DNA of 64,000 nt, from positions 418,420 to 482,419 of the forward strand of contig NZ_LMJW01000022.1 of the NCBI RefSeq assembly GCF_001429505.1, written 5' to 3'. Made by a program: the position numbers and the translations under genes. Within the stretch, counting starts at the first letter, position 1. Every line of letters begins with the position of its first letter. The notes beneath the pieces are model-generated. The model worked only from the letters and a program-made list of their open reading frames with translations. It made no database searches and was not told the origin of the DNA. The stretch comes from Allobosea sp. Root483D1 (GTDB taxonomy: Bacteria; Pseudomonadota; Alphaproteobacteria; Rhizobiales; Beijerinckiaceae). This document shows positions 1-64,000 of this stretch, piece by piece.

Positions 1-2019
1 CTGGTAAAGGAAGGAGGGATCTGCGCCGTTCGCGACGGCGCGGTCGATCGCGGCAGCGACGGACCAGTTGTTGAGCGAGAGGCCGGAGGCGCTGCTCCAA
101 TCGGAGACGGGCGAGCCCGAGCCGGCACCGACCAGCGAGCCGGGCCTGAGCGTGACCTCGACGGCTTTGGCGGTGTAGCTGACCTCGCTGGTGACGCCGA
201 CGCCGAAGGAGCCGACGGTCGTGACATTGCCGAAGGTTCCGGTGCGTCCCCCCGCGGCCGTCAGCACGCTGTAGGGCGCGTTGAAGCTATAGGAGCCGCC
301 GCCGGCGACGAGCTGGATCGTGCCGCCGAGTGCCGCCGTGCCGGTGACGGTGAGCAGATCGGCGGTCGCGCCGGCGATCTCGACCCGGTAGGTCGAGCCG
401 GCTGCGAAAGTCACGTTGCCGTTGACGGTCAAGGTTCCGACCGAATTGCCCGGCGAAAGCGTGCCGCCGCTACCGACCGTCGTCGTGCCGACCGTACCGC
501 TGCCGCCGAGCGTGCCACCCGAAAGAACGGAGATCGTGCCGCCGAGCCTGCCGCCGGAACTGTCGCCGACCAGCAGCGTCCCTCCGGAGATCGTCGTCGT
601 GCCGGTGAAGGCAGTGCTGTTCCCGGTCAGGAGCGTCGTGCCGGAGATCTGCTTGAGCGTGCCGCTTCCCGTGATCCCGGCCGCGAACTTGTAGTCCGCA
701 TCGGTGTGGTTGAAGACGATAGTGCCCGTGCCGTTGCCGAATATCACCGCCGCCGCATCGACGCTGCCCGCCGCTCCTGCGGCCGAACCTTCGGCGGCGC
801 CGATGTTGAGCGTGCCCTTGCTGCCGGCCTCGTACGCGATGTGGACCGTCCCGCGGAGCGTCGCGCCTTCGGCGACGGTCACCTTCCCCTCGCCGAACCA
901 GCCGATCATGGTGTAGACGCTGGCGTTGAGGAGGCTGTTGGGGCCGCGCAGATCGATCTCGCCGCTGCCGCCGGCCGTGGTGCCGAGCAGCAGCTGCGAC
1001 GTCTGCAGTTCGCCGCCGCCATTGACGGCGATCGACCCCGCCGATGCCATGCCGAGCCGGATCTGGCCGGCCTCGAAGCGGCTGCCTGTGCCCGTCACCG
1101 TCAGCGTGCCCGACGAATTGGCGACGTTTGCGATGTAGATCGCGCCGGTCTTGGCAGTGGCGCCGCCACTGAGGGTGAACTGGCCGCTGCCGGCATTGCC
1201 GATGACGAGCGTGCCGCTAATGCCGTCCCAGCGTGAGCCGCTCCCGGTCACGGTGACCGTGCCGGAGCCCGTCGCCCCGTTTCCGAGGGTGGTCGCTCTC
1301 GTCGCGGCCTTGCCGCCGTTCGTGACGGAGACGGTGCCGCTGCCATTGCCACCGACGATGGTGACGCCGTTGCTGGCCAACTGCGAGCCGGTTCCCGAGA
1401 TCGTCAGTGTGCCGTTGCCGGATCGGTTGGTGGTGCTGTTGTGATGCTCGCCGAGATTGAGGTTGCTCGTGACCGTCAGCGTGCTGGCGCCGGTCACCTC
1501 GATCGTACCGGTGCCGAAGGCGCCGATCTGCAGGCCGGTGCTTGTCCAGCTCGACGCGCCGGAGAGCGTGGCCGAGCCGGCTTCGAGCTCGCGCGCATTG
1601 CCGGCATTGTTGTTGCTTTGCTCGCCGACCGCGCCTGACGATGTCGTCAGGCTGGCGCCGCCGGTGATGGTCAAGCTGGCGCCGCCCGAGGCATTATCAT
1701 AGCCGACATACAGCGTCGAAAGTGAAGGTGCGCCGCCGGTCAGTACCGGCATCGTCGGCGCGGGGCCGGAAATGACCGGGTTGCTACTGGCGCCGGGGGG
1801 CGAGCCGGTGTTCCAGTTGTCGCCATTGCTCCAGTCGTTGCTGGAGCTGCCGTCCCAGCGCATCTGGGCCTGGGCCAGGTCCGGCAGGGCTATCGCGAAT
1901 ACCGCCGCCCCCAGCAATTGTACATGGCTACGGGCGAGGGTCCCAGTCGAGCGGGGCATGGCAGGTCCAAGGCGGGCGGCGAGCGCGTTCGCGATTCTGC
2001 GCACCGGTAATACTGTCAT
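1..2019 (-). CDS. Autotransporter passenger domain, partial (runs off left edge)
   Basis: An open frame of 673 codons with no stop reads leftwards from ATG 2019 to the window edge. The second Met (ATG 1959) starts a better signal peptide: basic n-region, hydrophobic stretch LLGAAVFAIALP, cleavage after AQA. It may be the true start, and neither ATG has a clear Shine-Dalgarno. The mature part is Gly/Ser/Thr/Val-rich with repeated strand-turn units such as GSGTLTVTGTGS and a classic autotransporter-associated beta-strand repeat (GTTTISGGTLLVGDSSGG). Near the edge, YSVLTAAGGRTGTFGNV and then NNWSVAAAIDRAVANG resemble the conserved junction just before an autotransporter barrel. The barrel would therefore lie left of position 1. 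The product would be a type V secreted, surface-exposed beta-helix, perhaps an adhesin; its ligand cannot be predicted. Confidence 0.85.
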   Translation of the reverse strand, partial: MTVLPVRRIANALAARLGPAMPRSTGTLARSHVQLLGAAVFAIALPDLAQAQMRWDGSSSNDWSNGDNWNTGSPPGASSNPVISGPAPTMPVLTGGAPSLSTLYVGYDNASGGASLTITGGASLTTSSGAVGEQSNNNAGNARELEAGSATLSGASSWTSTGLQIGAFGTGTIEVTGASTLTVTSNLNLGEHHNSTTNRSGNGTLTISGTGSQLASNGVTIVGGNGSGTVSVTNGGKAATRATTLGNGATGSGTVTVTGSGSRWDGISGTLVIGNAGSGQFTLSGGATAKTGAIYIANVANSSGTLTVTGTGSRFEAGQIRLGMASAGSIAVNGGGELQTSQLLLGTTAGGSGEIDLRGPNSLLNASVYTMIGWFGEGKVTVAEGATLRGTVHIAYEAGSKGTLNIGAAEGSAAGAAGSVDAAAVIFGNGTGTIVFNHTDADYKFAAGITGSGTLKQISGTTLLTGNSTAFTGTTTISGGTLLVGDSSGGRLGGTISVLSGGTLGGSGTVGTTTVGSGGTLSPGNSVGTLTVNGNVTFAAGSTYRVEIAGATADLLTVTGTAALGGTIQLVAGGGSYSFNAPYSVLTAAGGRTGTFGNVTTVGSFGVGVTSEVSYTAKAVEVTLRPGSLVGAGSGSPVSDWSSASGLSLNNWSVAAAIDRAVANGADPSFLYQ

Positions 2020-2072
2020 GCGGCTGGCGGCGTGGGCTGCCCCCAAATGGGGATAAAGCCCTTTGTCACAAA

Positions 2073-2085
2073 ATAGTCATACTAT
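2073..2085. promoter_or_regulatory. Short inverted repeat upstream of the autotransporter
   Basis: ATAGT-CAT-ACTAT is a perfect 5-bp inverted repeat in an AT-rich island 54 bp upstream of the autotransporter ATG. It lies in the 140-bp gap shared with the end of sseA. It could be a repressor site or part of the promoter. No regulator gene is adjacent, and short repeats of this size arise by chance. Confidence 0.25.
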
Positions 2086-2159
2086 GTGGCGCACCGGACA
2101 CAGATGAAGCGCGACGAGCCGGCGGTGAGAGCGGGGCGCTGGTCGGGCCCCTCGGCCTT

Positions 2160-3017
2160 TCACCCCACCTTCGCCGGCCCGGTCGCGACCGGGCGCTCGC
2201 TCGCGCCCCATTCGGCCCAGGAGCCGTCATAGACAGCGCGCGCCGGCTTCCCGAGCAGCTCCAGCGCCGTCGACAGGATCACCGCCGAGACGCCCGAGCC
2301 GCAGCTCGTCAGCAGCGGCTTGTCGATGTCGACGCCGGCCTCGCGGAACGCCGCGGCGAGCGCTTCGGGCTCCTTGAGCTTGCCATCGGCCACCAGCGCG
2401 GAGGAGGGCAGGCTGAGCGAGCCCGGCATGTGGCCGGAGCGCAGGCCGGGGCGCGGCTCGGGCGCCTCGCCGCGGAAGCGGTCGGCGGGCCGGGCGTCGA
2501 CCACCTGGATCGCGCCGCTCTCGAGCGCGCGGGCCACATCGTTGATGTCGGCGACGGCGGAATGGTCGAGCCTGGCGGTGAAGCTGCGCGGCTTGCGCGG
2601 TTTCGGCGCGCCGTCCTCGACCGGACGGCCCTCCGCCAACCATTGCGGCAGGCCGCCTTCGAGGATCACGACGTCCTTGGCGCCGAAGGTCTGGAAGGTC
2701 CAGCGCACCCGCGGCGCCGAGAACAGGCCTAGCCCGTCATAGACGACGATGCGCATGCCGTCGCCGATGCCCATGGCGCCGACGGCGGCGGCGAAGGCAT
2801 CCGGCCGCGGCAGCATGTGCGGCAGATCCGAATTCTTGTCCTTGACCGCGTCGATGTCGAAGCGCACCGCACCCGGAATGCGTTGCTGGGCATATTCGGC
2901 CGCCGCGTCGCGTTTCTGGGCCGGCAGGTAATAGGAGCCGTCCACCACGATGATGTCGGGCGCGTCGAGCCGCTCGGCCAGCCATTGCGTGGAGACGAAG
3001 ATGTCGTTGCGGGCCAT
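2160..3017 (-). CDS. sseA: 3-mercaptopyruvate sulfurtransferase
   Basis: A 285-residue two-domain rhodanese-fold enzyme that moves sulfur from 3-mercaptopyruvate to a thiol or cyanide acceptor in the cytoplasm. The C-terminal domain has the active-site loop CGSGVSA with catalytic Cys239. This loop type (CG-S/T-GV-S/T-A) marks mercaptopyruvate sulfurtransferases rather than thiosulfate sulfurtransferases. The N-terminal rhodanese domain has no Cys at the equivalent place, as is normal. Length matches the family. GAGGAA lies upstream of the ATG. The gene starts 53 bp after the alanyl-tRNA editing gene on the same strand, so the two are probably co-transcribed. Confidence 0.92.
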   Translation of the reverse strand: MARNDIFVSTQWLAERLDAPDIIVVDGSYYLPAQKRDAAAEYAQQRIPGAVRFDIDAVKDKNSDLPHMLPRPDAFAAAVGAMGIGDGMRIVVYDGLGLFSAPRVRWTFQTFGAKDVVILEGGLPQWLAEGRPVEDGAPKPRKPRSFTARLDHSAVADINDVARALESGAIQVVDARPADRFRGEAPEPRPGLRSGHMPGSLSLPSSALVADGKLKEPEALAAAFREAGVDIDKPLLTSCGSGVSAVILSTALELLGKPARAVYDGSWAEWGASERPVATGPAKVG

Positions 3018-3069
3018 CGCGCGGTTCCTCGGAACTTGAGTCTGTTTTCAGGATGTTATGGCGGAAAGC

Positions 3070-3786
3070 TCAGACGAGCGCGATGCGCACGCGCCGGTTC
3101 TGCTTGCCCTTCTTCTCGACATCGGTGACCGCGACGGCGCCGATCTCGGAGGTGTTGCGCACATGCGTGCCGCCGCATGGCTGCAGGTCGATGCCTTCGA
3201 TCGAGACCAGCCGGACCCGGCCCGAGCCGCGCGGCGGCTTCACCGACATGGTCTTGACCAGGCCGGGATTGGCATCGAGTTCCTCGTCGGTGATCCAGCT
3301 TTCGCTGATCGCGGCGTTCCTCGCCACCAGCGCGTTGAGCTTCTCGGTCAGCTCCGCCTTGTCGAGCCCGCCTTCGGGAATGTCGAAATCGAGCCTTCCG
3401 TCGCCATCGCCGATCGCGCCGCCGGTGACGGGATAGGGCAGGACGACGCTGAGCAGGTGCAGCGCGGTGTGGATGCGCATGCGCTTCAGCCGGCGCTCCC
3501 AGTCGAGCTTCGCCGTCACCTTGTCGCCGATCGCGGGCGCAGCCTGGCCTTCGAGCGGGACATGCAGGATGCGGCTCTTGTCCTCGGGATTGTAGATCGC
3601 GGTGCCGATGGCGATCTCGGATCCGCCATTGCGGACAAGCGCGCCGGCATCGCCGGGTTGGCCGCCGCCGGTGGCATAGAACACCGTCCGGTCGAGCTCG
3701 ATGCCACCGCGCTCGTTGATCGAGACGACGGTCGCGGGGGTCTCGGCCAGATAAGCGTCGTCTCGGAACAGCAATTCGGTCGGCAT
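3070..3786 (-). CDS. alaX: Alanyl-tRNA editing protein (AlaX type)
   Basis: A 238-residue free-standing homologue of the AlaRS editing domain, which hydrolyses Ser-tRNA(Ala) or Gly-tRNA(Ala) in trans. The zinc/active-site residues are visible: HTALH (His106, His110) and CGGTH (Cys204, His208). The early YATGGGQPGD motif is typical of the AlaX/AlaRS second domain. The length fits AlaX-M forms, which carry an extra N-terminal Gly-rich region. AAAGGAG sits at good distance before ATG 3786. First gene of a probable two-gene unit with sseA; the functional link between them is not obvious. Confidence 0.9.
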   Translation of the reverse strand: MPTELLFRDDAYLAETPATVVSINERGGIELDRTVFYATGGGQPGDAGALVRNGGSEIAIGTAIYNPEDKSRILHVPLEGQAAPAIGDKVTAKLDWERRLKRMRIHTALHLLSVVLPYPVTGGAIGDGDGRLDFDIPEGGLDKAELTEKLNALVARNAAISESWITDEELDANPGLVKTMSVKPPRGSGRVRLVSIEGIDLQPCGGTHVRNTSEIGAVAVTDVEKKGKQNRRVRIALV

Positions 3787-3945
3787 CGCGATCTCCTTTG
3801 TTCTGACAGTTTATCGCAGGCGGCGCCGCGCTGGAAAAGCCGGTGGAAGGCGAAACGGGGACGCCGCCGGCAGGGCTTCCGCAACAAGCCTCGCGGCACT
3901 AGGGTCCGGCGCAGGACTGCCGCGGCATGGAGGCCCGACCGAGAC

Positions 3946-4755
3946 ATGACCATGCCGCGCATCGAGCCGCAGGACGGGGTCGCCTGGGTGACCGGGGCGA
4001 GCTCGGGCATCGGTGCGGCCGTGGCGCTGGAGCTGGCGCGGCGCGGCTGGACGGTGGCGGCGACCGCGCGCCGGCTCGACAAGCTCGAGGCGTTGGCGCT
4101 GAGCGCGGGCGGGCTACCGGGGCGGATCGTCGCCCATGTCGGCGATGTCGCCGATCCGATGGCGATGGCGGCGGTGGTCGAGGGAATCGAGAGCGTGCAC
4201 GGGCCGATCGCGCTCGCCTTCCTCAATGCCGGCCTCGCGCCGAGGAATGGGCCCGGCCTGATCGACGTCACGGCCTTCGAGCAGGTCTTCGCCGTCAACC
4301 TGATGGGCGTGGTGCGGGGCATGGCGGCGCTCGCCGAGCGCATGGCGGGGCGCGGCAAGGGGCAGATCGCGGTCAACGCCTCGCTGGCGGGCTATCGCGG
4401 CCTGCCCGGCGCCGCCGCCTATGGCGCCTCGAAGGCGGCCGCGATCCATCTCTGCGAGGCGCTGAGGTTCGATTGCGAGCAAAACGGCATCCGCCTGCAA
4501 CTGGTCAATCCCGGCTTCGTCGACACGGCGATGACCCGCCGCAACAGCTTTCCGATGCCGTTCATGGTGTCGCTTGACGAGGCGGCCGCCCGCATCGTCG
4601 ACGGCTTCGCCGGTGGCGGCTTCGAGATCACCTTCCCCCGTCGCCTGGCCTGGTTGATGAAGGCGCTGCGGCTGCTGCCTTACCCGGCCTATTTCTGGGC
4701 GGTGCGCAAGCTGGCCGGCGAACATCGCGGCGGCCGGCGCGACGGTGCGGTTTAG
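3946..4755 (+). CDS. SDR family NAD(P)-dependent oxidoreductase
   Basis: A 269-residue classical short-chain dehydrogenase/reductase. It has the Rossmann cofactor motif TGASSGIG (16-23), the NAG motif (94-96), and the catalytic triad Ser146, Tyr159, Lys163 (YGASK). Thr40-Ala-Arg-Arg after the second strand would favour NADP(H). The substrate is unknown. The open frame continues far upstream, but the SDR fold begins here, so ATG 3946 (or ATG 3952) is chosen. The upstream part of that frame is antisense to alaX. The gene stands alone, divergent from alaX and convergent with the aac(3)-like gene. Confidence 0.85.
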   Translation: MTMPRIEPQDGVAWVTGASSGIGAAVALELARRGWTVAATARRLDKLEALALSAGGLPGRIVAHVGDVADPMAMAAVVEGIESVHGPIALAFLNAGLAPRNGPGLIDVTAFEQVFAVNLMGVVRGMAALAERMAGRGKGQIAVNASLAGYRGLPGAAAYGASKAAAIHLCEALRFDCEQNGIRLQLVNPGFVDTAMTRRNSFPMPFMVSLDEAAARIVDGFAGGGFEITFPRRLAWLMKALRLLPYPAYFWAVRKLAGEHRGGRRDGAV

Positions 4756-4801
4756 GCAGAGAAGACTCCTTGCCCAACAGCTTGGGCGATGGCGTTCAGA
4801 A

Positions 4802-5626
4802 TCAAGGCGAGCCTGATCCGAACCGCGCTTCGAGCCAGCCCACGCCGTAGGCGGTGATCGCCGCCGCATCGACCAGCGCGGATGACGCACCGCCGATCAT
4901 CCCTTGCCGCCCCTGGCCACCGGCGAGGAACTCCGTCACGATCTCCGCGAAATAGTCCTCGGCCAGCCCTGCGACGATCGGATCGCCGGTGTCGAATTCC
5001 TCGATCATGCGCCATTGCGTGCCGGCCGGCGTCGCGAACGGCACCTCGATCCGCCGGATGCGCTTGCCGGAGATGTCAGCGAGATGCTCGGCATGGTGCA
5101 GCAGGGTCAGCGTGTCGAGCGGCGCGCCGAGCATCAGCACCTTGCCGCCGGCGGCGACGAGCCTGGCCAATGGCGAGCCTTCGCCATAGCCGTAGTCGAG
5201 CGGGTGGTCGGCGGTGAACCACTCCGCCTTCGCCCCGAGTGCGATGAGCGAAGCGCCAGGGTTGCCGCTGCGCAATGCTCCTGGTGTCGTCCGCAGGAAT
5301 TCCGGCAGCACGCCATTGTCGCGGATCGCGCGCGAGCGTTGCGGATCGAATGGCGGGATATGGTCGCGCCATTCCGGCGGCACGCGGCCGTCCTCATCTA
5401 CCAGGTCTTCGTAACGCGCTTCCCAATCGGCATAGGCGAGGACGGTGCCCTCGGGGCCGACGGCATCGGAGAGCGCGGCGATGATGGTGTCGGGGCCGTC
5501 GAGCAGGCGGCCGACCTTGCTCACGGCCGCGTGGACCATGACGGCATCGCCGGGAGCGAGGCCGAGCTTGGCGAGACCGGCGGCGAACGCAGCGCGGGTG
5601 ACGAAGGCGGCGGGAGGCAGCGTCAT
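4802..5626 (-). CDS. AAC(3)-family aminoglycoside N3-acetyltransferase
   Basis: A 274-residue protein of the antibiotic N-acetyltransferase family, which uses acetyl-CoA. Family features seen: MVHAAVSKVGRLLDGPDTI (30-48), the HPLDYGYGEGSPL region (141-153), and GAPLDTLTLLHHAEH (167-181), whose His/Glu cluster belongs to the active site. Length is close to AAC(3)-II/III enzymes. Chromosomal members of unknown natural substrate are common in soil bacteria, so resistance is possible but not shown. It starts 9 bp after the photolyase stop and is probably in the same transcript. Base composition looks like its neighbours, with no sign of recent transfer. Confidence 0.85.
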   Translation of the reverse strand: MTLPPAAFVTRAAFAAGLAKLGLAPGDAVMVHAAVSKVGRLLDGPDTIIAALSDAVGPEGTVLAYADWEARYEDLVDEDGRVPPEWRDHIPPFDPQRSRAIRDNGVLPEFLRTTPGALRSGNPGASLIALGAKAEWFTADHPLDYGYGEGSPLARLVAAGGKVLMLGAPLDTLTLLHHAEHLADISGKRIRRIEVPFATPAGTQWRMIEEFDTGDPIVAGLAEDYFAEIVTEFLAGGQGRQGMIGGASSALVDAAAITAYGVGWLEARFGSGSP

Positions 5627-5635
5627 GGTGGCCGG

Positions 5636-7093
5636 CTATTCCGAACGCAGGGCGGCAAAGGCGTCAAGGGCGCGCCGGCGGCCGAAGTCGAGCGCGATGA
5701 CCGGCTTCGGATAGTCCCGGCCGAGGACGATTCCGGTCTGTTTCAATGCGCTCGCCGGCGCCTCCCACGGCCGATGGATGAACTTGTCGTCGAGCCCAGC
5801 CAGTTCGGGGACGAAGCGCCGGACGTAAACGCCCTTCGGATCGAATTTTTCGCCTTGGGTCACCGGGTTGAAGACACGGAAATAGGGGGCGGCATCGGCG
5901 CCGGAGCCGGCGACCCATTGCCAACTCGCCGGATTGTTCGCGGGATCGGCGTCGACCAGCGTGTCCCAGAACCAGGCTTCCCCGGCTCGCCAGTCGGTCA
6001 GCAGGTGCTTGATCAGGAATGAGGCCGTGATCATCCGGACGCGGTTATGCATCCAGCCGGTCTGCCAGAGCTCGCGCAGGCCGGCATCGACGATCGGATA
6101 GCCGGTCAAGCCCTTCTGCCAGGCTCTCAGGCCGGTTTTGTCTTTCTCCCAGGACATCGCATCGAAGCGGCGATCATAGCTGACGCTGGCGAGGTCAGGA
6201 TTGTGGAAGAGCAGATGATAGGAGAACTCGCGCCAGCCGATCTCGCTGAAGAACTTCTCGACATCGGCGGCCGAGCCTGGTGTGTTGCCAGCCTGCCGTG
6301 CAGCTTGGGCCGCATGCCAGATCTGGCGCGGGCTGATCTCGCCGAAGCGCAGATGCGGCGACAGCCGCGAGGTCGAGAGCCTGTCCGGGCGGTCGCGTGC
6401 CTCGCGATAGCCGGCGAGTGTCTCGTCGAGAAAAGCGTCAAGCCGATGCCGTGCGCCATCCTCGCCGGGCGTCCAGCTTTCGCGCAGCCCACCGGCCCAG
6501 TCGGGCCTCGTCGGCTCCAAAGCGAGATCTGCGACCGTGAGTATCCGCTTGCGCAGCGCTGCCGGCAGTGTCGCCTTGCTGAGCCTGGCCGGCGCAGGAA
6601 GCGGAGCCGCGGGCTCGCCGCCCTCGCGCACAGCGCGCCAATAGGGCGTGAACACCTTGAACGGCCCATCCGTTTTGGTTTTCACCTGCCATGGCTCGTT
6701 GAGCAGATTGGCGTTGAAGCTCTCGACCGCGGTGCCGGCCTCGGTGAGCGTGGCCTTCAGTGCCTTGTCGAGGGCGATCGCGGCGCTGTCATAGCGCCGG
6801 TTCCAGGCGACGTAGCCGCTGCCGGTGCGTTCCACGACATCAGGCAGCACCTCCGCCGGATCGCCGCGCAGGACCAGCAGTTCGCCGCCTTTCGCCGCGA
6901 TGGCTTCCGACAGCGCCGTCAGCGAGCGTGACAGCCACCAGCGGGCGGCGGCGCCGAGCGGCCGGCGCTCCGCCGACGTGTCGAGGATGTAGAGGCAGAT
7001 GAGATGGCCGCGGTCGATCGCCGCTCTCAGGGCTGGGTTGTCGGAAAGGCGCAGGTCGTCGCGGAACCAGAGCAGGGCAGGGCGTGCGGTCAC
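5636..7093 (-). CDS. phrB: Deoxyribodipyrimidine photolyase
   Basis: A cryptochrome/photolyase-family flavoprotein that repairs cyclobutane pyrimidine dimers in light. The N-terminal antenna-binding domain starts ALLWFRDDLRLSDNPAL. The C-terminal FAD-binding domain includes WVAGSGADAAPYFRVFNP and the following FDPKGVYVRRFVPEL, typical of class I CPD photolyases. I chose GTG 7093, giving 485 residues, because the family fold begins five residues later. An in-frame ATG at 7159 would add 22 residues without family similarity. First gene of a two-gene unit with the aac(3)-like gene. Confidence 0.9.
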   Translation of the reverse strand: MTARPALLWFRDDLRLSDNPALRAAIDRGHLICLYILDTSAERRPLGAAARWWLSRSLTALSEAIAAKGGELLVLRGDPAEVLPDVVERTGSGYVAWNRRYDSAAIALDKALKATLTEAGTAVESFNANLLNEPWQVKTKTDGPFKVFTPYWRAVREGGEPAAPLPAPARLSKATLPAALRKRILTVADLALEPTRPDWAGGLRESWTPGEDGARHRLDAFLDETLAGYREARDRPDRLSTSRLSPHLRFGEISPRQIWHAAQAARQAGNTPGSAADVEKFFSEIGWREFSYHLLFHNPDLASVSYDRRFDAMSWEKDKTGLRAWQKGLTGYPIVDAGLRELWQTGWMHNRVRMITASFLIKHLLTDWRAGEAWFWDTLVDADPANNPASWQWVAGSGADAAPYFRVFNPVTQGEKFDPKGVYVRRFVPELAGLDDKFIHRPWEAPASALKQTGIVLGRDYPKPVIALDFGRRRALDAFAALRSE

Positions 7094-7236
7094 TCGGTGA
7101 GGCCTTGTCGATGCGATGCTCTGATACGCCGACGGAACCGGTTTGGTTGCGTGGTGCAAAGGGATAGTGGCGCCGCGAGCCGCCGCGGTTCGTGATAGAT
7201 TATGTCGACTGCGCGAAAAAGAAGGGGGACGGGCTC

Positions 7237-7827
7237 ATGGCGGCGCCGGAAATCGAGGCCCTGAACCGGCGCGTCGCCGCGCTCGAAGCGCAGCTTTCCG
7301 CCTTGCTGCAGGCGGTCAATGTCGGGCGTGGCGGTACGGTCGCGATCACGGCCCCGGCTGGGCTGTCGATCACCGTCGGCGGCACCTGCACGATCAGTGT
7401 CGGTGCCGAGCTGGCACTGACGGTGGGAAGCAATTTCCGGACGGCGGTGGGCTCGGCCTATGTCGTCAATGTCGGTGCCGGCATGCGGACGAACGCGGGA
7501 ACCAGCATCGGCGTGTTCGCCGGCACTGCGCTGACCATGAACGCCAATCGCGAGATCAGTTTGTCGACCCGTGCCTTCGAGGTCGCGGCGGCGGTCAGCA
7601 TCGATCTCGACAGCAGCAAGGATTTCGAGATCGCCAGCGGCAAGGCGCTGGTGGTGAAGGCCGCCGACAGCATCCTGCTCGATGCGGGTTCGGCGGAAAT
7701 CAACTTGAAGAAGGACGGCTCCGTCGATCTCAAGGGCAAGGACGTGACGATCCGGGCGAGCGGCAAGATCAATGCGACGGCGAGCTCGGACGTCGTGATC
7801 AAGGGCTCGAAGATCAAGCAGAATTGA
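7237..7827 (+). CDS. Orphan gp5/VgrG-like beta-helix spike protein
   Basis: A 196-residue protein not recognised as a named family but with clear structure. Residues 5-28 look like a short amphipathic helix or coiled coil (IEALNRRVAALEAQLSALLQ). Gly then recurs every eight residues at 48, 56, 64, 72, 80, 88 and 96, with Val before it in the first five. This matches the octapeptide repeat of the T4 gp5 and VgrG triple-stranded beta-helix. Residues 150-196, with INLKKDGSVDLKGKDVTI and VVIKGSKIKQN, resemble the distal end of VgrG spikes. There is no signal peptide, lysozyme or OB domain. AAGGGGG precedes ATG 7237. No other type VI or phage gene is in the window. The protein is predicted to form a rigid trimeric needle; its role is unknown. 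Confidence 0.6.
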   Translation: MAAPEIEALNRRVAALEAQLSALLQAVNVGRGGTVAITAPAGLSITVGGTCTISVGAELALTVGSNFRTAVGSAYVVNVGAGMRTNAGTSIGVFAGTALTMNANREISLSTRAFEVAAAVSIDLDSSKDFEIASGKALVVKAADSILLDAGSAEINLKKDGSVDLKGKDVTIRASGKINATASSDVVIKGSKIKQN

Positions 7828-7880
7828 GCCGCGGCGCGGCCCGGTTGGCGATCCTTGGCTTAGCGTGGCGGGCAAAGAAA

Positions 7881-7906
7881 AAGGCCCCGCCTGAGGGCGG
7901 GGCCTT
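7881..7906 (-). terminator. Rho-independent terminator of the efflux operon
   Basis: A perfect 11-bp stem (AAGGCCCCGCC / GGCGGGGCCTT) with a TGAG loop. Read leftwards it is followed by a T-rich tract (TTTTTCTTTG), so it terminates the minus-strand pump operon 12 bp after its stop codon. It may also act on the convergent spike gene from the other side. Confidence 0.85.
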
Positions 7907-7918
7907 GTCGTTGGTCGG

Positions 7919-10900
7919 TCAGTGGTGGGCCTGCGGCGTCGCGTCTTTCGGCTCGGCTTCTTTCTTCTTGCTGCCGAGCGAAGCGAGCCAGCGCACCACG
8001 ACGTAGAACACCGGGGTGAACAGCAGGCCGAACAGGGTGACGCCGATCATGCCCGAGAACACCGCGATGCCGAGCACCTGGCGCATCTCGGCGCCCGCGC
8101 CGATCGAGATCGTCAGAGGCAGCACGCCGAGGATGAAGGCGAGCGAGGTCATCAGGATCGGTCGCAGCCGGGTCCTGGCGGCGGCGATCGCGGCGTCGCG
8201 CCGGCTCATGCCCTCGTCCTCGGCCTGCTTGGCGAACTCGACGATCAAGATCGCGTTCTTCGCTGCGAGACCGACGAGCACGACGAGGCCGATATCCACC
8301 AGCACGTTGCGGTCGAAGTCCTTGTAGCCGACGCCGATCATCGCCGCGAGGATACACATCGGCACGATCAGGATGACCGCCAGCGGCAAGGTCCAGCTCT
8401 CGTAGAGCGCCGCCAGCAGCAGGAAGACGAACACCACCGCGAGGCCGAAGGCGATGATCGCGGTGTTGCCGGCGAGCTTCTCCTGCAACGCGATCTCGGT
8501 CCACTCGAAGCCGAAGCCGGCCGGCAGTACCTGGGCTGCGATTTTCTCCACCGCCGCGATGCCCTGGCCGGTCGAGTAGCCGCGCGCCATCGACATCTGC
8601 ACTTCAGCCGCCGGATAGAGGTTGTAGCGCGGCACGCGATAGGCACCGGTCGTATCGGCGAAGGTCGCGACGGAACCGATCGGCACCATCTCGCCATCGG
8701 CATTGCGCGTCTTCAGGTCGGCGACGTCGCGGATGTCTAGCCGCTGGGGATTGTCCGCCTGAGCCGTGACGCGGAAGGTGCGGCCGAGGATGTTGAAGTC
8801 GTTGACATAGGCCGAGCCCATATAGATCGACAGCGTCTCGAACACGCGCGTCACCGGGACACCGAGCATCTCGGCCTTGGTGCGGTCGATATCGGCGTAG
8901 ATCTGCGGCGTCTTGGTCGAGAACAGCGTGAAGGGCTGCTGGATACCGGGAGACTGCCCGGCGGTTCCAGCGACGGCCCAGGTCGCGCCTTCCAGCGCCG
9001 CCAGGCCCTTGCCACCGCGATCCTGGACATAGCCCTTGAGACCGCCGCCATTACCGATGCCGGGAACTGCCGGGGGCTCGATGATCAGCGCGAAAGCCTC
9101 GCCGATCGAGAACAGCTGCGTGCGCAGGTCGTTGAGGATGCCCTGGGTGGTCAGGCCGGCTTTGGCCCTCTCCTTGAAGTCGGTGAGGGTGACGAAGGCA
9201 ACGCCGGCATTGGGCGCCAGGGTGAAGGTCGCGCCGTCGAGACCGGCGAAGGCGACGGCATGGGCGACACCCGGCCGTGACAGCAAGATGTCGGTCGCCT
9301 TGCGGATGACCGCGTCGGTCCGCGGCAGCGACGAGCCCGGCGGCAGCTGGAAGACGGCGATGAAGTAGCCGCGGTCGAGCTGCGGCACCAGGCCCGTCGG
9401 AATCGACGCCAGGCGCTGGCCGGCGACCGCGATGAGCGCGGCATAGACCAGCAGCATGACGACGCCGAAGCGGATCAGGCGCGAGGTCAATGAGCCGTAA
9501 GCGTGCGAGAGCCAGTCGAAGCCCTTGTTGAAGTACTTGAAGAACCAGCGCAGCGGCGCGCTGAGCATCGCCAGGAAGCCCTTCGGCTCTTCATGGCTGT
9601 GCGGCTTAAGCAGGATCGCCGCCAGGGCCGGCGACAGGGTCAGCGAGACGAAGCACGAGATCGCCGTCGAGGCTGCGATCGTCACCGCGAACTGCTGGTA
9701 GAATGTGCCTTGCAGCCCGGTGATGAACGCGGTCGGGATGAACACGGCGCACAGCACCAGTGCGATCGCAAGCAGCGCACCGCCGACCTCGTCCATGGTC
9801 TTGTGAGCGGCGTCCTTGGCGCTCATGCCCTGCGCCAGATAGCGCTCGACGTTCTCGACCACGACGATCGCGTCGTCGACGACGATGCCGATCGCCAGCA
9901 CCAGCGCCAGCAGCGAGATCGTATTGAACGAGATCCCGACCGCGCTCATCACCAGGAAGGTGCCGACCAGCGAGACCGGGATCGCGATGATCGGGATGAT
10001 CGCGGCGCGCCAGGTCTGCAGGAACAGGATCACCACGATCACGACGAGCACGATCGCCTCGAGCAGCGTCGTGACCACGGCCGAGACGGATTCCCGGATG
10101 AACTCCGTCGGGTTGTAGACGATGGTGTGTTCGACGCCGGCCGGGAAGTTCTTCGAGAGCTCCTGCATCGTCTTGATGAGGGCCTCCGACGCTGCCAGCG
10201 CATTCGTCCCCGGGCGCTGGAAGACGCCGATCGCGACGGCTTCCTTGTTGTCGAGATAGGAGTTGGAGAGGTAGTCCTGCGCGCCGAGCTCGACGCGGGC
10301 AATGTCGCGAACACGGATCGTGCCGCCGTCCGCATCCGAGCGCACGACGATGTTGTAGAATTCGTCGACGCTGGTGAGGCGCCCGAGCGTGTTGACCGAA
10401 AGCTGGAACGCGCCGTCCGACGTCGCCGGCGGCTGGTTGATCGCGCCTGCCGCGACCTGGATGTTGGCGGCGCGGATCGCGGCGACGACATCGCCTGCGG
10501 TCAGGTTGCGCGCCGCGACCTTGGCCGGATCGAGCCAGACGCGCATCGAATAGTCACGCGCACCGAAGACCTGGACGTCGCCGACGCCCTCGACGCGGGT
10601 CAGCACGTCCTTGACGTTCAGCGTCGTGTAGTTCGAGACGTATTGCTGGTCGCGCGAGCCGTCCGGGGACAGCATGTGGATGACCATCAGGAAGTCGGGC
10701 GAGGCCTTGCGGACCTGCAGGCCGAGCGTGCGCACTTCCTGAGGCAGGCGCGGCTCGGCGGCCGAGACGCGGTTCTGCACGAGCACCTGGGCCTGATCGA
10801 CATCGGTGCCGGCCTTGAAGACGACGTTGATCGTCACGCGCCCGTCGCCGGTCGACTGCGACGAGATGTAGAGCATGTCGTCGACGCCGTTGACCTCCTG

Positions 10901-11107
10901 CTCGATCGGCGCGGCGACCGTCGAGGCGACGACCTCGGCCGAGGCGCCCGGATAGTTCGCGGTGATCGTGACGGTCGGTGGCGCGATCTCGGGATATTCG
11001 GCGATCGGCAAGGTACGCAGGGTGATGGCACCTGCGATCGTCAGCAGCACCGAGAGCACGGTCGCGAAGATCGGCCGGTCGATGAAGAAATGGGCGAAGC
11101 GGAACAT
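7919..11107 (-). CDS. RND efflux pump inner-membrane transporter (HAE1/AcrB family)
   Basis: A 1062-residue proton-driven exporter of hydrophobic and amphiphilic compounds, forming a trimer in the inner membrane. It has the family start FRFAHFFIDRPIFATVLSV, twelve expected membrane helices and two large periplasmic loops. The proton-relay residues are present: paired Asp in GIVVDDAIVVVENVER (helix 4) and Lys in GLAAKNAILIVEFAKQ (helix 10). Length is normal. It follows the adaptor gene by 73 bp and ends at a strong terminator. No TolC-type outer-membrane factor gene is next to it, so the pump presumably uses one encoded elsewhere. Substrates cannot be assigned. Confidence 0.95.
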   Translation of the reverse strand: MFRFAHFFIDRPIFATVLSVLLTIAGAITLRTLPIAEYPEIAPPTVTITANYPGASAEVVASTVAAPIEQEVNGVDDMLYISSQSTGDGRVTINVVFKAGTDVDQAQVLVQNRVSAAEPRLPQEVRTLGLQVRKASPDFLMVIHMLSPDGSRDQQYVSNYTTLNVKDVLTRVEGVGDVQVFGARDYSMRVWLDPAKVAARNLTAGDVVAAIRAANIQVAAGAINQPPATSDGAFQLSVNTLGRLTSVDEFYNIVVRSDADGGTIRVRDIARVELGAQDYLSNSYLDNKEAVAIGVFQRPGTNALAASEALIKTMQELSKNFPAGVEHTIVYNPTEFIRESVSAVVTTLLEAIVLVVIVVILFLQTWRAAIIPIIAIPVSLVGTFLVMSAVGISFNTISLLALVLAIGIVVDDAIVVVENVERYLAQGMSAKDAAHKTMDEVGGALLAIALVLCAVFIPTAFITGLQGTFYQQFAVTIAASTAISCFVSLTLSPALAAILLKPHSHEEPKGFLAMLSAPLRWFFKYFNKGFDWLSHAYGSLTSRLIRFGVVMLLVYAALIAVAGQRLASIPTGLVPQLDRGYFIAVFQLPPGSSLPRTDAVIRKATDILLSRPGVAHAVAFAGLDGATFTLAPNAGVAFVTLTDFKERAKAGLTTQGILNDLRTQLFSIGEAFALIIEPPAVPGIGNGGGLKGYVQDRGGKGLAALEGATWAVAGTAGQSPGIQQPFTLFSTKTPQIYADIDRTKAEMLGVPVTRVFETLSIYMGSAYVNDFNILGRTFRVTAQADNPQRLDIRDVADLKTRNADGEMVPIGSVATFADTTGAYRVPRYNLYPAAEVQMSMARGYSTGQGIAAVEKIAAQVLPAGFGFEWTEIALQEKLAGNTAIIAFGLAVVFVFLLLAALYESWTLPLAVILIVPMCILAAMIGVGYKDFDRNVLVDIGLVVLVGLAAKNAILIVEFAKQAEDEGMSRRDAAIAAARTRLRPILMTSLAFILGVLPLTISIGAGAEMRQVLGIAVFSGMIGVTLFGLLFTPVFYVVVRWLASLGSKKKEAEPKDATPQAHH

Positions 11108-11134
11108 GCTTTGGTCCTGGCCAAAGAGAGTAGG

Positions 11135-11156
11135 GCGGACGGAAGATGCCGTCCGC
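11135..11156 (-). repeat. Intercistronic hairpin between adaptor and pump genes
   Basis: GCGGACGG and CCGTCCGC form a perfect 8-bp stem with a 6-nt loop in the 73-bp gap between the adaptor stop and the pump start. A second small repeat (GGCCTG-TT-CAGGCC, 11166-11179) lies beside it. Neither has a U tract, so they are more likely to affect mRNA stability or the adaptor-to-pump ratio than to terminate fully. Confidence 0.4.
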
Positions 11157-11180
11157 TCTTGGCGCGGCCTGTTCAGGCCG

Positions 11181-12314
11181 TCAGTTGGCGGCGGCGGCCT
11201 TGATCTCGGTCGGCTGCGGGGTCACAGCCACGCCTGGGCGCACCATCGGGTTGGCGATGCCGGTCACGATCACCTTGTCGCTCGCAGCCAGGCCCTTGGT
11301 GATGACGCGCAGCCCGTCGCTGATCGCGCCGAGCTGAACCGGCTTCGGCACCACCTTGTTATCGGCCCCGACCGTCAGCACGATCTTGTTGGCCTGGTCG
11401 GAGACGATGACGGCATCCGGCACCAGCAGGGCGTCGGCCTCGCCGGCGAAGAGCCGCAGGCGCCCGAAGGTCCCCGGCGTCAGCAGCCCGTCGGAGTTCG
11501 GGAAGACGGCACGGGTGCGTATCGTCGCCGAACGGGCGTTCAGCGTGTTGTCGACGAAGTCGATCTTGCCTTCGCGGTCCCATTTGGTTTCGCTCGCCAG
11601 CCGCACGCGTACCGGCGTGCCGGGCTTCCGCAAATCCTGTGACTTCGCATAGCGAAGATAGTCGGCTTCGGAGGCGTCGAAGACGAACTTGATCGGGTCG
11701 ACGGCGACGATCGTGGTCAGCAGCGTCGCGCCCGACTGGCCGCCGGCGATCAGGTTGCCCTGGTCGACGCGCCGGTTCGAGGCGCGGCCGGCAAGCGGCG
11801 CGCGCACCTGCGTCCATTCGAGATTGAGCTCGGCCGTCTTCAAATTGGCCTCGGCCGCCTGCTGGCTGGCGATCGCGCCGTTGAGGTTGGCGCGGCGCTG
11901 GTCGATGTCGCGGGCGGTGATGGTGCGGTTCTGCGTCAGCGCCTCGGCACGCTCGACCTCGTTCTGCGAGAGGTCGACCTGCGCCTTGGCACGCGCGACT
12001 TCAGCCCGGGAAGCGTCGACCGCGAGCTTGTAGGGCCGCTGGTCGATGGTGAAGAGCAGGTCGCCGGTCTTGACCATGTCGCCGTCGCGGAAGTGGACCG
12101 AGTCGAGGAAACCGGAGACGCGAGCGCGGACCTCGACCTGTTCGCTGGCCTCGAAGCGGCCGGTGAACTCGTCCCAGTTTGTGACGCGCTTGGCGAGCGG
12201 GTTGGCGACGGTGACCGGCGGGGCCGGTGGGGCGCCTTGAGCGAGCGCCTCGGCGGACAGGGCCGGAAGCAGGGCCGCCAGGGCGATGAGGGCCCGGCTG
12301 GAGCGGCGGATCAT
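11181..12314 (-). CDS. RND efflux periplasmic adaptor (membrane fusion protein)
   Basis: A 377-residue AcrA/MexA-type adaptor linking the inner-membrane pump to an outer-membrane channel. The chosen ATG 12314 has GGAG upstream and begins a signal peptide ending SAEALAQ. An upstream in-frame ATG at 12410 would put about 30 odd residues before the signal and is rejected. The mature protein has the biotinyl-lipoyl half-motifs (VRARVSGFLDSVHFRDGDMVKTG and the return strand VRAPLAGRASNRRVDQGNL), a helical hairpin between them, and beta-barrel and membrane-proximal domains. No lipobox Cys is seen. It precedes the pump gene in one operon. Confidence 0.93.
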   Translation of the reverse strand: MIRRSSRALIALAALLPALSAEALAQGAPPAPPVTVANPLAKRVTNWDEFTGRFEASEQVEVRARVSGFLDSVHFRDGDMVKTGDLLFTIDQRPYKLAVDASRAEVARAKAQVDLSQNEVERAEALTQNRTITARDIDQRRANLNGAIASQQAAEANLKTAELNLEWTQVRAPLAGRASNRRVDQGNLIAGGQSGATLLTTIVAVDPIKFVFDASEADYLRYAKSQDLRKPGTPVRVRLASETKWDREGKIDFVDNTLNARSATIRTRAVFPNSDGLLTPGTFGRLRLFAGEADALLVPDAVIVSDQANKIVLTVGADNKVVPKPVQLGAISDGLRVITKGLAASDKVIVTGIANPMVRPGVAVTPQPTEIKAAAAN

Positions 12315-12392
12315 GTGAAACTCCGAGAATGCGGGCGCGGCGCAACCTTCACGGTTTCCGGCCGAATGCGCAACAACTCCATCGGACTGACG

Positions 12393-12418
12393 ATTGTCAA
12401 GTTTCTTCACTCGACAAT
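12393..12418. promoter_or_regulatory. Near-perfect 26-bp palindrome upstream of the efflux operon
   Basis: ATTGTCAAGT-TTCTTC-ACTCGACAAT is an inverted repeat with 10-bp arms and a single mismatch, 79 bp upstream of the adaptor start. The minus strand contains a perfect -35 hexamer TTGACA (12400-12395) inside one arm. The -10 region at the expected distance is poor. Size and position fit a TetR/AcrR-type operator controlling the pump, but no such regulator gene is adjacent. Confidence 0.5.
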
Positions 12419-12565
12419 TTCGACGATATTTTCATCGCCACCGGCCATCGCCGCCCCGGAGTGGCGCGAAACCGGAGCAACAGATGCTTGCTGGCGGCGG
12501 GCCGAGGCTCTACCTGAAGGACGCGCGCGCCAGCGTCAGCAGCAACACCTCATGGAAGTCGTCTC

Positions 12566-14047
12566 ATGAATGCGCATGTCCGCCCCGCCGACCCGAAGAA
12601 GCTGATCAAGGGCGCGACCGGCGACTGGGAAATCGTGATCGGCCTCGAAATCCATGCGCAGGTCACCTCCAACGCCAAGCTGTTCTCCGGCTCCTCGACG
12701 GCCTTCGGCGGCGAGCCGAACGCCCATGTCAGCCTGGTCGACGCCGCGATGCCGGGCATGCTGCCGGTGATCAACGAGGAGTGCGTCCGCCAGGCGGTCC
12801 GCACCGGCCTCGGCCTCAACGCGAAAGTGAACAACCGCTCAGTCTTCGACCGCAAGAACTATTTCTACCCCGACCTGCCGCAGGGCTACCAGATCAGCCA
12901 GTACAAGCATCCGATCGTCGGTGAGGGCGAGATCGCGGTCGACCTGTCGCCGACCGAGCAGATCAGCGTCGGCATCGAGCGGCTGCATCTCGAGCAGGAC
13001 GCCGGCAAGTCGATGCACGACCAGCATCCGACCATGAGCTTCGTTGATCTCAACCGCTCGGGCGTGGCGCTGATGGAGATCGTATCCAAGCCCGATCTGC
13101 GCTCGGCCGACGAGGCCAAGGCCTATGTCTCCAAGCTGCGCACCATCCTGCGCTATATCGGCTCCTGCGACGGCGACATGGAAAAGGGCAATCTGCGCGC
13201 CGACGTCAACGTTTCCGTCCGCAAGGTCGGCGCGCCGCTCGGCACGCGCTGCGAGATCAAGAACGTCAACTCGATCCGCTTCATCGGCCAGGCGATCGAG
13301 GTCGAGGCCCGCCGCCAGATCGGCATCATCGAGGATGGCGGCACGATCGACCAGGAGACCCGTCTCTACGATCCCGGCAAGGGCGAGACCCGCTCGCTGC
13401 GTTCGAAGGAAGAGGCGCACGACTACCGCTATTTCCCCGATCCGGACCTGCTGCCGCTCGAGTTCGACGACGCCTTCGTCGCCGAGCTGAAGGCGCATCT
13501 GCCGGAGCTGCCCGATGCCAAGAAGGGCCGCTTCATCGCGCAGTACGGGCTCTCGCCCTATGACGCCTCGGTGCTCGTCGCCGAGCGCGAGCAGGCCGAC
13601 TATTTCGAGGCCGTGGCGAAAGGCCGCGACGGCAAGGCCGCGGCCAATTGGGTGATCAACGAGCTGTTCGGCCGCCTTAACAAGGAAGGCAAGGACGTCG
13701 CGGCTTCGCCGGTCTCGGCCGCGCAGCTCGGCGGGCTGGTCGACCTGATCGGCGAGGGCGTCATCTCCGGCAAGATCGCCAAGGACCTGTTCGAGATCGT
13801 CTGGACCGAAGGTGGCGATCCGCGCGAGATCGTCGAGGCCCGCGGCATGAAGCAGGTCACCGACACCGGCGCGATCGAGAAGGCGGTCGACGAGATCATC
13901 GTCGCCAACCCGGACAAGGTCGAGCAGGTCAAGCTGAAGCCGACCATGCTCGGCTGGTTCGTCGGCCAGGCGATGAAGGCCTCGGGCGGCAAGGCCAACC
14001 CGCAGGCCCTGAACGAGATCCTGAAGAAGAAGCTCGGCATCGAGTGA
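12566..14047 (+). CDS. gatB: Asp-tRNA(Asn)/Glu-tRNA(Gln) amidotransferase subunit B
   Basis: The 493-residue GatB subunit of the GatCAB complex. GatB recognises mischarged Glu-tRNA(Gln) or Asp-tRNA(Asn) and phosphorylates the acyl group before amidation. The family start ([13 protein letters not shown]), the central [13 protein letters not shown] motif, and the C-terminal GatB/YqeY helical domain ending at KKKLGIE are all present. Length is normal. A GGAAG precedes the ATG. gatA and gatC are not in this window. The last codons overlap the next gene through GTGA. Confidence 0.96.
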
Positions 14048-14550
14048 CGCAACCCGGTCTCATCATCCGCGACGCTGAGACCGCCGATCTGCCGGCGGTC
14101 CGCTCGCTTTTGGTCGAGACCTGGCACGATACCTATGACGGCATCTACGGCTGGCGCCGCGTTGCCGAGATCACCAATGCCTGGCATTCCCTCGATGCGC
14201 TCGCGGCCCAGCTCGGCCGCGACAGCGGCGTCTTCCTGATCGCGCTGTTGGGCGAGGAGGTCGTCGGCACCGCCTCGGCCCGGCACGAGCCGGACCGGGC
14301 GGCGATGCTGACGCGGCTCTATGTCTCGCCGGCGCGGCAGGGCGCGGGCATCGGGCGCACCCTGCTGCAGGTCGCGCTCGCCTGCTTTCCCGAGGCGCCG
14401 GTAGCGCGGCTGGAGGTCGAGAGCCAGAACGAGCTCGCCATCGCTTTCTACGAGCGCATGGGCTTCTTCCTGCAGCGCCAGGCCCGCTTCGACGGGCGTG
14501 AGGACACGCCCAACACGCTGATCATGGCCAAGCGCCTGGTAATGATCTGA
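14044..14550 (+). CDS. GNAT family N-acetyltransferase
   Basis: A 168-residue GNAT-fold acetyltransferase. It has the N-terminal strand [18 protein letters not shown] and the acetyl-CoA loop [11 protein letters not shown] (motif A, R/Q-x-x-G-x-G/A), then [19 protein letters not shown] (motif B). The start is GTG 14044, overlapping the gatB stop as GTGA, so translation is probably coupled to gatB. The substrate (small molecule or protein) cannot be told. Confidence 0.85.
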
Positions 14551-14584
14551 GCGCAAGCCCGGTGAAGCCCCGACGGAGACGACG

Positions 14585-15070
14585 ATGACCGAGACCGCCG
14601 CCCTGTCCGGCGTCACCATGCGCGAGGCGCGCCGCGACGATGTCCCGCGCATCGTCTCCCTGATCCTGCTGGGCGCTCCCAAGCAGGTGCGCGCGCAGGC
14701 CGAGATCGCGCAGGAGGCGGCCGATCCGGCTTACCTCACCGCCTTCGACGAGATCGCGGCCAGCCCGTACAACACGCTCTTCGTCGCCGAGTTCAATGGA
14801 GAGGTGGTCGGCACGCTGCAGGTGACCCTGATCCCGGGCCTGATCAATCGCGGCCGCAAGCGCGCCAAGCTCGAAAGCGTCCATGTCGATCCGGCCCTGC
14901 GCGGCCGGCGCATCGGCGAGGCCATGGTCGCCCATGCCGTCGACTTCGCCCGCCAGAAGGGCGCCGGCCTCGTCGAGCTCACCTCGGACAAGGCGCGCGA
15001 GGCGGCGCACCGCTTCTATCGCCGCATCGGCTTCGACCAGAGCCATGAGGGCTTCAAGCTGAAGCTGTGA
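14585..15070 (+). CDS. GNAT family N-acetyltransferase
   Basis: A 161-residue GNAT protein with the acetyl-CoA-binding loop RGRRIGEAMV and the late motif EAAHRFYRRIGFDQSHEGFKL. It follows the preceding GNAT gene by 34 bp on the same strand and is probably in the same transcript. The two proteins are only distantly alike, so this is not a recent duplication. The C-terminal SHEGFKLKL is seen in small single-domain GNATs of unknown substrate. Confidence 0.85.
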   Translation: MTETAALSGVTMREARRDDVPRIVSLILLGAPKQVRAQAEIAQEAADPAYLTAFDEIAASPYNTLFVAEFNGEVVGTLQVTLIPGLINRGRKRAKLESVHVDPALRGRRIGEAMVAHAVDFARQKGAGLVELTSDKAREAAHRFYRRIGFDQSHEGFKLKL

Positions 15071-15182
15071 GGCGTCGCCCGCATGCCGCGCCCGCTCCCG
15101 GCGCACGGCCCCGGCGCTTACGCCGGCCGGACCCGAGACCTAGATGTCCTGACGACCCGCAACAACCCGCGAGGACTGGGAC

Positions 15183-15890
15183 ATGGCAGCAGTGCAGGGC
15201 AAGCCGATCGATCTCCATTACTGGCCGACGCCGAACGGCTGGAAGATCTCCATCATGCTCGAGGAAACCGGGCTGCCCTACAACGTCATTCCGGTGAACA
15301 TCGGCAAGGGCGAGCAGTTCAAGCCTGAGTTCCTGGCGATCTCGCCGAACAACCGCATGCCGGCGATCGTCGATCCCGACGGGCCGGACGGCAAGCCGAT
15401 CTCGGTCTTCGAATCCGGCGCGATCCTGCAATATCTCGGCCGCAAGACCGGGAAATTCTATCCGACGGACGAGCGCGGCCGCGTCGCCGTCGATGAATGG
15501 CTGTTCTGGCAGATGGGCGGCTTCGGCCCGATGCTCGGCCAGACCCACCATTTCCGTATCTACGCGCCGGAGAAGGTGCCTTACGCGATCGACCGCTATA
15601 CCAACGAGGCAAACCGCCTCTACGGCGTGCTGAACAGGCGCCTCGAAGGCCGCGACTATGTCTGCGACGACTATTCGATCGCCGACATGGCCTGCGTCGG
15701 CTGGGCTCGCGGCTGGGAGCGCCAGGGCCAGGACATCGCGCAGTTCCCCAATGTCGGGCGCTGGCTCGAGACGATGCTGGCGCGCCCGGCGGTCCAGCGC
15801 GGGCTCAAGGTCGCCGAAGAGCTGCGCAATCCGGCCGGCATCTCGACGCCGGAGGAAAAAGCGGTCCTGTTCGGCCAGAAGGCGCGCTGA
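15183..15890 (+). CDS. Glutathione S-transferase, YfcG/YghU-like
   Basis: A 235-residue GST-fold protein. The N-terminal thioredoxin-like domain carries TPNGWKISIMLEE, matching the T-P-N-G-x-K signature of the YfcG/YghU (nu-class) group. It also has the cis-Pro loop NNRMPAIVDPDG and the glutathione-binding ESGAILQYLG. Nu-class enzymes act mainly as disulfide-bond reductases with glutathione in the cytoplasm. The C-terminal helical domain is complete. Confidence 0.9.
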   Translation: MAAVQGKPIDLHYWPTPNGWKISIMLEETGLPYNVIPVNIGKGEQFKPEFLAISPNNRMPAIVDPDGPDGKPISVFESGAILQYLGRKTGKFYPTDERGRVAVDEWLFWQMGGFGPMLGQTHHFRIYAPEKVPYAIDRYTNEANRLYGVLNRRLEGRDYVCDDYSIADMACVGWARGWERQGQDIAQFPNVGRWLETMLARPAVQRGLKVAEELRNPAGISTPEEKAVLFGQKAR

Positions 15891-15897
15891 TCGGGAG

Positions 15898-15975
15898 CGT
15901 CATGCTCGGGCTTGACCCGAGCATCTCTGGACAAGAGATCCTCGGGTCTGCGCTTTGCTGCGCCCGAGGATGACG
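15898..15975. repeat. Dispersed intergenic palindromic repeat, copy 1
   Basis: This 78-bp element begins GTCATGCTCGGGCTTGACC and ends CGCCCGAGGATGACG, so its two ends are complementary. Inner stems include TCGGGCTTGACCCGA. It fills the gap between the GST gene and the DUF2147 gene. The outer sequence matches the element at 23552-23660. Such elements are common in Rhizobiales intergenic DNA. Confidence 0.7.
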
Positions 15976-15985
15976 GCCCTGTGCC

Positions 15986-16360
15986 TCAGTTGCTGCGCGA
16001 CCACTTCACCGAGCGGCAGATCAGCCCGCCCAGCACGCAGCCGGCGGTGGTCAGCGTGTCGCCCGCGAGCGACATCGTGCCGGAATAGGTCTTGCCGTCT
16101 TCCGGGTTGAAGGCGCTGCCGTTCCATTTGCCGCCGGCAGCCGGCTTCATGTCGTAGAAGATGCGCTGGCCGAGCTTGGCCGGGCCGCTGGCGTCCTTCA
16201 GCCAGGAGATCGTGCCGCACACCGCCTCGCCGCATTTGGCAAAGCGCACCTTGGACGCGCCGGTGTCGCGCAGCCAGGTGCCGGTCACTTCCTGAGCGGA
16301 AGCCGGGACGGCGAAAGCGAGCAGCAGACCAGCGGCGGCGACGGTCGAGCGAAAGGCCAT
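15986..16360 (-). CDS. DUF2147 secreted protein
   Basis: A 124-residue exported protein of the DUF2147 family. GAGGAGG lies just before ATG 16360, which decides the start against an upstream ATG at 16486. Residues 1-22 are a signal peptide ending PASAQ. The mature part begins VTGTWLRDTGASKVRFAKCG, the usual DUF2147 opening, with Cys pairs at CGEAVCGTI and later CVLGGLICRS. It is predicted to be a small periplasmic beta-barrel; the biochemical role is unknown. Confidence 0.85.
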   Translation of the reverse strand: MAFRSTVAAAGLLLAFAVPASAQEVTGTWLRDTGASKVRFAKCGEAVCGTISWLKDASGPAKLGQRIFYDMKPAAGGKWNGSAFNPEDGKTYSGTMSLAGDTLTTAGCVLGGLICRSVKWSRSN

Positions 16361-16721
16361 GGGTTCCTCCTCGTTGGTGGCGATCTCTGTCGCCATATGG
16401 TTCAGATGTAAACTATATCCGAGCCTGCGCCGGCTTCCAAGATGTCTCCTCACTGGTCGATGTTCACCGCGACGACCGTAGAGCAAGGTGAATCCAAGGT
16501 TGACATGCCCGTCGGGGCTCCGTTTGGATCGGTTTGAAATCGTTAGAGAATTCAGAACATGAGCCTGAATCGAATCTTGCTTTAACCGCTCGTTTGCGAC
16601 TCGTTGAGCTTCGATTCATCTCAAAATTTAGCGGAGTGTTTTACCGCCTGGCACGAACCTCTCCTCACAAGCCGCCGCCTCCAAACGGGCCGGCATCGAA
16701 GGAAAACAGGGAGAGTTTGTC
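16361..16721. other. Divergent 361-bp intergenic region, AT-rich
   Basis: No convincing gene is seen between the DUF2147 gene (-) and the Sel1-like gene (+). The part 16520-16640 is clearly more AT-rich than its surroundings, as promoter regions often are. TGGCGA-TCTCTG-TCGCCA (16378-16395) is a 6-bp inverted repeat in the DUF2147 leader. On the minus strand TATAGT near 16420 could be a -10 element. Short open frames here show no family features. Confidence 0.4.
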
Positions 16722-16991
16722 ATGGCACGCATGGAAATGAGCGCGATCCCGGCCTCGCTGGCGATCCCGATGGAAGCCTCCGCCGACGCCTACTACGAGC
16801 TCGGCCTGATGCACGCCTCCGGCCGCTCCGGCCCGGTCGACCTGGTCGCCGCGCAGACCTGGTTCAATGTCGCCTTCGCCAAGGGCTGTGCCCGCGCCGC
16901 CTCCCACCGCAGCGAGCTGGCGCTGGAGATGAGCCGCGACGAGGTCGCCGAAGCGCTGCGCGAGGCGCGCCGCTTCCTGACCCGGCACTGA
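16722..16991 (+). CDS. Small Sel1-like repeat protein
   Basis: An 89-residue protein with one clear Sel1/TPR-like unit: ADAYYELGLMHASGRSGPV followed by DLVAAQTWFNVAFAKGCARAA (residues 20-60), then a helix DEVAEALREARRFL. It has no signal peptide. GGGAGAG precedes ATG 16722. Short Sel1-like proteins of this pattern are common in Rhizobiales and probably mediate protein contacts. The partner is unknown. Confidence 0.75.
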   Translation: MARMEMSAIPASLAIPMEASADAYYELGLMHASGRSGPVDLVAAQTWFNVAFAKGCARAASHRSELALEMSRDEVAEALREARRFLTRH

Positions 16992-16994
16992 GTT

Positions 16995-17537
16995 TCAGCT
17001 TCGCAGCCGCGCCATCGTGAGCGCATCGGCATAGGCGCCGGCGCGGAAGGCATAGGCGCGCAGAAGACCCTCCGGCTCGAAGCCGAACTTGCGGTAGAGC
17101 GCGATAGCCACAGCATTGTCGGCGTAGACCGTCAACTCCAGCCGCTTCAGGCCGAACCAGTTGTCTGCGGCATCGACCAGTTCGCCGAGCAACGCTGTGC
17201 CGATGCCGGTGCCATGATGATCGTCATGCACGCCGATGCCGATATAGCCGACATGTGCCCTTCGGCCGCGATAGCGCTCGAAGCCGGCCTGGCCGACCAG
17301 CTCGCCGTCGCGTAGCGCGACGATGTTGAGCCCGTCGGTGTTCGGATCCTCCAGCCAGCGTCGCGTCACCTCCGTCCTTTGATAGGGCAGGCGCAAGGTT
17401 CCAGCGCGAAAGCTCGGCAGATTGACGAGCGCCGTCAGCGCTTCGAGATCGTCGTTGCGCGCAGCTCGGATCAATAGCCGACCAGAACCTGTCGGATTTT
17501 CCGCTTCCTCATGGTGTGCGACGCTTGCGGTGGTCAT
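16995..17537 (-). CDS. GNAT family N-acetyltransferase
   Basis: A 180-residue GNAT protein. IRAARNDDLEALTALVN is the first strand and helix, and VGYIGIGVHDDHHGTGIGTALL contains the acetyl-CoA loop. LELTVYADNAVAIALYRKFGF is motif B, and YADALTMARL is the family end, resembling RimJ/PhnO-type small-molecule acetyltransferases. ATG 17537 has GGAGAG upstream and is preferred to an in-frame ATG at 17648. It is convergent with the Sel1-like gene, with 3 bp between stops. Confidence 0.85.
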   Translation of the reverse strand: MTTASVAHHEEAENPTGSGRLLIRAARNDDLEALTALVNLPSFRAGTLRLPYQRTEVTRRWLEDPNTDGLNIVALRDGELVGQAGFERYRGRRAHVGYIGIGVHDDHHGTGIGTALLGELVDAADNWFGLKRLELTVYADNAVAIALYRKFGFEPEGLLRAYAFRAGAYADALTMARLRS

Positions 17538-17746
17538 GTCTGCTCTCCGAGATAGCCGGGAGGCAGAATTCCATCGAACCCTGCTCGCCGCGGCAGGGTT
17601 TGCGAGGGATGATCGTGACGCGCTTAGCGCAACGCCGATCCCGCACACCCTTCCAGGTGCGTCGACATCAGGACTACGAGGGCGATCGCGGTGATCATGC
17701 CGCGGATCATAGCGGCGGATCGTACGCCGACAAGGCCGTCGCAGCC

Positions 17747-17775
17747 TTGTGGCCCGGGGAGGGCGCCGCTATAAG
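17747..17775 (+). promoter_or_regulatory. Probable sigma-70 promoter of ndk
   Basis: TTGTGG and TATAAG are separated by exactly 17 bp, about 40 bp upstream of the ndk ATG. The -10 matches 5 of 6 consensus bases and the -35 matches 3 of 6. Position and spacing are good; no experimental start site is known. Confidence 0.5.
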
Positions 17776-17814
17776 CGCGCCGCATTCCCCGATATTCCCG
17801 CAAGGATCACAACG

Positions 17815-18237
17815 ATGGCTGTCCAGCGTACCTTCTCCATTCTCAAGCCCGATGCGACGAAGCGCAATCTCACCGGCGCGGTCAACGCGGTCATCGAGAA
17901 GGCCGGCCTGCGCATCGTCGCGCAGAAGCGCATCCAGATGACCACGGCTCAGGCGCAGACCTTCTACGCCGTCCACAAGGAGCGTCCCTTCTTCGGCGAG
18001 CTCGTCGAGTTCATGACCTCCGGCCCGGTCGTCGTGCAGGTCCTCGAGGGCGAGGACGCGATCGCCAAGTACCGCGAAGTGATGGGCGCCACCAACCCGG
18101 CCAACGCCGCCGAGGGCACCGTCCGCAAGCTCTTCGCCCAGTCGGTCGGCGAGAACACCGTGCACGGCTCGGATGCGCCGGAGACCGCCGCGATCGAGAT
18201 CGCGCAGTTCTTCGCGGGCAACGAGATCGTCGGCTGA
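17815..18237 (+). CDS. ndk: Nucleoside diphosphate kinase
   Basis: A 140-residue NDK, which moves the gamma-phosphate from ATP to nucleoside diphosphates through a phospho-His. It has the family start [17 protein letters not shown] and the late [16 protein letters not shown]. The residue before the GSDA motif is His (VHGSDAPE), the phosphorylated His of the family. ATG 17815 is chosen because the protein then has the standard length. An intrinsic terminator follows. Confidence 0.96.
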
Positions 18238-18263
18238 GCTGGCTTTCCTTCCCGGAAACGACG

Positions 18264-18293
18264 AAGGGCGGGTCCGCTGGACCCGCCCTTTTT
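18264..18293 (+). terminator. Rho-independent terminator of ndk
   Basis: A 10-bp GC-rich stem (GGGCGGGTCC / GGACCCGCCC) with a GCT loop and TTTTT directly after it, 27 bp beyond the ndk stop codon. Confidence 0.88.
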
Positions 18294-18323
18294 CATATGC
18301 GCCGCTTGCGATGACGGCCGGGT

Positions 18324-19148
18324 TCAGAACCCCAGATCGATGGCGTAGCTCGCCGAGACACCGAAGGTGAGCGAGTCGCGGTCGCCGAAGGCCTTGACGA
18401 TCGGCGCCTTCGCGGCGTCGCCCATCAGGCGCTTGTACTCGATATACGTCGTCGTCTGGAACTTGTCGGTCCAGTTGTAGGTCGCCTGCGCGATCGCGCC
18501 GACCGAATACACTCCGGCGTTGAAGCGCTGCAGGATGCCGCCATTGCCGGCCGTCGCGCCGCCGAAATAGGTGCGGATGTAATCGGCGCCGGCGATGCTC
18601 ATGCGCGGGCCGATGCCGAGCGACCAGGGGCCGATGCGGTGGAAGACGTCGAGCTTGGCCTCGGCCATCATCGCGTCGTGGGCGACGATGCCGCGGCGCA
18701 GGTCGACACGGGCGCGCAGCCAGGAGGTCGGATAGAACTCGACGAAAGCGCCGGCCTCGGCGCCGAACTTGGTGTTAGGCACGCCCATGACGCGCAGCGC
18801 GATATTGGTGTCGGCCTTGCGTTCCCAGAGCAGATTGCCGGAGAAGCCGACGCGCCAGGCCTTGCCCGAGAAGAAGCCGATGCTGATCGCGTCGTCCTCG
18901 GAGGTCCACCAGGTGCTCTTGGTGCCGCGCGCCAGCGAGATGATCGGGCGCGGCCGGAAGACATAGTCGTTCGAGCCCATATAATCGGGCTGGTAGCGCA
19001 GCCCGGCGCCGAGCGTCAGGTGCCAGTTCTGGACCGGCTCGGGCGAGGTGTACTGGCTGTACTGCGGGGATTGTGCCTGCGCCGGCGCGCTCAGCGCGAG
19101 GGAAAGGCAGGCAGCTGCAAGGCCGGCGAGGAACGCAACGCAACGCAT
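18324..19148 (-). CDS. MipA/OmpV family outer-membrane protein
   Basis: A 274-residue predicted outer-membrane beta-barrel. ATG 19148 has GGAG 8 nt upstream. A TTG two codons earlier is also open but less likely. The signal peptide ends APAQAQ. The mature protein has alternating strands such as WHLTLGAGLRYQPDYMGSND, the usual MipA/OmpV start, and ends in an aromatic residue (AIDLGF), as outer-membrane barrels do. Members scaffold peptidoglycan enzymes or act as porin-like proteins; the role here is not known. Confidence 0.85.
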   Translation of the reverse strand: MRCVAFLAGLAAACLSLALSAPAQAQSPQYSQYTSPEPVQNWHLTLGAGLRYQPDYMGSNDYVFRPRPIISLARGTKSTWWTSEDDAISIGFFSGKAWRVGFSGNLLWERKADTNIALRVMGVPNTKFGAEAGAFVEFYPTSWLRARVDLRRGIVAHDAMMAEAKLDVFHRIGPWSLGIGPRMSIAGADYIRTYFGGATAGNGGILQRFNAGVYSVGAIAQATYNWTDKFQTTTYIEYKRLMGDAAKAPIVKAFGDRDSLTFGVSASYAIDLGF

Positions 19149-19373
19149 CGTCAAAACTCCGGCGCAGAAGCGCCTTGGACTACTCGGATGCGGTCAAATT
19201 GAATCATTAGTCTTAATCCGGAGTTGACGAGCGGCTGCCTGCGACATCGCTGCTCGTATGGCTGATGGCCCGGCCGAATCCCCAGCCGCCGGATAGGGCC
19301 ACCTTGCCCCGCCGCAGCCGGGCAATGCAACGGTGCGCTTCCGCCGACCCTGGACCTGTTCTAGGAAGAGGGC

Positions 19374-21464
19374 ATGACAGAGCTTCCCCGCATCGCGCGC
19401 CTGCCCTCGGTCTGCCCGCATGACTGCCCCTCGGCTTGTTCGCTCGAGGTCGAGGTCATCGACGGCAGGACGATCGGCCGGGTCCGCGGCAACAAGCGCC
19501 AGAGCTACACCGACGGCGTGATCTGCGCGAAGGTCGCCCGCTACGCCGAGCGCATCCATCATCCCGACCGGTTGCTGCATCCGCTGCGGCGCGCCGGGCC
19601 GAAGGGCTCGGGCGCCTTCGAGCGCATCTCCTGGGACGAGGCGCTGGACGAGATCTCCAGGCGTTTCCTGGCGATCGAGGCCGAGCACGGCGCCGAGGCG
19701 GTCTGGCCCTATTACTACGCCGGCACCATGGGCCTGGTGATGCGCGACGGCATCAACCGCCTGCGGCACGCCAAGCGCTACTCCGGCCAGTTTTCGACGA
19801 TCTGCACCACCACGGCCTGGACCGGCTTCATCGCCGGCACCGGCCGGCTCGCCGGCCCTGATCCGCGCGAGATGGCGAAGTCGGATTGCGTCGTGATCTG
19901 GGGCACCAATCCGGTGCACACCCAGGTCAACGTCATGCACCACGCCGTCAAGGCGCGGAAGGAGCGGGGCGCCAAGATCGTCGCGATCGACATCTACCGC
20001 AACGCCACGCTCGACCAGGCCGATCTGGCGTTGGTGCTCAAGCCCGGCACGGACGGCGCGCTCGCTTGCGCCGTCATGCATGTACTCTTCCGCGACGGCC
20101 ATGCCGATCGCGATTATCTCGCCCGCTTCGCCGATGCGCCGGACGAGCTGGAGGCGCATCTGTCCACCCGCACGCCGGAATGGGCGGCGGCGATCACCGG
20201 CCTCAGCGTCGCCGAGATCGAGGAATTCGCGACGCTCGTCGGCACGCGCAAGAAGAGCTTCTTCCGGCTCGGCTATGGCTTTGCCCGCCAGCGCAACGGC
20301 GTGGTCAACATCCATGCCGCCTCCTGCATCCCGACCGTGACCGGCGCCTGGCAGTACGAGGGCGGCGGCGCCTTCCACTCGAACAGCGGCATCTACAAAT
20401 GGCGCAAGGGCCTGATCGAAGGTCTCGACAAGGTCGATCGCAATGTGCGCCAGCTCGATCAGTCGCAGATCGGCCGCGTGCTCACCGGCGATGCGCAGGC
20501 ACTGCGCCAGGGCGGTCCCGTCAAGGCGCTGTTCATCCAGAACACCAATCCGGTGACGGTCGCGCCAGAGCAGGAGCTGGTGAAGCGCGGCTTTGCCCGC
20601 GACGACCTCTTCACCGTCGTGCATGAGCAGTTCATGACCGAGACGGCGCAGATGGCCGACATCGTACTGCCGGCGACGCAGTTCATGGAGCATGACGACC
20701 TCTACCAGGGCGGCGGCCACCAGCACATCATGTGGGGCGGCAAGCTCGTCGATCCGCCGGGCGAATGCCGCTCGAACCATGAGGTGATCTGCGCCTTGGC
20801 GCAGCGCCTCGGCGCCGAGCATCGCGGCTTTAGCATGACCCCGCGCGAGATCGTCGACTGGACGCTGCAGGAGACCGGCCGCGGTACGCTCGACGAGCTC
20901 GTCGCCAATGATTTCATCGACATCCAGCCGGATTTCGAGACGGCGCATTATCTCAAGGGCTTCGGCTGGCGGGATGGCAAGTTCCGCTTCAAGCCGGACT
21001 GGACCAAGGTGCCGAACAGCAACGCCGGCCTGGTCGGCCCGCATGAGAGTTTGCCCTCGCTGCCCGATCATTGGGCCGTGATCGAGCAGGCAGATGCAGA
21101 GCATCCGTTCCGGCTCGCCACCAGCCCGGCGCGCAACTTCCTGAATTCGAGCTTCACCGAGACACCGACCTCGCAGAAGAAGGAGGGCGCGCCGACGCTG
21201 ATGCTGCATCCGGCCGATGCGGCTGCGCTCGGCATCGTCGCGGGCGATCATGTCGTCGTTGGCAACCGGCGCGGCACGGTCGAGCTCGACGCGGTGCTGT
21301 TCGACGGGTTGGTACGCGGCGTCGTCATCGCCGAATCGATCTGGCCGAACGGAGCTCACCGCGGCGGGCGCGGCATCAACACCATCACCGGTGCGGATTC
21401 GCCGGCGCCTTATGGTGGCGCCGCCTTCCACGACAACAAGGTCTGGATTCGCAAGGCGGTGTGA
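19374..21464 (+). CDS. Molybdopterin-dependent oxidoreductase (DMSO reductase family)
   Basis: A 696-residue Mo/W bis-MGD enzyme. The N-terminal [4Fe-4S] motif is Cys14, Cys18, Cys22 and Cys51 (CPHDCPSAC ... ICAK). Further features are the MGD-binding stretch DCVVIWGTNPVHTQVN, the central NTNPVTVAPEQ, and the C-terminal molydopterin-dinucleotide-binding domain (RLATSPARNFLNSSF ... WPNGAHRGG). There is no Tat signal, so it should be cytoplasmic. No electron-transfer subunit gene is adjacent. This soluble group often carries out formate or similar oxidations or reductions; the substrate is unassigned. Confidence 0.88.
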   Translation: MTELPRIARLPSVCPHDCPSACSLEVEVIDGRTIGRVRGNKRQSYTDGVICAKVARYAERIHHPDRLLHPLRRAGPKGSGAFERISWDEALDEISRRFLAIEAEHGAEAVWPYYYAGTMGLVMRDGINRLRHAKRYSGQFSTICTTTAWTGFIAGTGRLAGPDPREMAKSDCVVIWGTNPVHTQVNVMHHAVKARKERGAKIVAIDIYRNATLDQADLALVLKPGTDGALACAVMHVLFRDGHADRDYLARFADAPDELEAHLSTRTPEWAAAITGLSVAEIEEFATLVGTRKKSFFRLGYGFARQRNGVVNIHAASCIPTVTGAWQYEGGGAFHSNSGIYKWRKGLIEGLDKVDRNVRQLDQSQIGRVLTGDAQALRQGGPVKALFIQNTNPVTVAPEQELVKRGFARDDLFTVVHEQFMTETAQMADIVLPATQFMEHDDLYQGGGHQHIMWGGKLVDPPGECRSNHEVICALAQRLGAEHRGFSMTPREIVDWTLQETGRGTLDELVANDFIDIQPDFETAHYLKGFGWRDGKFRFKPDWTKVPNSNAGLVGPHESLPSLPDHWAVIEQADAEHPFRLATSPARNFLNSSFTETPTSQKKEGAPTLMLHPADAAALGIVAGDHVVVGNRRGTVELDAVLFDGLVRGVVIAESIWPNGAHRGGRGINTITGADSPAPYGGAAFHDNKVWIRKAV

Positions 21465-21584
21465 CCTTTGCGTCATTGCTTTTTCGCTGGCGTTATGGAC
21501 GATCCGCGCCCGGGCGACGGCATGGCCTGTCAGGGGAGATTCGGGTCTCCTGGGCTTGAGCCGCGGAAACGGACAGTGCGAACA

Positions 21585-21947
21585 ATGATCAAGCGGCGGG
21601 TTGGTGCGGTCGTCTGGGCCGCTGGGTTGTCCCTGTTCTTGTCCGCCGGTGCGGCGCTGGCCGCCGGCAGCACGAGCGCGCTGCCGCCGCCGGATCCGAC
21701 GGCGAAGAACCTGACGCCCTATATGATCCAGCTGCGCGCCTTCGACGCCTGTCTGGTCATTCAGTCGCGACTGATGAACACGACGCGCGAGGCGGTGCAC
21801 ACGCCGTGCAGCTGCTATGCCAAGGGCACGGTCAACGCCATGACCAAGGACGAGCTCCAGGCCTTCCGCGACACCGGCTATTTCAACGACACGGCCCGCG
21901 ACAAGGGCTACGATTTCATCGACCGCTGCAAGCTGAAGCGGCCTTGA
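21585..21947 (+). CDS. Small secreted Cys-containing protein, unknown
   Basis: A 120-residue protein I do not recognise. It has a signal peptide (IKRRVGAVVWAAGLSLFLSAGAALA). The mature part of about 95 residues has four Cys: one in FDACLVIQSR, two in TPCSCYAKG, and one in DRCKLKRP. Two periplasmic disulfides or a metal site are possible. ATG 21585 is chosen because the signal peptide begins there. It follows the Mo-oxidoreductase by 120 bp on the same strand, but functional linkage is unproven. Confidence 0.65.
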   Translation: MIKRRVGAVVWAAGLSLFLSAGAALAAGSTSALPPPDPTAKNLTPYMIQLRAFDACLVIQSRLMNTTREAVHTPCSCYAKGTVNAMTKDELQAFRDTGYFNDTARDKGYDFIDRCKLKRP

Positions 21948-21959
21948 TCGGCAGGCGGC

Positions 21960-22676
21960 TCACGCCGCCTTTGCCGCTTCGTCCTTGAAATAGCGCGAGC
22001 GCATGCGCCCGGCATAGGCAACGAGGTTGGCGTGCTCCTGCAGCGCGCCGCGGATCGGCGAGTCGAATATCTCGCACAGCCCCGCGATCATGAAGGCGCC
22101 GAGCGTCGCGTCGGCGCCGCTCGGGTCGGGGCCGGTGAGATAAGGTTTCCCGCCGAGGATGCCGGCAAGGGAGTCGAGGGCTCGCCGCGCCAGCTCCAGC
22201 CGCTCGGCGTCGCTGTGCCGGCCGATGCCGTGGCCATGCAGGTTGCGGCGGACCTTGCGCTTGATCATCGCGACGACCAGCGGCCGCAAGGGCGCCGGCA
22301 CGGCGTCGAAGAAGCGGCGGGGCCCCCGATCGAAATTGGCGGGATTGGCCCAGCGCTCCTGCACCACCATCCAGTACATGTGGTCTTCGAGCATCTTCTC
22401 GACCGCCCAGGCGGTGCCGCGCTGCTCGGCGGAGAGGCCCTTGTCGAAGTCGATCCCATGTGCCTGTTCGAGATGCATGCGGATGAAGGTCGTGTCGGGG
22501 ACGATTCTGTCGCCGTCGCGCAGCATTGGGAACTTGCCCTTCGGCGCCTTCTGCAGATTGCCACGCACGCGGGTGTAGGGCAGGCCGGACATCTCCATCA
22601 GGATGATGCCCTTCATGCAGAACGGGCTGGGGTCGGGCTGGCCGAAGGCGGGCCCGAACACGTGAAGCTCCAGCAT
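21960..22676 (-). CDS. Glutathione S-transferase, Fax/metaxin-like
   Basis: A 238-residue GST-fold protein. It opens LELHVFGPAFGQPDPSPFCMKG, with SPFCMK at the usual thiol position, followed by GKFPMLRDGDRIVPDTTFI. This resembles the failed-axon-connections/metaxin branch. The C-terminal helical domain contains the GPDPSGADATLGAFM motif. GGAAGAG precedes ATG 22676. It is divergent from the WYL regulator, with a perfect palindrome between them, so it may be that regulator's target. Confidence 0.82.
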   Translation of the reverse strand: MLELHVFGPAFGQPDPSPFCMKGIILMEMSGLPYTRVRGNLQKAPKGKFPMLRDGDRIVPDTTFIRMHLEQAHGIDFDKGLSAEQRGTAWAVEKMLEDHMYWMVVQERWANPANFDRGPRRFFDAVPAPLRPLVVAMIKRKVRRNLHGHGIGRHSDAERLELARRALDSLAGILGGKPYLTGPDPSGADATLGAFMIAGLCEIFDSPIRGALQEHANLVAYAGRMRSRYFKDEAAKAA

Positions 22677-22724
22677 TCGTCTCTTCCTTCGTGTTCGGCA
22701 TGCAGCATGCTCTGCTGCCACGCT

Positions 22725-22743
22725 CCTGACATTTGATGTCAGG
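22725..22743. promoter_or_regulatory. Candidate operator of the WYL regulator
   Basis: CCTGACAT-TTG-ATGTCAGG is a perfect 8-bp inverted repeat with a 3-bp centre, in the 119-bp gap between the divergent GST and YafY/WYL genes. It lies 49 bp from the GST start and 53 bp from the regulator start. Divergent placement suggests it is the regulator's own operator controlling both genes. Confidence 0.6.
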
Positions 22744-22795
22744 GCGGGTAGAGCAAGATCAGCTTACGCCATCTTCTTATAAGCGGAACCTCGCC

Positions 22796-23542
22796 ATGCA
22801 GCGCGCTGAACGCTTGCTCGATCTGATTCAGGGGCTGCGCCGCCGGCGTCGCCCCGTCACCGCCGAGACGCTAGCCTCCGAGCTCGATGTCTCGGTCCGC
22901 ACCGTCTATCGCGACATCGCCGCTTTGCTGCGCCAGGGCGTGCCGGTGCGCGGCGAGGCCGGCATCGGCTATGTCCTCGATGCCGGCTTCGATCTGCCGC
23001 CGCTGATGTTCTCGCCCGATGAGATCGAGGCCGTGCTGATCGGCATGCGCTGGCTCACCGAACGCGCCGACCCGACGCTGGCGCGTGCCGCCGAAGACGT
23101 CGTCGCCAAGGTCGCTGCGGTGCTGCCGCCGCACCTGCGTCCGATCCTGCTCGACGGCGCGCTGTTCGCACCGGCCTATTGCAAGGATTCCGCGATCGTC
23201 GATCAGGTCGACGCCGCCGCGATCCGCGCCGCGATCCGCAACGGGCGCAAGCTCGATATCACCTATCGCGACGAGGCCGGTGCGCAATCGCAGCGCATGA
23301 TCTGGCCGATCGGCATGACCTTCTTCGACCGAGTCCGCGTCGTCATCGCCTGGTGCGAGCTCCGGCAGGCCTTCCGCCATTTCCGCACCGACCGCATCGC
23401 CGAGCTCACCGCCCGCGAAGAGCGCTATCCGGCCCGCCGTGCCGACCTGTTCCGGCGCTGGCAGAAGGAGGAGCAGGAGACCGCAGCTCGCCGGGCGATG
23501 GAGCAGCAGGCCCTGCAGGGGGAAACGGTGAGAGTGCAGTAG
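22796..23542 (+). CDS. YafY/DeoR-type HTH regulator with WYL domain
   Basis: A 248-residue transcription factor. Residues 1-60 are a DeoR-like winged helix-turn-helix (RAERLLDLIQGLRRRRRPVT ... LDVSVRTVYRDIAALLRQGV). The middle and end form a WYL domain, which in this family binds small ligands or nucleic acid. The family's W-Y-L triad is not strictly kept here (AWCELRQAFRHFRTDRI). ATG 22796 begins the HTH directly; an upstream in-frame ATG at 22733 falls inside the palindrome and is rejected. Confidence 0.85.
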   Translation: MQRAERLLDLIQGLRRRRRPVTAETLASELDVSVRTVYRDIAALLRQGVPVRGEAGIGYVLDAGFDLPPLMFSPDEIEAVLIGMRWLTERADPTLARAAEDVVAKVAAVLPPHLRPILLDGALFAPAYCKDSAIVDQVDAAAIRAAIRNGRKLDITYRDEAGAQSQRMIWPIGMTFFDRVRVVIAWCELRQAFRHFRTDRIAELTAREERYPARRADLFRRWQKEEQETAARRAMEQQALQGETVRVQ

Positions 23543-23551
23543 GCAAAGATG

Positions 23552-23660
23552 CGTCATGCGCAGGCTTGACCCGGGCATTTCAGGCCGGAGGAGGCGCTTG
23601 CTTGTGCCTTCTGGTCCTGAGATTCTCGGCTCTCCGCTTCGCTACGGCCGAGAATGACGT
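23552..23660. repeat. Dispersed intergenic palindromic repeat, copy 2
   Basis: This 109-bp element starts CGTCATGCGCAGGCTTGACC and ends GGCCGAGAATGACGT. Its ends are complementary and its sequence is related to the repeat at 15898-15975. The inner part, CTCGGCTCTCCGCTTCGCTACGGCCGAG, forms a further stem. It occupies the gap between the WYL regulator and purN. Confidence 0.7.
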
Positions 23661-23668
23661 CTTCGGTT

Positions 23669-24289
23669 TCAAGTCTCGACCGCCGCCGCGTTCTCCAGCC
23701 GCGCCGCGCCGGACGCCACCAGCGCAAGCCCCTGCGGATAGATCCTGTGCTCCTGCTCCAGCACGCGCGCCGACAGGCTTGCCTCGTCGTCGCCGGGCAG
23801 GACCGGCACTTTCGCCTGCAGGATGGTCGGCCCGGCATCGAGCTCGGGCACGACGAAGTGGACCGTGCAGCCATGCTCGGCAACGCCGGCTTCCAGCGCC
23901 CGCGCATGGGTGTGCGTGCCGCGGAAATCGGGCAGCAGCGAGGGGTGGATGTTGATCAGCCGGCCCTGCCAGCGCGTCACGAACCAGGGCGTCAGCACGC
24001 GCATGAAGCCGGCGAGCACGATGAGCTCGATCCGGTGGGCCTGCAGGACCTCGTCGAGCGCGCGCTCGAAGGCTTCGCGATCCTTGCCGAAGGGGCGGTG
24101 GTCGACGGCGGCTGTAGCGATGCCGGAGGCGGCGGCCCGCTCCAGCCCGCCGGCATCCGGCAGGTTGGCGGCGACCAGCACGATCTCGGCCGGGAAATCG
24201 GCGGCCCTGGCCGCCTCGATCAGCGCGACCATGTTGGAGCCGCGCCCGGAGATCAGGATCGCGGTCCGCACCCGCCTTGCCGTGCTCAC
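23669..24289 (-). CDS. purN: Phosphoribosylglycinamide formyltransferase
   Basis: A 206-residue GAR transformylase, which uses 10-formyl-THF in the third step of purine synthesis. It starts [20 protein letters not shown]. The catalytic region [21 protein letters not shown] contains the Asn/His pair, and [20 protein letters not shown] has the conserved Asp. GTG 24289 overlaps the purM TGA as GTGA, so the two are probably translationally coupled. A much longer in-frame opening upstream is antisense-like and not part of the gene. Confidence 0.93.
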
Positions 24290-25356
24290 AGGGCGAGCTT
24301 GCCGCGATAGGCGACGGCTTCGTCGGCGCCGCGCGCCGTGACCTCGCCGAGCCGCACCGGCTTTTCGCCGGCCTCGGTGAGCGCCGCCATGACGGCCTCG
24401 GCCTGCGCGGCCTCGGCGACGACGATCATGCCGATGCCGCAGTTGAAGGTGCGCAGCATCTCGCGCTCGGCGACGCCGCCGACGCTGGCGAGCCAGCCGA
24501 ACACCGGCGGCACGGGAATCGCCGGCAGGTCGATCGCGACGCCGAGATCGTCGGGCAGGACGCGCGGAATGTTGTCGGGGAAGCCGCCGCCGGTGATGTG
24601 GGCCAGCGCCTTGATGCCGGGCGCCGCTTTCAGCGCCTGCAGCAGGCTCTTCACATAGATCCGGGTCGGCTCCAGCAGCGCCTCGGCCAGCGTCTTGTCC
24701 GATGCGAAGGGGGCGGGTGCCTCCCAGGCGAGGCCCGAGAGGGCGACGATGCGGCGGACCAGCGAATAGCCGTTCGAATGCACCCCGGAGGAGGGCAGGC
24801 CGAGGACAACGTCGCCGGCCGAGAGATCGGCGCGCGGCAGCAAGGTCCCGCGCTCGGCCGCGCCGACGGCAAAGCCGGCGAGGTCGTAATCGCTGCCGGA
24901 ATACATGCCCGGCATCTCGGCGGTCTCGCCGCCGATCAGGGCGCAGCCGGCCTGGCGGCAGCCCTCGGCGATGCCGCGGACGATCTCGACGCCGGCCTTC
25001 GGATCGAGCTTGCCGGTGGCGTAGTAGTCGAGGAAGAGCAGCGGCTCGGCGCCTTGGACGACGAGGTCGTTGACGCACATGGCGACGAGGTCGATGCCGA
25101 TGGTCGAATGCCGGCCGCTTTCGATCGCGATCTTGACCTTGGTGCCGACGCCGTCATTGGCCGCGACCAGGATCGGATCGCTGAAGCCGGCGGCCTTCAG
25201 GTCGAACAATCCGCCGAAGCCGCCGATCTCGGCGTCGGCGCCGGGACGGCGCGTCGAGCGCACCAGCGGCTTGATCGCGTCGACCATGGCGTTGCCGGCA
25301 TCGATGTCGACGCCCGCCTGCGCATAGGTCAGCCCGTTGGCGCCCGGTTTCGTCAT
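24286..25356 (-). CDS. purM: Phosphoribosylformylglycinamidine cyclo-ligase
   Basis: A 356-residue AIR synthetase, the fifth step of purine synthesis. Visible features are [15 protein letters not shown] at the start, then [20 protein letters not shown] with the ATP-grip-like dimer motif, and [31 protein letters not shown] and [16 protein letters not shown] are also present. Length is normal. AAGGAG precedes ATG 25356. It forms an overlapping operon with purN and is divergent from the phosphatidyltransferase gene. Confidence 0.95.
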
Positions 25357-25490
25357 CAGTGTTCGCTCCTTCGCTTCGCGAGCGAATAGGCAAGCGCAAG
25401 GCGGGGGGCAAGCCCTTCCGCGAAAGCGTTTCGCACTTCTCCCGCCCATGTTCTACCCTGAGCTGCGATTCAGCCGGCAGGTTTCCCGCG

Positions 25491-26021
25491 ATGACGCTTC
25501 CGAACCTGATCACGATCGGCCGCCTGATTCTGGTGCCGCTGGTGATCGTCATGATCATCAACGGCCGCTGGGACGAGGCCTTCTTCCTGTTCGTCGCGGC
25601 CGGCGTCTCCGATGCGGTCGACGGTTTCATCGCCAAGCGCTTCGACATGAAGAGCGAGCTCGGCGCCTATCTCGATCCGCTCGCCGACAAGGCGCTGATC
25701 GTCTCGATCTACATCACCCTCGCCATCGTCGGCATCATCCCGGTCTGGCTGGTGATCGTCGTCGTCTCGCGCGACCTGATGATCGTCACGGCGGTGATCC
25801 TGTCCTGGCTGATGGAAAAGCCGGTGACGATCGCGCCGATCGTCGTCAGCAAGCTCAACACCGCCGCCCAGCTCGTTTTCGCGGCCCTGGTGCTCGGCTC
25901 GAAATCCTTCGACATCGATGCCGGCGCCATCATGCCGGTAGCGCAGATCATCGTCGCGGCCTTGACGCTCGCCTCCATGGGCGCCTACCTCGCCCTCTGG
26001 CTGCGGCATATGGCGGGCTGA
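25491..26021 (+). CDS. CDP-alcohol phosphatidyltransferase
   Basis: A 176-residue integral membrane enzyme that joins a CDP-diacylglycerol phosphatidyl group to an alcohol. The family signature D-x2-D-G-x2-A-[KR]-x8-G-x3-D-x3-D is complete in DAVDGFIAKRFDMKSELG followed by AYLDPLADK. About five or six hydrophobic segments follow. It resembles PgsA-type enzymes, and the start LPNLITIGRLILVP is typical, but the alcohol substrate is not certain. ATG 25491 begins the family sequence. First of a same-strand run with the AI-2E-family and hdaA genes. Confidence 0.88.
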   Translation: MTLPNLITIGRLILVPLVIVMIINGRWDEAFFLFVAAGVSDAVDGFIAKRFDMKSELGAYLDPLADKALIVSIYITLAIVGIIPVWLVIVVVSRDLMIVTAVILSWLMEKPVTIAPIVVSKLNTAAQLVFAALVLGSKSFDIDAGAIMPVAQIIVAALTLASMGAYLALWLRHMAG

Positions 26022-26089
26022 CCCAGAAGTTTGGATGATCCGGGGCGGATCACCATAATCAGGCGCCATAGTCATGTAGAGGCGAGTGC

Positions 26090-27184
26090 ATGAGTCTTCA
26101 GCGTCAACTGCTCTTCTGGCTGCTCGCCCTGGCTATCCTCGTGCTTGGGCTGATGCTGTTCAGGGACGTGCTCCTGCCCTTCATCGCGGCGCTGGCGCTG
26201 GCCTATCTGCTCGATCCGCTCGCCGATCGGCTGGAGCGCTGGGGCCTCAGCCGGCTGACGGCGACGATCGCGATCCTCTGCCTGTTCCTGCTCGTCTTCA
26301 TCGTCGGGCTGGTGCTGCTGGCGCCGCTGCTCAGCCAGCAGCTCGCCGGGCTGGTGGCGCGCCTGCCGGCCGATGCCGCCAAGCTGCAGGCGCTGATCAT
26401 GGAGCGCGGCGCCCCGCTGATCGAGCGCTTCGGCGGCGCCAAGCTGGCCGAGGACGCGCAGAGCTCGCTCGGCAATCTCGTCGGCGAGGCGACGAAATGG
26501 GTTGGTGGGCTGCTCGGATCGCTCTGGTCGGGTGGTACCGCGATCATCGGCGTGTTCTCGCTGCTGGTGCTGACCCCCGTGATCGCCTTCTACCTGCTGG
26601 CCGACTGGGATCGCATGGTCGCGACGGTCGACAGCTGGCTGCCGCTCGACCATCGCGAGACGATCCGCGGCCTGCTGCACGAGATGGACGTCGCCATCGC
26701 CGGCTTCCTGCGCGGTCAGGCGCTGGTCTGCCTGCTGCTCGGGACGTTTTACGCGATCGGCCTGTCGTTGGTCGGCGTCAATTTTGGCGCGCTGATCGGC
26801 ATCATCAGCGGCTTCCTGTCCTTCATTCCCTATGTCGGCTCGCTGACCGGGCTCGTGCTCTCGGTCGGTGTCGCGACCGTGCAGTTCTGGCCGGACTGGA
26901 CGATGCCGCTGTTGACGCTCGCCGTCTTCGCCACCGGCCAGTTCATCGAGGGCAACATCCTGCAGCCCAAGCTCGTCGGCGACTCGATCGGCGTGCATCC
27001 GGTCTGGCTGATGTTCGCGCTGCTCGCTTTCGGCTCGCTCTTCGGCTTCGTCGGCCTGCTGCTCGCGGTGCCGCTGGCGGCTGTCATCGGCGTGCTCGCC
27101 CGCTTCGTGCTGCGGCAATACCTCTCCAGCCCCTATTATCGCGGCCGCACCGGCCAGGCGCCTAAGATTCATGCCGAGCCGTGA
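26090..27184 (+). CDS. AI-2E family transporter (PerM/TqsA type)
   Basis: A 364-residue membrane protein with about eight helices. It has the family start LLFWLLALAILVLGLMLFRDVLLPF and the mid-protein GGTAIIGVFSLLVLTPVIAFYLL. GFLSFIPYVGSLTGLVLS and FIEGNILQPKLVGDSIGVHPVW are typical of this family. Members are linked to autoinducer export, Na+/H+ exchange or unknown permease roles. In alphaproteobacteria the gene is often beside hdaA, as here, where it overlaps hdaA by 14 bp. Confidence 0.9.
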   Translation: MSLQRQLLFWLLALAILVLGLMLFRDVLLPFIAALALAYLLDPLADRLERWGLSRLTATIAILCLFLLVFIVGLVLLAPLLSQQLAGLVARLPADAAKLQALIMERGAPLIERFGGAKLAEDAQSSLGNLVGEATKWVGGLLGSLWSGGTAIIGVFSLLVLTPVIAFYLLADWDRMVATVDSWLPLDHRETIRGLLHEMDVAIAGFLRGQALVCLLLGTFYAIGLSLVGVNFGALIGIISGFLSFIPYVGSLTGLVLSVGVATVQFWPDWTMPLLTLAVFATGQFIEGNILQPKLVGDSIGVHPVWLMFALLAFGSLFGFVGLLLAVPLAAVIGVLARFVLRQYLSSPYYRGRTGQAPKIHAEP

Positions 27185-27869
27185 GCCGCCGGTGAAGCCG
27201 CGCCAGCTCGCCTTCGACCTGCCGGTCGACAGCCGGCACGGCGTCGAGGATTTCCTCGTCGGTCCCTCGAACGAACAGGCTTATGGGATGATCGAGAGCT
27301 GGCCGGGCTGGCCGGCGTCCTGGTTGCGCCTGGTCGGGCCGGAAGGGGCGGGCAAGACCCATCTCGCCGCGATCTGGGCGGCGCGCGCCCATGCCTGGAC
27401 GCTGTCCGCGGAAGAGCTCGACGAGGCGAAGGTGCCGCATCTGGCCTCCGGCGGCGCGCTGGTGATCGAAGATTGCGATCGCGCTCCGCTCGACGAGCCG
27501 GCCCTGTTCCATCTGCTCAACGCCACCAAGGCGCGCGGCGGCACCGTCCTGCTGACGGCGCGGACCGAGCCGGGGCATTGGGGGCTTAAGGTGCCGGATC
27601 TGCTGTCGCGCCTGCGGCTGGCGCCGCAAGCCGAGATCGCGCCGCCGGACGACGCGCTGTTGCGTGCCCTGCTGGTCAAGCTCTTCGTCGACCGTCAGCT
27701 CATCGTCGACACCGGCACGATCGAGGCGCTGGCGCTCAGGATGGAGCGTTCCTTCGCGGCGGCGCGCGACCTCGTCGACGCGCTCGACAAACTCTCGCTC
27801 GAGCGTGGCCGGCGCGTCACCCGCGCCATGGCCACCGAGGTGGTCGCCTCGCTCTTCCCCGAGGAATAA
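27171..27869 (+). CDS. hdaA: DnaA regulatory inactivator homologue HdaA
   Basis: A 232-residue AAA+ protein like the DnaA ATPase domain. With the DNA-loaded clamp it promotes DnaA-ATP hydrolysis and so limits re-initiation. A clamp-binding peptide is seen near the start (RQLAFDLPVD), followed by Walker A GPEGAGKTHLA and Walker B ALVIEDCDR. There is no DnaA domain IV, as expected. The start overlaps the AI-2E gene by 14 bp. An in-frame GTG at 27192 is an alternative and would still keep the clamp motif. Confidence 0.88.
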   Translation: MPSREPPVKPRQLAFDLPVDSRHGVEDFLVGPSNEQAYGMIESWPGWPASWLRLVGPEGAGKTHLAAIWAARAHAWTLSAEELDEAKVPHLASGGALVIEDCDRAPLDEPALFHLLNATKARGGTVLLTARTEPGHWGLKVPDLLSRLRLAPQAEIAPPDDALLRALLVKLFVDRQLIVDTGTIEALALRMERSFAAARDLVDALDKLSLERGRRVTRAMATEVVASLFPEE

Positions 27870-27873
27870 GCGC

Positions 27874-29136
27874 TCAGGCCTTCGCCGTAGCCGCCGCCCC
27901 GGTCAGGCGGGCATGGACGGTCTCGATCAGGAGGTCGTGCGCCCGCGCCGCGATCGCGTCGAGCGACGGCGTCTTGACGAACATGGCGGCAGCCTTTTCG
28001 GCCAGCTCCTCGCGGCTCGGCAGGGTCGGCATGTGCCACTGCGCAATCGCGTCCTGCGCCTGCGCCTGCATCGCATGCAGTTGCTCGCTGGCCCGCGCCT
28101 GGAGGGCGGCGAGCGCCTCGCGGAACTCGGGCAGCGTCAGCGTCGGTAGGTGCAGCTCGGGCAGGCCGGGCACGTTGGCATAAGCGTCGCGCACGGATTG
28201 GACGATGCGCTCCACCGGGACGGAGGCGGCGAGCCGCTCGGCCGAGCGCTCGATCACGCGCGGCGGCAGCGCCTGCGAGCGCTCGACCACCGCCTGCGGC
28301 GGCGCCTTCAGATCCCAGGTCAGGCGCAGCTTCGACAGGCCGAGGATCAGGTAATAGGTCGGATCCCACTGCCACCAGCGAAAACCCTGGCGGACGCTGT
28401 ACTGATAGGCGTGGTGGTTGTTGTGCCAGCCTTCGCCCATGGTGATGATCGCCAGCCACCAGTTGTTCCGGCTCTCGTCGCCGGTGACATAGTCCTTGTC
28501 GCCATGCACATGCGCCAGCGAGTTGATGCAGAAGGTGCCGTGGTAGACCGCGACCGTCGACCAGAAGAAGCCGACGAACAGCCCGCTCCAGCCATCGATG
28601 GCAAAGCAGATCAGTGCGAGCGCGAAGGCCGGCAGCAATTCGAACCGGTGCAGGAAGGTGAGCTCGGGGAAACGCGTCAGGTCGGTGACGGTCGAGGTGT
28701 CGCAGCGATCGTGGCCGTTGCTGAAGATCCAGCCGACATGGGAGTAGAAGAACGAGGTCAGCACCGGTGAGTGCACGTCGTGCTCGGTGTCGGAGAAGCG
28801 GTGGTGGTGCCGGTGCTTCGAGGCCCACCAGATCACGCTCTTCTGCGCCGTCGACTGGGCGAGGAGGGCGAGCAGGAACTGGCCGGCTCGGCTGGTCTTG
28901 TAGGTCCGGTGCGAGAAGTAGCGGTGGTAGCCGCCGGTCACCGCGAACATGCGCAGCCAGTACAGTCCGAAGGCGAGCCAGAGCGAGGTTGCGCTGACGC
29001 CGCTCCAGAGCGCACCGAAGCAGGCCAGATGCGCCAGCACGAAGGGAATGGCCGAGGGGTAGACGATATCGCCGTGGTCGTCGGCGTGCTGGTTCTGCGC
29101 TGACAAGTTCGCTCTCTGGACTAGGTCTGAAGGCAT
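27874..29136 (-). CDS. Acyl-CoA/fatty-acid desaturase, membrane di-iron type
   Basis: A 420-residue delta-9-type desaturase. The three His boxes are present: HRYFSH, HRHHH (in KHRHHHRFSDTEHDVHS), and HNNHH in the late GEGWHNNHHAYQYSVRQG. About four membrane helices frame them. It is longer than many bacterial members: roughly the last 110 residues form a charged, helix-rich tail (QARASEQLHAMQAQAQDAIA) with no recognised domain. It is convergent with hdaA, 4 bp apart, and divergent from ppk. Likely role: unsaturated membrane lipids. Confidence 0.9.
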   Translation of the reverse strand: MPSDLVQRANLSAQNQHADDHGDIVYPSAIPFVLAHLACFGALWSGVSATSLWLAFGLYWLRMFAVTGGYHRYFSHRTYKTSRAGQFLLALLAQSTAQKSVIWWASKHRHHHRFSDTEHDVHSPVLTSFFYSHVGWIFSNGHDRCDTSTVTDLTRFPELTFLHRFELLPAFALALICFAIDGWSGLFVGFFWSTVAVYHGTFCINSLAHVHGDKDYVTGDESRNNWWLAIITMGEGWHNNHHAYQYSVRQGFRWWQWDPTYYLILGLSKLRLTWDLKAPPQAVVERSQALPPRVIERSAERLAASVPVERIVQSVRDAYANVPGLPELHLPTLTLPEFREALAALQARASEQLHAMQAQAQDAIAQWHMPTLPSREELAEKAAAMFVKTPSLDAIAARAHDLLIETVHARLTGAAATAKA

Positions 29137-29221
29137 GCGGGATTCACATGCCGACCAAACAGCAGGGGCAGGGCGGGTGCAAGCGCCATGTGCGTTGATG
29201 AAATGTGACGTTTGGCCTCGC

Positions 29222-29239
29222 CTGTCATCGAACCGTCAC
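29222..29239 (+). promoter_or_regulatory. PHO-box-like site upstream of ppk
   Basis: CTGTCAT-CGAA-CCGTCAC matches the PhoB consensus CTGTCAT-N4-CTGTCAT at 12 of 14 positions, with a perfect first half. It lies 114 bp upstream of the chosen ppk start. Polyphosphate kinase genes are known Pho-regulon members in other proteobacteria, which supports the assignment. Confidence 0.55.
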
Positions 29240-29352
29240 GCTACGGTGGCTTCAAGGCGGGAGCGGCCGCAGCGGCTGCAAGCAAAACGACACACAGCAC
29301 AGCTACAGGACCGGCAGTGGCACGAGCGGCGTCGACAGCGAGAGCGAAGCGA

Positions 29353-31569
29353 ATGACCCAAGATGTGGCGGAAGCGCCGGTCCTGAAGGCTGTGGCCTCG
29401 GTGGCGACCGATACGGTTCTTCATCTGGACGAGGAGCTGCGGCAGTCGCCGAAGCGCTTCATGAACCGGGAGCTGTCCTGGTTGCAGTTCAACCGGCGGG
29501 TGATGGAGGAGGCCTCCAACCGCAACCATCCGCTGCTCGAGCAGCTGCGCTTCCTGTCGATCTCGGCGAACAATCTCGACGAGTTCTTCATGGTCCGCGT
29601 CTCCGGCCTGCGCGAGCAGCTCAAGGCCGGCGTGGTGACGCCGAGCCAGGATGGCTTGAGCCCGGCCGAGCAGCTCACGGCGCTAGGCGAGGCGGTCTCG
29701 GCACTGACCAGCGACCAGCAGACCCGCTGGATCGAACTCAAGCACGATCTCGAGGCGAACCGGATCATGCTGCTGCGGCCGGCCGATATCGGCGCACAGG
29801 ACCGCATCTGGCTGGAAGATCGCTTCCTGCACTATGTCTTCCCGGTGCTGACGCCGCTGGCGATCGACCCGGCCCACCCGTTCCCCTTCATTCCCAATCT
29901 CGGCTTCACCATCGCGCTGGCGCTGGAGCGCATCAGCGACGGGCGTGCGCTCGACGCGCTGATCCGCGTCCCCGGCAAGGTCGAGCGCTTTATCGAACTG
30001 CCCGATCTCGCCCGCGAAGGCGTCCAGCGCTTCATCATGCTGGAGGATCTGGTTGCGCTCTTCATCGGCAAGCTCTTCCCCGGCTACGAGGTCAAGGGCA
30101 CCGGCTCCTTCCGCATCATCCGCGACTCCGATCTCGACATCGAGGAGGAGGCAGAGGACCTGGTCCGCGTCTTCGAGACCATGCTGAAGCAGCGCCGTCG
30201 CGGCGTCGTCATCCGGCTCGAGCTCCACTCCGACACGCCGGAGCATCTGCGCAAGCTGATCATCCGCGAACTCAAGGTCGATCCCGACGAGATCGTCGTC
30301 GTCGAGGGCATGATCGGCCTGAACGAGCTCTCCCAGCTCGTCGGCGTCGACCGGCCTGATCTCAAGTTCAAGCCCTACAATGCCCGCTTTCCCGAGCGCA
30401 TCCGCGAGCATGGTGGCGACTGCTTCGCCGCCATCCGCCAGAAGGACCTGATCGTCCACCACCCCTATGAGAGCTTCGACGTCGTCGTGCAGTTCCTGCA
30501 GCAGGCGGCGCGCGACCCCAACGTGGTCGCGATCAAGCAGACGCTCTACCGCACCTCATCGAACTCGCCGATCGTCCAGGCGCTGGCGGAAGCGGCCGAG
30601 GCCGGCAAGTCGGTCACCGCGCTGGTCGAGCTCAAGGCGCGCTTCGACGAAGAGGCGAACATCCGCTGGGCCAAGGATCTGGAGCGCGCCGGCGTTCAGG
30701 TCGTCTACGGCTTCATCGAGCTCAAGACCCATGCCAAGCTCTCGATGGTGGTGCGCCGCGAGGCCGGCCAGTTTGCGACCTATTGCCATATCGCGACCGG
30801 CAACTACCATCCGATCACGGCGCGCATCTATACCGACGTCTCCTTCTTCACCGCCGATCCGGTGATGGCGCAGGATGTCGCCCGCATCTTCAACTTCATC
30901 ACCGGCTATGCCGAGCCGGCCGAGCTCGAGCGCATGGCCGTCTCCCCGGTCAACCTGAAGCAGCGCCTGCTCGACGACATCGCCGAGGAGGTCGCGCATG
31001 CGAAGGCGGGCCGCAAGGGCGCGATCTGGGGCAAGTGTAATTCGCTGGTCGATCCCGAGATCATCGATGCGCTCTATGACGCCAGTCAGGCCGGCGTGCA
31101 GATCGATTTCGTCGTGCGCGGCATCTGCTGCCTCAGGCCGGGCGTGCCGGGCCTCTCCGATAATATCCGCGTCAAGTCGATCGTCGGGCGTTTCCTCGAG
31201 CATACCCGGGTCTATGCCTTCGGCGCCGGCCATGGCATGCCCTCGGCCAAGGCCAAGCTCTACATCTCCTCCGCCGATCTGATGCCACGCAATCTCGACC
31301 GCCGCGTCGAGGCCCTGACGCCGATCCTGAACGCGACTGTCCACCAGCAAATGCTCGAACAGATCATGCTGGCGAACTTTCTCGACAACGAACAGAGCTG
31401 GACCATCTTGCCCGATGGCGGCTCGCGACGCATTGTCCCGCCGTCGGCCGAAGAGTCGTTCAACGCCCACAAGTATTTCATGACGAACCCGAGCCTGTCT
31501 GGTCGTGGAAAATCTCTCTCGAGTTCGAGCCCGCGCAGCCTCTCCCGCCGCGCCAGCAAGAAGGCCTGA
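29353..31569 (+). CDS. ppk: Polyphosphate kinase 1
   Basis: A 738-residue PPK1, which reversibly makes polyphosphate from ATP. It has the N-terminal domain ([16 protein letters not shown] ... [14 protein letters not shown]) and the catalytic PLD-like halves. [20 protein letters not shown] carries the phosphorylated His, and [18 protein letters not shown] the second-half motif. ATG 29353 gives family-typical length. The frame stays open 47 codons upstream (ATG 29212) with an Ala/Thr-rich stretch, judged leader DNA because it spans the PHO box. ppx starts inside its last 65 bp. Confidence 0.93.
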
Positions 31570-33067
31570 GCCGGCGCCGGGCCGGCTGAGCTTCGGCGAC
31601 TCCGTCGCGATCATCGACATCGGCTCGAACTCGGTCCGTCTCGTCGTCTATGAGAACCTGTCGCGGGCTCCCGCGCAGGTCTTCAACGAGAAGGAGATGG
31701 CGGGCCTCGGCCGGCAGGTCGCCTCGACCGGCATGCTGGCGGCTGACGCGATCGGCAAGGCGCTCTCGGCGCTGGTGCGCTTCCGCATCCTCTGCGAGGC
31801 GATGCATGTCGGTGAGCTCAGGGTCATCGCCACGGCGGCGGCCCGCTATGCTTCGAACGGTCCCGATTTCATCGCAAGCGCCGAAGCGGCGGTCGGCCAG
31901 GCGATCGAGCTGATCTCGGGCGACCGCGAGGCGTATCTCTCGGCGCTTGGCGTGATCTCCGGCTTCGACCAGCCGCATGGCGTCGTCGGCGACCTCGGCG
32001 GCGGCTCGCTCGAGCTCATCTCGGTGGATGGCGACCAGGTCGGGGAGGGGATCAGCCTGCCGCTCGGCGGACTCGCGCTGATCGACCGCTCCGGGAACTC
32101 GATGAAGACGGCCGAGAAGATCGTCCGCGACGACCTCGACCATCACCCGCAGCTCGCCGCCATGCGCGGGCGCGACTTCTACGCCGTCGGCGGCACCTGG
32201 CGCGCGCTGGCGACACTGCATCAGCGCCAGTCGGGCTATCCGCTCAACGTTATGCACGGCTATATCGTGCCGGCCCGCGAGGCGAGCGACTTCGTTCGCC
32301 TGGTCGAGCGCGCCGACGCCTCGATGCTCGAAGCGATCGAGGCGGTCTCCTCCGCCCGGCGCCCGCTGCTCGCCTATGGCGCGCTGGTGCTCGACCAGAT
32401 CATCAAGCGCGGCCGGCCGCGCAATGTCGTGATCTCAGCCAATGGCGTGCGCGAAGGCCTGCTGCACGAGCAGCTCGACAAGGGCGAGCGCTCGGCCGAT
32501 GCGCTGCTGCGCGGTGCCGAGGACTATAACCAACTGCGTGCCCGCGATCCGCGCCACGCCGCCGATCTGATCGCGTGGATCGAGCGGCTCGTCGCTGGGG
32601 CCTATCCGCACGACGATCCGGCGCTGCAGCGGCTGCAGCTCGCCGCCTGCCTGCTCTCCGATATCGGCTGGCGCGCCCATCCCGACTATCGCGGCGAGCA
32701 GACGCTCAACGTCATCGCCCACGCCTCGTTCAGCGGGGTCGATCATCCCGGCCGCGCCTTTCTCGCGCTGACGGCGTTCTATCGCTATGCGGGCTTGAAG
32801 GCATCGGCGCCAGCAGCCGAGAACTTGCGACGGCTGTTGACGACGCGCCTGCTCGAGCGCATCCAGATTCTCGCCGCGGCCTTCCGGGTCGCCTATCTGA
32901 TCTCGGCCGGCATGCCGGGCATCCTGTCGCGGGCCCCGCTTGCCTGCGTCGACAGCCGCCTCGTCCTGCGCCTGCCGGATGATCTGAGGTCGCTGGCGAG
33001 CGAGCGCGTCACGGGGCGGCTGAAGCAGCTCGCCAAGCTGCTTGGGCGCGAGATCGACATCCGCTGA
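31505..33067 (+). CDS. ppx: Exopolyphosphatase (Ppx/GppA family)
   Basis: A 520-residue ASKHA-fold phosphatase that removes terminal phosphates from polyphosphate, or pppGpp in GppA-like members. Motifs are [17 protein letters not shown] (phosphate-1) and [18 protein letters not shown] (phosphate-2). A long C-terminal helical/HD-like part contains [20 protein letters not shown] 31505 lies inside ppk, with a 65-bp overlap, so production is probably coupled to ppk. The first 30 residues are Ala/Pro/Arg-rich and may not be structured. Confidence 0.92.
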
Positions 33068-33116
33068 GCGGAAAGCCCTGATCTAAGGCATGCGCTGATT
33101 TCCCACGGACCACCCT

Positions 33117-33231
33117 CGTCATCCTGGCGAGCGAAGCTCGACCTGGAATCCATGGTAGAGATCCGGAGCCCCTACGATGGATCCCGGAGCTGCGCCGCTA
33201 CGAGGCTTGTCCAGGATGACGGCGGGGGTCC
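33117..33231. repeat. Intergenic palindromic repeat, second family
   Basis: This 115-bp element begins CGTCATCCTGGCGAGCGAAG and ends GGCTTGTCCAGGATGACGG, with complementary ends (CGTCATCCTGG / CCAGGATGACG, 11 bp). Inside, ATCCATGGTAGAGATCCGG and CTACGATGGATCCCGGAGC form a second arm pair. It differs from the repeats at 15898 and 23552 in sequence but shares the CGTCAT...ATGACG ends. It sits between the ppx and DUF4239 stop codons. Confidence 0.65.
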
Positions 33232-33249
33232 GGGTAAGATCGGCGGGAT

Positions 33250-34062
33250 CTAGCGCGTCACCAACCCCTGAAACGCGGTCGGCTGGATCGATATCCGGCC
33301 GATGAACGGTCGGTCATGCGCCAGGATGACGAAATAGGCGGCCGAGACCACCAGCACATAGAGATGCGCGGCCACGATCTGCATGCGGAAGGCATGGCTG
33401 TTGCAGATGATGATCGAGAGCATGGTCGCCGTCGAGATCAGCCACATGGCGCACCATTGCGCCCAGGTGATGCCGGCTATCGAGGCTGCGAGCCTTGCGA
33501 GGCGCGCGTGGCGGATTTCGAGAAGCTGGTTGAGCAGCGGCGCATAGGCCACCACCGCATTCTGCCGGGAGACCAGCTGGATCGCGCCGAGCAGATGTTT
33601 TTCCGATCGGTCGAAGATCGCATCGTTCAGGGGGGTGCTTTTGGCCATCGCTGGCCAATCGACCGCGATGACCTCGCGCAGATATTCCTGCAGCCCCGCG
33701 GTCAGCTCGGATCGCGTCTCTTCCGGTAACACCACCGATAGCGTCAGCGCGGTCTCCACCGCATCCGCTTCGCGCTGGACCGCAGTCCGCGCAGAAACGG
33801 CATCGTTCCAGATGCCGGCGGCGGAGAAGGCGACGATCAGCGCAAACAGGCCCCCGCAGGTGTTGATGATGGAATCGCGGATCGGCAGCGGCTCGCGCAG
33901 CCGGTAGCCAAGGTGCGGGATGGCGAAGCGGACGAGGCCGATCAGAATCCAGCAGGCCGCGACGCTCAGCGCCAGGACGGCGAGGAACATCGCCGGCAGC
34001 GGCAGTTGATGGAACAGGATGAACACGTCGCCCCCAGGAAGCTGCCAGCCATCTGCCGGCAC
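33250..34062 (-). CDS. DUF4239 (bestrophin-like) membrane protein
   Basis: A 270-residue integral membrane protein with two N-terminal helices, a soluble helical middle and two C-terminal helices. The stretch INTCGGLFALIVAFSAAGIW, followed by RTAVQREADAVETALTLS, is the DUF4239 signature. The family is distantly bestrophin-like; an ion-channel role is inferred only. The frame opens with GTG 34062. GTG 34026, with GGGGG upstream, is a possible later start just before the first helix. Confidence 0.8.
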   Translation of the reverse strand: MPADGWQLPGGDVFILFHQLPLPAMFLAVLALSVAACWILIGLVRFAIPHLGYRLREPLPIRDSIINTCGGLFALIVAFSAAGIWNDAVSARTAVQREADAVETALTLSVVLPEETRSELTAGLQEYLREVIAVDWPAMAKSTPLNDAIFDRSEKHLLGAIQLVSRQNAVVAYAPLLNQLLEIRHARLARLAASIAGITWAQWCAMWLISTATMLSIIICNSHAFRMQIVAAHLYVLVVSAAYFVILAHDRPFIGRISIQPTAFQGLVTR

Positions 34063-34142
34063 TCAAACGATGGCAGCAGACCTCAGCTCGGTCCCGGCGG
34101 ACAAGTCCATTCTTCCGAAAGCCGAGGACAACCGTCCCAGCT

Positions 34143-35282
34143 CTAGCCGACCGTGACCCGTCCGCGCACGATCCTGAGCGAGAGCGAGCCGTTCTTCAGT
34201 GCCAGAGCCTTCTCGCCGAAGATCTCGCGGCGCCAGCCGTGCAGCGCCGGAACGTCGGCCTCGTCATTGCCGGCGATCTCCTCGAGATCGTCGCTGGAGG
34301 CGATGATCTTCGGCGCGACGCGCTCGGTATCGGCGGTCGCCTTGAGCAAGACCTTGAGCAGGTCGAGCACGGCGCCGTTGCCCTGGCGGCCGCGCTCGCG
34401 CTCGAGCCGGGGCAGGCTGTGCGGATCGAGTGCCAGGGCGCGTTCGACCGCTGCCAGGACCTCGCCGCCGGCGCGCGAGCGCTCGAAGCCGTTCGGCACC
34501 GAGCGCAGCTCGCCGAGTGCCTCGGCCGAGCGTGGGGCGCGCTGGACGATATCCATGAGCGCATCGTCCTTGAGCACGCGCTGGCGCGGCACGTCGCGAT
34601 GCTGCGCCTCGCGTTCGCGCCAGGCGGCGAGCTCCATCAGAACCGCCAGCTCCTTCGGCTTGCGCAGGCGGCCCTTGAGCCGCTGCCAGGCGTTCTCGGG
34701 CTTGACCTCGTAGGTGCCGGGCGAGTTCAGCACCGCCATCTCCTCGGCGACCCAGCTTTCGCGACCGCTCGCCGCGAGATCGGCCTGCAGCGCGAGGTAG
34801 ATGTCGCGCAGATGCGTCACGTCCGATTCGGCATAGACCAGCTGCGCCTCGCTGAGCGGCCGGCGCGACCAGTCGGTGAAGCGCGAGGACTTGTCGACCC
34901 GCGCCTTGGCGAGGTCGTTGACGAGCTGTTCATAGCCGACCGAGTCGCCATAGCCGCAGACCATGGCTGCGACCTGCGTATCGAACAGCGGCGTCGGCAG
35001 CACCCGGCCGAGCATCCAGACGATTTCGAGGTCCTGCCGGGCGGCATGGAAGACCTTGACCACGTTCTGGTCGGTCATCAGCGCCATCAAAGGCGCAAGA
35101 TCGAGGCCCTCAGCCAGCGGGTCGACCATCACGGCCTCGTCCGGCGAGGCCATCTGGACCAGGCAGAGCTTCGGGTAATAGGTCGTCTCGCGCAGAAACT
35201 CCGTGTCGACGGTGACGAACGGATGCAGGGCGAGGCGGGAGCAGGCGGAGGCGAGCTCTTCGGTCGTGGAGATAAGCTTCAT
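34143..35282 (-). CDS. rnd: Ribonuclease D
   Basis: A 379-residue 3'-5' exoribonuclease of the DEDD group, acting in tRNA 3'-end trimming. Exo motifs: Asp/Glu in [19 protein letters not shown], Asp in [13 protein letters not shown], and Tyr/Asp in [17 protein letters not shown] regions follow ([20 protein letters not shown]). Length is normal. It is divergent from aspS, the usual alphaproteobacterial arrangement. Confidence 0.94.
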
Positions 35283-35417
35283 GGCCGGCGCTCATAGCAG
35301 ATCAATGCGCGCCATGTCGCGGGCGTTCTTGACAAGCAAGCCGCACGCGTGTGGTTACGGCGCCAAATCGCTTGCGTGCCTGCCATCGGCCGCATGGACG
35401 CCCGGAAAGCTGAACCC

Positions 35418-37202
35418 GTGACCTTGCACCGCTACCGTTCCCACACCTGCGGCGCGCTCCGCGAGAGCGACATCGGCGCCTCCGTGCGTCTGTCCGGCTG
35501 GTGCCATCGCATCCGCGACCATGGCGGCGTGCTGTTCATCGACCTGCGCGACCATTACGGCCTGACCCAGGTCGTGGTCGATCCGGATTCGCCGGCCTTC
35601 GCCGATGCCGAGAAGGCACGCGCCGAATGGGTCATCCGCATCGACGGCAAGGTCAAGGCGCGCTTCGCCGGCACCGAGAACGCCAATCTCGCCACCGGCG
35701 CCGTCGAGGTCTTCGCAACCACGATCGAAGTGCTGGGGCCGTCGGCCGAGCTGCCGCTGCCGGTCTTCGGCGATCTCGAATATCCCGAGGATACCCGCCT
35801 CAAATACCGCTTCCTCGATTTGCGCCGCGAGAAGCTGCACAACAACATCATGCTGCGCGGCAAGGTGATCGACTCGCTGCGCCAGCGCATGAAGACGTCC
35901 GGCTTCTCGGAGTTCCAGACGCCGATCCTGACGGCGTCCTCGCCCGAGGGCGCGCGTGACTTCCTGGTGCCGAGCCGTCTGCATGCGGGCAAGTTCTACG
36001 CCCTGCCGCAGGCGCCGCAGCAGTACAAGCAGCTCCTGATGATGGCGGGCTTCGACCGCTACTTCCAGATCGCGCCCTGCTTCCGCGACGAGGACCCGCG
36101 CGCCGACCGCCTGCCGGGCGAGTTCTACCAGCTCGACGTCGAGATGAGCTTCGTCGAGCAGGAGGACGTGTTCGCGACGATGGAGCCGGTGATCGCCGGC
36201 GTCTTCGAAGAGTTCGGCGAGGGCAAGTCCGTCACCAAGAACTGGCCGCGCATCCCCTATGCCGAGGCGCTTCGGAAGTATGGCTCCGACAAGCCGGACC
36301 TGCGCAACCCGATCGAGATGCAGGACGTCTCCGAGCATTTCCGCGGCTCGGGCTTCAAGGTCTTCGCCCGCATCCTCGAGGGCGAGAAGAACCGCGTCTG
36401 GGCGATTCCCGCGCCGGGCGGCGGCTCGCGTGCCTTCTGCGACCGGATGAACTCCTGGGCGCAGGGCGAGGGCCAGCCTGGGCTGGGCTACCTGATGGTC
36501 AAGGAAGGCGGCGAAGGGCAGGGCCCGATCGCCAACAACATCGGCCCTGAGCGCGTCGCGGCGATCGTCGCCCAGATGGGGCTCAATGCAGGTGACGCCT
36601 GCTTCTTCGTCGCGGGCGATCCCGACAAGTTCTACAAGTTCGCCGGCAGCGCCCGGAACAAGGTCGGCTCCGAGCTCGGGCTGATCGACGAGAACGCCTT
36701 CGCCTTCGCCTGGATCGTCGACTTCCCGATGTTCGAGTACAACGAGGACGAGAAGAAGGTCGACTTCTCGCACAACCCGTTCTCGATGCCGCAGGGCGGC
36801 CTGAAGTCGCTGATCGAGGACGATCCGCTCTCGATCAAGGCCTTCCAGTACGACATCGCCTGCAACGGCTACGAGCTCGCCTCCGGCGGCATCCGCAACC
36901 ATCGCCCCGAGGCGATGGTGAAAGCCTTCGAGATCGCCGGCTATGGCGAGGAGACCGTGATCGAGCGCTTCGGCGGCATGTATCGCGCCTTCCAATACGG
37001 CGCGCCGCCGCATGGCGGCATGGCCGCGGGCGTCGATCGCATCATCATGCTGCTCGCCGGTGCGACGAACCTGCGCGAGGTCGCGCTGTTCCCGATGAAC
37101 CAGCAGGCGGTCGACCTCTTGATGGGCGCGCCGTCGCCGGCGAGCCCAAAGCAGCTGCGCGAGGCGCATCTGCGCGTCAACCTGCCCGAGAAGGACGCCT
37201 GA
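35418..37202 (+). CDS. aspS: Aspartyl-tRNA synthetase
   Basis: A 594-residue class II synthetase with an N-terminal OB anticodon-binding domain ([17 protein letters not shown] ... [19 protein letters not shown]). Class II motif 2 is [20 protein letters not shown], a bacterial GAD insertion follows, and motif 3 is [17 protein letters not shown] 35418 is chosen because GGAAAG lies 8 nt upstream and the family sequence starts directly after it. ATG 35394 would add eight residues without a ribosome site. In Rhizobiales this enzyme is often non-discriminating, which would fit gatB in the same genome. Confidence 0.94.
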
Positions 37203-37208
37203 GCGACC

Positions 37209-37580
37209 ATGGCCTACCTGCCTGCCGGGCGAGCGCTGCTGCTCGCCTGTTTCGTCGCGCTGCCGCTCGGCGCCTGCGTTGCCAGTCATGCCGATACTGC
37301 CGCCGGCCGCGCCTCGCTGCTGGCGACGACGGTGTCGCGCGCCGTCGCCTGCAAGGCCGGCTCGCCGCAACGCACGACGCTGGACCGCTTCATCGCCGCC
37401 GAGAAGGCGCGCGGGACGAGCGACGATCAGCTCGCGGCCGCGCGTTCGGCCTATGTCTCGGTCTCCGAGGCCGAGACGATCAATCAGGACGTCCGCCCGC
37501 AGCCCTGCACCGTCGAAGAGCGGGCGGCCCTGCGCGGCAAGATGAAAGATGTCCGCGCCGGCCGCTTCGAGGCGCCCTGA
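37209..37580 (+). CDS. Small putative lipoprotein, paralogue A
   Basis: A 123-residue unknown. Signal sequence LLLACFVALPLGAC ends in a lipobox-like LGAC. The mature part has two Cys (RAVACKAG and QPCTVEERAAL). It lies 6 bp after aspS and 6 bp before a second small lipoprotein gene. The two align by the order SRA-x-x-C, then S/A-x-Y, then C-x-x-x-E-R, so they look like diverged duplicates. Function unknown; possibly co-transcribed with aspS. Confidence 0.6.
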   Translation: MAYLPAGRALLLACFVALPLGACVASHADTAAGRASLLATTVSRAVACKAGSPQRTTLDRFIAAEKARGTSDDQLAAARSAYVSVSEAETINQDVRPQPCTVEERAALRGKMKDVRAGRFEAP

Positions 37581-37586
37581 TCGTCG

Positions 37587-37886
37587 ATGACTACCCTGAA
37601 GCCTTGCCTCGTCGCGCTCGCGGCTGCGAGCCTCGCCGGCTGCATCGCTGCCCGGCCGGTGCCGGGCACGCCCGAATTCACCGCCGCGCAGGTCTCGCGC
37701 GCCTATGATTGCGGGCTGAGGGTCGATCGCAGCGGCATCATCGCGCGCCTGCCCGCCGAGCAGCGCGGCCGCTTCGTCACCGCCAATGCGAGCTATGCGG
37801 TGAAGTCCTACAACGCGCCGCGCCGCTGCGAGATGCAGGAGCGCGAGCGGCTGCAGCAGGAGCTACGCCTAGGGGCCCGGCGCTGA
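37587..37886 (+). CDS. Small putative lipoprotein, paralogue B
   Basis: A 99-residue unknown with signal sequence PCLVALAAASLAGC and lipobox LAGC. The mature part repeats the plan of the preceding gene: SRAYDCGLR, then NASYAVKSYN, then RRCEMQERERLQQEL. The two Cys may form a disulfide. The end is basic. Same strand and tight spacing suggest one transcript with paralogue A. Confidence 0.6.
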   Translation: MTTLKPCLVALAAASLAGCIAARPVPGTPEFTAAQVSRAYDCGLRVDRSGIIARLPAEQRGRFVTANASYAVKSYNAPRRCEMQERERLQQELRLGARR

Positions 37887-37929
37887 TCGCCTCTTGCTTC
37901 GCGCGGCTCATCTCGCGCAGAAGCAGGCC

Positions 37930-38853
37930 ATGAGTCTTTCCCCCGCAGACGTCACCGCCATCGTCGTCAGCTTCGACAGCGCGCAGGTGCTGCCGGCTTG
38001 CCTGTCCGCGCTGGCGGGCGAGGGGGTGGGGGCCATCGTCGTCGACAATGCCAGCGGCGACGCCTCAGTAGAGATCGCGGTGCGGCACGGGGCGCGGGTC
38101 CTGCGCAACGACCGCAACGAGGGCTATGGCCGGGCCAACAACCAGGGCGCACGTGCCGCGACGACGCCCTTCATCCTGATCGTCAACCCCGATCTCGAAA
38201 TGCAGCCGGGCGCAGTCGCGGCCCTGCTGGCGGCGGCAGAGGCCTATCCGGACGCTGCCGCCTTCGCACCGCGCCTGGTCGAGCCGTCGGGCCGTGTCTT
38301 CCTGCAGCCGCGCTCGCTGCTCTCGCCCGATCATCTCAACCGGGCGCGCCGGATCGTCCTGCCGGAAGGAGATGCCTGCCTGCCCTTCCTGTCGGGCGCC
38401 TGCCTGTTGCTGCGGCGCGAGGTCTTCGTAGGCCTCGGTGGCTTCGATCCGGCGATCTTCCTGTTCTACGAGGATGACGATCTCTGCCGCCGCCTGCGCG
38501 AGGCGGGGCATGCACTGATCCATGTCGATGGTGCCGGCGCACGCCACGGCCGCGGCAAGTCCAGCGCACCGTCGCCGCAGCGCCGCTTCACGGCGCGCTG
38601 GCATCTCGCCTGGTCGCAATACCATGTCGCGCACAAATGGGGGCTGCCGCTGCCCGGTCTTGGCAAGGTCGCCGAAAACCTCGCAAAGGCAATCGGTTAC
38701 GGCCTTATCCTGAATCGCGACAAGATGTACGCCCATGCCGGTTCGGCCCTGGGCGCGCTCGCCGGCCGCGCCGGCCGCAGCGCACTGGTGCAGCAGGGGC
38801 TGAGCGAGCAGCCGCTGCTCAGAGATGCAGATCCTTCATCGGCGTGGCGATGA
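37930..38853 (+). CDS. Glycosyltransferase family 2 (rhamnosyltransferase-like)
   Basis: A 307-residue GT-A-fold enzyme. TAIVVSFDSAQVLPACLSAL is the first strand and helix, and AIVVDNASGDAS the nucleotide-sugar motif. NEGYGRANNQGARAA is typical of WbbL-like GT2 enzymes, LIVNPDLEMQPG holds the metal-binding motif, and FDPAIFLFYEDDDLCRRLREAG is the acceptor/catalytic region. ATG 37930 starts the fold; an upstream TTG is rejected. The last 35 bp overlap the convergent methyltransferase gene. Probably adds a sugar to surface polysaccharide. Confidence 0.85.
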   Translation: MSLSPADVTAIVVSFDSAQVLPACLSALAGEGVGAIVVDNASGDASVEIAVRHGARVLRNDRNEGYGRANNQGARAATTPFILIVNPDLEMQPGAVAALLAAAEAYPDAAAFAPRLVEPSGRVFLQPRSLLSPDHLNRARRIVLPEGDACLPFLSGACLLLRREVFVGLGGFDPAIFLFYEDDDLCRRLREAGHALIHVDGAGARHGRGKSSAPSPQRRFTARWHLAWSQYHVAHKWGLPLPGLGKVAENLAKAIGYGLILNRDKMYAHAGSALGALAGRAGRSALVQQGLSEQPLLRDADPSSAWR

Positions 38854-39637
38854 TCCGGCGGATCTCGCGCAGCTGACGCATGACGAGCCGGCCCTTGCGC
38901 ATGAAGGTGTTCGACCCGGCCAGCAGTTCCGTCTCGCGCGCGGCGAAGGCTGCCTTGCCGGACTGGGCCGGGATCGGGCTGAGCGCAGCGGGCGAATCGG
39001 CGAGGCCGGCGGCGTTGATCTCGGACAGCGCCGGCTCGGTGCCGCGCAGGCTCTTGCCGATCGCGATCCGCGCCGCGTCGAGGCGGCTCTGGCCTGCGTC
39101 GAGCACCGGCTTCTGCATCACCGCGCTCGAATCGCGCCACTGGATGCCCTTGCGATAGGCCGGCACCCATTGCACCTGCGCCTCGAGCAGGTTCAGCCCG
39201 GCATAGCGGGCGAGCGCCGGGAAGGCGTCATCGTAGAAGCGCCAGCAATCGACCGGGAAGCGATGGCGCGGCCCGCCGCCGGGCGAGGTGATGAAGGCGA
39301 GGCCATTGCCCTTCAGCACGCGGGAGATCTCCAGGATCGTGATCCAGAAATACTCGGCGTGCTCGAAGACCTCGGAACAGGTGACGACATCGACGGAGCC
39401 GGTGGCGATCTCCTTCCAGTCGTAGGGATCGGCGACGGCGACGTCGACATTCAGCCCCGGCTCGATGTCCATGCCGACCAGCGTCCAGGCCGGATTGCCC
39501 ATCACGTCGCGATTGGACAGCGACTGGCCGTCGACGATGGCGGAGCCGACATCGAGCACCGTGAGGGGGGTCGTCTCGACATCGGCGAGATAGGCCTTGC
39601 GGAAGACCCGCGCCTTGTCGTTCGCGGAGGCGTGCAT
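38819..39637 (-). CDS. Class I SAM-dependent methyltransferase
   Basis: A 272-residue protein. Residues 20-130 form a SAM-binding Rossmann fold: TVLDVGSAIVDGQSL (a variant of the GxGxG loop), VGMDIEPGLNVD (acidic ribose-binding residue), VTCSEVFEHAEYFW, and VLKGNGLAFITSPGG. The rest is family-specific and helical. Being beside a GT2 and an acetyltransferase gene suggests a role in modifying a surface glycan. Its 3' end overlaps the convergent GT2 gene by 35 bp. Confidence 0.8.
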   Translation of the reverse strand: MHASANDKARVFRKAYLADVETTPLTVLDVGSAIVDGQSLSNRDVMGNPAWTLVGMDIEPGLNVDVAVADPYDWKEIATGSVDVVTCSEVFEHAEYFWITILEISRVLKGNGLAFITSPGGGPRHRFPVDCWRFYDDAFPALARYAGLNLLEAQVQWVPAYRKGIQWRDSSAVMQKPVLDAGQSRLDAARIAIGKSLRGTEPALSEINAAGLADSPAALSPIPAQSGKAAFAARETELLAGSNTFMRKGRLVMRQLREIRRIIATPMKDLHL

Positions 39638-39719
39638 GAAACCGTCCAGATCGCTTGGGATATTGCTGAGGAACCTCGGCAGCAGCCTCTAGCCGAGGCG
39701 ACCGGCGTTCTCCACTGAT

Positions 39720-40403
39720 TTATGGCGCGGCGCCGGGCAGATTCTCGACCTGCTCCGACAGGAGTGTCGGAATGAGCCGCCTGACCTCGACCTCCGGCAG
39801 CAGCCACCATTCGCTGCGCAGCAGCGCGGCGATGCGCTCCTCGCTCATCCGGTAGCGCACCACGCGGGCCGGGTTGCCGGCGACGATCGCATAGGGCGGT
39901 ACATCCTTGGTCACGACCGCGCGGGCCGCCACCACCGCGCCATGGCCGATGGTGACGCCGGAGAGGATCAGCGCCTGCGAGCCCAGCCAGACGTCATGGC
40001 CGATGACGGTGTCGCCGCGCGAGACATGGCTGCCGTCGAGGCCGATGGATTCCGGCCAGAGACGAGGCAAAGCAGGGAACGGGTAGGTCGTCACCCATTC
40101 GGTGCGGTGATTGCCGCCGAGCATGATCTCGACGCCGTCGGCGATCGAGCAATAGCGGCCGATCGAGAGATTCGAGCCGCTCACCGCGAAACGCACCTTC
40201 GGCCGGCCATAGGTATAGGCGCCGATCGCGACCTGCCCCGGCCGGCGCGCGATCAGGTCAGCCAGATAGAGACGGGTCTGGTTGTGTGGGTTGAACCAGC
40301 GGCGCAAAAAGCTGCGTGGGCCGGTCGGGAGACCGGCCCACCAGATGGCGAGGGCACCCGGACGCCAATCGGCGTCCGGAGCAGGCAGATTCGACGAGCT
40401 CAA
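39720..40403 (-). CDS. CatB/XAT-type hexapeptide acetyltransferase
   Basis: A 227-residue left-handed beta-helix acyltransferase. Hexapeptide repeats run through [17 protein letters not shown] and [29 protein letters not shown]. The catalytic His is in [14 protein letters not shown], the xenobiotic acetyltransferase motif. I chose TTG 40403 because GGAGTGAGG lies just upstream and the fold begins soon after. The longer frame to ATG 40469 runs into the neighbouring gene. Probably O-acetylates a surface sugar rather than a drug. Confidence 0.8.
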
Positions 40404-40413
40404 TGCGGCAACC

Positions 40414-42318
40414 TCACTCCGCCGTGGCGTTGACGTCGATCTTGTCGAAGATTTCCGTCGGCTCGCCAAGCGCGATCACGTCGGCGAGGCCGAGCCCGGC
40501 CGGCGTCTTGGCCGTGGCCTTGACGGTCAGGATGCCGGGCTTGGCGACGAAGCGGGCGACCGCGTTGGCCAGCGCCTTGGCGCCGTCCGACGGCCCCAGG
40601 ATCGCGGCGAGGCCGAGGCTCGCCATCATCCCGTATTCACGCCGGACGTCCTCGGCCTTGCGCTTCGACTTCTTCGCCTCGTTCTCGATCAGCTTCTCCG
40701 CCAGGCCGAGATTCTGCAGCTTGAGCTCGACATTCTTGGCGGTGGCGCCGAGCAGCGCGACCTGCGCGAGGGCAAGGTCACCGGTGAAGATCTCCTTGCC
40801 GATATTGCCGAGCGTGCCGGTGGCGTCGAGCCTGGCCATGCCGACGCCGCCGAGCGAGAGCGTGCGGATGGCGAACTCCTTGCTCGCCTCCTGCCAGGCA
40901 AGGGAGAGCTTCGCCGAGAGGTCGATATTGCGATAGCCCATCGCCAGCAGGTCCTTAGCGGCGGGGTTGTCGGCGCTCTCAATGATCGGGAAGGTGATCT
41001 TGTCGAGCGTCAGCGCCATGTCGGTCGGGATGCCGTTGAGCTGCTCGCCGGCCTTGAGCTCGAAGCTGCCGAGACCGATCTGCATCGGCGGGCCGGCCGG
41101 GCGGCCGCGTTTGCCGTCCTGCGGCACGCTCATCTGCACGCTGCTCATCTTGACCGTGCCCAGCTTCGGGATGAAGCGGCGGAAGTCGAGCGTCTTGATG
41201 TCGACCGCGGAGGCGGCGACGGCCTTGATCTCGCGGATGACGCCCTCCAGCGAGAAGCCGGAATAGCCGATGAGGCCGATCGTGCCCTTGGCGCCGCCGC
41301 CTTCGAACTGCAGGCCCTCGATGGCGACGCCCGACTTCTCCGGCGCGTCCTCGCCGAAGGCGATGCGCGAGAAGCGCATGTCGACCGGCTCGGACTTGGC
41401 ACCGGGCTTGGGCGGCGTCTTCAGCGACATCACGATGTCGCGGATCTCGCCGCTGCCATAGTCGACGGCGTCGAAGATCTCGGCCATGGCGACGAGCAGC
41501 TTGCGGTCGCGCGCCTCGCTGATCGCCGGGTCTTCCTTGCTGTTGAGGTTGCGCGAGGCCTTCTCCGATTCATCGCTCAGCTCGGCGATGCGCGCCAGGA
41601 GCTCGCCCATCGGCTCGGAGGCGACGCGCGCCTTGAAGCCGCGCAGCGAGGCCTTGCCGGAGGTGATCCTGCCCTGCTCGCCAAGGTCGAGGACGTAGCC
41701 GTCCAGCTCCATCTTGCCGATGATCGGCTGCAGCGGCGTCGTCTCGCCGGCTTTCGCCTTCTCGCCGAAGATGCGCGCGATCTGCATCAGGTCCAGCACT
41801 TCGAAGCTGGTGCGCTTGATCTCGCCGTTCATCGGGCCGGTGGCGGCGCCTTCGACCTTGATCGTGCCATCGCTCGATTCGCCGCGCCCGATCCGGCCTT
41901 CGCGGATGTCGGAGAACTTGATGTTGCGATAGGTCGTGACCTGCTTCTGCGGGCCGAAAGTCTGCTCCATCACCAGGGTCGGCGCACTGATCTCGTCGGC
42001 GTTGAGCTTGCCGAGGCGCGCGATCACGCTCTCGCCGGGCTGAACCGCCTGGCTCGCGCCGGCGATGGCCCCGGCCACGCCACCCGCCGGGGCGCCGCTC
42101 GTGCTGGACAACAGGAGCGCCCGGAAGCTCTCGCGGTTGAGCGGAGCGCCCTTCACGTCGAGCTTCGGGATCGACAGAACGAACTTGCCGAAGTCGAGCT
42201 TCAGGTTGTCGAGCTGGAAGTCGTCGGCGGAGGCGGGCCCCGCCAGGAGGAGGAGCAGAAGCCCCGCCGCAGGCAGCGGCCGGGAGCTGGCGAGGCGTCG
42301 GCCGGGCGAAATCGTCAT
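40414..42318 (-). CDS. Large secreted protein, unknown family
   Basis: A 634-residue protein I cannot assign. AGGAGACC lies just before ATG 42318, followed by a signal peptide ([19 protein letters not shown]). The mature chain has many amphipathic beta segments and repeated statements such as [26 protein letters not shown] and [14 protein letters not shown]. This gives the impression of repeated beta-sandwich or AsmA-like lipid-transfer modules, but no clear match is seen. There is a short coiled-coil-like patch ([17 protein letters not shown]). No membrane segment follows the signal, so it is periplasmic. The acetyltransferase start lies 10 bp beyond its stop. Confidence 0.7.
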
Positions 42319-42597
42319 GGTGGTCTCCTGAAGCATCGTCGGGGCCCGCGAGCGCATAGTCCGGGCCAAGCTCCGATTGGCGGCGCCAGAGGCGAATTCG
42401 CCGACAGCTCGGCGATCCGTTTCCGGTTGGAAGTCGGCGCCGACCCTGCCGCAAGGCGATGACGAAAGAAAGATGGCGCGCTTGCGAGTTCGGCGAAATG
42501 CTTGACGAAACAGCACCGCTTCGTGCCTTTGGCCGCAGAACCGCCACGAGGCTGCGGCAAGGCTGCGGCGGGGATGGCCTGTCGGGCGTGAGGCGCG

Positions 42598-43086
42598 ATG
42601 ATGTCTTTAGTTGAACGTTTGCTGCGGGGCATCTTTGCCGCCGCGCTGGTCGTCGGCGCCTTCGCCATGCTGCCCACAGCCGCCGAAGCGCAGAATGCGC
42701 AGGCCAGCGGCCTGGAGCCGCTCACCATTGTCACGACCTCGGGCCGCCATGCCTTCCAGGTCGAGGTGATGCGCACCCCGGACCAGAGAGCGCGCGGGCT
42801 GATGCACCGCCAGTTCATGCCGGCCGATCGCGGCATGCTCTTCGACTTCAAGCAGGTCGAGCCCGTCGCGATGTGGATGCAGAACACCTACATCTCGCTC
42901 GACATGCTGTTCATCCGCGCCGACGGCACGGTCGCCCGCGTCGCCGAGCGGGCCGAGCCGCTCTCGACCCGAACGATTCCGTCCGGCGAGCCTGTGCTCT
43001 CGGTGCTCGAACTCAATGCCGGCATCGCCGAGAAGCTCGGGATCAAGCCCGGCGACAAGGTCGAGCACCCGCTGTTCAAGCGCTGA
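42598..43086 (+). CDS. DUF192 secreted protein
   Basis: A 162-residue protein with a signal peptide ending PTAAEAQ and a complete DUF192 domain: FQVEVMRTPDQRARGLMHRQ, then RGMLFDFKQVEPVAMWMQNT, then YISLDMLFIRADGTV, and LELNAGIAEKLGIKPGDKVEH. The family forms a small beta-barrel and is usually exported; biochemical function is unknown. Two adjacent ATGs (42598 and 42601) could start it. Confidence 0.88.
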   Translation: MMSLVERLLRGIFAAALVVGAFAMLPTAAEAQNAQASGLEPLTIVTTSGRHAFQVEVMRTPDQRARGLMHRQFMPADRGMLFDFKQVEPVAMWMQNTYISLDMLFIRADGTVARVAERAEPLSTRTIPSGEPVLSVLELNAGIAEKLGIKPGDKVEHPLFKR

Positions 43087-43114
43087 TGTCTTTTTTGGGC
43101 CGGGCGCCTCCGGG

Positions 43115-43831
43115 TCAGCCCAGCTCTCCGGCGATGTCGCGGCAGGTGGCGAGCAGCGCTGCCAGCGCCTCGCGATGCTGCGGACTGGCTTCGCGCCGGT
43201 TCAGATAGGGCACGACGATGCTCGCGATCGCCTGGCCCTTGCGATCGAGGATCGGCGCGCTGATGTCGGTCACGCCGACGACGTCGTGGCTGTCTGCGAT
43301 CAGGAAGCCGTCCGCCGCGATCGCCGACAGGTCCGGGGCGGAACCGGCGCCGTCCCGGAAGGCGAGGATGACCTGGCCTGAGGTCGAGGCGGAAGCGGGC
43401 CGGCGATAGCCCAGCCTCAGCGTGAAGTTGATGTCGCCCGGCCCGGCCGCGCTGACGATGACCACGGTTTCGCCTTTGCTCAGCACGACCAGATGCGAGG
43501 ATTGGCCGATCTGTTCGCTCAGGGCTTCCAGCGCGGGCGTCGCGACCTCGACCAGGTCGCGGGCGCGCGGCACCCGCATGCCGAGCTCGAACAGGCGGTT
43601 GCTGAGCGAGATCTCGTCGCTCGCCGGATCGCGGCTGAGGTAGCCGCGCTCGATCAGCACGAACAGCATCCGGAAGATCTCGTTCTTCGAGCGCCCCAGC
43701 CGCTCTGCGATCGCACGCGCCGAAAGCGGCGTCTGCGCCATCGCCAGCAACTCGATGATCTCCAAACCCTTTTCCAGCGCGGGCGCCGGATAGGGACGGG
43801 CGGGGGCATCGGAAGCGGTCTCGGCCGTCAT
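43115..43831 (-). CDS. IclR family transcriptional regulator
   Basis: A 238-residue regulator. The N-terminal winged HTH is LEKGLEIIELLAMAQTPLSARAIAERLGRSKNEIFRMLFVLIERGYL. The C-terminal IclR effector domain includes SSHLVVLSKGETVVIV and ITDISAPI-like strands (VTDISAPILDRKGQAIASI). GGAG precedes ATG 43831. It is divergent from the solute-binding protein gene with a 160-bp gap, so it probably controls the solute-binding/M24 pair. Confidence 0.9.
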   Translation of the reverse strand: MTAETASDAPARPYPAPALEKGLEIIELLAMAQTPLSARAIAERLGRSKNEIFRMLFVLIERGYLSRDPASDEISLSNRLFELGMRVPRARDLVEVATPALEALSEQIGQSSHLVVLSKGETVVIVSAAGPGDINFTLRLGYRRPASASTSGQVILAFRDGAGSAPDLSAIAADGFLIADSHDVVGVTDISAPILDRKGQAIASIVVPYLNRREASPQHREALAALLATCRDIAGELG

Positions 43832-43863
43832 CGCGCGTCTCCGATTTGATTTATTAGCGAAGC

Positions 43864-43891
43864 TTGACTGCATATACGAAACCGATAGCAT
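43864..43891 (+). promoter_or_regulatory. Possible promoter of the solute-binding/M24 unit
   Basis: TTGACT and TAGCAT are 16 bp apart, about 100 bp upstream of the binding-protein ATG, in an AT-rich stretch of the divergent gap. Matches are 5 of 6 and 4 of 6. An IclR site may overlap, but no clear palindrome is seen. Confidence 0.35.
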
Positions 43892-43991
43892 TCCGCTAGG
43901 TCATTGCTGCGGCTGCCGGGGAGGGCAGGTGCGGTCGACCCGGCCGGTCGCAGAAGCGGCCGGCGACAACGGACAAAATCGGGGGAGCATC

Positions 43992-44786
43992 ATGAGACGC
44001 GGTTTCAGATCGGCGTTCTTCGCCATCCTTGCCCTGTCGGCCGGGCTGATCGCCAGCCTGGAGGCCCATGCGGACAAGCTCGGCGACATCCTGTCCAAGG
44101 GCGTGGTGCGCATCACCGTCTTCGCCGACGTACCGCCCTTCGGCATGATGAACGCCAATCGCGAGCTCGAAGGCTTCGACGTCGACATGGCCAAGCTGGT
44201 CGCCAAGTCGCTCGGCGTGAAGCTGGAGCTCGTGCCGGTGCCCGCGGCGAGCCGCATCCCGTTCCTGCTCACCGACAAGTCCGACATGAACATCGCGGCG
44301 ATGTCGATCACCGCCGAACGGGCGCGCCAGGTGATGTTCAGCGCGCCCTATGCCGACACCGCGCTCGCCGTCTATGGCGCGAAGGCACTGGCGGTGAAAT
44401 CGGGCGCCGATCTCGGCAAAAACCGCATCGCCGTCGCCAAGGGCACGACCGAGGACCTCGTCCTCTCGGCGCTGGCGCCGTCGGCCGACATCATGCGCAC
44501 CGAGGACAATGCGACGGCGGTGCAGGCCTATCTCTCCGGCCATGCGCAACTGCTCGCCGCCAACAGCGTCGTCGTGGTCGAGCTCGCCAAGCAGAACCCG
44601 GCCAAGGAGTTCGACTTCAAGTTCGCCCTGCGGCGCGCGCCCGCCCACATCACGATCCGGCGCGGCGAGCACGATTTGCTGCGCTGGCTCGACACGCTGA
44701 TCTTCCAGAGCACGCTGAACGGCGATCTCGACGAGCTCCACAGGAAGTGGCTCGGCGGGCCGATGCAGCCGCTGCCGGCGCTCTGA
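43992..44786 (+). CDS. ABC-type amino-acid-like solute-binding protein (SBP family 3)
   Basis: A 264-residue periplasmic binding protein with a signal peptide ending LEAHA. It has the family-3 pattern: VRITVFADVPPFGMMNANRELEGFDVDMAKLVAKSLGV, then the ligand loop MSITAERARQVMFSAPY, where Arg in TAERA should bind the ligand carboxylate. It ends LDELHRKWLGGP. No permease or ATPase gene is adjacent, so it either uses another transporter or is an orphan. It precedes the M24 gene by 12 bp, so the peptidase-like enzyme probably acts on the ligand. Confidence 0.88.
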   Translation: MRRGFRSAFFAILALSAGLIASLEAHADKLGDILSKGVVRITVFADVPPFGMMNANRELEGFDVDMAKLVAKSLGVKLELVPVPAASRIPFLLTDKSDMNIAAMSITAERARQVMFSAPYADTALAVYGAKALAVKSGADLGKNRIAVAKGTTEDLVLSALAPSADIMRTEDNATAVQAYLSGHAQLLAANSVVVVELAKQNPAKEFDFKFALRRAPAHITIRRGEHDLLRWLDTLIFQSTLNGDLDELHRKWLGGPMQPLPAL

Positions 44787-44798
44787 AAGCGGCAGGAG

Positions 44799-45950
44799 AT
44801 GTCACGGCACGATTTCGCGGTCGAGGAGTTCGCGGGGCGACGTGCCCGCGTCCGGCGGGCGATGGCGGAGAAGGAGCTGGACTGGCTCGTGCTCTTCCAC
44901 CCCGTCTCAATCCGCTGGCTGACCGGCTCGGACGCCAAGAGCTACCAGGAGTTCCAGTGCCTGCTGGTTCCCGCGGGGGATGGACCGCTGGCGATGATGG
45001 CGCGCGAGGGCGAGCGCGCCGAGATCCTCGACGATGCGCTGGTCGACCGGCTCGAAACCTTCGGCGGCAACGAGAACGAGGACCCGCTGCCGCGATTCGC
45101 CCGCCTCGCCGACGAATTCGGCCTGCTGGCGGGCCGCGTCGGCGTCGAGGTACCGGCCTATTATCTCCACCCGCATCATCACATCGCGATCCGCGATTTC
45201 TTCGGCTCGGCCTTCGTCGAGGCGACCAATCTCGTCCACGATCTCAGCCTGGTGAAGTCGCCGGCCGAGCTCGGCTATGTCAGGCAGGCGGCGGCGATCG
45301 CGGACGAGGCGCTCACGGTCTTCGGCGCGGCGCTGCGTCCCGGGCGCAGCGAGCTCGAGATCGCCGGCGAGGTCTATGGCGCGCTGCTGGCGCGCGGCAG
45401 CGGCCTCGCCGCGAGTCCGATCAATCTCGTCTCCGGCGAGCGCTCCTGCTACAGCCACGGCGCGCCGACCGAACGCCGGCTGCAGCCCGGCGATTATGGC
45501 AGCATCGAATACGGCGCGACTTTCCGGCGCTACACCGCGACGCTCGGCCGGCAGTTCTGCCTCGGCGAGCCGACTGCCAGGATGCGCGAGCTCTACGAGA
45601 TCGTCCGCCGTGCCTGCGATGCCTGCATCGCCGAGATTCGCGACGGTGCCCCCGCGACCGCACCGCACGAGGCGGCCAGGCGCGTGATCGGCGAGGCCGG
45701 CCTCGAGCATGGCCGCGTCCACACCTCCGGCTACGGGCTGGCGCCCGGCTTTCCGCCGAGCTGGGGCGAGCCGATGCACATGATCGGCGGCAGCGGCTAC
45801 ACGCTGCGCGCCGGCATGGTCGTCAGCGTCGAGCCCCCGGTCTTCCTGCATGACGAGCGGCTGGGCGCACGCATCATCGACAACGTCCTCGTCACCCGCG
45901 ACGGCTGCGAATTGCTGTCGCGCAGATCGCGGGATCTGATCGTCATTTAG
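44799..45950 (+). CDS. M24-fold (creatinase/prolidase-like) hydrolase lacking metal ligands
   Basis: A 383-residue protein with the creatinase N-domain and the pita-bread M24 domain. In metal-dependent members five ligands are Asp, Asp, His, Glu, Glu. Here they appear as Glu237 (IEYG), Thr248 (YTATLGRQF), Tyr312 (HTSGYG), Glu345 (VEPP) and Ile360 (RIID), so four of five are replaced. The family's active-site His220 (SHGAPTERRLQPGD) is kept. This is the creatinase/ectoine-hydrolase pattern of metal-free amidase action. Probably hydrolyses an amide-type compatible solute or amino-acid derivative taken up by the preceding binding protein. Confidence 0.8.
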   Translation: MSRHDFAVEEFAGRRARVRRAMAEKELDWLVLFHPVSIRWLTGSDAKSYQEFQCLLVPAGDGPLAMMAREGERAEILDDALVDRLETFGGNENEDPLPRFARLADEFGLLAGRVGVEVPAYYLHPHHHIAIRDFFGSAFVEATNLVHDLSLVKSPAELGYVRQAAAIADEALTVFGAALRPGRSELEIAGEVYGALLARGSGLAASPINLVSGERSCYSHGAPTERRLQPGDYGSIEYGATFRRYTATLGRQFCLGEPTARMRELYEIVRRACDACIAEIRDGAPATAPHEAARRVIGEAGLEHGRVHTSGYGLAPGFPPSWGEPMHMIGGSGYTLRAGMVVSVEPPVFLHDERLGARIIDNVLVTRDGCELLSRRSRDLIVI

Positions 45951-46072
45951 ACGCTGCGGCGCCGCAAGATGTTCCCATCCCGCCAGTTCGATGCTATTGC
46001 GTAGCGCGTCGCTTCGCCTCGCAAGGGCGCTGCGGCGGTTCGGTGAGTGATTCCATGCACTTGCAGGACGTT

Positions 46073-46149
46073 CGGGGTATAGCGCAGCCCGGTAGCGCAT
46101 CTGCTTTGGGAGCAGAGGGTCCCAGGTTCGAATCCTGGTGCCCCGACCA
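46073..46149 (+). tRNA. tRNA-Pro (anticodon TGG)
   Basis: A 77-nt cloverleaf with the CCA end encoded. Acceptor CGGGGTA pairs with TGCCCCG. The anticodon stem TCTGC/GCAGA encloses TTTGGGA with anticodon TGG (46107-46109), and the T loop is GGTTCGAATCC. It lies upstream of the complex I subunit gene. Confidence 0.96.
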
Positions 46150-46180
46150 TTTTAGGCTTTGCCGGAAGGCGAGGGGAAGC

Positions 46181-46486
46181 ATGACGGCACGGATCTATTC
46201 GCCGGCGCGCAACGCGATGCAGTCCGGCACGGCCAAGACCGGCCGCTGGCTGCTGGAATACGAGCCGGAGCGGCCGCGCGAAATCGAGCCGCTGATGGGC
46301 TGGACCTCGTCGGGCGACATGAAGAGCCAGCTCAGGCTCTGGTTCGACACGGCCGAGGAGGCGGTCGCCTATGCGACGCGCAACGGCATCGCCTATCGCC
46401 TGGAGCAGCCGCATCAGGCCAAGCGCCGCACCATGACCTATTCGGACAATTTCAAGTTCAACCGCGTCGGCCAGTGGACGCATTGA
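46181..46486 (+). CDS. NADH dehydrogenase complex I accessory subunit (NDUFS4-like)
   Basis: A 101-residue protein of the ETC complex I subunit family, homologous to the mitochondrial 18-kDa NDUFS4 protein. Features: ARIYSPARNAMQSGTAKTGRW, then LMGWTSSGDMKSQLRLWFDT, AEEAVAYATRNGIAYRLEQP, and SDNFKFNRVGQWTH. It is typical of alphaproteobacteria with mitochondrion-like complex I and acts at the inner-membrane peripheral arm. The ATG at 46181 starts the family sequence. It lies between two tRNA genes. Confidence 0.93.
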   Translation: MTARIYSPARNAMQSGTAKTGRWLLEYEPERPREIEPLMGWTSSGDMKSQLRLWFDTAEEAVAYATRNGIAYRLEQPHQAKRRTMTYSDNFKFNRVGQWTH

Positions 46487-46528
46487 AGTTCAAGTGAACG
46501 GCGGATACCAAGCCCGCCGTTTCCTTCA

Positions 46529-46605
46529 GGGCCCGTAGCTCAGCTGGATAGAGCAGCAGCCTTCTAAGCTGCTGGTCACAGGTTCGAATCCTGTCGGGCT
46601 CGCCA
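46529..46605 (+). tRNA. tRNA-Arg (anticodon TCT)
   Basis: A 77-nt cloverleaf with encoded CCA. Acceptor GGGCCCG pairs with CGGGCTC, with one G-T pair. The anticodon stem GCAGC/GCTGC encloses CTTCTAA with anticodon TCT, and the T arm is ACAGGTTCGAATCCTGT. Confidence 0.96.
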
Positions 46606-46613
46606 CTGCTTCT

Positions 46614-46781
46614 TCACTCCTGCGCCTCGTCGCGGCGCAGCTCGAAAGCCAGCATGGCTTCCGCAAGTGCCTCCAGCTCGCGCTCTTTCTCCCTGCTGTC
46701 CGGCGCGGCATTGAGCTCGGTCACGCGCTGCTGGGCCTGTTCGTAGTCCTCGTCGGTGTGAACCGCGATCGGGCTCTTCAT
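46614..46781 (-). CDS. Small acidic helical protein, unknown
   Basis: A 55-residue protein, convergent with tRNA-Arg and 8 bp from it. Sequence features: PIAVHTDEDYEQAQQRVTEL, then two charged helices ending LAFELRRDEAQE. The pattern of TDEDYEQA, E-L and EALAE resembles the N-terminal dimerisation arm of HigA-like antitoxins, but there is no HTH domain. AAAGGA precedes ATG 46781; ATG 46805 would add eight residues. Function unknown. Confidence 0.5.
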   Translation of the reverse strand: MKSPIAVHTDEDYEQAQQRVTELNAAPDSREKERELEALAEAMLAFELRRDEAQE

Positions 46782-46887
46782 GATCCTGTTCCTTTCGGCC
46801 TGCACCGACGTTTCCTTGCAGCCGGAGCGTCAACCCTCCATCCGAGATAGGGTTCCGCTGCCCCGGCCGCCAGCGACGCCGCGGTCT

Positions 46888-47169
46888 TCAGTCCTCTCGC
46901 CCCCAATTGCGCAGCTGGCGGATCGTCGGCAGCGTCGGACGCCTGCGCCAGAAGGTCAGGGCGAGATGGCCGGCGAAACCGATGATGAAGCCGGGCAAGG
47001 CTGCTCCCAGCGTCGCGGTGACCAGTCCCATGGCGCAGCCGCCGGAATCGCCGGGGCCGCACTTCGGATCGAAGATCAGCACCACCGCCACGACGGCGAA
47101 GGCCGCCAGCATCGCCAGCAGCATGCCGAGGCAACCGATCCAGATCGCCCGCAGCGCGATCCTCACCAT
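46888..47169 (-). CDS. Small membrane protein, unknown
   Basis: A 93-residue protein with two strongly hydrophobic segments (LGMLLAMLAAFAVVAVVLIF and LGAALPGFIIGFAGHLALTFW). They are joined by a loop DPKCGPGDSGGCAMG with two Cys, which could form a disulfide if periplasmic. CGGAG lies before ATG 47169. No family is recognised. Confidence 0.6.
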   Translation of the reverse strand: MVRIALRAIWIGCLGMLLAMLAAFAVVAVVLIFDPKCGPGDSGGCAMGLVTATLGAALPGFIIGFAGHLALTFWRRRPTLPTIRQLRNWGRED

Positions 47170-47392
47170 GGCTATCTCCGGATCCGTCCCGCAGGGCAAG
47201 CGCAGACGCGGCGTCGCCGCAGCCCGTGGCTGCATCTTGCCGTGGTTCGCGCGAAGTCGTAAACGCCCGGCGGCCGGATCGGTCATGATCGCGCCCGAAA
47301 GGCAGGGCATGGCCCGGACGAATTCGCCGGATCTCTGGTCGCTGCCAACAACCTCCAAGTTCCAGCCCCTGCCGCGGCTGCAAGGAGTATAG

Positions 47393-49081
47393 ATGATTTC
47401 GCTCGGCTCCGGTCTCGACCGGCTCGCTAGCTTCGCGTCCGCGAGCCACCGGCGCGCCTGCCTGCTGCTGGTCCTGCTGTCGCTGGCGGCATTCCTGCCC
47501 GGCTTCGCCAGCCTGCAGCCCTTCGACCGCGACGAGCCGCGCTTCGCCCAGGCCAGCAAGCAGATGCTGGAGACGCGCGATTTCGTCGACATCCGCTTCC
47601 AGGACGAGGCCAGGCACAAGAAGCCGGTCGGGATCTACTGGCTGCAGGCGGCCAGCGTCGCAGCCGGCGAGGCGCTCGGCGTGCCGCAGGCGCGCACGAC
47701 GATGTGGCTCTACCGGCTGCCTTCGCTCATCGGCGCGATCGCGACCGTGCTGCTGACCTATTGGGCTCTGCTTGCTTTCGTCGGCGCGCGCCTCGCCTTG
47801 CTCGGCGGTGCGTTGATGGCTGCGGCCGTGCTGCTCGGCGTCGAGGCCCGCTTCGCCAAGACCGACGCCCTGCTCGCCGCCTGCGCGGTCGCCACCATGG
47901 GCGCGCTCGCCCGCGCCTGGCTCGACTGGACGCGCTCGCTCGCCTTCGTGCCGAGCCGCCACAACTGGCTGGTGTTCTGGTCGGCGACGGCACTCGGCCT
48001 GCTGCTCAAGGGGCCGATCGTGCCGATGGTCTGGGGCCTCGCGATCCTCGTCCTCGCCATCCGTGAGCGCTCGCTGCGCTGGCTCGCCCCGCTGCGGCCC
48101 GGGCTCGGCCTGCTGCTCTGCCTCGTCGTCGTGCTGCCCTGGTTCGTCGCGATCGCGGTGAAGACCGGCGGCAACTTCTTCGCCGAGAGCGTCGGCAAGG
48201 ACATGCTCGCCAAGGTCGGCGAGGGGCAAGAGAAGCATTGGGGCCCGCCCGGCCTCTATCTGCTGCTGTTCTTCGGCACCTATTGGCCCGCCGCCGCGCT
48301 TGCGGCGATGGCGATTCCCTTCGCCTGGGTCAAGCGGCGCGAGCCGCAGATCCTGTTCCTGCTCGCCTGGATCGTGCCGTCCTGGCTCGTCTTCGAGGCG
48401 GTACCGACCAAGCTGCCGCACTACGTGCTGCCGCTCTATCCCGCGATCACCGCGCTGCTCCTGCTCGCTCTGGTCAATGGCGGCATCAACCGTTTCCGCC
48501 GCGGCTCCGACCTGACGGCCTTCCTCGTGGTGCTGGTGCCGGCGGCGCTCGTCGGCGTGCTGCTCTATGGCACCTGGACGCTCGACAAGACCTTGCCCTG
48601 GCTCGCTCTGCCGGTGCTGGCGCTGGCGCTCTTCGTCGCCTTCCGCAGCTTCCTGGCCTTCCGCGAGGGCGCTTTCGAGGGCGCGCTCTGGCGCGGGGTG
48701 GTCGCGAGCCTGCTGCTCGGCGCCGGCGTCTACGGCCTGGCTTCGCCGAGTCTGCGCGGCCTCAAGCTGTCGCCGCGGCTGGCCGAGGCGGTGCAGGCCG
48801 TGAGCTGCCAAAACCCGCAGGTGATGACCGTCGGCTATCGCGAGCCCAGCCTCGTCTTCCTGGTGGGCACCGACCTGCGCATGGGCGCCGACGGCAGCGC
48901 CGCTGCCGGCTTCCTGCGCGAGCCCGGCTGCCGCGTCGCGCTGGTCGAGGGCCGTTTCCTCGACGGTTTCCGGCAGGGCCTCGCCGCGTCGGGAGTGGCG
49001 CCGCGGCTGCTGACCACGATCACCGGCTTCAACCTCAACGGCGGCAAGCGCCTCGAGATGAGCGTCTATGTCCGCGAGTGA
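47393..49081 (+). CDS. ArnT-like glycosyltransferase family 39
   Basis: A 562-residue polytopic membrane transferase (about 12 helices) that moves a sugar from a polyprenyl-phosphate carrier in the periplasm. The conserved periplasmic start is FDRDEPRFAQASKQMLETRD, followed by FVDIRFQDEARHKKPVGIYW. The Asp-Glu of RDEPR is the catalytic acidic motif of ArnT/PMT enzymes. FETPTKLPHY-like EAVPTKLPHYVLPLYP is also present. It heads a three-gene operon with a GT2 synthase and a LAB_N protein. By analogy it modifies lipid A or LPS core with a charged sugar such as galacturonic acid or aminoarabinose. Confidence 0.88.
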   Translation: MISLGSGLDRLASFASASHRRACLLLVLLSLAAFLPGFASLQPFDRDEPRFAQASKQMLETRDFVDIRFQDEARHKKPVGIYWLQAASVAAGEALGVPQARTTMWLYRLPSLIGAIATVLLTYWALLAFVGARLALLGGALMAAAVLLGVEARFAKTDALLAACAVATMGALARAWLDWTRSLAFVPSRHNWLVFWSATALGLLLKGPIVPMVWGLAILVLAIRERSLRWLAPLRPGLGLLLCLVVVLPWFVAIAVKTGGNFFAESVGKDMLAKVGEGQEKHWGPPGLYLLLFFGTYWPAAALAAMAIPFAWVKRREPQILFLLAWIVPSWLVFEAVPTKLPHYVLPLYPAITALLLLALVNGGINRFRRGSDLTAFLVVLVPAALVGVLLYGTWTLDKTLPWLALPVLALALFVAFRSFLAFREGAFEGALWRGVVASLLLGAGVYGLASPSLRGLKLSPRLAEAVQAVSCQNPQVMTVGYREPSLVFLVGTDLRMGADGSAAAGFLREPGCRVALVEGRFLDGFRQGLAASGVAPRLLTTITGFNLNGGKRLEMSVYVRE

Positions 49082-49147
49082 TCGACGCTTGCCCCGTCGC
49101 GGCGCTTGACGCAGTTTGCGCGCCGCAATGCAGAAAGACTTCAATCC

Positions 49148-49900
49148 GTGACCGAACCCGTGCCTTCAGACGGCCAGCCCAGGCTCAGCATCGTCGTGCC
49201 GGTGCGCAACGAGCAGGGCAACATCGCCCCGCTCATCCGCGACATCGAGAGCGCCTGCGCCGGCATCGGCGCCTTCGAGCTGATCTATGTCGATGACGGA
49301 TCGAGCGACGGCACCGCCGCGGCGCTCGCCGACCTCGCAGTGACGCGGCCCTGGCTGCGGGTCGTGCGCCATGCCCAGTCCTGCGGCCAGTCGGCGGCGG
49401 TGCGCAGCGGGGTGAGGGCGGCGAAGGCGTCGATCGTCGCGACCCTCGACGGCGATGGCCAGAACGATCCTTCCTTCATCCCGGCGATGCTGGCCCAGCT
49501 AGAGGCGGCGGGTGCCTCGGCCGGCATGGTCCAGGGCCAGCGCGTCGGGCGCAAGGACACCGGCTTCAAGCGCATGCAGTCGCGCATTGCCAACAAGGTC
49601 CGCGGCGCCATCCTCAAGGACGGCACGCGCGACACCGGCTGCGGCCTGAAATGCTTCCGGCGCGACGCCTATCTGGCGCTGCCCTATTTCGATGCGCTGC
49701 ACCGCTTCATGCCGGCGCTCGTGGTGCGCGAGGGCCTCGCCGTGCTGCACCACGACGTGCGCGATCGCCAGCGCCTGACCGGCGTCTCGAATTACGGTTT
49801 CTTCGACCGGCTTTGGGTCGGCATTCTCGATCTCGCCGGTGTCTGGTGGCTGATCCGGCGCCGCAAGCATGTGCCGCAGATCGCGACGGAGGCGCGCTGA
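49148..49900 (+). CDS. Polyprenyl-phosphate sugar synthase (DPM/ArnC-like GT2)
   Basis: A 250-residue GT2 enzyme. LSIVVPVRNEQGNIAPLIRD, then ELIYVDDGSSDGTAAAL, then IVATLDGDGQNDPSFIPAML (DGD metal motif), and DTGCGLKCFRRDAYLALPYFD are dolichol-phosphate-mannose-synthase-like. There are no C-terminal membrane helices beyond one near FDRLWVGILDLAGVWWLI. It probably makes the polyprenyl-P sugar used by the ArnT-like enzyme. GTG 49148 is chosen because the family motif follows soon; the 14 upstream residues from TTG 49106 lack similarity. It overlaps the next gene as TGATG. Confidence 0.85.
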   Translation: MTEPVPSDGQPRLSIVVPVRNEQGNIAPLIRDIESACAGIGAFELIYVDDGSSDGTAAALADLAVTRPWLRVVRHAQSCGQSAAVRSGVRAAKASIVATLDGDGQNDPSFIPAMLAQLEAAGASAGMVQGQRVGRKDTGFKRMQSRIANKVRGAILKDGTRDTGCGLKCFRRDAYLALPYFDALHRFMPALVVREGLAVLHHDVRDRQRLTGVSNYGFFDRLWVGILDLAGVWWLIRRRKHVPQIATEAR

Positions 49901-50244
49901 TGCTCATCGACCTGCAGAACATGATCGGGGATTATTTCCACGACGTCTTCGTCAACAATGTCGATTGGTGGGTGCTGCTCGGCGTGGTCGCACAGGGCCT
50001 CTTCACCATGCGCTTCGTCGTGCAGTGGCTCGCCAGCGAGAAGGCGCAGCGCTCGGTTGTCCCGATGACCTTCTGGTGGTTCTCGATCGGCGGCGGCATG
50101 CTGCTCTTGGTCTACGCGCTTTATCGCCGTGACCCGGTCTTCATCCTCGGCCAGGGCTTCGGGGTCTTCGTCTACCTCCGCAACCTGCAATTCGTGCTGC
50201 GGGCCAAGGCACGCGGCGAAGATACGAACTCCAGCCCCAGCTGA
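49900..50244 (+). CDS. Lipid-A-disaccharide-synthase N-terminal-domain (LAB_N) protein
   Basis: A 114-residue membrane protein with three hydrophobic segments and the LAB_N pattern WWVLLGVVAQGLFTMRFVVQ, then WLASEKAQRSVVPMTFWWFS, then GQGFGVFVYLRNLQFVLR. Stand-alone LAB_N proteins occur beside polyprenyl-P-sugar synthases, where they seem to help sugar-carrier lipid handling. ATG 49900 overlaps the preceding stop, so translation is coupled. Confidence 0.88.
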   Translation: MLIDLQNMIGDYFHDVFVNNVDWWVLLGVVAQGLFTMRFVVQWLASEKAQRSVVPMTFWWFSIGGGMLLLVYALYRRDPVFILGQGFGVFVYLRNLQFVLRAKARGEDTNSSPS

Positions 50245-50253
50245 AACGAAGCC

Positions 50254-50976
50254 TCAGTATTCGCCGGCCGGGAAGCGATGGCGCGCCATCATGGCGCGAT
50301 GCCAGTCGTTGCCGATCAGGTCGGTGAGCGCCGCGTCGAATCGCTCCCGCAACGCTGGGTGCTGCTTGCCGAAGGCGAAGGCCCCGGCGGCAGGAGCGCT
50401 CTCGCTGGCGGGCACGCTGACGATCGCCAGCTCCGCATCGGGCTGGCGGGCGAGGTAGCCGCGATGGGCCATGGCGACGCTGGCATAGGCGTCGGCCCGG
50501 CGGTTCTTCACCGCAGCCACGGCATCCTCTTGCGTCGCGACACTGAAAATGCGCTCCGGAGCGATGCCGGCCGCTAGTCCGGCCTGCTCCTGGACCTGGC
50601 CACCGACGACCACCAGCCGCGCGCCGGCCGCGGCGACCGCGCGATAGCCTGTCAGCCGTGCGCGATCGCCCACTCGCACCAGCAATCCGTCGGCAAGCGC
50701 CCAGACCGGACGGCTGAAATCAACGAGCCGCCTGCGTTCTGCGGTGACGAAGAGCGGCGTGGTGAGCGTCCAGCGCCCGTTGGCGAGCCCGGGCAACAGC
50801 TCGGCGAAGGTGGTCAAACGTTGTTCGAACGCGGTGATGCCGAGCGCCCGCAAGGCGGCGGTCACCAGCTCGACATCGCAGCCCTGCGCAGCGCCGTTGG
50901 CCGCCGGCCAGCAGAAGGGCGGTTCGTCGAGATAGGCGAAGACGATCGGCCCGTCCGCTGCCGTGACGGCGTTCAG
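50254..50976 (-). CDS. Solute-binding-domain protein downstream of metC; start uncertain
   Basis: A family-3 solute-binding domain of about 240 residues: IVFAYLDEPPFCWPAANGA, GCDVELVTAALRALGI, TTPLFVTAERRRLVDFSRPV (ligand Arg), and the end DWHRAMMARHRFPAGEY. No ATG, GTG or TTG lies between the metC stop and the first strand. GTG 50865 would delete strand one and the FAYLDEPPF ligand loop. A CTG at 50976 overlaps the metC stop as CTGA with GAGGG upstream, and I use it as a provisional start. There is no signal peptide, so the protein may be cytoplasmic or truncated. Confidence 0.6.
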   Translation of the reverse strand: MNAVTAADGPIVFAYLDEPPFCWPAANGAAQGCDVELVTAALRALGITAFEQRLTTFAELLPGLANGRWTLTTPLFVTAERRRLVDFSRPVWALADGLLVRVGDRARLTGYRAVAAAGARLVVVGGQVQEQAGLAAGIAPERIFSVATQEDAVAAVKNRRADAYASVAMAHRGYLARQPDAELAIVSVPASESAPAAGAFAFGKQHPALRERFDAALTDLIGNDWHRAMMARHRFPAGEY

Positions 50977-52163
50977 CTCGCGGCCCTCAGGCGCGCGAAT
51001 CCCGCGTCGAGATCCTCCTTCAGGTCCTCGAGGTCCTCGAGGCCGATATGGAGGCGGATCGTCGGGCCCTTGAAGCCGGGCTTGGTCGCGGTGCGGTAGG
51101 GCGTGCAGTCGAACGGCAGCACCAGGCTTTCATAGCCGCCCCAGGAGGCGCCCATGCCGAACAGGGCGAGATCGTCGAGCATGGCGGCGACCGCCTTCAT
51201 CGACACAGGGTGCAGCTCGATCGCGAAGAGCGAGGAGGCGCCGGTGAAGTCGCGCTTCCAGATGGCGTGACCGGGATCGTCGGGTAACGCCGGATGCAGC
51301 ACGCGGGCGACCTCGGGACGAGCGGCGAGCCAGTTCGCCATCTCGATCCCCGCCGGCATCTGCTCCTTCAGCCTGACCGCCATGGTGCGGATGCCGCGCA
51401 GCGTCAGGAACGCGTCCTCCGGCGCGATGATCAACCCCAGTGTCTCCCAGGCCTCGCGCAGGCGCTTGTAGAGCTCGGGCGTGCGGGCCGAGACGGTGCC
51501 GATCAGCACGTCGGAATGGCCGGCATAGTATTTGGTGCCGGCCTGAACCGAGAGGTCGACGCCGAATGCGTGCGCATCGAAGAAGAGCGGCGTGGCCCAG
51601 GTGTTGTCCATCATCACGAGCACGTCGCGCGCATGCGCCGCCGCGACGATCGCCGGAATGTCCTGCATCTCGAAGGTCTGCGAGCCCGGAGACTCGGTCC
51701 ACACGGCTTTGGTGTTAGGCCGGAACAGCTTGGCGATGTCGGCGCCGGCCGCCGGATCGTAGTAGCTGACCTCGATCCCGTAGCGGGGCAGCATCTTCTC
51801 GCAGAAGATCCGGGTCGGGCGGTAGACGCTGTCGGTCACCAGAAGATGATCGCCGGCGGAGAGCATCGCCAGCATCGGCAGGGTGCAGGCGAGCAGGCCG
51901 GAGGGCACCACGACGGAGCCTGCGCCGCCCTCCATCGTGTTCACCGCCGCGAGCAGCGCGTCGATCGTCGGGTTACCTTGCGTGCCATAGGTGTAGCGCG
52001 CCTTGCGGACGAGGAAGTCCTGCGTGTTCGGATAGACCACCGTCGAGCCGCGCACGATCGGCGGGTTGACGAAGCCGTAGCTGTCGCTCGGGTCGCGGCC
52101 GGCGAGGGCGAGGCGGGTCTTCTCGCGCAGCCGCGCGAATTCGGGCTTGGACAGTTTTTTCAT
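50973..52163 (-). CDS. metC: Cystathionine beta-lyase / Cys-Met metabolism PLP enzyme
   Basis: A 396-residue fold-type I PLP enzyme. Features: DSYGFVNPPIVRGSTVVYPN at the start, YTYGTQGNPTIDALLAAV, then VMMDNTWATPLFFDAHAFG, and the PLP Lys in QAGTKYYAGHSDVLIGT. SSLFAIELHPVSMKAVAAML is near the end. The GHSD after the Lys favours cystathionine beta-lyase, which splits cystathionine to homocysteine, over gamma-lyases. The ATG has no clear ribosome site and is overlapped by the stop of a 26-codon leader ORF. The solute-binding-domain gene follows directly. Confidence 0.92.
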   Translation of the reverse strand: MKKLSKPEFARLREKTRLALAGRDPSDSYGFVNPPIVRGSTVVYPNTQDFLVRKARYTYGTQGNPTIDALLAAVNTMEGGAGSVVVPSGLLACTLPMLAMLSAGDHLLVTDSVYRPTRIFCEKMLPRYGIEVSYYDPAAGADIAKLFRPNTKAVWTESPGSQTFEMQDIPAIVAAAHARDVLVMMDNTWATPLFFDAHAFGVDLSVQAGTKYYAGHSDVLIGTVSARTPELYKRLREAWETLGLIIAPEDAFLTLRGIRTMAVRLKEQMPAGIEMANWLAARPEVARVLHPALPDDPGHAIWKRDFTGASSLFAIELHPVSMKAVAAMLDDLALFGMGASWGGYESLVLPFDCTPYRTATKPGFKGPTIRLHIGLEDLEDLKEDLDAGFARLRAAS

Positions 52164-52240
52164 GGACCGGGAGGCACGCGCGGGCGGGATCGGGGCGGGG
52201 CGGGTTGTGGTCGCACTTGACCACCTCCGGAAAGTCGCAT
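52160..52240 (-). CDS. Leader mini-ORF overlapping the metC start
   Basis: A 26-codon frame from ATG 52240 whose TGA overlaps the metC ATG (ATGA). A second start, GTG in the same frame eight codons in, has GGAGG 7 nt upstream. The C-terminal half is Pro/Arg-rich. Because metC itself lacks a Shine-Dalgarno, reading this leader may deliver ribosomes to it. GTGGTC-GCACTT-GACCAC (52207-52224) is an inverted repeat inside it. Confidence 0.35.
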   Translation of the reverse strand: MRLSGGGQVRPQPAPPRSRPRVPPGP

Positions 52241-52436
52241 GTGATGCTCGCAGTGAAAAGAGATGGGGGCACGGGGCGCCTTTGCTTGACGCTCATGCAC
52301 GGCTCTGGCAATCGGCGCGCGCCGTACTTCGACTAATGTTTAGGCATCGAACGGGATGAAAAGTCGCGACGATGCGGGGGGATCGGCACGTTCCGGCCGG
52401 CAGATGCCGGCGGGGCAATCAACGGGAGAGATCAAG

Positions 52437-53462
52437 ATGAAGAAATTCATGGCAGCCGCGGTGGCCGGGTTCGGCTTCGCGCTGGTTGCGGCGAGCGCGC
52501 AGGCCCAAGCGCCTCAAGTCCTCGCTCAGGTGAAGAGCCGCGGCATCCTGAACTGCGGCTCGAACACCGGCCTCGCCGGTTTCGGCGTGCCGGATGCGCA
52601 GGGCAGCTGGAAGGGGCTCGACGTCGATTTCTGCCGTGCCATTGCGGCGACGGTGTTCAACGACCCGACCAAGGTGAAGTTCATCCCGCTCTCGGCCAAG
52701 GACCGTTTCACGGCCTTGCAGTCGGGCGAGGTCGACGTGCTCGTGCGCAACTCGACCTGGACGATGTCGCGCGACACCGCGCTCGGCCTGCAGTTCACCG
52801 GCGTGAACTACTATGACGGCCAGGGCTTCATGGTCCGCAAGAAACTCGGCGTCACCTCGGCGCTGCAGCTCAGCGGCGCCTCGGTCTGCACCCAGCAGGG
52901 CACCACCACCGAGCTCAACCTCGCTGACTTCTTCCGCGCCAACAACCTGAAATACGAAGTCGTCGCCTTCGCGACCTCGGACGAGACGGTCAAGGCCTAT
53001 GATTCCGGCCGCTGCGACGCCTTCACCACCGATGCCTCGGGCCTCTATGCCGAGCGCCTCAAGCTGACGGCGCCGGACGATCACATGGTCCTGCCGGAGA
53101 TCATCTCGAAGGAGCCGCTCGGCCCGGCGACCCGCAATAACGACTCCCAGTGGTTCGGCCTGGTGAAGTGGGTCCACTACGCCATGTTGAACGCCGAGGA
53201 GCTCGGCGTGACCAAGGCGAATGTCGACGAGATGCTGAAGTCGAGCAATCCGGAGATCAAGCGCCTGCTCGGAACCGAGGGCAAGTTCGGCGAGAGCGTC
53301 GGCCTGACCGCCGATTGGGGCTACCGGATCATCAAGCATGTCGGCAATTACGGCGAGAGCTTCGAAAGCAATGTCGGCCAGGGCTCGCTGCTGAAGATCG
53401 CTCGCGGCCAGAACGCGCTGTGGACCAAGGGCGGCCTGCAATACGCGCCGCCGGTTCGCTGA
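52437..53462 (+). CDS. aapJ: General amino-acid ABC transporter binding protein (AapJ/BztA type), copy 1
   Basis: A 341-residue periplasmic amino-acid-binding protein, first of three tandem copies. Its signal peptide ends AQAQA. The motif CGSNTGLAGFGVPDAQG, followed by LDVDFCRAIAATVF, is the AapJ/BztA opening. STWTMSRDTALGL carries Arg112, the expected alpha-carboxylate ligand, and YYDGQGFMVRKKLG and GTTTELNLADFF follow. The end YGESFESNVGQGSLLKIARG is family-typical. It opens the aap cluster and is followed by a GC-rich hairpin, then copy 2. Confidence 0.92.
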   Translation: MKKFMAAAVAGFGFALVAASAQAQAPQVLAQVKSRGILNCGSNTGLAGFGVPDAQGSWKGLDVDFCRAIAATVFNDPTKVKFIPLSAKDRFTALQSGEVDVLVRNSTWTMSRDTALGLQFTGVNYYDGQGFMVRKKLGVTSALQLSGASVCTQQGTTTELNLADFFRANNLKYEVVAFATSDETVKAYDSGRCDAFTTDASGLYAERLKLTAPDDHMVLPEIISKEPLGPATRNNDSQWFGLVKWVHYAMLNAEELGVTKANVDEMLKSSNPEIKRLLGTEGKFGESVGLTADWGYRIIKHVGNYGESFESNVGQGSLLKIARGQNALWTKGGLQYAPPVR

Positions 53463-53472
53463 AGAGCTTGAG

Positions 53473-53501
53473 CGGGGCGGGTGCCATCGGCTCCCGCCCC
53501 G
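53473..53501 (+). repeat. GC-rich hairpin after binding-protein copy 1
   Basis: CGGGGCGGG and CCCGCCCCG form a perfect 9-bp stem with an 11-nt loop, 11 bp beyond the stop codon. The following ATTCTCTCT is a poor U tract. It may act as a partial terminator or mRNA 3' protector, allowing more binding protein than permease. Confidence 0.55.
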
Positions 53502-53572
53502 ATTCTCTCTAAAATGACTGGAAACGGAGGGTTCGCCCGGACCGGTACGGTTCGGGACGCGCCACCGACCGA

Positions 53573-53591
53573 GAACGGGACGAACCCGTTC
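53573..53591 (+). promoter_or_regulatory. Leader hairpin upstream of binding-protein copy 2
   Basis: GAACGGG-ACGAA-CCCGTTC is a perfect 7-bp stem 20 nt before the ATG of copy 2. The same element, with one base change that keeps pairing, occurs before copy 3 (54724-54741). CGCCAGACAGGGGA, with the ribosome site, follows in both. Confidence 0.55.
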
Positions 53592-53610
53592 CGCCAGACA
53601 GGGGATACGC

Positions 53611-54630
53611 ATGATCAGGATCATCAGCGCGGCGCTGTTCGCCGTCGCGGCAGTATTCAGCTCCGCGAACGCGCAGGCGCAGCAGACCCTCGCCCAGATC
53701 AAGAGCAGGGGCGTCCTGAACTGCGGCTCCAATACCGGCCTGATCGGTTTCGGCGCCCCCGACGCGCAGGGGAACTGGAGCGGCCTCGACGTCGAGTATT
53801 GCCGTGCCATCGCCGCGGCGATCTTCAACGACCCGGCCAAGGTGAAGTTCATCCCGCTCTCGGCCAATGACCGCTTCAAGGCCCTGCTGGCCGGCGACGT
53901 CGACGTGCTCGTGCGCAACTCGACCTGGACCATCACGAACGACACGCCGCCCGGCCTGCTCTTCACCAACGTCAACTACTATGACGGTCAGGGCTTGATG
54001 GTGCGCCGCAAGCTCGGCGTCATGTCGGTGATGCAGCTGGCCGGCGCCTCGATCTGCGTGCAACGGGGCACCACGACCGAGCTCAACGTCGTCGATTATT
54101 TCAAGATCAACAATCTCAGGCACACCATCGTCGCCTTCGATACCGGCCCCGAGACACTCAAGGCCTACGATGCCGGCCGCTGCGACGCCTTCACCACGGA
54201 TGCCTCGTCCCTTTATTCCGAGCGCCTGAAGCTGACAGCGCCGGACGACCATATGGTTCTTGTCGAGATCATCTCGAAGGAGCCGCTCGGTCCGCTGACC
54301 CGCGACAACGACTCGCAATGGTTCAAGCTGGTGCGCTGGGTCCATTTCGCCATGCTGAATGCCGAGGAGCTCGGCGTGACCAAGGCCAATGTCGATCAGA
54401 TGCGGGGATCGACAAATCCGGAAATCAAGCGCCTGCTCGGCATCGACGGCAAGTTCGGCGAGGGGCTCGGCCTGAGCAATGACTGGGCGTACCGGATCGT
54501 CAAGCATGTCGGCAATTACGGCGAGAGCTTCGAGCGCACCGTCGGCAGCCGCTCGGTGCTGAGGATGTCGCGCGGCCAGAACGCGCTCTGGACCAAGGGG
54601 GGATTGCAGTACGCGCCCCCGATCCGTTGA
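53611..54630 (+). CDS. Amino-acid-type ABC binding protein, diverged copy 2
   Basis: A 339-residue paralogue of the flanking copies, with a signal peptide ending NAQAQ. The fold is intact (CGSNTGLIGFGAPDAQG, GQGLMVRRKLGV, GTTTELNVVDYF). But the ligand loop reads STWTITNDTPPGL: Asn110 replaces the Arg found at the same place in copies 1 and 3, and two Pro enter the loop. That Arg normally binds the amino-acid carboxylate, so this copy may bind a different ligand or none. Its last third is closest to copy 1 (NDSQWF...LV.WVH). Copy 3 follows. Confidence 0.88.
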   Translation: MIRIISAALFAVAAVFSSANAQAQQTLAQIKSRGVLNCGSNTGLIGFGAPDAQGNWSGLDVEYCRAIAAAIFNDPAKVKFIPLSANDRFKALLAGDVDVLVRNSTWTITNDTPPGLLFTNVNYYDGQGLMVRRKLGVMSVMQLAGASICVQRGTTTELNVVDYFKINNLRHTIVAFDTGPETLKAYDAGRCDAFTTDASSLYSERLKLTAPDDHMVLVEIISKEPLGPLTRDNDSQWFKLVRWVHFAMLNAEELGVTKANVDQMRGSTNPEIKRLLGIDGKFGEGLGLSNDWAYRIVKHVGNYGESFERTVGSRSVLRMSRGQNALWTKGGLQYAPPIR

Positions 54631-54723
54631 GTTTTTTTGGAAGGGCACCTCCGTTTTTTGTCAGGGAGAGAATGAGGAGAATGACGCCGGCAGGGGCTGG
54701 CCTGGAGCTTGCTAGTTAATCGA

Positions 54724-54741
54724 GAGCGGGAAAACCCGTTC
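54724..54741 (+). promoter_or_regulatory. Leader hairpin upstream of binding-protein copy 3
   Basis: GAGCGGG-AAAA-CCCGTTC, 24 nt before the copy 3 ATG. Compared with the copy 2 leader, A is replaced by G in the left arm, giving a G-U pair instead of A-U, so pairing is kept while sequence changes. Confidence 0.55.
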
Positions 54742-54765
54742 CGCCAAACAGGGGACAGAACAATC

Positions 54766-55788
54766 ATGATCCAAGTCATTGGCGCGGCGCTCATCGCCGT
54801 CTCCGCCGCCATGTGCGCGAGCGGAGCACTGGCCCAGTCGCCTACGCTGGCGCAGGTCAAGAATCGCGGCATCCTGCACTGCGGCTCCGGCACCGGTCTC
54901 GCCGGTTTCGGCATCCCTGATCAGCAGGGCAATTGGTCCGGCATGGACGTGGACATCTGTCGCGCTGTCGCCTCGGCCATCTTCAACGATCCGGCCAAGG
55001 TCAAGTTCATTCCACTTTCGGCCAAGGACCGCTTCACCTCGTTGCAATCGGGTGAGGTCGATCTCCTGTCGCGCACCACGACCTGGACGATCTCGCGCGA
55101 CACCGCGCTCGGCCTGAACTTCGCCGGCGTCAACTACTATGACGGCCAAGGCTTCATGGTGCGCAAGAAGCTCGGCATCGATTCGGTGTTGAAGCTCGCG
55201 GGGGCCTCGATCTGCACCCAGCAGGGCACCACGACCGAACTCAACCTCGCCGACTATTTCCGCACCAACAAGATCAAGTACGAGGTCGTCGCCTTCGCCT
55301 CCAACCAGGAGACGGTCAAAGCCTATGAGGCCGGTCGTTGTGACGCCTTCACCACCGACGCCTCGGGCCTTTACGCCGAGCGCCTGACGCTCTCGAATCC
55401 GGATGATCACATGGTGTTGCCGGAGATCATCTCGAAGGAGCCGCTCGGCCCGGTCGTGCGTCATGGCGACGATGTCTGGCTCGATATCGTCAAATGGTCG
55501 CTCTTCGCCATGATCAATGCCGAGGAGCTCGGCATCACCAAGGCGAATGCCGACGAGATGCTCAAATCCGACAATCCGGAGATCAAGCGCTTCGTTGGGA
55601 CCGAAGGCAAGTTCGGCGAGCCGATGGGCCTGACCAATGACTGGGCCTATCGGATCGTCAAGCATATCGGCAATTATGGTGAGAGCTTCGAGCGCAATGT
55701 CGGCTCCGGCTCGCTGCTGAAGATCGCCCGCGGCCAGAACGCGCTCTGGTCCAAGGGCGGGCTGCAATACGCGCCGCCGATCCGGTGA
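54766..55788 (+). CDS. General amino-acid ABC transporter binding protein, copy 3
   Basis: A 340-residue third paralogue, with a signal peptide ending GALAQ. The ligand loop TTWTISRDTALGL keeps Arg111. The middle (QGFMVRKKLGI, GTTTELNLADYFRTN, DAFTTDASGLYAERL) is closest to copy 1. The stretch RHGDDVWLDIVKW is the usual AapJ form not shared with copies 1 and 2. AGGGGA precedes ATG 54766. It is followed by a hairpin and the permease gene. Confidence 0.92.
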   Translation: MIQVIGAALIAVSAAMCASGALAQSPTLAQVKNRGILHCGSGTGLAGFGIPDQQGNWSGMDVDICRAVASAIFNDPAKVKFIPLSAKDRFTSLQSGEVDLLSRTTTWTISRDTALGLNFAGVNYYDGQGFMVRKKLGIDSVLKLAGASICTQQGTTTELNLADYFRTNKIKYEVVAFASNQETVKAYEAGRCDAFTTDASGLYAERLTLSNPDDHMVLPEIISKEPLGPVVRHGDDVWLDIVKWSLFAMINAEELGITKANADEMLKSDNPEIKRFVGTEGKFGEPMGLTNDWAYRIVKHIGNYGESFERNVGSGSLLKIARGQNALWSKGGLQYAPPIR

Positions 55789-55793
55789 GAACC

Positions 55794-55822
55794 GCCGATG
55801 CGTGGCTCCGCTGCGCATCGGC
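55794..55822 (+). repeat. Hairpin between binding-protein copy 3 and aapQ
   Basis: GCCGATGCG and CGCATCGGC form a perfect 9-bp stem with an 11-nt loop, starting 6 bp after the stop codon. There is no U tract. It is well placed to lower downstream permease expression relative to the binding protein, as in other ABC operons. Confidence 0.55.
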
Positions 55823-55930
55823 CATTGAAGCTGTCTTGTTCCGGCGAACCGGATAAGAATACGGGCTGGCAGTGATCCGCAGGGGTCGCTGCCGGACCCT
55901 CGGTCGCCAACACTCAGAAGGGCGTCAGAC

Positions 55931-57121
55931 GTGTCGATTACTTCCGCAGAGGTCAAGCCGGGCAAAGCCTCGCTGCTCTACGACCCGAAGATCCGGGGCT
56001 ATTTCTATCAGATCCTGCTGCTCGCCGTGGTGGGCTTCGTGATCTGGTCCGCCGCGTCGAACGCGATCGAGAACCTGCGGGCTCAGAAGATCGCCTCCGG
56101 CTTCGGCTTCTGGCACAACGCCTCCGGTTTCGACATCAACCAGAAGCTGATCCCCTATGACGCCTCAAGCGGCACCTATGGCCGCGCCTTCTGGGTCGGA
56201 TTGCTGAACACGCTGCTTGTCGCCGCGATCGGCATCGTGCTGGCGACTTTCCTCGGCTTCTTCGTCGGCGTCGCCCGGCTGTCGAGCAACTGGATCGTCT
56301 CGAAGATCGCGATGATCTATGTCGAGGTCATCCGCAACGTGCCGCTGCTGCTGCAGTTGTTCTTCTGGTACAATGCGGTGCTGAAGCCGCTGCCCAATCC
56401 GCGCCAGTCGATCGAGCTTCCGGCCGGCTTCCTGCTCAACAATCGCGGCCTCTACGTCCCCGATCCGCAGTTCGGCCCTGGCGGCAACCTGATCATCTGG
56501 GCGTTCGTGATCGGCCTTGTCGTCACTTTCGTCTTCCGCTCCTGGGCTCGCAAGCAGCAGGCGGCGACGGGTAAGCAGTACCCGATCGGCCTGATTGCCT
56601 TTGGTTTGATCATCGTCCTGCCGACGCTGGTCTATTTCGCCACCGGGCGGCCGATCACCTTCGTCTATCCGGAGCTCGCCGGCTTCAACCTGCGCGGCGG
56701 CATCCAGATCTTCCCGGAATTCGTCGCGCTGCTGGTCGGCCTCACGACCTACACCGCCGGCTTCATCGCCGAGGTGGTCCGCGCCGGCATCCTCGCCGTC
56801 TCGAAGGGGCAGACCGAGGCAGCCAATGCGCTCGGCCTGAGGGCCGGGCCGACACTGAAGCTCGTGGTCATCCCGCAAGCGATGCGCGTGATCATCCCGC
56901 CGCTGACCTCGAACTATCTCAACCTGACCAAGAACTCCTCGCTCGCGGTCGCGATCGGCTACCCCGACCTGGTCCAGGTCTTCACCGGCACGGTCCTCAA
57001 CCAGACCGGTCAGGCGGTCGAGGTCGTCGCCATCACCATGGCGGTCTATCTGACCATCTCGCTGGTGACGTCTCTGTTCATGAACATCTACAACAAGCGC
57101 ATGGCGCTGGTGGAACGGTGA
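55931..57121 (+). CDS. aapQ: Amino-acid ABC transporter permease AapQ
   Basis: A 396-residue permease of the His/Glu/Gln/opine family. It starts YDPKIRGYFYQILLLAVVGF and has about eight helices, with a large insertion between helix 3 and the C-terminal half as in AapQ/BztB. TLLVAAIGIVLATFLGFFVG is present, and the ATPase-contact EAA motif is EAANALGLRAG. The start is GTG 55931. It pairs with AapM to form the membrane channel for the three binding proteins. Confidence 0.93.
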   Translation: MSITSAEVKPGKASLLYDPKIRGYFYQILLLAVVGFVIWSAASNAIENLRAQKIASGFGFWHNASGFDINQKLIPYDASSGTYGRAFWVGLLNTLLVAAIGIVLATFLGFFVGVARLSSNWIVSKIAMIYVEVIRNVPLLLQLFFWYNAVLKPLPNPRQSIELPAGFLLNNRGLYVPDPQFGPGGNLIIWAFVIGLVVTFVFRSWARKQQAATGKQYPIGLIAFGLIIVLPTLVYFATGRPITFVYPELAGFNLRGGIQIFPEFVALLVGLTTYTAGFIAEVVRAGILAVSKGQTEAANALGLRAGPTLKLVVIPQAMRVIIPPLTSNYLNLTKNSSLAVAIGYPDLVQVFTGTVLNQTGQAVEVVAITMAVYLTISLVTSLFMNIYNKRMALVER

Positions 57122-57131
57122 GGGCGCCCCA

Positions 57132-58511
57132 ATGACCGACGCAACCACCGAAATGGCTCCCTACGCCTTCGTCCGCAGGGAAACGCTGGAGCAGCAACCG
57201 GCGCCGCTCTCCGTCGCCGGGCCGCTCGCCTGGGTCAGGCAGCATCTGCTCTCCAGCCCGCTCAACATCGCGCTGACGCTGGTCTGCCTCTACCTTGTCG
57301 TCGACACGGTGCCGGGGATGATCCGCTTCTATTTCCTGGACGCGGTCTGGACCGGCACGAACCGAGACGCCTGCCTCGCCGACAAGGTCGGCCGGCCGGT
57401 CGGGGCCTGCTGGGCCTATATCGCCGATCGCTTCCAGTACTTCATCTACGGCTCCTACCCGATCAACCAGCGCTGGCGGGTCAACATCGTCTTCGTGATG
57501 TTCGCGCTCGGCGTGGCCTGGCTGCTCTGGACGAGCGCGCCGAAGAAGAAGCTCGGCATCTTCTTCTTCTTCGTGCTGCTGCCGATCTCGGCCTATGTGC
57601 TGCTGCTCGGCGGCCCTGGTGCCGAGCGCTTCCTTGGCTTCTGCCTGACGCTGACGCTGGCGCTCGCCGCGCTTTACGTCGTGCTCTCCTTCGTGCCCCA
57701 AATCGTCCAGTTCTATATCGGCGCGGCGGCGGTCGGCGTGGTCCAGCAGCTTCCGGTCTGGAAGCGCTTCTGGGGCCCGAAGCAGCTCGTGCTGTTCGCG
57801 CTCATGGTCTTCGGCTTCCTCAGCCTGCTGGCGGGCGGCCCCGGTCTGCCCAGGGTCGACACCGGCCTCTGGGGCGGTATGACCGTGACCTTCCTGATCG
57901 CGGCGGTCGGCATCGTCTTCTCGCTGCCGCTAGGCGTGGTCCTGGCGCTCGGCCGGCGCTCGAAGCTGCCGATCATCCAGCTGCTCTCGGTGATCTTCAT
58001 CGAGTTCGTCCGCGGCGTGCCGCTGATCACCGTGCTGTTCATGGCCAACACCATGCTGCCGCTGTTCGTGCCGCAGGAGTATTCGCCTGACCGGCTGCTG
58101 CGCCCGCTCGTCGGCGTCGCGCTCTTCGCCGCCGCCTACATGGCGGAGGTGGTGCGCGGCGGCCTGCAGGCGATGCCGAAGGGCCAGTACGAGGGCGCGA
58201 TGTCGCTCGGTCTCGGCTACTGGAGCATGATGCGGCTGATCATCCTGCCGCAGGCGCTGCGTATCGTGATCCCGGGCATCGTCAACACCTTCATCGGGCT
58301 GTTCAAGGATACGACGCTGGTCACCATCGTCGGCATCTTCGACTTCCTGCGCACCATCGAGGCGACGCTGGTCGATCCGACCTGGGCGACGCCGACGACC
58401 CGCTCGACGGGCTATGCATTCGCAGCGGTTTTCTATTTCCTGTGTTGCTGGGGCATGTCCCGCTACTCGATCGCGGTCGAGAAGCGGCTCGCCGCCGGCC
58501 AGAAGCGTTGA
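57132..58511 (+). CDS. aapM: Amino-acid ABC transporter permease AapM
   Basis: A 459-residue permease, AapM/BztC type. A long N-terminal part holds extra helices ([20 protein letters not shown] and [19 protein letters not shown]). The conserved core has [20 protein letters not shown], the EAA motif [11 protein letters not shown], and [20 protein letters not shown]. It starts 10 bp after aapQ, with aapP 11 bp after it. Confidence 0.93.
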
Positions 58512-58522
58512 GGGGAACAATC

Positions 58523-59317
58523 ATGGCTATGGCAGAAACCACCAGCTCGCGCCCGACCGCGCTGAAGCAGACCGCGCTGAACACCGCGACGGCTGTCGAG
58601 ATGATCGGCGTCAACAAGTGGTATGGCGAGTTCCACGTGTTGCGCGATATCAACCTGAAGGTGTCGCGCGGCGAGAAGCTGGTCATTTGCGGCCCGTCCG
58701 GCTCGGGCAAATCGACGATGATCCGCTGCATCAACCGGCTGGAAGAGCACCAGAAGGGCCAGATCATCGTCGACGGCACCGAGCTCACCAACGACCTGAA
58801 GAAGATCGACGAGATCCGTCGTGACGTCGGCATGGTCTTCCAGCACTTCAACCTGTTCCCGCATCTGACGATCCTGGAAAACCTGACGCTGGCGCCGATC
58901 TGGGTTCGCAAGATGCCCAAGAAGGATGCCGAGGAGATCGCGATGCACTATCTCAAGCGCGTCAAGATCCCCGAGCAGGCGTTGAAGTATCCCGGCCAGC
59001 TCTCCGGCGGCCAGCAGCAGCGCGTCGCCATCGCCCGTTCGCTGTGCATGAGCCCGAAGATCATGCTGTTCGACGAGCCGACCTCGGCGCTCGATCCGGA
59101 AATGGTCAAGGAGGTGCTCGACACCATGGTCTCGCTGGCGGACGAAGGCATGACCATGCTCTGCGTCACCCACGAGATGGGCTTCGCCCGCCAGGTCGCC
59201 GACCGGGTGATCTTCATGGACGCCGGCCAGATCGTCGAGATGAACGAGCCGAACGAGTTCTTCAAGAACCCGCAGCACGAGCGCACCAAGCTCTTCCTCA
59301 GCCAGATCCTGCACTGA
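58523..59317 (+). CDS. aapP: Amino-acid ABC transporter ATP-binding protein AapP
   Basis: A 264-residue ABC ATPase powering AapQM. Walker [11 protein letters not shown]-loop [12 protein letters not shown], signature LSGGQQQR, Walker [13 protein letters not shown] and the switch His in CVTHEMGFA are intact. ATG 58523 gives family length and directly follows aapM. It ends the transport operon and is followed by a GC-rich hairpin. Confidence 0.96.
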
Positions 59318-59344
59318 TCCGGCCCGACCTCTTGTCTCCTTGCG

Positions 59345-59368
59345 ACGGCGCCTTCAGGGGCGCCGTTT
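59345..59368 (+). terminator. Probable terminator of the aap operon
   Basis: ACGGCGCC-TTCAGG-GGCGCCGT, an 8-bp perfect stem, then TTTG, 28 bp beyond the aapP stop. The short U tract makes termination plausible rather than certain. Confidence 0.55.
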
Positions 59369-59474
59369 GCATGTCAGCGGCCTCGATCGAGACGGTCCTG
59401 CGGGCGCATTCTGCGCCATTTCGGAACTTTTCGGGTTGATTGCGGTTGTTTCCCTCGAAATCGGAGGAAACAAC

Positions 59475-59756
59475 ATGAAACTCGTTCTCACGACTATGGT
59501 CGCTGGCTTGCTGCTCGGCAGTGCGGGCGCCTATGCCCAATCGGTCAACATCGGCCCCGGCGGGGTCAGTGTCGATACGCGCTCACCGCGCGATCGCGCC
59601 ATCGATCGGGACATCCGCCGCGAGGACCGGATGCGCGAGCGTGATCGCTGGGAGCGCCGCCGGGACTATCGCGCCGAGCGCGATTGCCGGACCGTGACGC
59701 AGGTCCGCGAGACCCCGCGCGGCGAGGTGCGTCGCACGACGCGCGTCTGCGACTAA
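59475..59756 (+). CDS. Small secreted highly charged protein, unknown
   Basis: A 93-residue protein with a signal peptide (LVLTTMVAGLLLGSAGAYA). A short Gly-rich stretch (VNIGPGGVSVDTR) is followed by an Arg/Asp/Glu-rich helix with repeated R-D-R steps (DRAIDRDIRREDRMRERD). The end has two Cys (DCRTVTQVRETPRG ... RVCD). GGAGG precedes ATG 59475. Similar small exported basic proteins are common in Rhizobiales; the function is unknown. A strong terminator follows. Confidence 0.65.
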   Translation: MKLVLTTMVAGLLLGSAGAYAQSVNIGPGGVSVDTRSPRDRAIDRDIRREDRMRERDRWERRRDYRAERDCRTVTQVRETPRGEVRRTTRVCD

Positions 59757-59786
59757 TCCGCGAGTTGAGTTGCGTTGCGTAAACGA

Positions 59787-59823
59787 GACCGCCGCACCCA
59801 GTCGGTGCGGCGGTCTTGTTTTT
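59787..59823 (+). terminator. Rho-independent terminator after the charged secreted protein
   Basis: A 12-bp perfect stem (GACCGCCGCACC / GGTGCGGCGGTC) with a CAGTC loop, then TTGTTTTT. It separates this gene from the convergent glpQ. Confidence 0.9.
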
Positions 59824-59829
59824 GCCCAG

Positions 59830-60993
59830 CTACTTGGCGTTCCGCGCCTTTACGGCCTGGTCCGGGAAGTCCGAGAACAGCCCATCGATGCCCAGCGCCA
59901 GATAAGCCTTGTACTCGGACGCCGGATCGCCCTTGAAGTCCGAGGCGAGGCGCTTGGGCTCGCTGCGGAAGGTCCAGGTATGGACGAAGAGCCCGGCGGC
60001 GTGGGCGTTCTTGACGACGTCGGTCGGCGGCAGCAGCACGCGGTCCCGCTCGTCGATCGCGCCGTCGCCATTGAGGTCGCGCGGCTTGCCGTCATCGCCC
60101 AGCACCTGTTTGGCCGGCATCAGATAGGGCTTCCAGGGCCCGACGCCGTCGGCATAGGTCTTGATTTCCTTCAGCCCTTCGGCGGTGACGAGGTCCTTGA
60201 AGGTGCGCTTGTCGCCGGTGACGGCGAAGTCGTAGGGCTTGTCGAACGGGGCGGCGAGCACGATGCCGCCATCCTTGTCGACATCGTCGGCGTCGACGAG
60301 CTGGATCAGGCGAAGCTGCGTCTTGCCACGCAGATATTTGAGGTTCGCCGTCTCGAAGCTCTGGATGAACACCGGCGAGGTTTTCTCGCTCCAGCCGGCT
60401 GCCTTCAATTGGTCGAGCAGCTTGTCCTCGATCGCAAGGCCCACGGCCGAGTGATAGGTCGAGTGCTTGATTTCGGGATAGATGCCGATCGTGCGACCGG
60501 TGCGGGTGCTCTCGGCCTTGGCGAGGTCGATGACCTGCTGCAGCGTCGGGATTTCGTATTTGCCGTTATGCGACTGATCGCGCTCGGGGAAAGCCTGCTT
60601 GGCCCGCAGCGTCTTGATCTCGGTGAGGGTGAAGTCGGAGGCGAACCAATCGCTGGTGTCGACGCCGTCGATCTTGCGGGTCGCCTTGCGCGCGGCGAAT
60701 TCGGGGCGGGTCGAGACATCGGTGGTGCCCGACAGCATCGGCTCGTGGCGGACGACGAGGTGGCCGTCCTTGGTCGAGACCAGGTCGGGCTCGATGAAGT
60801 CGGCGCCCTGTTCGATCGCGAGCTTGTACCCTTCGAGCGTGTGCTCGGGCAGGTAGCCGCTGGCGCCGCGATGGCCGACGATCAAGGCCGGCTTGCCGTC
60901 GAGGGTGGGAGCCGGGCTCTGCGCCAAAGCGGGCACGGCCAGCGCGAGGACAAAGGTTGCCAGCATGGTCGCCGGCTGGAACAGGGGTTTCAT
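59830..60993 (-). CDS. glpQ: Glycerophosphodiester phosphodiesterase, periplasmic
   Basis: A 387-residue GlpQ-type enzyme with a signal peptide ending VPALAQ. It releases glycerol-3-phosphate from phospholipid head-group diesters. Catalytic motifs: [19 protein letters not shown] (His, Arg, Glu) and [21 protein letters not shown] (Glu, Asp, His). [10 protein letters not shown] is the next acidic motif. Length fits the periplasmic Ca-dependent group. A weak PHO-like box lies upstream. Confidence 0.93.
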
Positions 60994-61043
60994 CTCGTCC
61001 GATCCTCGATCGCAATGGAAGGGCGCGAAACTGCTCGGTCGAT

Positions 61044-61061
61044 ATGACAGGCCGGTGAAGG
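61044..61061 (-). promoter_or_regulatory. Weak PHO-box-like site upstream of glpQ
   Basis: Read on the minus strand, CCTTCAC-CGGC-CTGTCAT matches CTGTCAT-N4-CTGTCAT at 11 of 14 positions, with a perfect second half, 51 bp before the glpQ ATG. Several matches of this quality would be expected by chance in 64 kb; gene function is the reason to note it. Confidence 0.3.
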
Positions 61062-61174
61062 CCCGTTTGCCTCTTCGCGATGTCGGGAGGTCGTCCCCGC
61101 TGGCACCGCGAAGATGCGCTTCAGAGGCTCCTGCCGCTCGCTTGCCTGGGTCACGAGCTCCGGGAGCGGGAGGC

Positions 61175-61312
61175 TCAGCGGCGGCCTTCCAGCGTGGTTT
61201 TGGCGTCGAGGCGCTTGGACGGCGGCGGCGTGGTGTCGACCGGCTGGGTGGCGCAGGCGGCGAGCGACAGGCAGAACAGGCCGGCGAGCGCGAGGCGGGA
61301 GAAGGCGGTCAT
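61175..61312 (-). CDS. Very small putative lipoprotein
   Basis: A 45-residue protein: signal [17 protein letters not shown] with lipobox LAAC, then a mature peptide of about 27 residues rich in Pro, Thr and Lys ([18 protein letters not shown]). ATG 61312 is chosen because the signal starts there. It resembles the short entericidin-like or anchoring lipoproteins that are common beside other genes in Rhizobiales. Function unknown. Confidence 0.5.
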
Positions 61313-61467
61313 TGCAGGTTCCCAGGCGGTTGGCGTTGCGGAAGGAGTTGTATCGTCTTGCGCCCTGTGGGACGAGGGCGTCAAGGGTGCTCGCGCGCTT
61401 CGGAATCGTTCCAGATCGGGCCGATCCCGAGAGCCGCGACGAAGAGCAGTGACAGGAACCGCAGGAC

Positions 61468-62766
61468 ATGACCCCCGCCGCCCGCCTCAGCGCCGCCATC
61501 GAGGTCCTGACGGATCTGATCGAGCGCCGGCGCCCGGCGGCCGATGCGCTGAAGGATTGGGGGCTGTCGCGCCGCTTCGCCGGTTCGAAAGATCGCGCCG
61601 CCATCGCCTCGCTGGTCTATGACGCGCTGCGCCGCCGTGCCTCCTCCGCCCATGCGCTGGGCGAGGAGACGCCGCGGGCGCTGGTGCTCGGCATGCTGGT
61701 CAGCCAGCGCGGCCTCGGCGTCGAGGAGATTTCGGAGCTCTTCAACGGACAAAATCACGCGCCCGCACCGCTGACCGAATTCGAGGTCGCGGGGCTTGCC
61801 GCCTACGACCTCAACGCCGCGCCTGGCTGGGCGCGCGCCGACGTGCCGGACTGGCTCTGGCCCTCCTTCATGGCCGGCTTCGGCGACGACGCGGTCGCCG
61901 AAGGGCAGGCGCTGGCGGGCAGGGCGCCTGCCGATATCCGCACCAACCGGCTGAAGACCGACCGCGGCCGGTTGCGCACCGCGCTGGGCCATCTCCAACC
62001 GGAGCCGGGCGCCTGGTCGCCCGACGCCTTGCGCTTCCTGCCGGGGCCCGACGGGCGCGGCCCGTCGCTGCAGAGCGAGCCGAGCTTCTTCAACGGCGAG
62101 TTCGAGATCCAGGACGAGGGCTCGCAACTCGTGACCCTGCTCGCCGGCGCGCAGCCCGGCATGACCGTCGTCGATCTCTGCGCCGGCGCCGGCGGCAAGA
62201 CGCTGGCGCTCGCCGCGGTGCTCGGCGGCAAGGGGCGCATCTTCGCCACCGATCTCGACAGTCGCCGTCTGGCGCCGCTGCACGACCGGCTTGCCCGCTC
62301 GGGCGCCGAGAATGTCGAGGTGCGCGTGCCCAGGAGCCGCGGCCATGATGCGCTTGCCGATCTTTCCGGCGCGGTCGATCTGGTTCTCGTCGACGCGCCC
62401 TGCACCGGCTCGGGCACCTGGCGGCGCAATCCGGATGCGAAATGGCGGGTGCGCCCCGGAGCCCTGGCCGAGCGCGTCAAGGAACAGGCGCAGGTGCTCG
62501 ACCGTGCCGCCAGCCTGGCGAGGCCGGGCGGGCGCATCGCCTACATCACCTGCTCGATGCTGCCGGAGGAGAACGACGGCGCGGTCGAGGCCTTCCTGGC
62601 CCGGCATCAACGTTTCGAGCCGGTCGCGACGCGCTCCCTGCTGGATACCGGCGAGGTTGATTTCGGACTGCTCGCCCGTTTCGCAATGCGTTTCGGCCTG
62701 CAGCTCTCGCCGCGCCGCACGGGAACTGACGGGTTCTATCTGAGCTGCCTCTCGGCGCCGGCCTGA
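61468..62766 (+). CDS. RsmB/NOP-family RNA cytosine C5-methyltransferase
   Basis: A 432-residue SAM-dependent m5C methyltransferase. The N-terminal NusB-like helical part is AARLSAAIEVLTDLIERRRPA. The SAM loop is VVDLCAGAGGKTLALA. Motif IV is VLVDAPCTGSGTWRRNPDAK and motif VI is YITCSMLPEENDGAV, giving the two catalytic Cys. The target is probably 16S rRNA, but sequence alone does not fix the base. It is often upstream of guaA in Rhizobiales, as here. Confidence 0.9.
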   Translation: MTPAARLSAAIEVLTDLIERRRPAADALKDWGLSRRFAGSKDRAAIASLVYDALRRRASSAHALGEETPRALVLGMLVSQRGLGVEEISELFNGQNHAPAPLTEFEVAGLAAYDLNAAPGWARADVPDWLWPSFMAGFGDDAVAEGQALAGRAPADIRTNRLKTDRGRLRTALGHLQPEPGAWSPDALRFLPGPDGRGPSLQSEPSFFNGEFEIQDEGSQLVTLLAGAQPGMTVVDLCAGAGGKTLALAAVLGGKGRIFATDLDSRRLAPLHDRLARSGAENVEVRVPRSRGHDALADLSGAVDLVLVDAPCTGSGTWRRNPDAKWRVRPGALAERVKEQAQVLDRAASLARPGGRIAYITCSMLPEENDGAVEAFLARHQRFEPVATRSLLDTGEVDFGLLARFAMRFGLQLSPRRTGTDGFYLSCLSAPA

Positions 62767-62886
62767 ACCACCTCGTAGCCCGGCTGAGGCGGTATCAGTT
62801 TTGTCCCTAAGGAGGCGATTTGTGCGTCTTGCGGAGGCTCCGCCTTGCCGACATCTCCTTGGCTTCTTCATTGGAAGGAACCGGCC

Positions 62887-63198
62887 ATGACCGAGACTAC
62901 CGACGAGACCCTGGTTTCCATCGCAGTTCTGAAGGCGAAGCCCGGCCAGCGGGAGGCGTTGCGCCAGAGCTTGCTTGCGCTGATCGAGCCGACGCGAGCG
63001 GAGACGGGTTGCCTCGACTATGTGCTGTTTGAGCTCCGAGAAGAGCCGGGGACCTTCTACATGCGCGAGGCGTTCACCAGTGTGGCTGCGCTCGATGTCC
63101 ATAAGGCGACGCCGCATTTCCAGGCGTTCAAGGTCAACGCCGGGGACCTGCTGGCCGAGCCCCTGCGGCTGGTCGTCCTCGATCGGATCTCGTCCTGA
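62887..63198 (+). CDS. ABM-domain putative quinol monooxygenase
   Basis: A 103-residue antibiotic-biosynthesis-monooxygenase (YgiN-like) protein with a dimeric ferredoxin-like fold. Seen: VSIAVLKAKPGQREALRQSLL, then EPTRAETGCLDYVLFELREE, then FYMREAFTSVAALDVHKATP and HFQAF. The acid/His pair EPGTFYMRE and HK are family-typical. ATG 62887 starts the fold. Role probably quinone or reactive-oxygen handling. Confidence 0.85.
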   Translation: MTETTDETLVSIAVLKAKPGQREALRQSLLALIEPTRAETGCLDYVLFELREEPGTFYMREAFTSVAALDVHKATPHFQAFKVNAGDLLAEPLRLVVLDRISS

Positions 63199-63272
63199 GC
63201 TGTCTCGCTGCGCCGGCCTGATCCGCTCTCAGCGCCGTTGCGCGCTCGCGCGCGATGGCGTAACCGGGCGCG

Positions 63273-64000
63273 ATGAGCGCCCAGCCCCAAAACCCCGCCC
63301 TTCACGACTCCATTCTGATCATCGACTTCGGCAGTCAGGTGACGCAGCTGATCGCGCGCCGCGTGCGCGAGATCGGGGTCTATTGCGAGATCGCGCCGTT
63401 CCAGTCGGCCTCCGACGCTTTCCAGCGCCTGAAGCCCAAGGGCGTGATCTTCTCCGGCGGCCCGGCTTCGGTGCCGGATGAGGGCTCGCCGCGCGCGCCG
63501 CAGGAGGTGTTCTCCTCCGGCCTGCCGGTGCTCGGCATCTGCTACGGCCAGCAGACCATGGCCCATCAGCTCGGCGGCAAGGTCGAAGGTGGCCACGCCG
63601 CCGAGTTCGGCCGCGCCGATGTCGAGATCGTCACGCCGTCAGCCTTGTTCGAAGGCGTCTGGGAGGAGGGCGGGCGCTATCCGGTCTGGATGAGCCATGG
63701 CGATCGCGTCACCCAGCTTCCGGCCGGGTTCACCGTCAAGGCCACCTCCGAGAACGCGCCCTATGCGGTGGCGAGCGACGAGGACAGGCGCTTCTACTCG
63801 ACCATGTTCCACCCCGAGGTGGTGCACACCCCGGATGGCGGCAAGCTGCTGCGCAATTTCGTCGTCGACATCTGCGGCTGCAAGCCCGACTGGAGCATGT
63901 CGGCCTATCGCGCCGAGATGCAGAAGAAGATCCGCGAGCAGGTCGGCACCGGTCGCGTCATCTGCGGGCTCTCCGGCGGCGTCGACTCGGCAGTCGCGGC
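63273..64000 (+). CDS. guaA: GMP synthase (glutamine-hydrolysing), 5' part
   Basis: The first 242 codons of GuaA, which amidates XMP to GMP; the gene runs off the right edge. The class I glutamine amidotransferase domain has [20 protein letters not shown], the nucleophile Cys in [12 protein letters not shown], and the His/Glu pair in [13 protein letters not shown]. The PP-loop ATP motif [13 protein letters not shown] starts the synthetase domain at the very edge. ATG 63273 is the only start near the fold. Confidence 0.95.

What the first reader, a model, noticed from the sequence alone, without database searches (positions are those of the whole stretch)
7237..7827. Stand-alone gp5/VgrG-like beta-helix needle gene with no secretion or phage neighbours
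Seven Gly recur exactly every eight residues (48 to 96), with Val before the first five. This is the octapeptide pattern of the T4 gp5 triple-stranded beta-helix. The C-terminal 45 residues resemble the distal part of VgrG. A short N-terminal helix replaces the usual gp27/OB/lysozyme modules, and nothing near it belongs to a T6SS or phage. It could be a spike tip of a distant system, a self-standing trimeric fibre, or a relic.
Basis: partly seen in the sequence, partly recalled or inferred. Interest (0 to 1): 0.65.

Follow-up and report, generated by a model that had tools for sequence, protein, structure and literature searches.

The report
Detached tip of a secretion spike
A small bacterial gene encodes only the far tip of the spike that type VI secretion machines use to pierce other cells, sits far from that machine's genes, yet tends to vanish from a genome when the machine does, so it is probably a spare or accessory tip working with it.

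Summary
Window 7237-7827 encodes 196 aa: a helix with a coiled-coil motif, an eight-residue Gly-repeat shaft, and a VgrG-type tip. Pfam places it in DUF2345, the VgrG needle extension, above the curated cut-off. In the 10 of 48 matching plasmid records I read, the match is the C-terminus of a VgrG-sized frame (734-821 aa), ending at the same last residue. The gene is not a relic: dN/dS is 0.10-0.29 and both ends are kept in 38 of 38 distinct Bosea orthologues. It lies at three different sites, with no T6SS gene in 26 loci checked. But the genome does carry a type VI secretion system (T6SS), about 360 kb away. Across 61 Bosea genomes the gene follows the sheath gene (41 both, 13 neither, 7 discordant), and 6 of 7 T6SS losses on the tree coincide with its loss; a stricter tree test lacked power. 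Best reading: a T6SS accessory, a VgrG distal tip supplied in trans, probably a spike extension or cargo adaptor, or else a TvpC-like PAAR holder. A new variant of known stand-alone DUF2345/VgrG-mimic proteins. Trimeric fold, binding and function are untested.

The parts
7237..7827 (+). Stand-alone VgrG-tip (DUF2345) gene, 196 aa
   Evidence: ORF; DUF2345 above cut-off; matches in 43 of 61 Bosea genomes, one of them a decayed remnant and one cut by a contig end. An in-frame GTG at 7192 is a less likely start: 38 of 38 distinct orthologues have an ATG at the position of 7237 (the script picked the ATG nearest that position).
7246..7317 (+). N-terminal helix (residues 4-27) with heptads L9-V13-L16-L20-L23-V27 and the pattern R-h-x-x-h-E (residues 12-17)
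   Evidence: AlphaFold helix H4-27, pLDDT 77 and 83 for residues 1-20, 55 for 21-30; pattern in 38 of 38 distinct orthologues, and in 1,987 of 100,000 shuffles of residues 1-28. That the pattern signals a trimer is recalled, from no call.
7357..7527 (+). Octapeptide-repeat shaft (residues 41-97), Gly every eight residues from 48 to 96
   Evidence: total length of orthologues varies from 147 to 239 aa
7672..7824 (+). VgrG-type distal tip (residues 146-196), ending IKGSKIKQN
   Evidence: IKGSKIxQN-like end (allowing the conservative variants listed in the call) in 38 of 38 distinct orthologues; 29-36 of 59 residues identical to C-termini of VgrG-sized frames, 10 of 10 loci
7881..7906 (.). G+C-rich hairpin between this gene and the convergent acrB gene, terminator-like on the minus strand
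   Evidence: 3 terminator-like sites found, 0.7 expected from shuffles
5636..7159 (-). DNA photolyase, divergent neighbour (not part of the system)
   Evidence: Pfam; conserved neighbour in the window's clade
7919..11107 (-). AcrB-type RND efflux pump, convergent neighbour (not part of the system)
   Evidence: Pfam; conserved in the window's clade, in 4 of 7 tabulated loci with a small membrane-protein ORF in between

Best explanation
The protein is the detached distal tip of a VgrG spike, made as its own gene and working in trans with the cell's T6SS. Steps: (1) three chains trimerise through the N-terminal coiled coil, which replaces the gp27/OB head; (2) the following residues fold into a triple-stranded beta-helix needle of variable length; (3) the C-terminus forms a VgrG-type tip that can accept a PAAR-type cap or cargo; (4) the trimer most likely docks on the tip of the cell's short-needled VgrG (619 aa) as an extension or cargo adaptor, so that VgrG plus this protein equals the one-piece long VgrG of other Proteobacteria. 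Shown: the sequence features, homology to VgrG distal ends, purifying selection, association with T6SS. Inferred: the trimeric fold, the PAAR/cargo contact, docking on VgrG, and secretion.
For: DUF2345 in 21 of 21 aligned orthologues at E<=0.01. PDB profile hits to VgrG-like needles, 9gtr E 3.8e-8 and 9jg8 E 4.1e-5. In 10 of 10 non-Bosea loci read the match is the C-terminus of a 734-821 aa frame and ends at the same residue; four of these are VgrG by annotation or Pfam, six I judged by frame length and tip alone. Composite proteins: five Mesorhizobium VgrGs top the ranking by coverage times identity against the Bosea VgrG core (38.8-39.6%), and the same five records carry a match to this protein, in the same gene in the one read. 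Own T6SS: VgrG, Hcp, TssA/B/C/E/F and a ClpV-like ATPase, PAAR/TssK/L/M at a second site. Co-occurrence with TssC in 61 genomes: 41 both, 13 neither, 5 TssC only, 2 this gene only, Fisher p 1.1e-7 ignoring relatedness; 6 of 7 T6SS-loss branches also lose the gene, reached in 1 of 40,000 uniform and 32 of 40,000 length-weighted placements. In 12 of 12 main-clade genomes lacking the gene the site-2 neighbours remain. One of the two 'gene only' cases (G065) is a decayed remnant. Precedent: a stand-alone DUF2345 protein binds VgrG and an effector and bridges them (PMC10673891, section 8 read).
Against: No T6SS gene near it: 16 T6SS proteins (15 from the own genome, TssG from G001) gave no tblastn hit at E<=1e-5 in 26 loci, the window included. 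G019 keeps an intact copy without TssC, and five TssC-positive genomes lack it, so it is not essential for the T6SS. The stricter independent-pairs test was not significant (about 3.5 concordant, 0 opposite pairs, median p 0.125). By bit score several VgrGs of other groups match the Bosea VgrG core better than the Mesorhizobium ones (e.g. Rhodovulum 333 against 304 bits), and Rhodovulum is not among the 48 records that match this protein, so the composite argument is weak. The cell's own VgrG already ends in a tip (TITGGIVKIN) that aligns with this one only weakly (score 49; 300 shuffles mean 34, sd 5.8, maximum 65), and its own PAAR exists. No shared promoter element was seen, by eye and one sigma-54 pattern. 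No trimer model could be made, and the monomer model shows no beta-helix.
Confidence: 0.42

Rival explanations
1. TvpC-like placeholder: the trimer mimics the VgrG tip in the cytosol, holds the PAAR cap (or a PAAR effector) until VgrG replaces it, and is not secreted.
For: TvpC of Serratia is a stand-alone VgrG mimic without gp27 that forms a pre-complex with PAAR and is replaced by VgrG (PMC13373197, Results parts 2-3 and Discussion part 1 read). Here too gp27 is missing, the tip is among the best-kept parts, and 5 of 21 orthologues match the DUF3540 family weakly (best E 5.7e-5), a family of synteny type C accessory loci (PMC11883445, passage). VgrGs with this tip sit beside DUF6484 and DUF2169 genes in Mesorhizobium and Caballeronia.
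Against: The hallmark partner DUF2169 is absent from 53 of 61 Bosea genomes, this one included. The OB fold that TvpC has is missing. DUF3540 does not match the window protein. Not encoded near PAAR or VgrG.
Confidence: 0.25
2. Free-standing trimeric fibre or unknown cytosolic protein made from a captured VgrG tip, unrelated to the T6SS of the same cell; co-loss with the T6SS reflects shared lifestyle.
For: No T6SS gene in 26 loci; intact in T6SS-less G019; five T6SS-positive genomes lack it; tree-based pair test not significant.
Against: The tip motif is kept in 38 of 38; losses coincide on 6 of 7 T6SS-loss branches, including one clade of large genomes (G070, G077, G081; 6.6-7.3 Mb). No signal peptide is apparent by eye.
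Confidence: 0.25
3. Relic of a VgrG gene or of a phage, on the way out.
For: It is a piece of a larger protein family; decayed remnant in G065; weak PHROG match to a phage baseplate hub family, E 6.7e-4.
Against: dN/dS 0.10-0.29 over seven pairs; both ends kept in 38 of 38; no tblastn match at E<=0.01 in 50,697 phage records and none in viral contigs.
Confidence: 0.03
4. Spare, self-sufficient spike as in Francisella, where a 164-aa VgrG needle pairs with a separate head protein, used as an alternative to the normal VgrG.
For: Same architecture (needle without gp27 and OB; PMC5924787 passages); 19 of 21 orthologues match the Francisella TssI model at E<=0.01, best 1.1e-8.
Against: Far below that model's cut-off (23.8 against 100 bits for the window protein); the match covers mainly the tip (residues 130-192); no separate head protein was identified here.
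Confidence: 0.05

Closest known systems
Stand-alone DUF2345 protein of E. coli PAR (DUF2345PAR; PMC10673891)
   Same: Separate gene for the VgrG needle extension; acts with a VgrG in trans; DUF2345.
   Different: DUF2345PAR is encoded in a locus with vgrG, toxin and immunity genes; the Bosea gene is unlinked, has no recognised toxin or immunity neighbour, a coiled-coil N-terminus, and is kept across most of a genus at changing sites.
VgrG/TssI proteins with the same tip (Mesorhizobium ciceri WP_063173924.1, Paracoccus WP_101754507.1, Rhizobium, Caballeronia WP_206470101.1)
   Same: Distal 59 residues 49-61% identical, same last residue; octapeptide shaft.
   Different: Those are 734-821 aa frames; the two scanned have gp27 and OB domains and the three TssI-annotated ones read lie beside T6SS genes.
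TvpC (DUF3540) and PA0096-like DUF6484 proteins (PMC13373197)
   Same: Small trimeric VgrG mimics without gp27, accessory to the spike.
   Different: They have an OB fold and DUF2169 partners; here no OB match and no DUF2169 in the genome.
Francisella VgrG (164 aa; PMC5924787, passages)
   Same: Needle only, no gp27 or OB.
   Different: There it is the system's own spike, interdependent for secretion with IglC and PdpA; here a normal VgrG is also present.

Membership tests
DUF2345 (PF10106) | Profile score above the curated cut-off | tested here: met
   41.8 bits against 30.7, residues 33-184; 21 of 21 aligned orthologues at E<=0.01
VgrG/TssI | gp27-like domain (PF05954) | tested here: not met
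   No match listed up to E 10; present in own VgrG and in the two VgrG relatives scanned
VgrG/TssI | OB domain (PF04717) | tested here: not met
   No match listed up to E 10
VgrG/TssI | Encoded in a T6SS or vgrG locus | tested here: not met
   No tblastn hit of 16 T6SS proteins at E<=1e-5 in 26 loci
VgrG/TssI | Distal needle and tip | tested here: met
   29-36 of 59 identical residues, same last residue, 10 of 10 loci
Stand-alone DUF2345 adaptor | Independent gene with DUF2345 only | tested here: met
Stand-alone DUF2345 adaptor | Lies in a vgrG locus beside a toxin | tested here: not met
   No VgrG or other T6SS gene in 26 loci; neighbours
Stand-alone DUF2345 adaptor | Binds VgrG and an effector | not testable with these tools
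   needs pull-down
TvpC (DUF3540) | OB fold plus beta-prism, DUF3540 profile | tested here: not met
   No OB; DUF3540 in 5 of 21 orthologues at E<=0.01, not in the window protein
TvpC (DUF3540) | DUF2169 partner in the genome | tested here: not met
   Absent from own genome; 8 of 61 have it
TvpC (DUF3540) | Forms a PAAR pre-complex replaced by VgrG | not testable with these tools
   needs biochemistry
Francisella-type TssI (NF041249) | Score over the equivalog cut-off | tested here: not met
   23.8 against 100 bits
Phage gp5 needle | Close phage relatives or phage neighbours | tested here: not met
   No tblastn match at E<=0.01 in phage records, none in viral contigs, bacterial neighbours; only weak PHROG matches, best E 6.7e-4 to a baseplate hub/tail lysozyme family, and Gp5_trimer_C E 0.076
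Trimeric beta-helix | Three-fold triple-stranded beta-helix fold | tested here: inconclusive
   Only a monomer model, mean pLDDT 51, no beta-helix; PDB profile hits to VgrG needles

The most novel reading that the evidence does not exclude
Bosea runs a split spike: the hub VgrG is made in the T6SS locus, and a separately trimerised, exchangeable needle tip is made from an unlinked gene that moves around the chromosome, so spike length and tip specificity evolve independently of the machine (total length 147-239 aa, tip nearly invariant).
Probability: 0.3. Interest if true: 0.6.

Novelty: new variant of a known kind. Interest (0 to 1): 0.47.

Why it matters
A survey that looks only inside vgrG loci (as in PMC10673891, which scanned up to three genes downstream of each vgrG; passage) would miss an unlinked spike part. 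If the link is real, a T6SS spike can be assembled from genes far apart, and DUF2345 proteins without T6SS neighbours should be counted as candidate spike parts. The gene is small and naturally absent in several species, so its role is directly testable by deletion and pull-down in an environmental bacterium.

Tried and rejected
Structure: AlphaFold monomer on eight close sequences gave mean pLDDT 51 and pTM 0.22; I did not run a fold search on it because a low-confidence model gives meaningless matches. Shared regulation: I printed upstream regions of 15 orthologues and of some T6SS genes, looked at them by eye and with one sigma-54-type pattern in four loci; nothing found; no sigma-70-like promoter at 7080-7960; no Rfam match at 6900-8200. 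Phage origin: no match. TvpC membership: rejected on the missing OB and DUF2169. Whether the tip type goes with one PAAR type: the plasmid search with the own PAAR gave only 9 records, matched over about 30% of the query, and was uninformative. Weak Pfam hits (Sarcoglycan_1, DUF7305, CopK and others) are taken as chance in repetitive sequence; adenovirus fibre hits in the PDB search likewise.

Counting choices: G034 was dropped from the tree because no GatB match was found. G005, G026 and G068 have partial GatB. The 2x2 table counts G065 as 'present', although it is a remnant, and G083, cut by a contig end. The loss simulation assumes losses only, within the 54-genome main clade, and allowed lost clades of up to three genomes, as observed. 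The six basal genomes were left out of it.

Full report
What is there. The ORF at 7237-7827 (+) encodes 196 aa. Seven glycines stand exactly eight apart (48 to 96), five of them preceded by valine; shuffling residues 28-196 reached such a run in 2 of 100,000 trials. Pfam matches DUF2345, the VgrG needle extension, at E 1.2e-10, above the curated cut-off, and lists no gp27 or OB domain up to E 10. NCBIfam's best hit is the short Francisella VgrG, well under its cut-off. PHROGs gives weak hits, best E 6.7e-4 to a phage baseplate hub family. A profile of 21 orthologues finds VgrG-like needles among solved structures (9gtr E 3.8e-8, 9jg8 E 4.1e-5, Francisella 6u9e E 0.0078); adenovirus fibres (E 1.6e-4 and 2.6e-4) and coiled-coil peptides also appear.

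Anatomy. The N-terminal helix (residues 4-27) is the most confident part of a poor AlphaFold monomer model (mean pLDDT 51). A poor monomer model is what an intertwined trimer would give, but it does not show the trimer. The helix carries heptad-spaced Leu/Val and the pattern R-h-x-x-h-E, which I recall as a trimeric coiled-coil motif; it is in 38 of 38 distinct orthologues. The last nine residues fit IKGSKIxQN, with conservative variants, in 38 of 38, while total length runs from 147 to 239 aa; 25 of 38 lengths leave 4 on division by 8, 11 leave 3. Both ends are kept and the shaft varies.

Where its relatives are. No tblastn match at E<=0.01 in 50,697 phage records, none in viral contigs. In plasmids 48 records match; of the 27 with an annotated feature under the match, 26 are called TssI/VgrG or Vgr family and one is 'hypothetical', the latter a VgrG by Pfam. 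I read 10 of the 48 records: in 10 of 10 the match is the C-terminus of a 734-821 aa frame, 29-36 of the last 59 residues are identical, and the alignment ends at the last residue of both (loci). Four of the ten are VgrG by annotation or Pfam; for the other six I have frame length and tip only. In a sample of 385 genomes of the window's class, 16 match at E<=1e-6, the window's included. The other matches lie in frames of 481-1006 aa, three of them with one or two stops inside, except one 240-aa reading with eight internal TGA; I did not check their domains, and in the larger genomes only the best eight candidates were scored. Within these limits I found no stand-alone version outside Bosea: none in three further genera of the same family, and none at E<=0.001 in 24 genomes of other families of the order. 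That the organism is Bosea is inferred from named relatives at 76-95% identity.

Three sites, no secretion genes. In the window's clade (11 of 11 genomes) the gene lies 4.7-5.5 kb from gatB, between a photolyase and acrB in the seven loci tabulated; in four of these seven an ORF of 231-235 aa without a Pfam match in the two scanned, apparently a small membrane protein, lies convergently between it and acrB. In 15 of the 16 other loci tabulated it lies near a D-serine-dehydratase-like gene, usually with gamma-glutamyltranspeptidase and DUF1028 genes on the other side, sometimes with an MFS transporter, or a LysR regulator and chromate transporter, in between. In G004 it lies between a DeoR-type regulator and a caspase/FGE-sulfatase gene. 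Sixteen T6SS proteins gave no hit at E<=1e-5 in 26 loci, the window included. dN/dS is 0.10-0.29 for seven pairs within the window's clade.

A T6SS in the same genome. TagH, VgrG (619 aa), OmpA, TssA, TssB, TssC, Hcp, TssE, TssF and a ClpV-like ATPase lie at C22:781-797 kb, and PAAR, TssK, TssL and TssM near 1.03 Mb; the window gene is at 426 kb on the same contig. So the T6SS is itself split over two loci, and the needle gene is at a third place.

Co-occurrence. Of 61 Bosea genomes, TssC is in 46 and the needle gene in 43 (43 of 61 with the same absences by profile): both 41, neither 13, TssC only 5 (G013, G024, G026, G067, G076), gene only 2 (G019, G065). Fisher p is 1.1e-7, ignoring relatedness. 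On a GatB tree of 60 genomes, within the 54-genome main clade, T6SS was lost on 7 branches and the gene on 10; 6 branches are shared. Random placement of 10 losses reached 6 shared branches in 1 of 40,000 runs with equal branches and 32 of 40,000 with length weights. A stricter test on independent pairs had too few pairs: about 3.5 concordant, none opposite, median p 0.125. In 12 of 12 main-clade genomes without the gene the site-2 neighbours are still there, so a larger deletion at that site does not explain the absence. G065, counted as 'gene only', holds a degraded remnant with a broken tip and no coiled coil. G019 is a real exception: intact gene, no TssC and no OB-domain VgrG. One of the T6SS-less clades has genomes of 6.6-7.3 Mb, so genome reduction is not the common cause. 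DUF2169 is in 8 of 61 genomes and not in this one.

How it may work. A stand-alone DUF2345 protein in E. coli PAR binds both VgrG and an effector, and the effector does not bind VgrG without it (PMC10673891, section 8 read). There, short VgrG plus DUF2345 corresponds to a one-piece VgrG elsewhere. The same arithmetic may hold here: the Bosea VgrG has a short needle (Gp5_trimer_C at 482-535 of 619), and VgrGs of five Mesorhizobium records, first by coverage times identity against its core, come from records that also match this protein, in the same gene in the one read. By bit score, however, VgrGs from Rhodovulum, Paracoccus aminophilus and others, not among the 48 matching records, are closer to the Bosea core (up to 333 against 304 bits). 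The argument is therefore suggestive only, and I lowered this explanation from 0.45 to 0.42 and raised the T6SS-independent rival from 0.22 to 0.25. Second choice: a TvpC-like PAAR holder (PMC13373197: abstract, Results parts 2-3 of 4 and Discussion part 1 of 2 read). TvpC is a VgrG mimic without gp27 that VgrG later replaces; but here there is no DUF2169 and no OB fold. Elsewhere the VgrG C-terminus can matter for assembly: one residue change in DUF2345 blocks the T6SS of Acinetobacter (PMC6960284, passages). Shown: sequence, homology, conservation, co-occurrence. Inferred: trimer, docking, PAAR or cargo contact, secretion.

Novelty. Stand-alone DUF2345 genes within vgrG loci are known (PMC10673891). 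I did not find an unlinked, genus-wide, coiled-coil-bearing version in print, in an open-licence library and mostly from listings: DUF2345 with type VI secretion and VgrG (25 of 42 listed), Bosea with type VI secretion (15 of 17), stand-alone/orphan VgrG terms (7 of 7), DUF3540/DUF6484 (5 of 6), VgrG-like proteins lacking gp27 (12 of 23), DUF2345 domain-containing protein or Rhizobiales with type VI secretion (12 of 103). I file it as a new variant of a known kind.

Noticed in passing
L175:7473-7901 (G065:C1, minus strand): A degraded remnant of the gene in a T6SS-less basal Bosea genome: broken tip, no coiled coil, no stop after the tip.
   Followed up: partly
L068/L069 and L174 (own genome, C22:774-812 kb and 1020-1036 kb): The own T6SS is split: VgrG/sheath/Hcp/TssE-F/ClpV-like in one locus, PAAR/TssK/TssL/TssM about 230 kb away; in G001 a PAAR gene lies just after the ClpV-like gene of the VgrG/sheath cluster (L177).
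   Followed up: partly
L174:7784-8407 (minus strand): The own PAAR protein matches PAAR_motif positions 4-52 of 70 at its very C-terminus, with an Ala-rich stretch before it; a similar short match recurs in most of the 45 Bosea genomes with a PAAR hit.
   Followed up: no
L040:8600-9307 (minus strand; also L039, L041, L043): A 231-235 aa ORF with a hydrophobic N-terminus and (in L040) a Gly/Ser-rich tail, no Pfam match in the two scanned, abuts the gene convergently in four of seven window-clade loci; not called at the same place in the window, L042 or L044.
   Followed up: partly
L077:8685-9401 (G004): The longest orthologue (239 aa) sits at a third site beside a caspase-like/FGE-sulfatase gene.
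   Followed up: no
L207 and L214: In Mesorhizobium and Caballeronia, VgrGs with the same tip lie beside DUF6484 and DUF2169 genes (class II Tvp-type loci); the Paracoccus locus read (L180) shows TagF and TssM instead.
   Followed up: partly
window 7090-7875, minus strand: The antisense frame of the gene is also open (261 aa), as is another plus-strand frame (7143-8006); a high-G+C effect, not evidence of genes.
   Followed up: no
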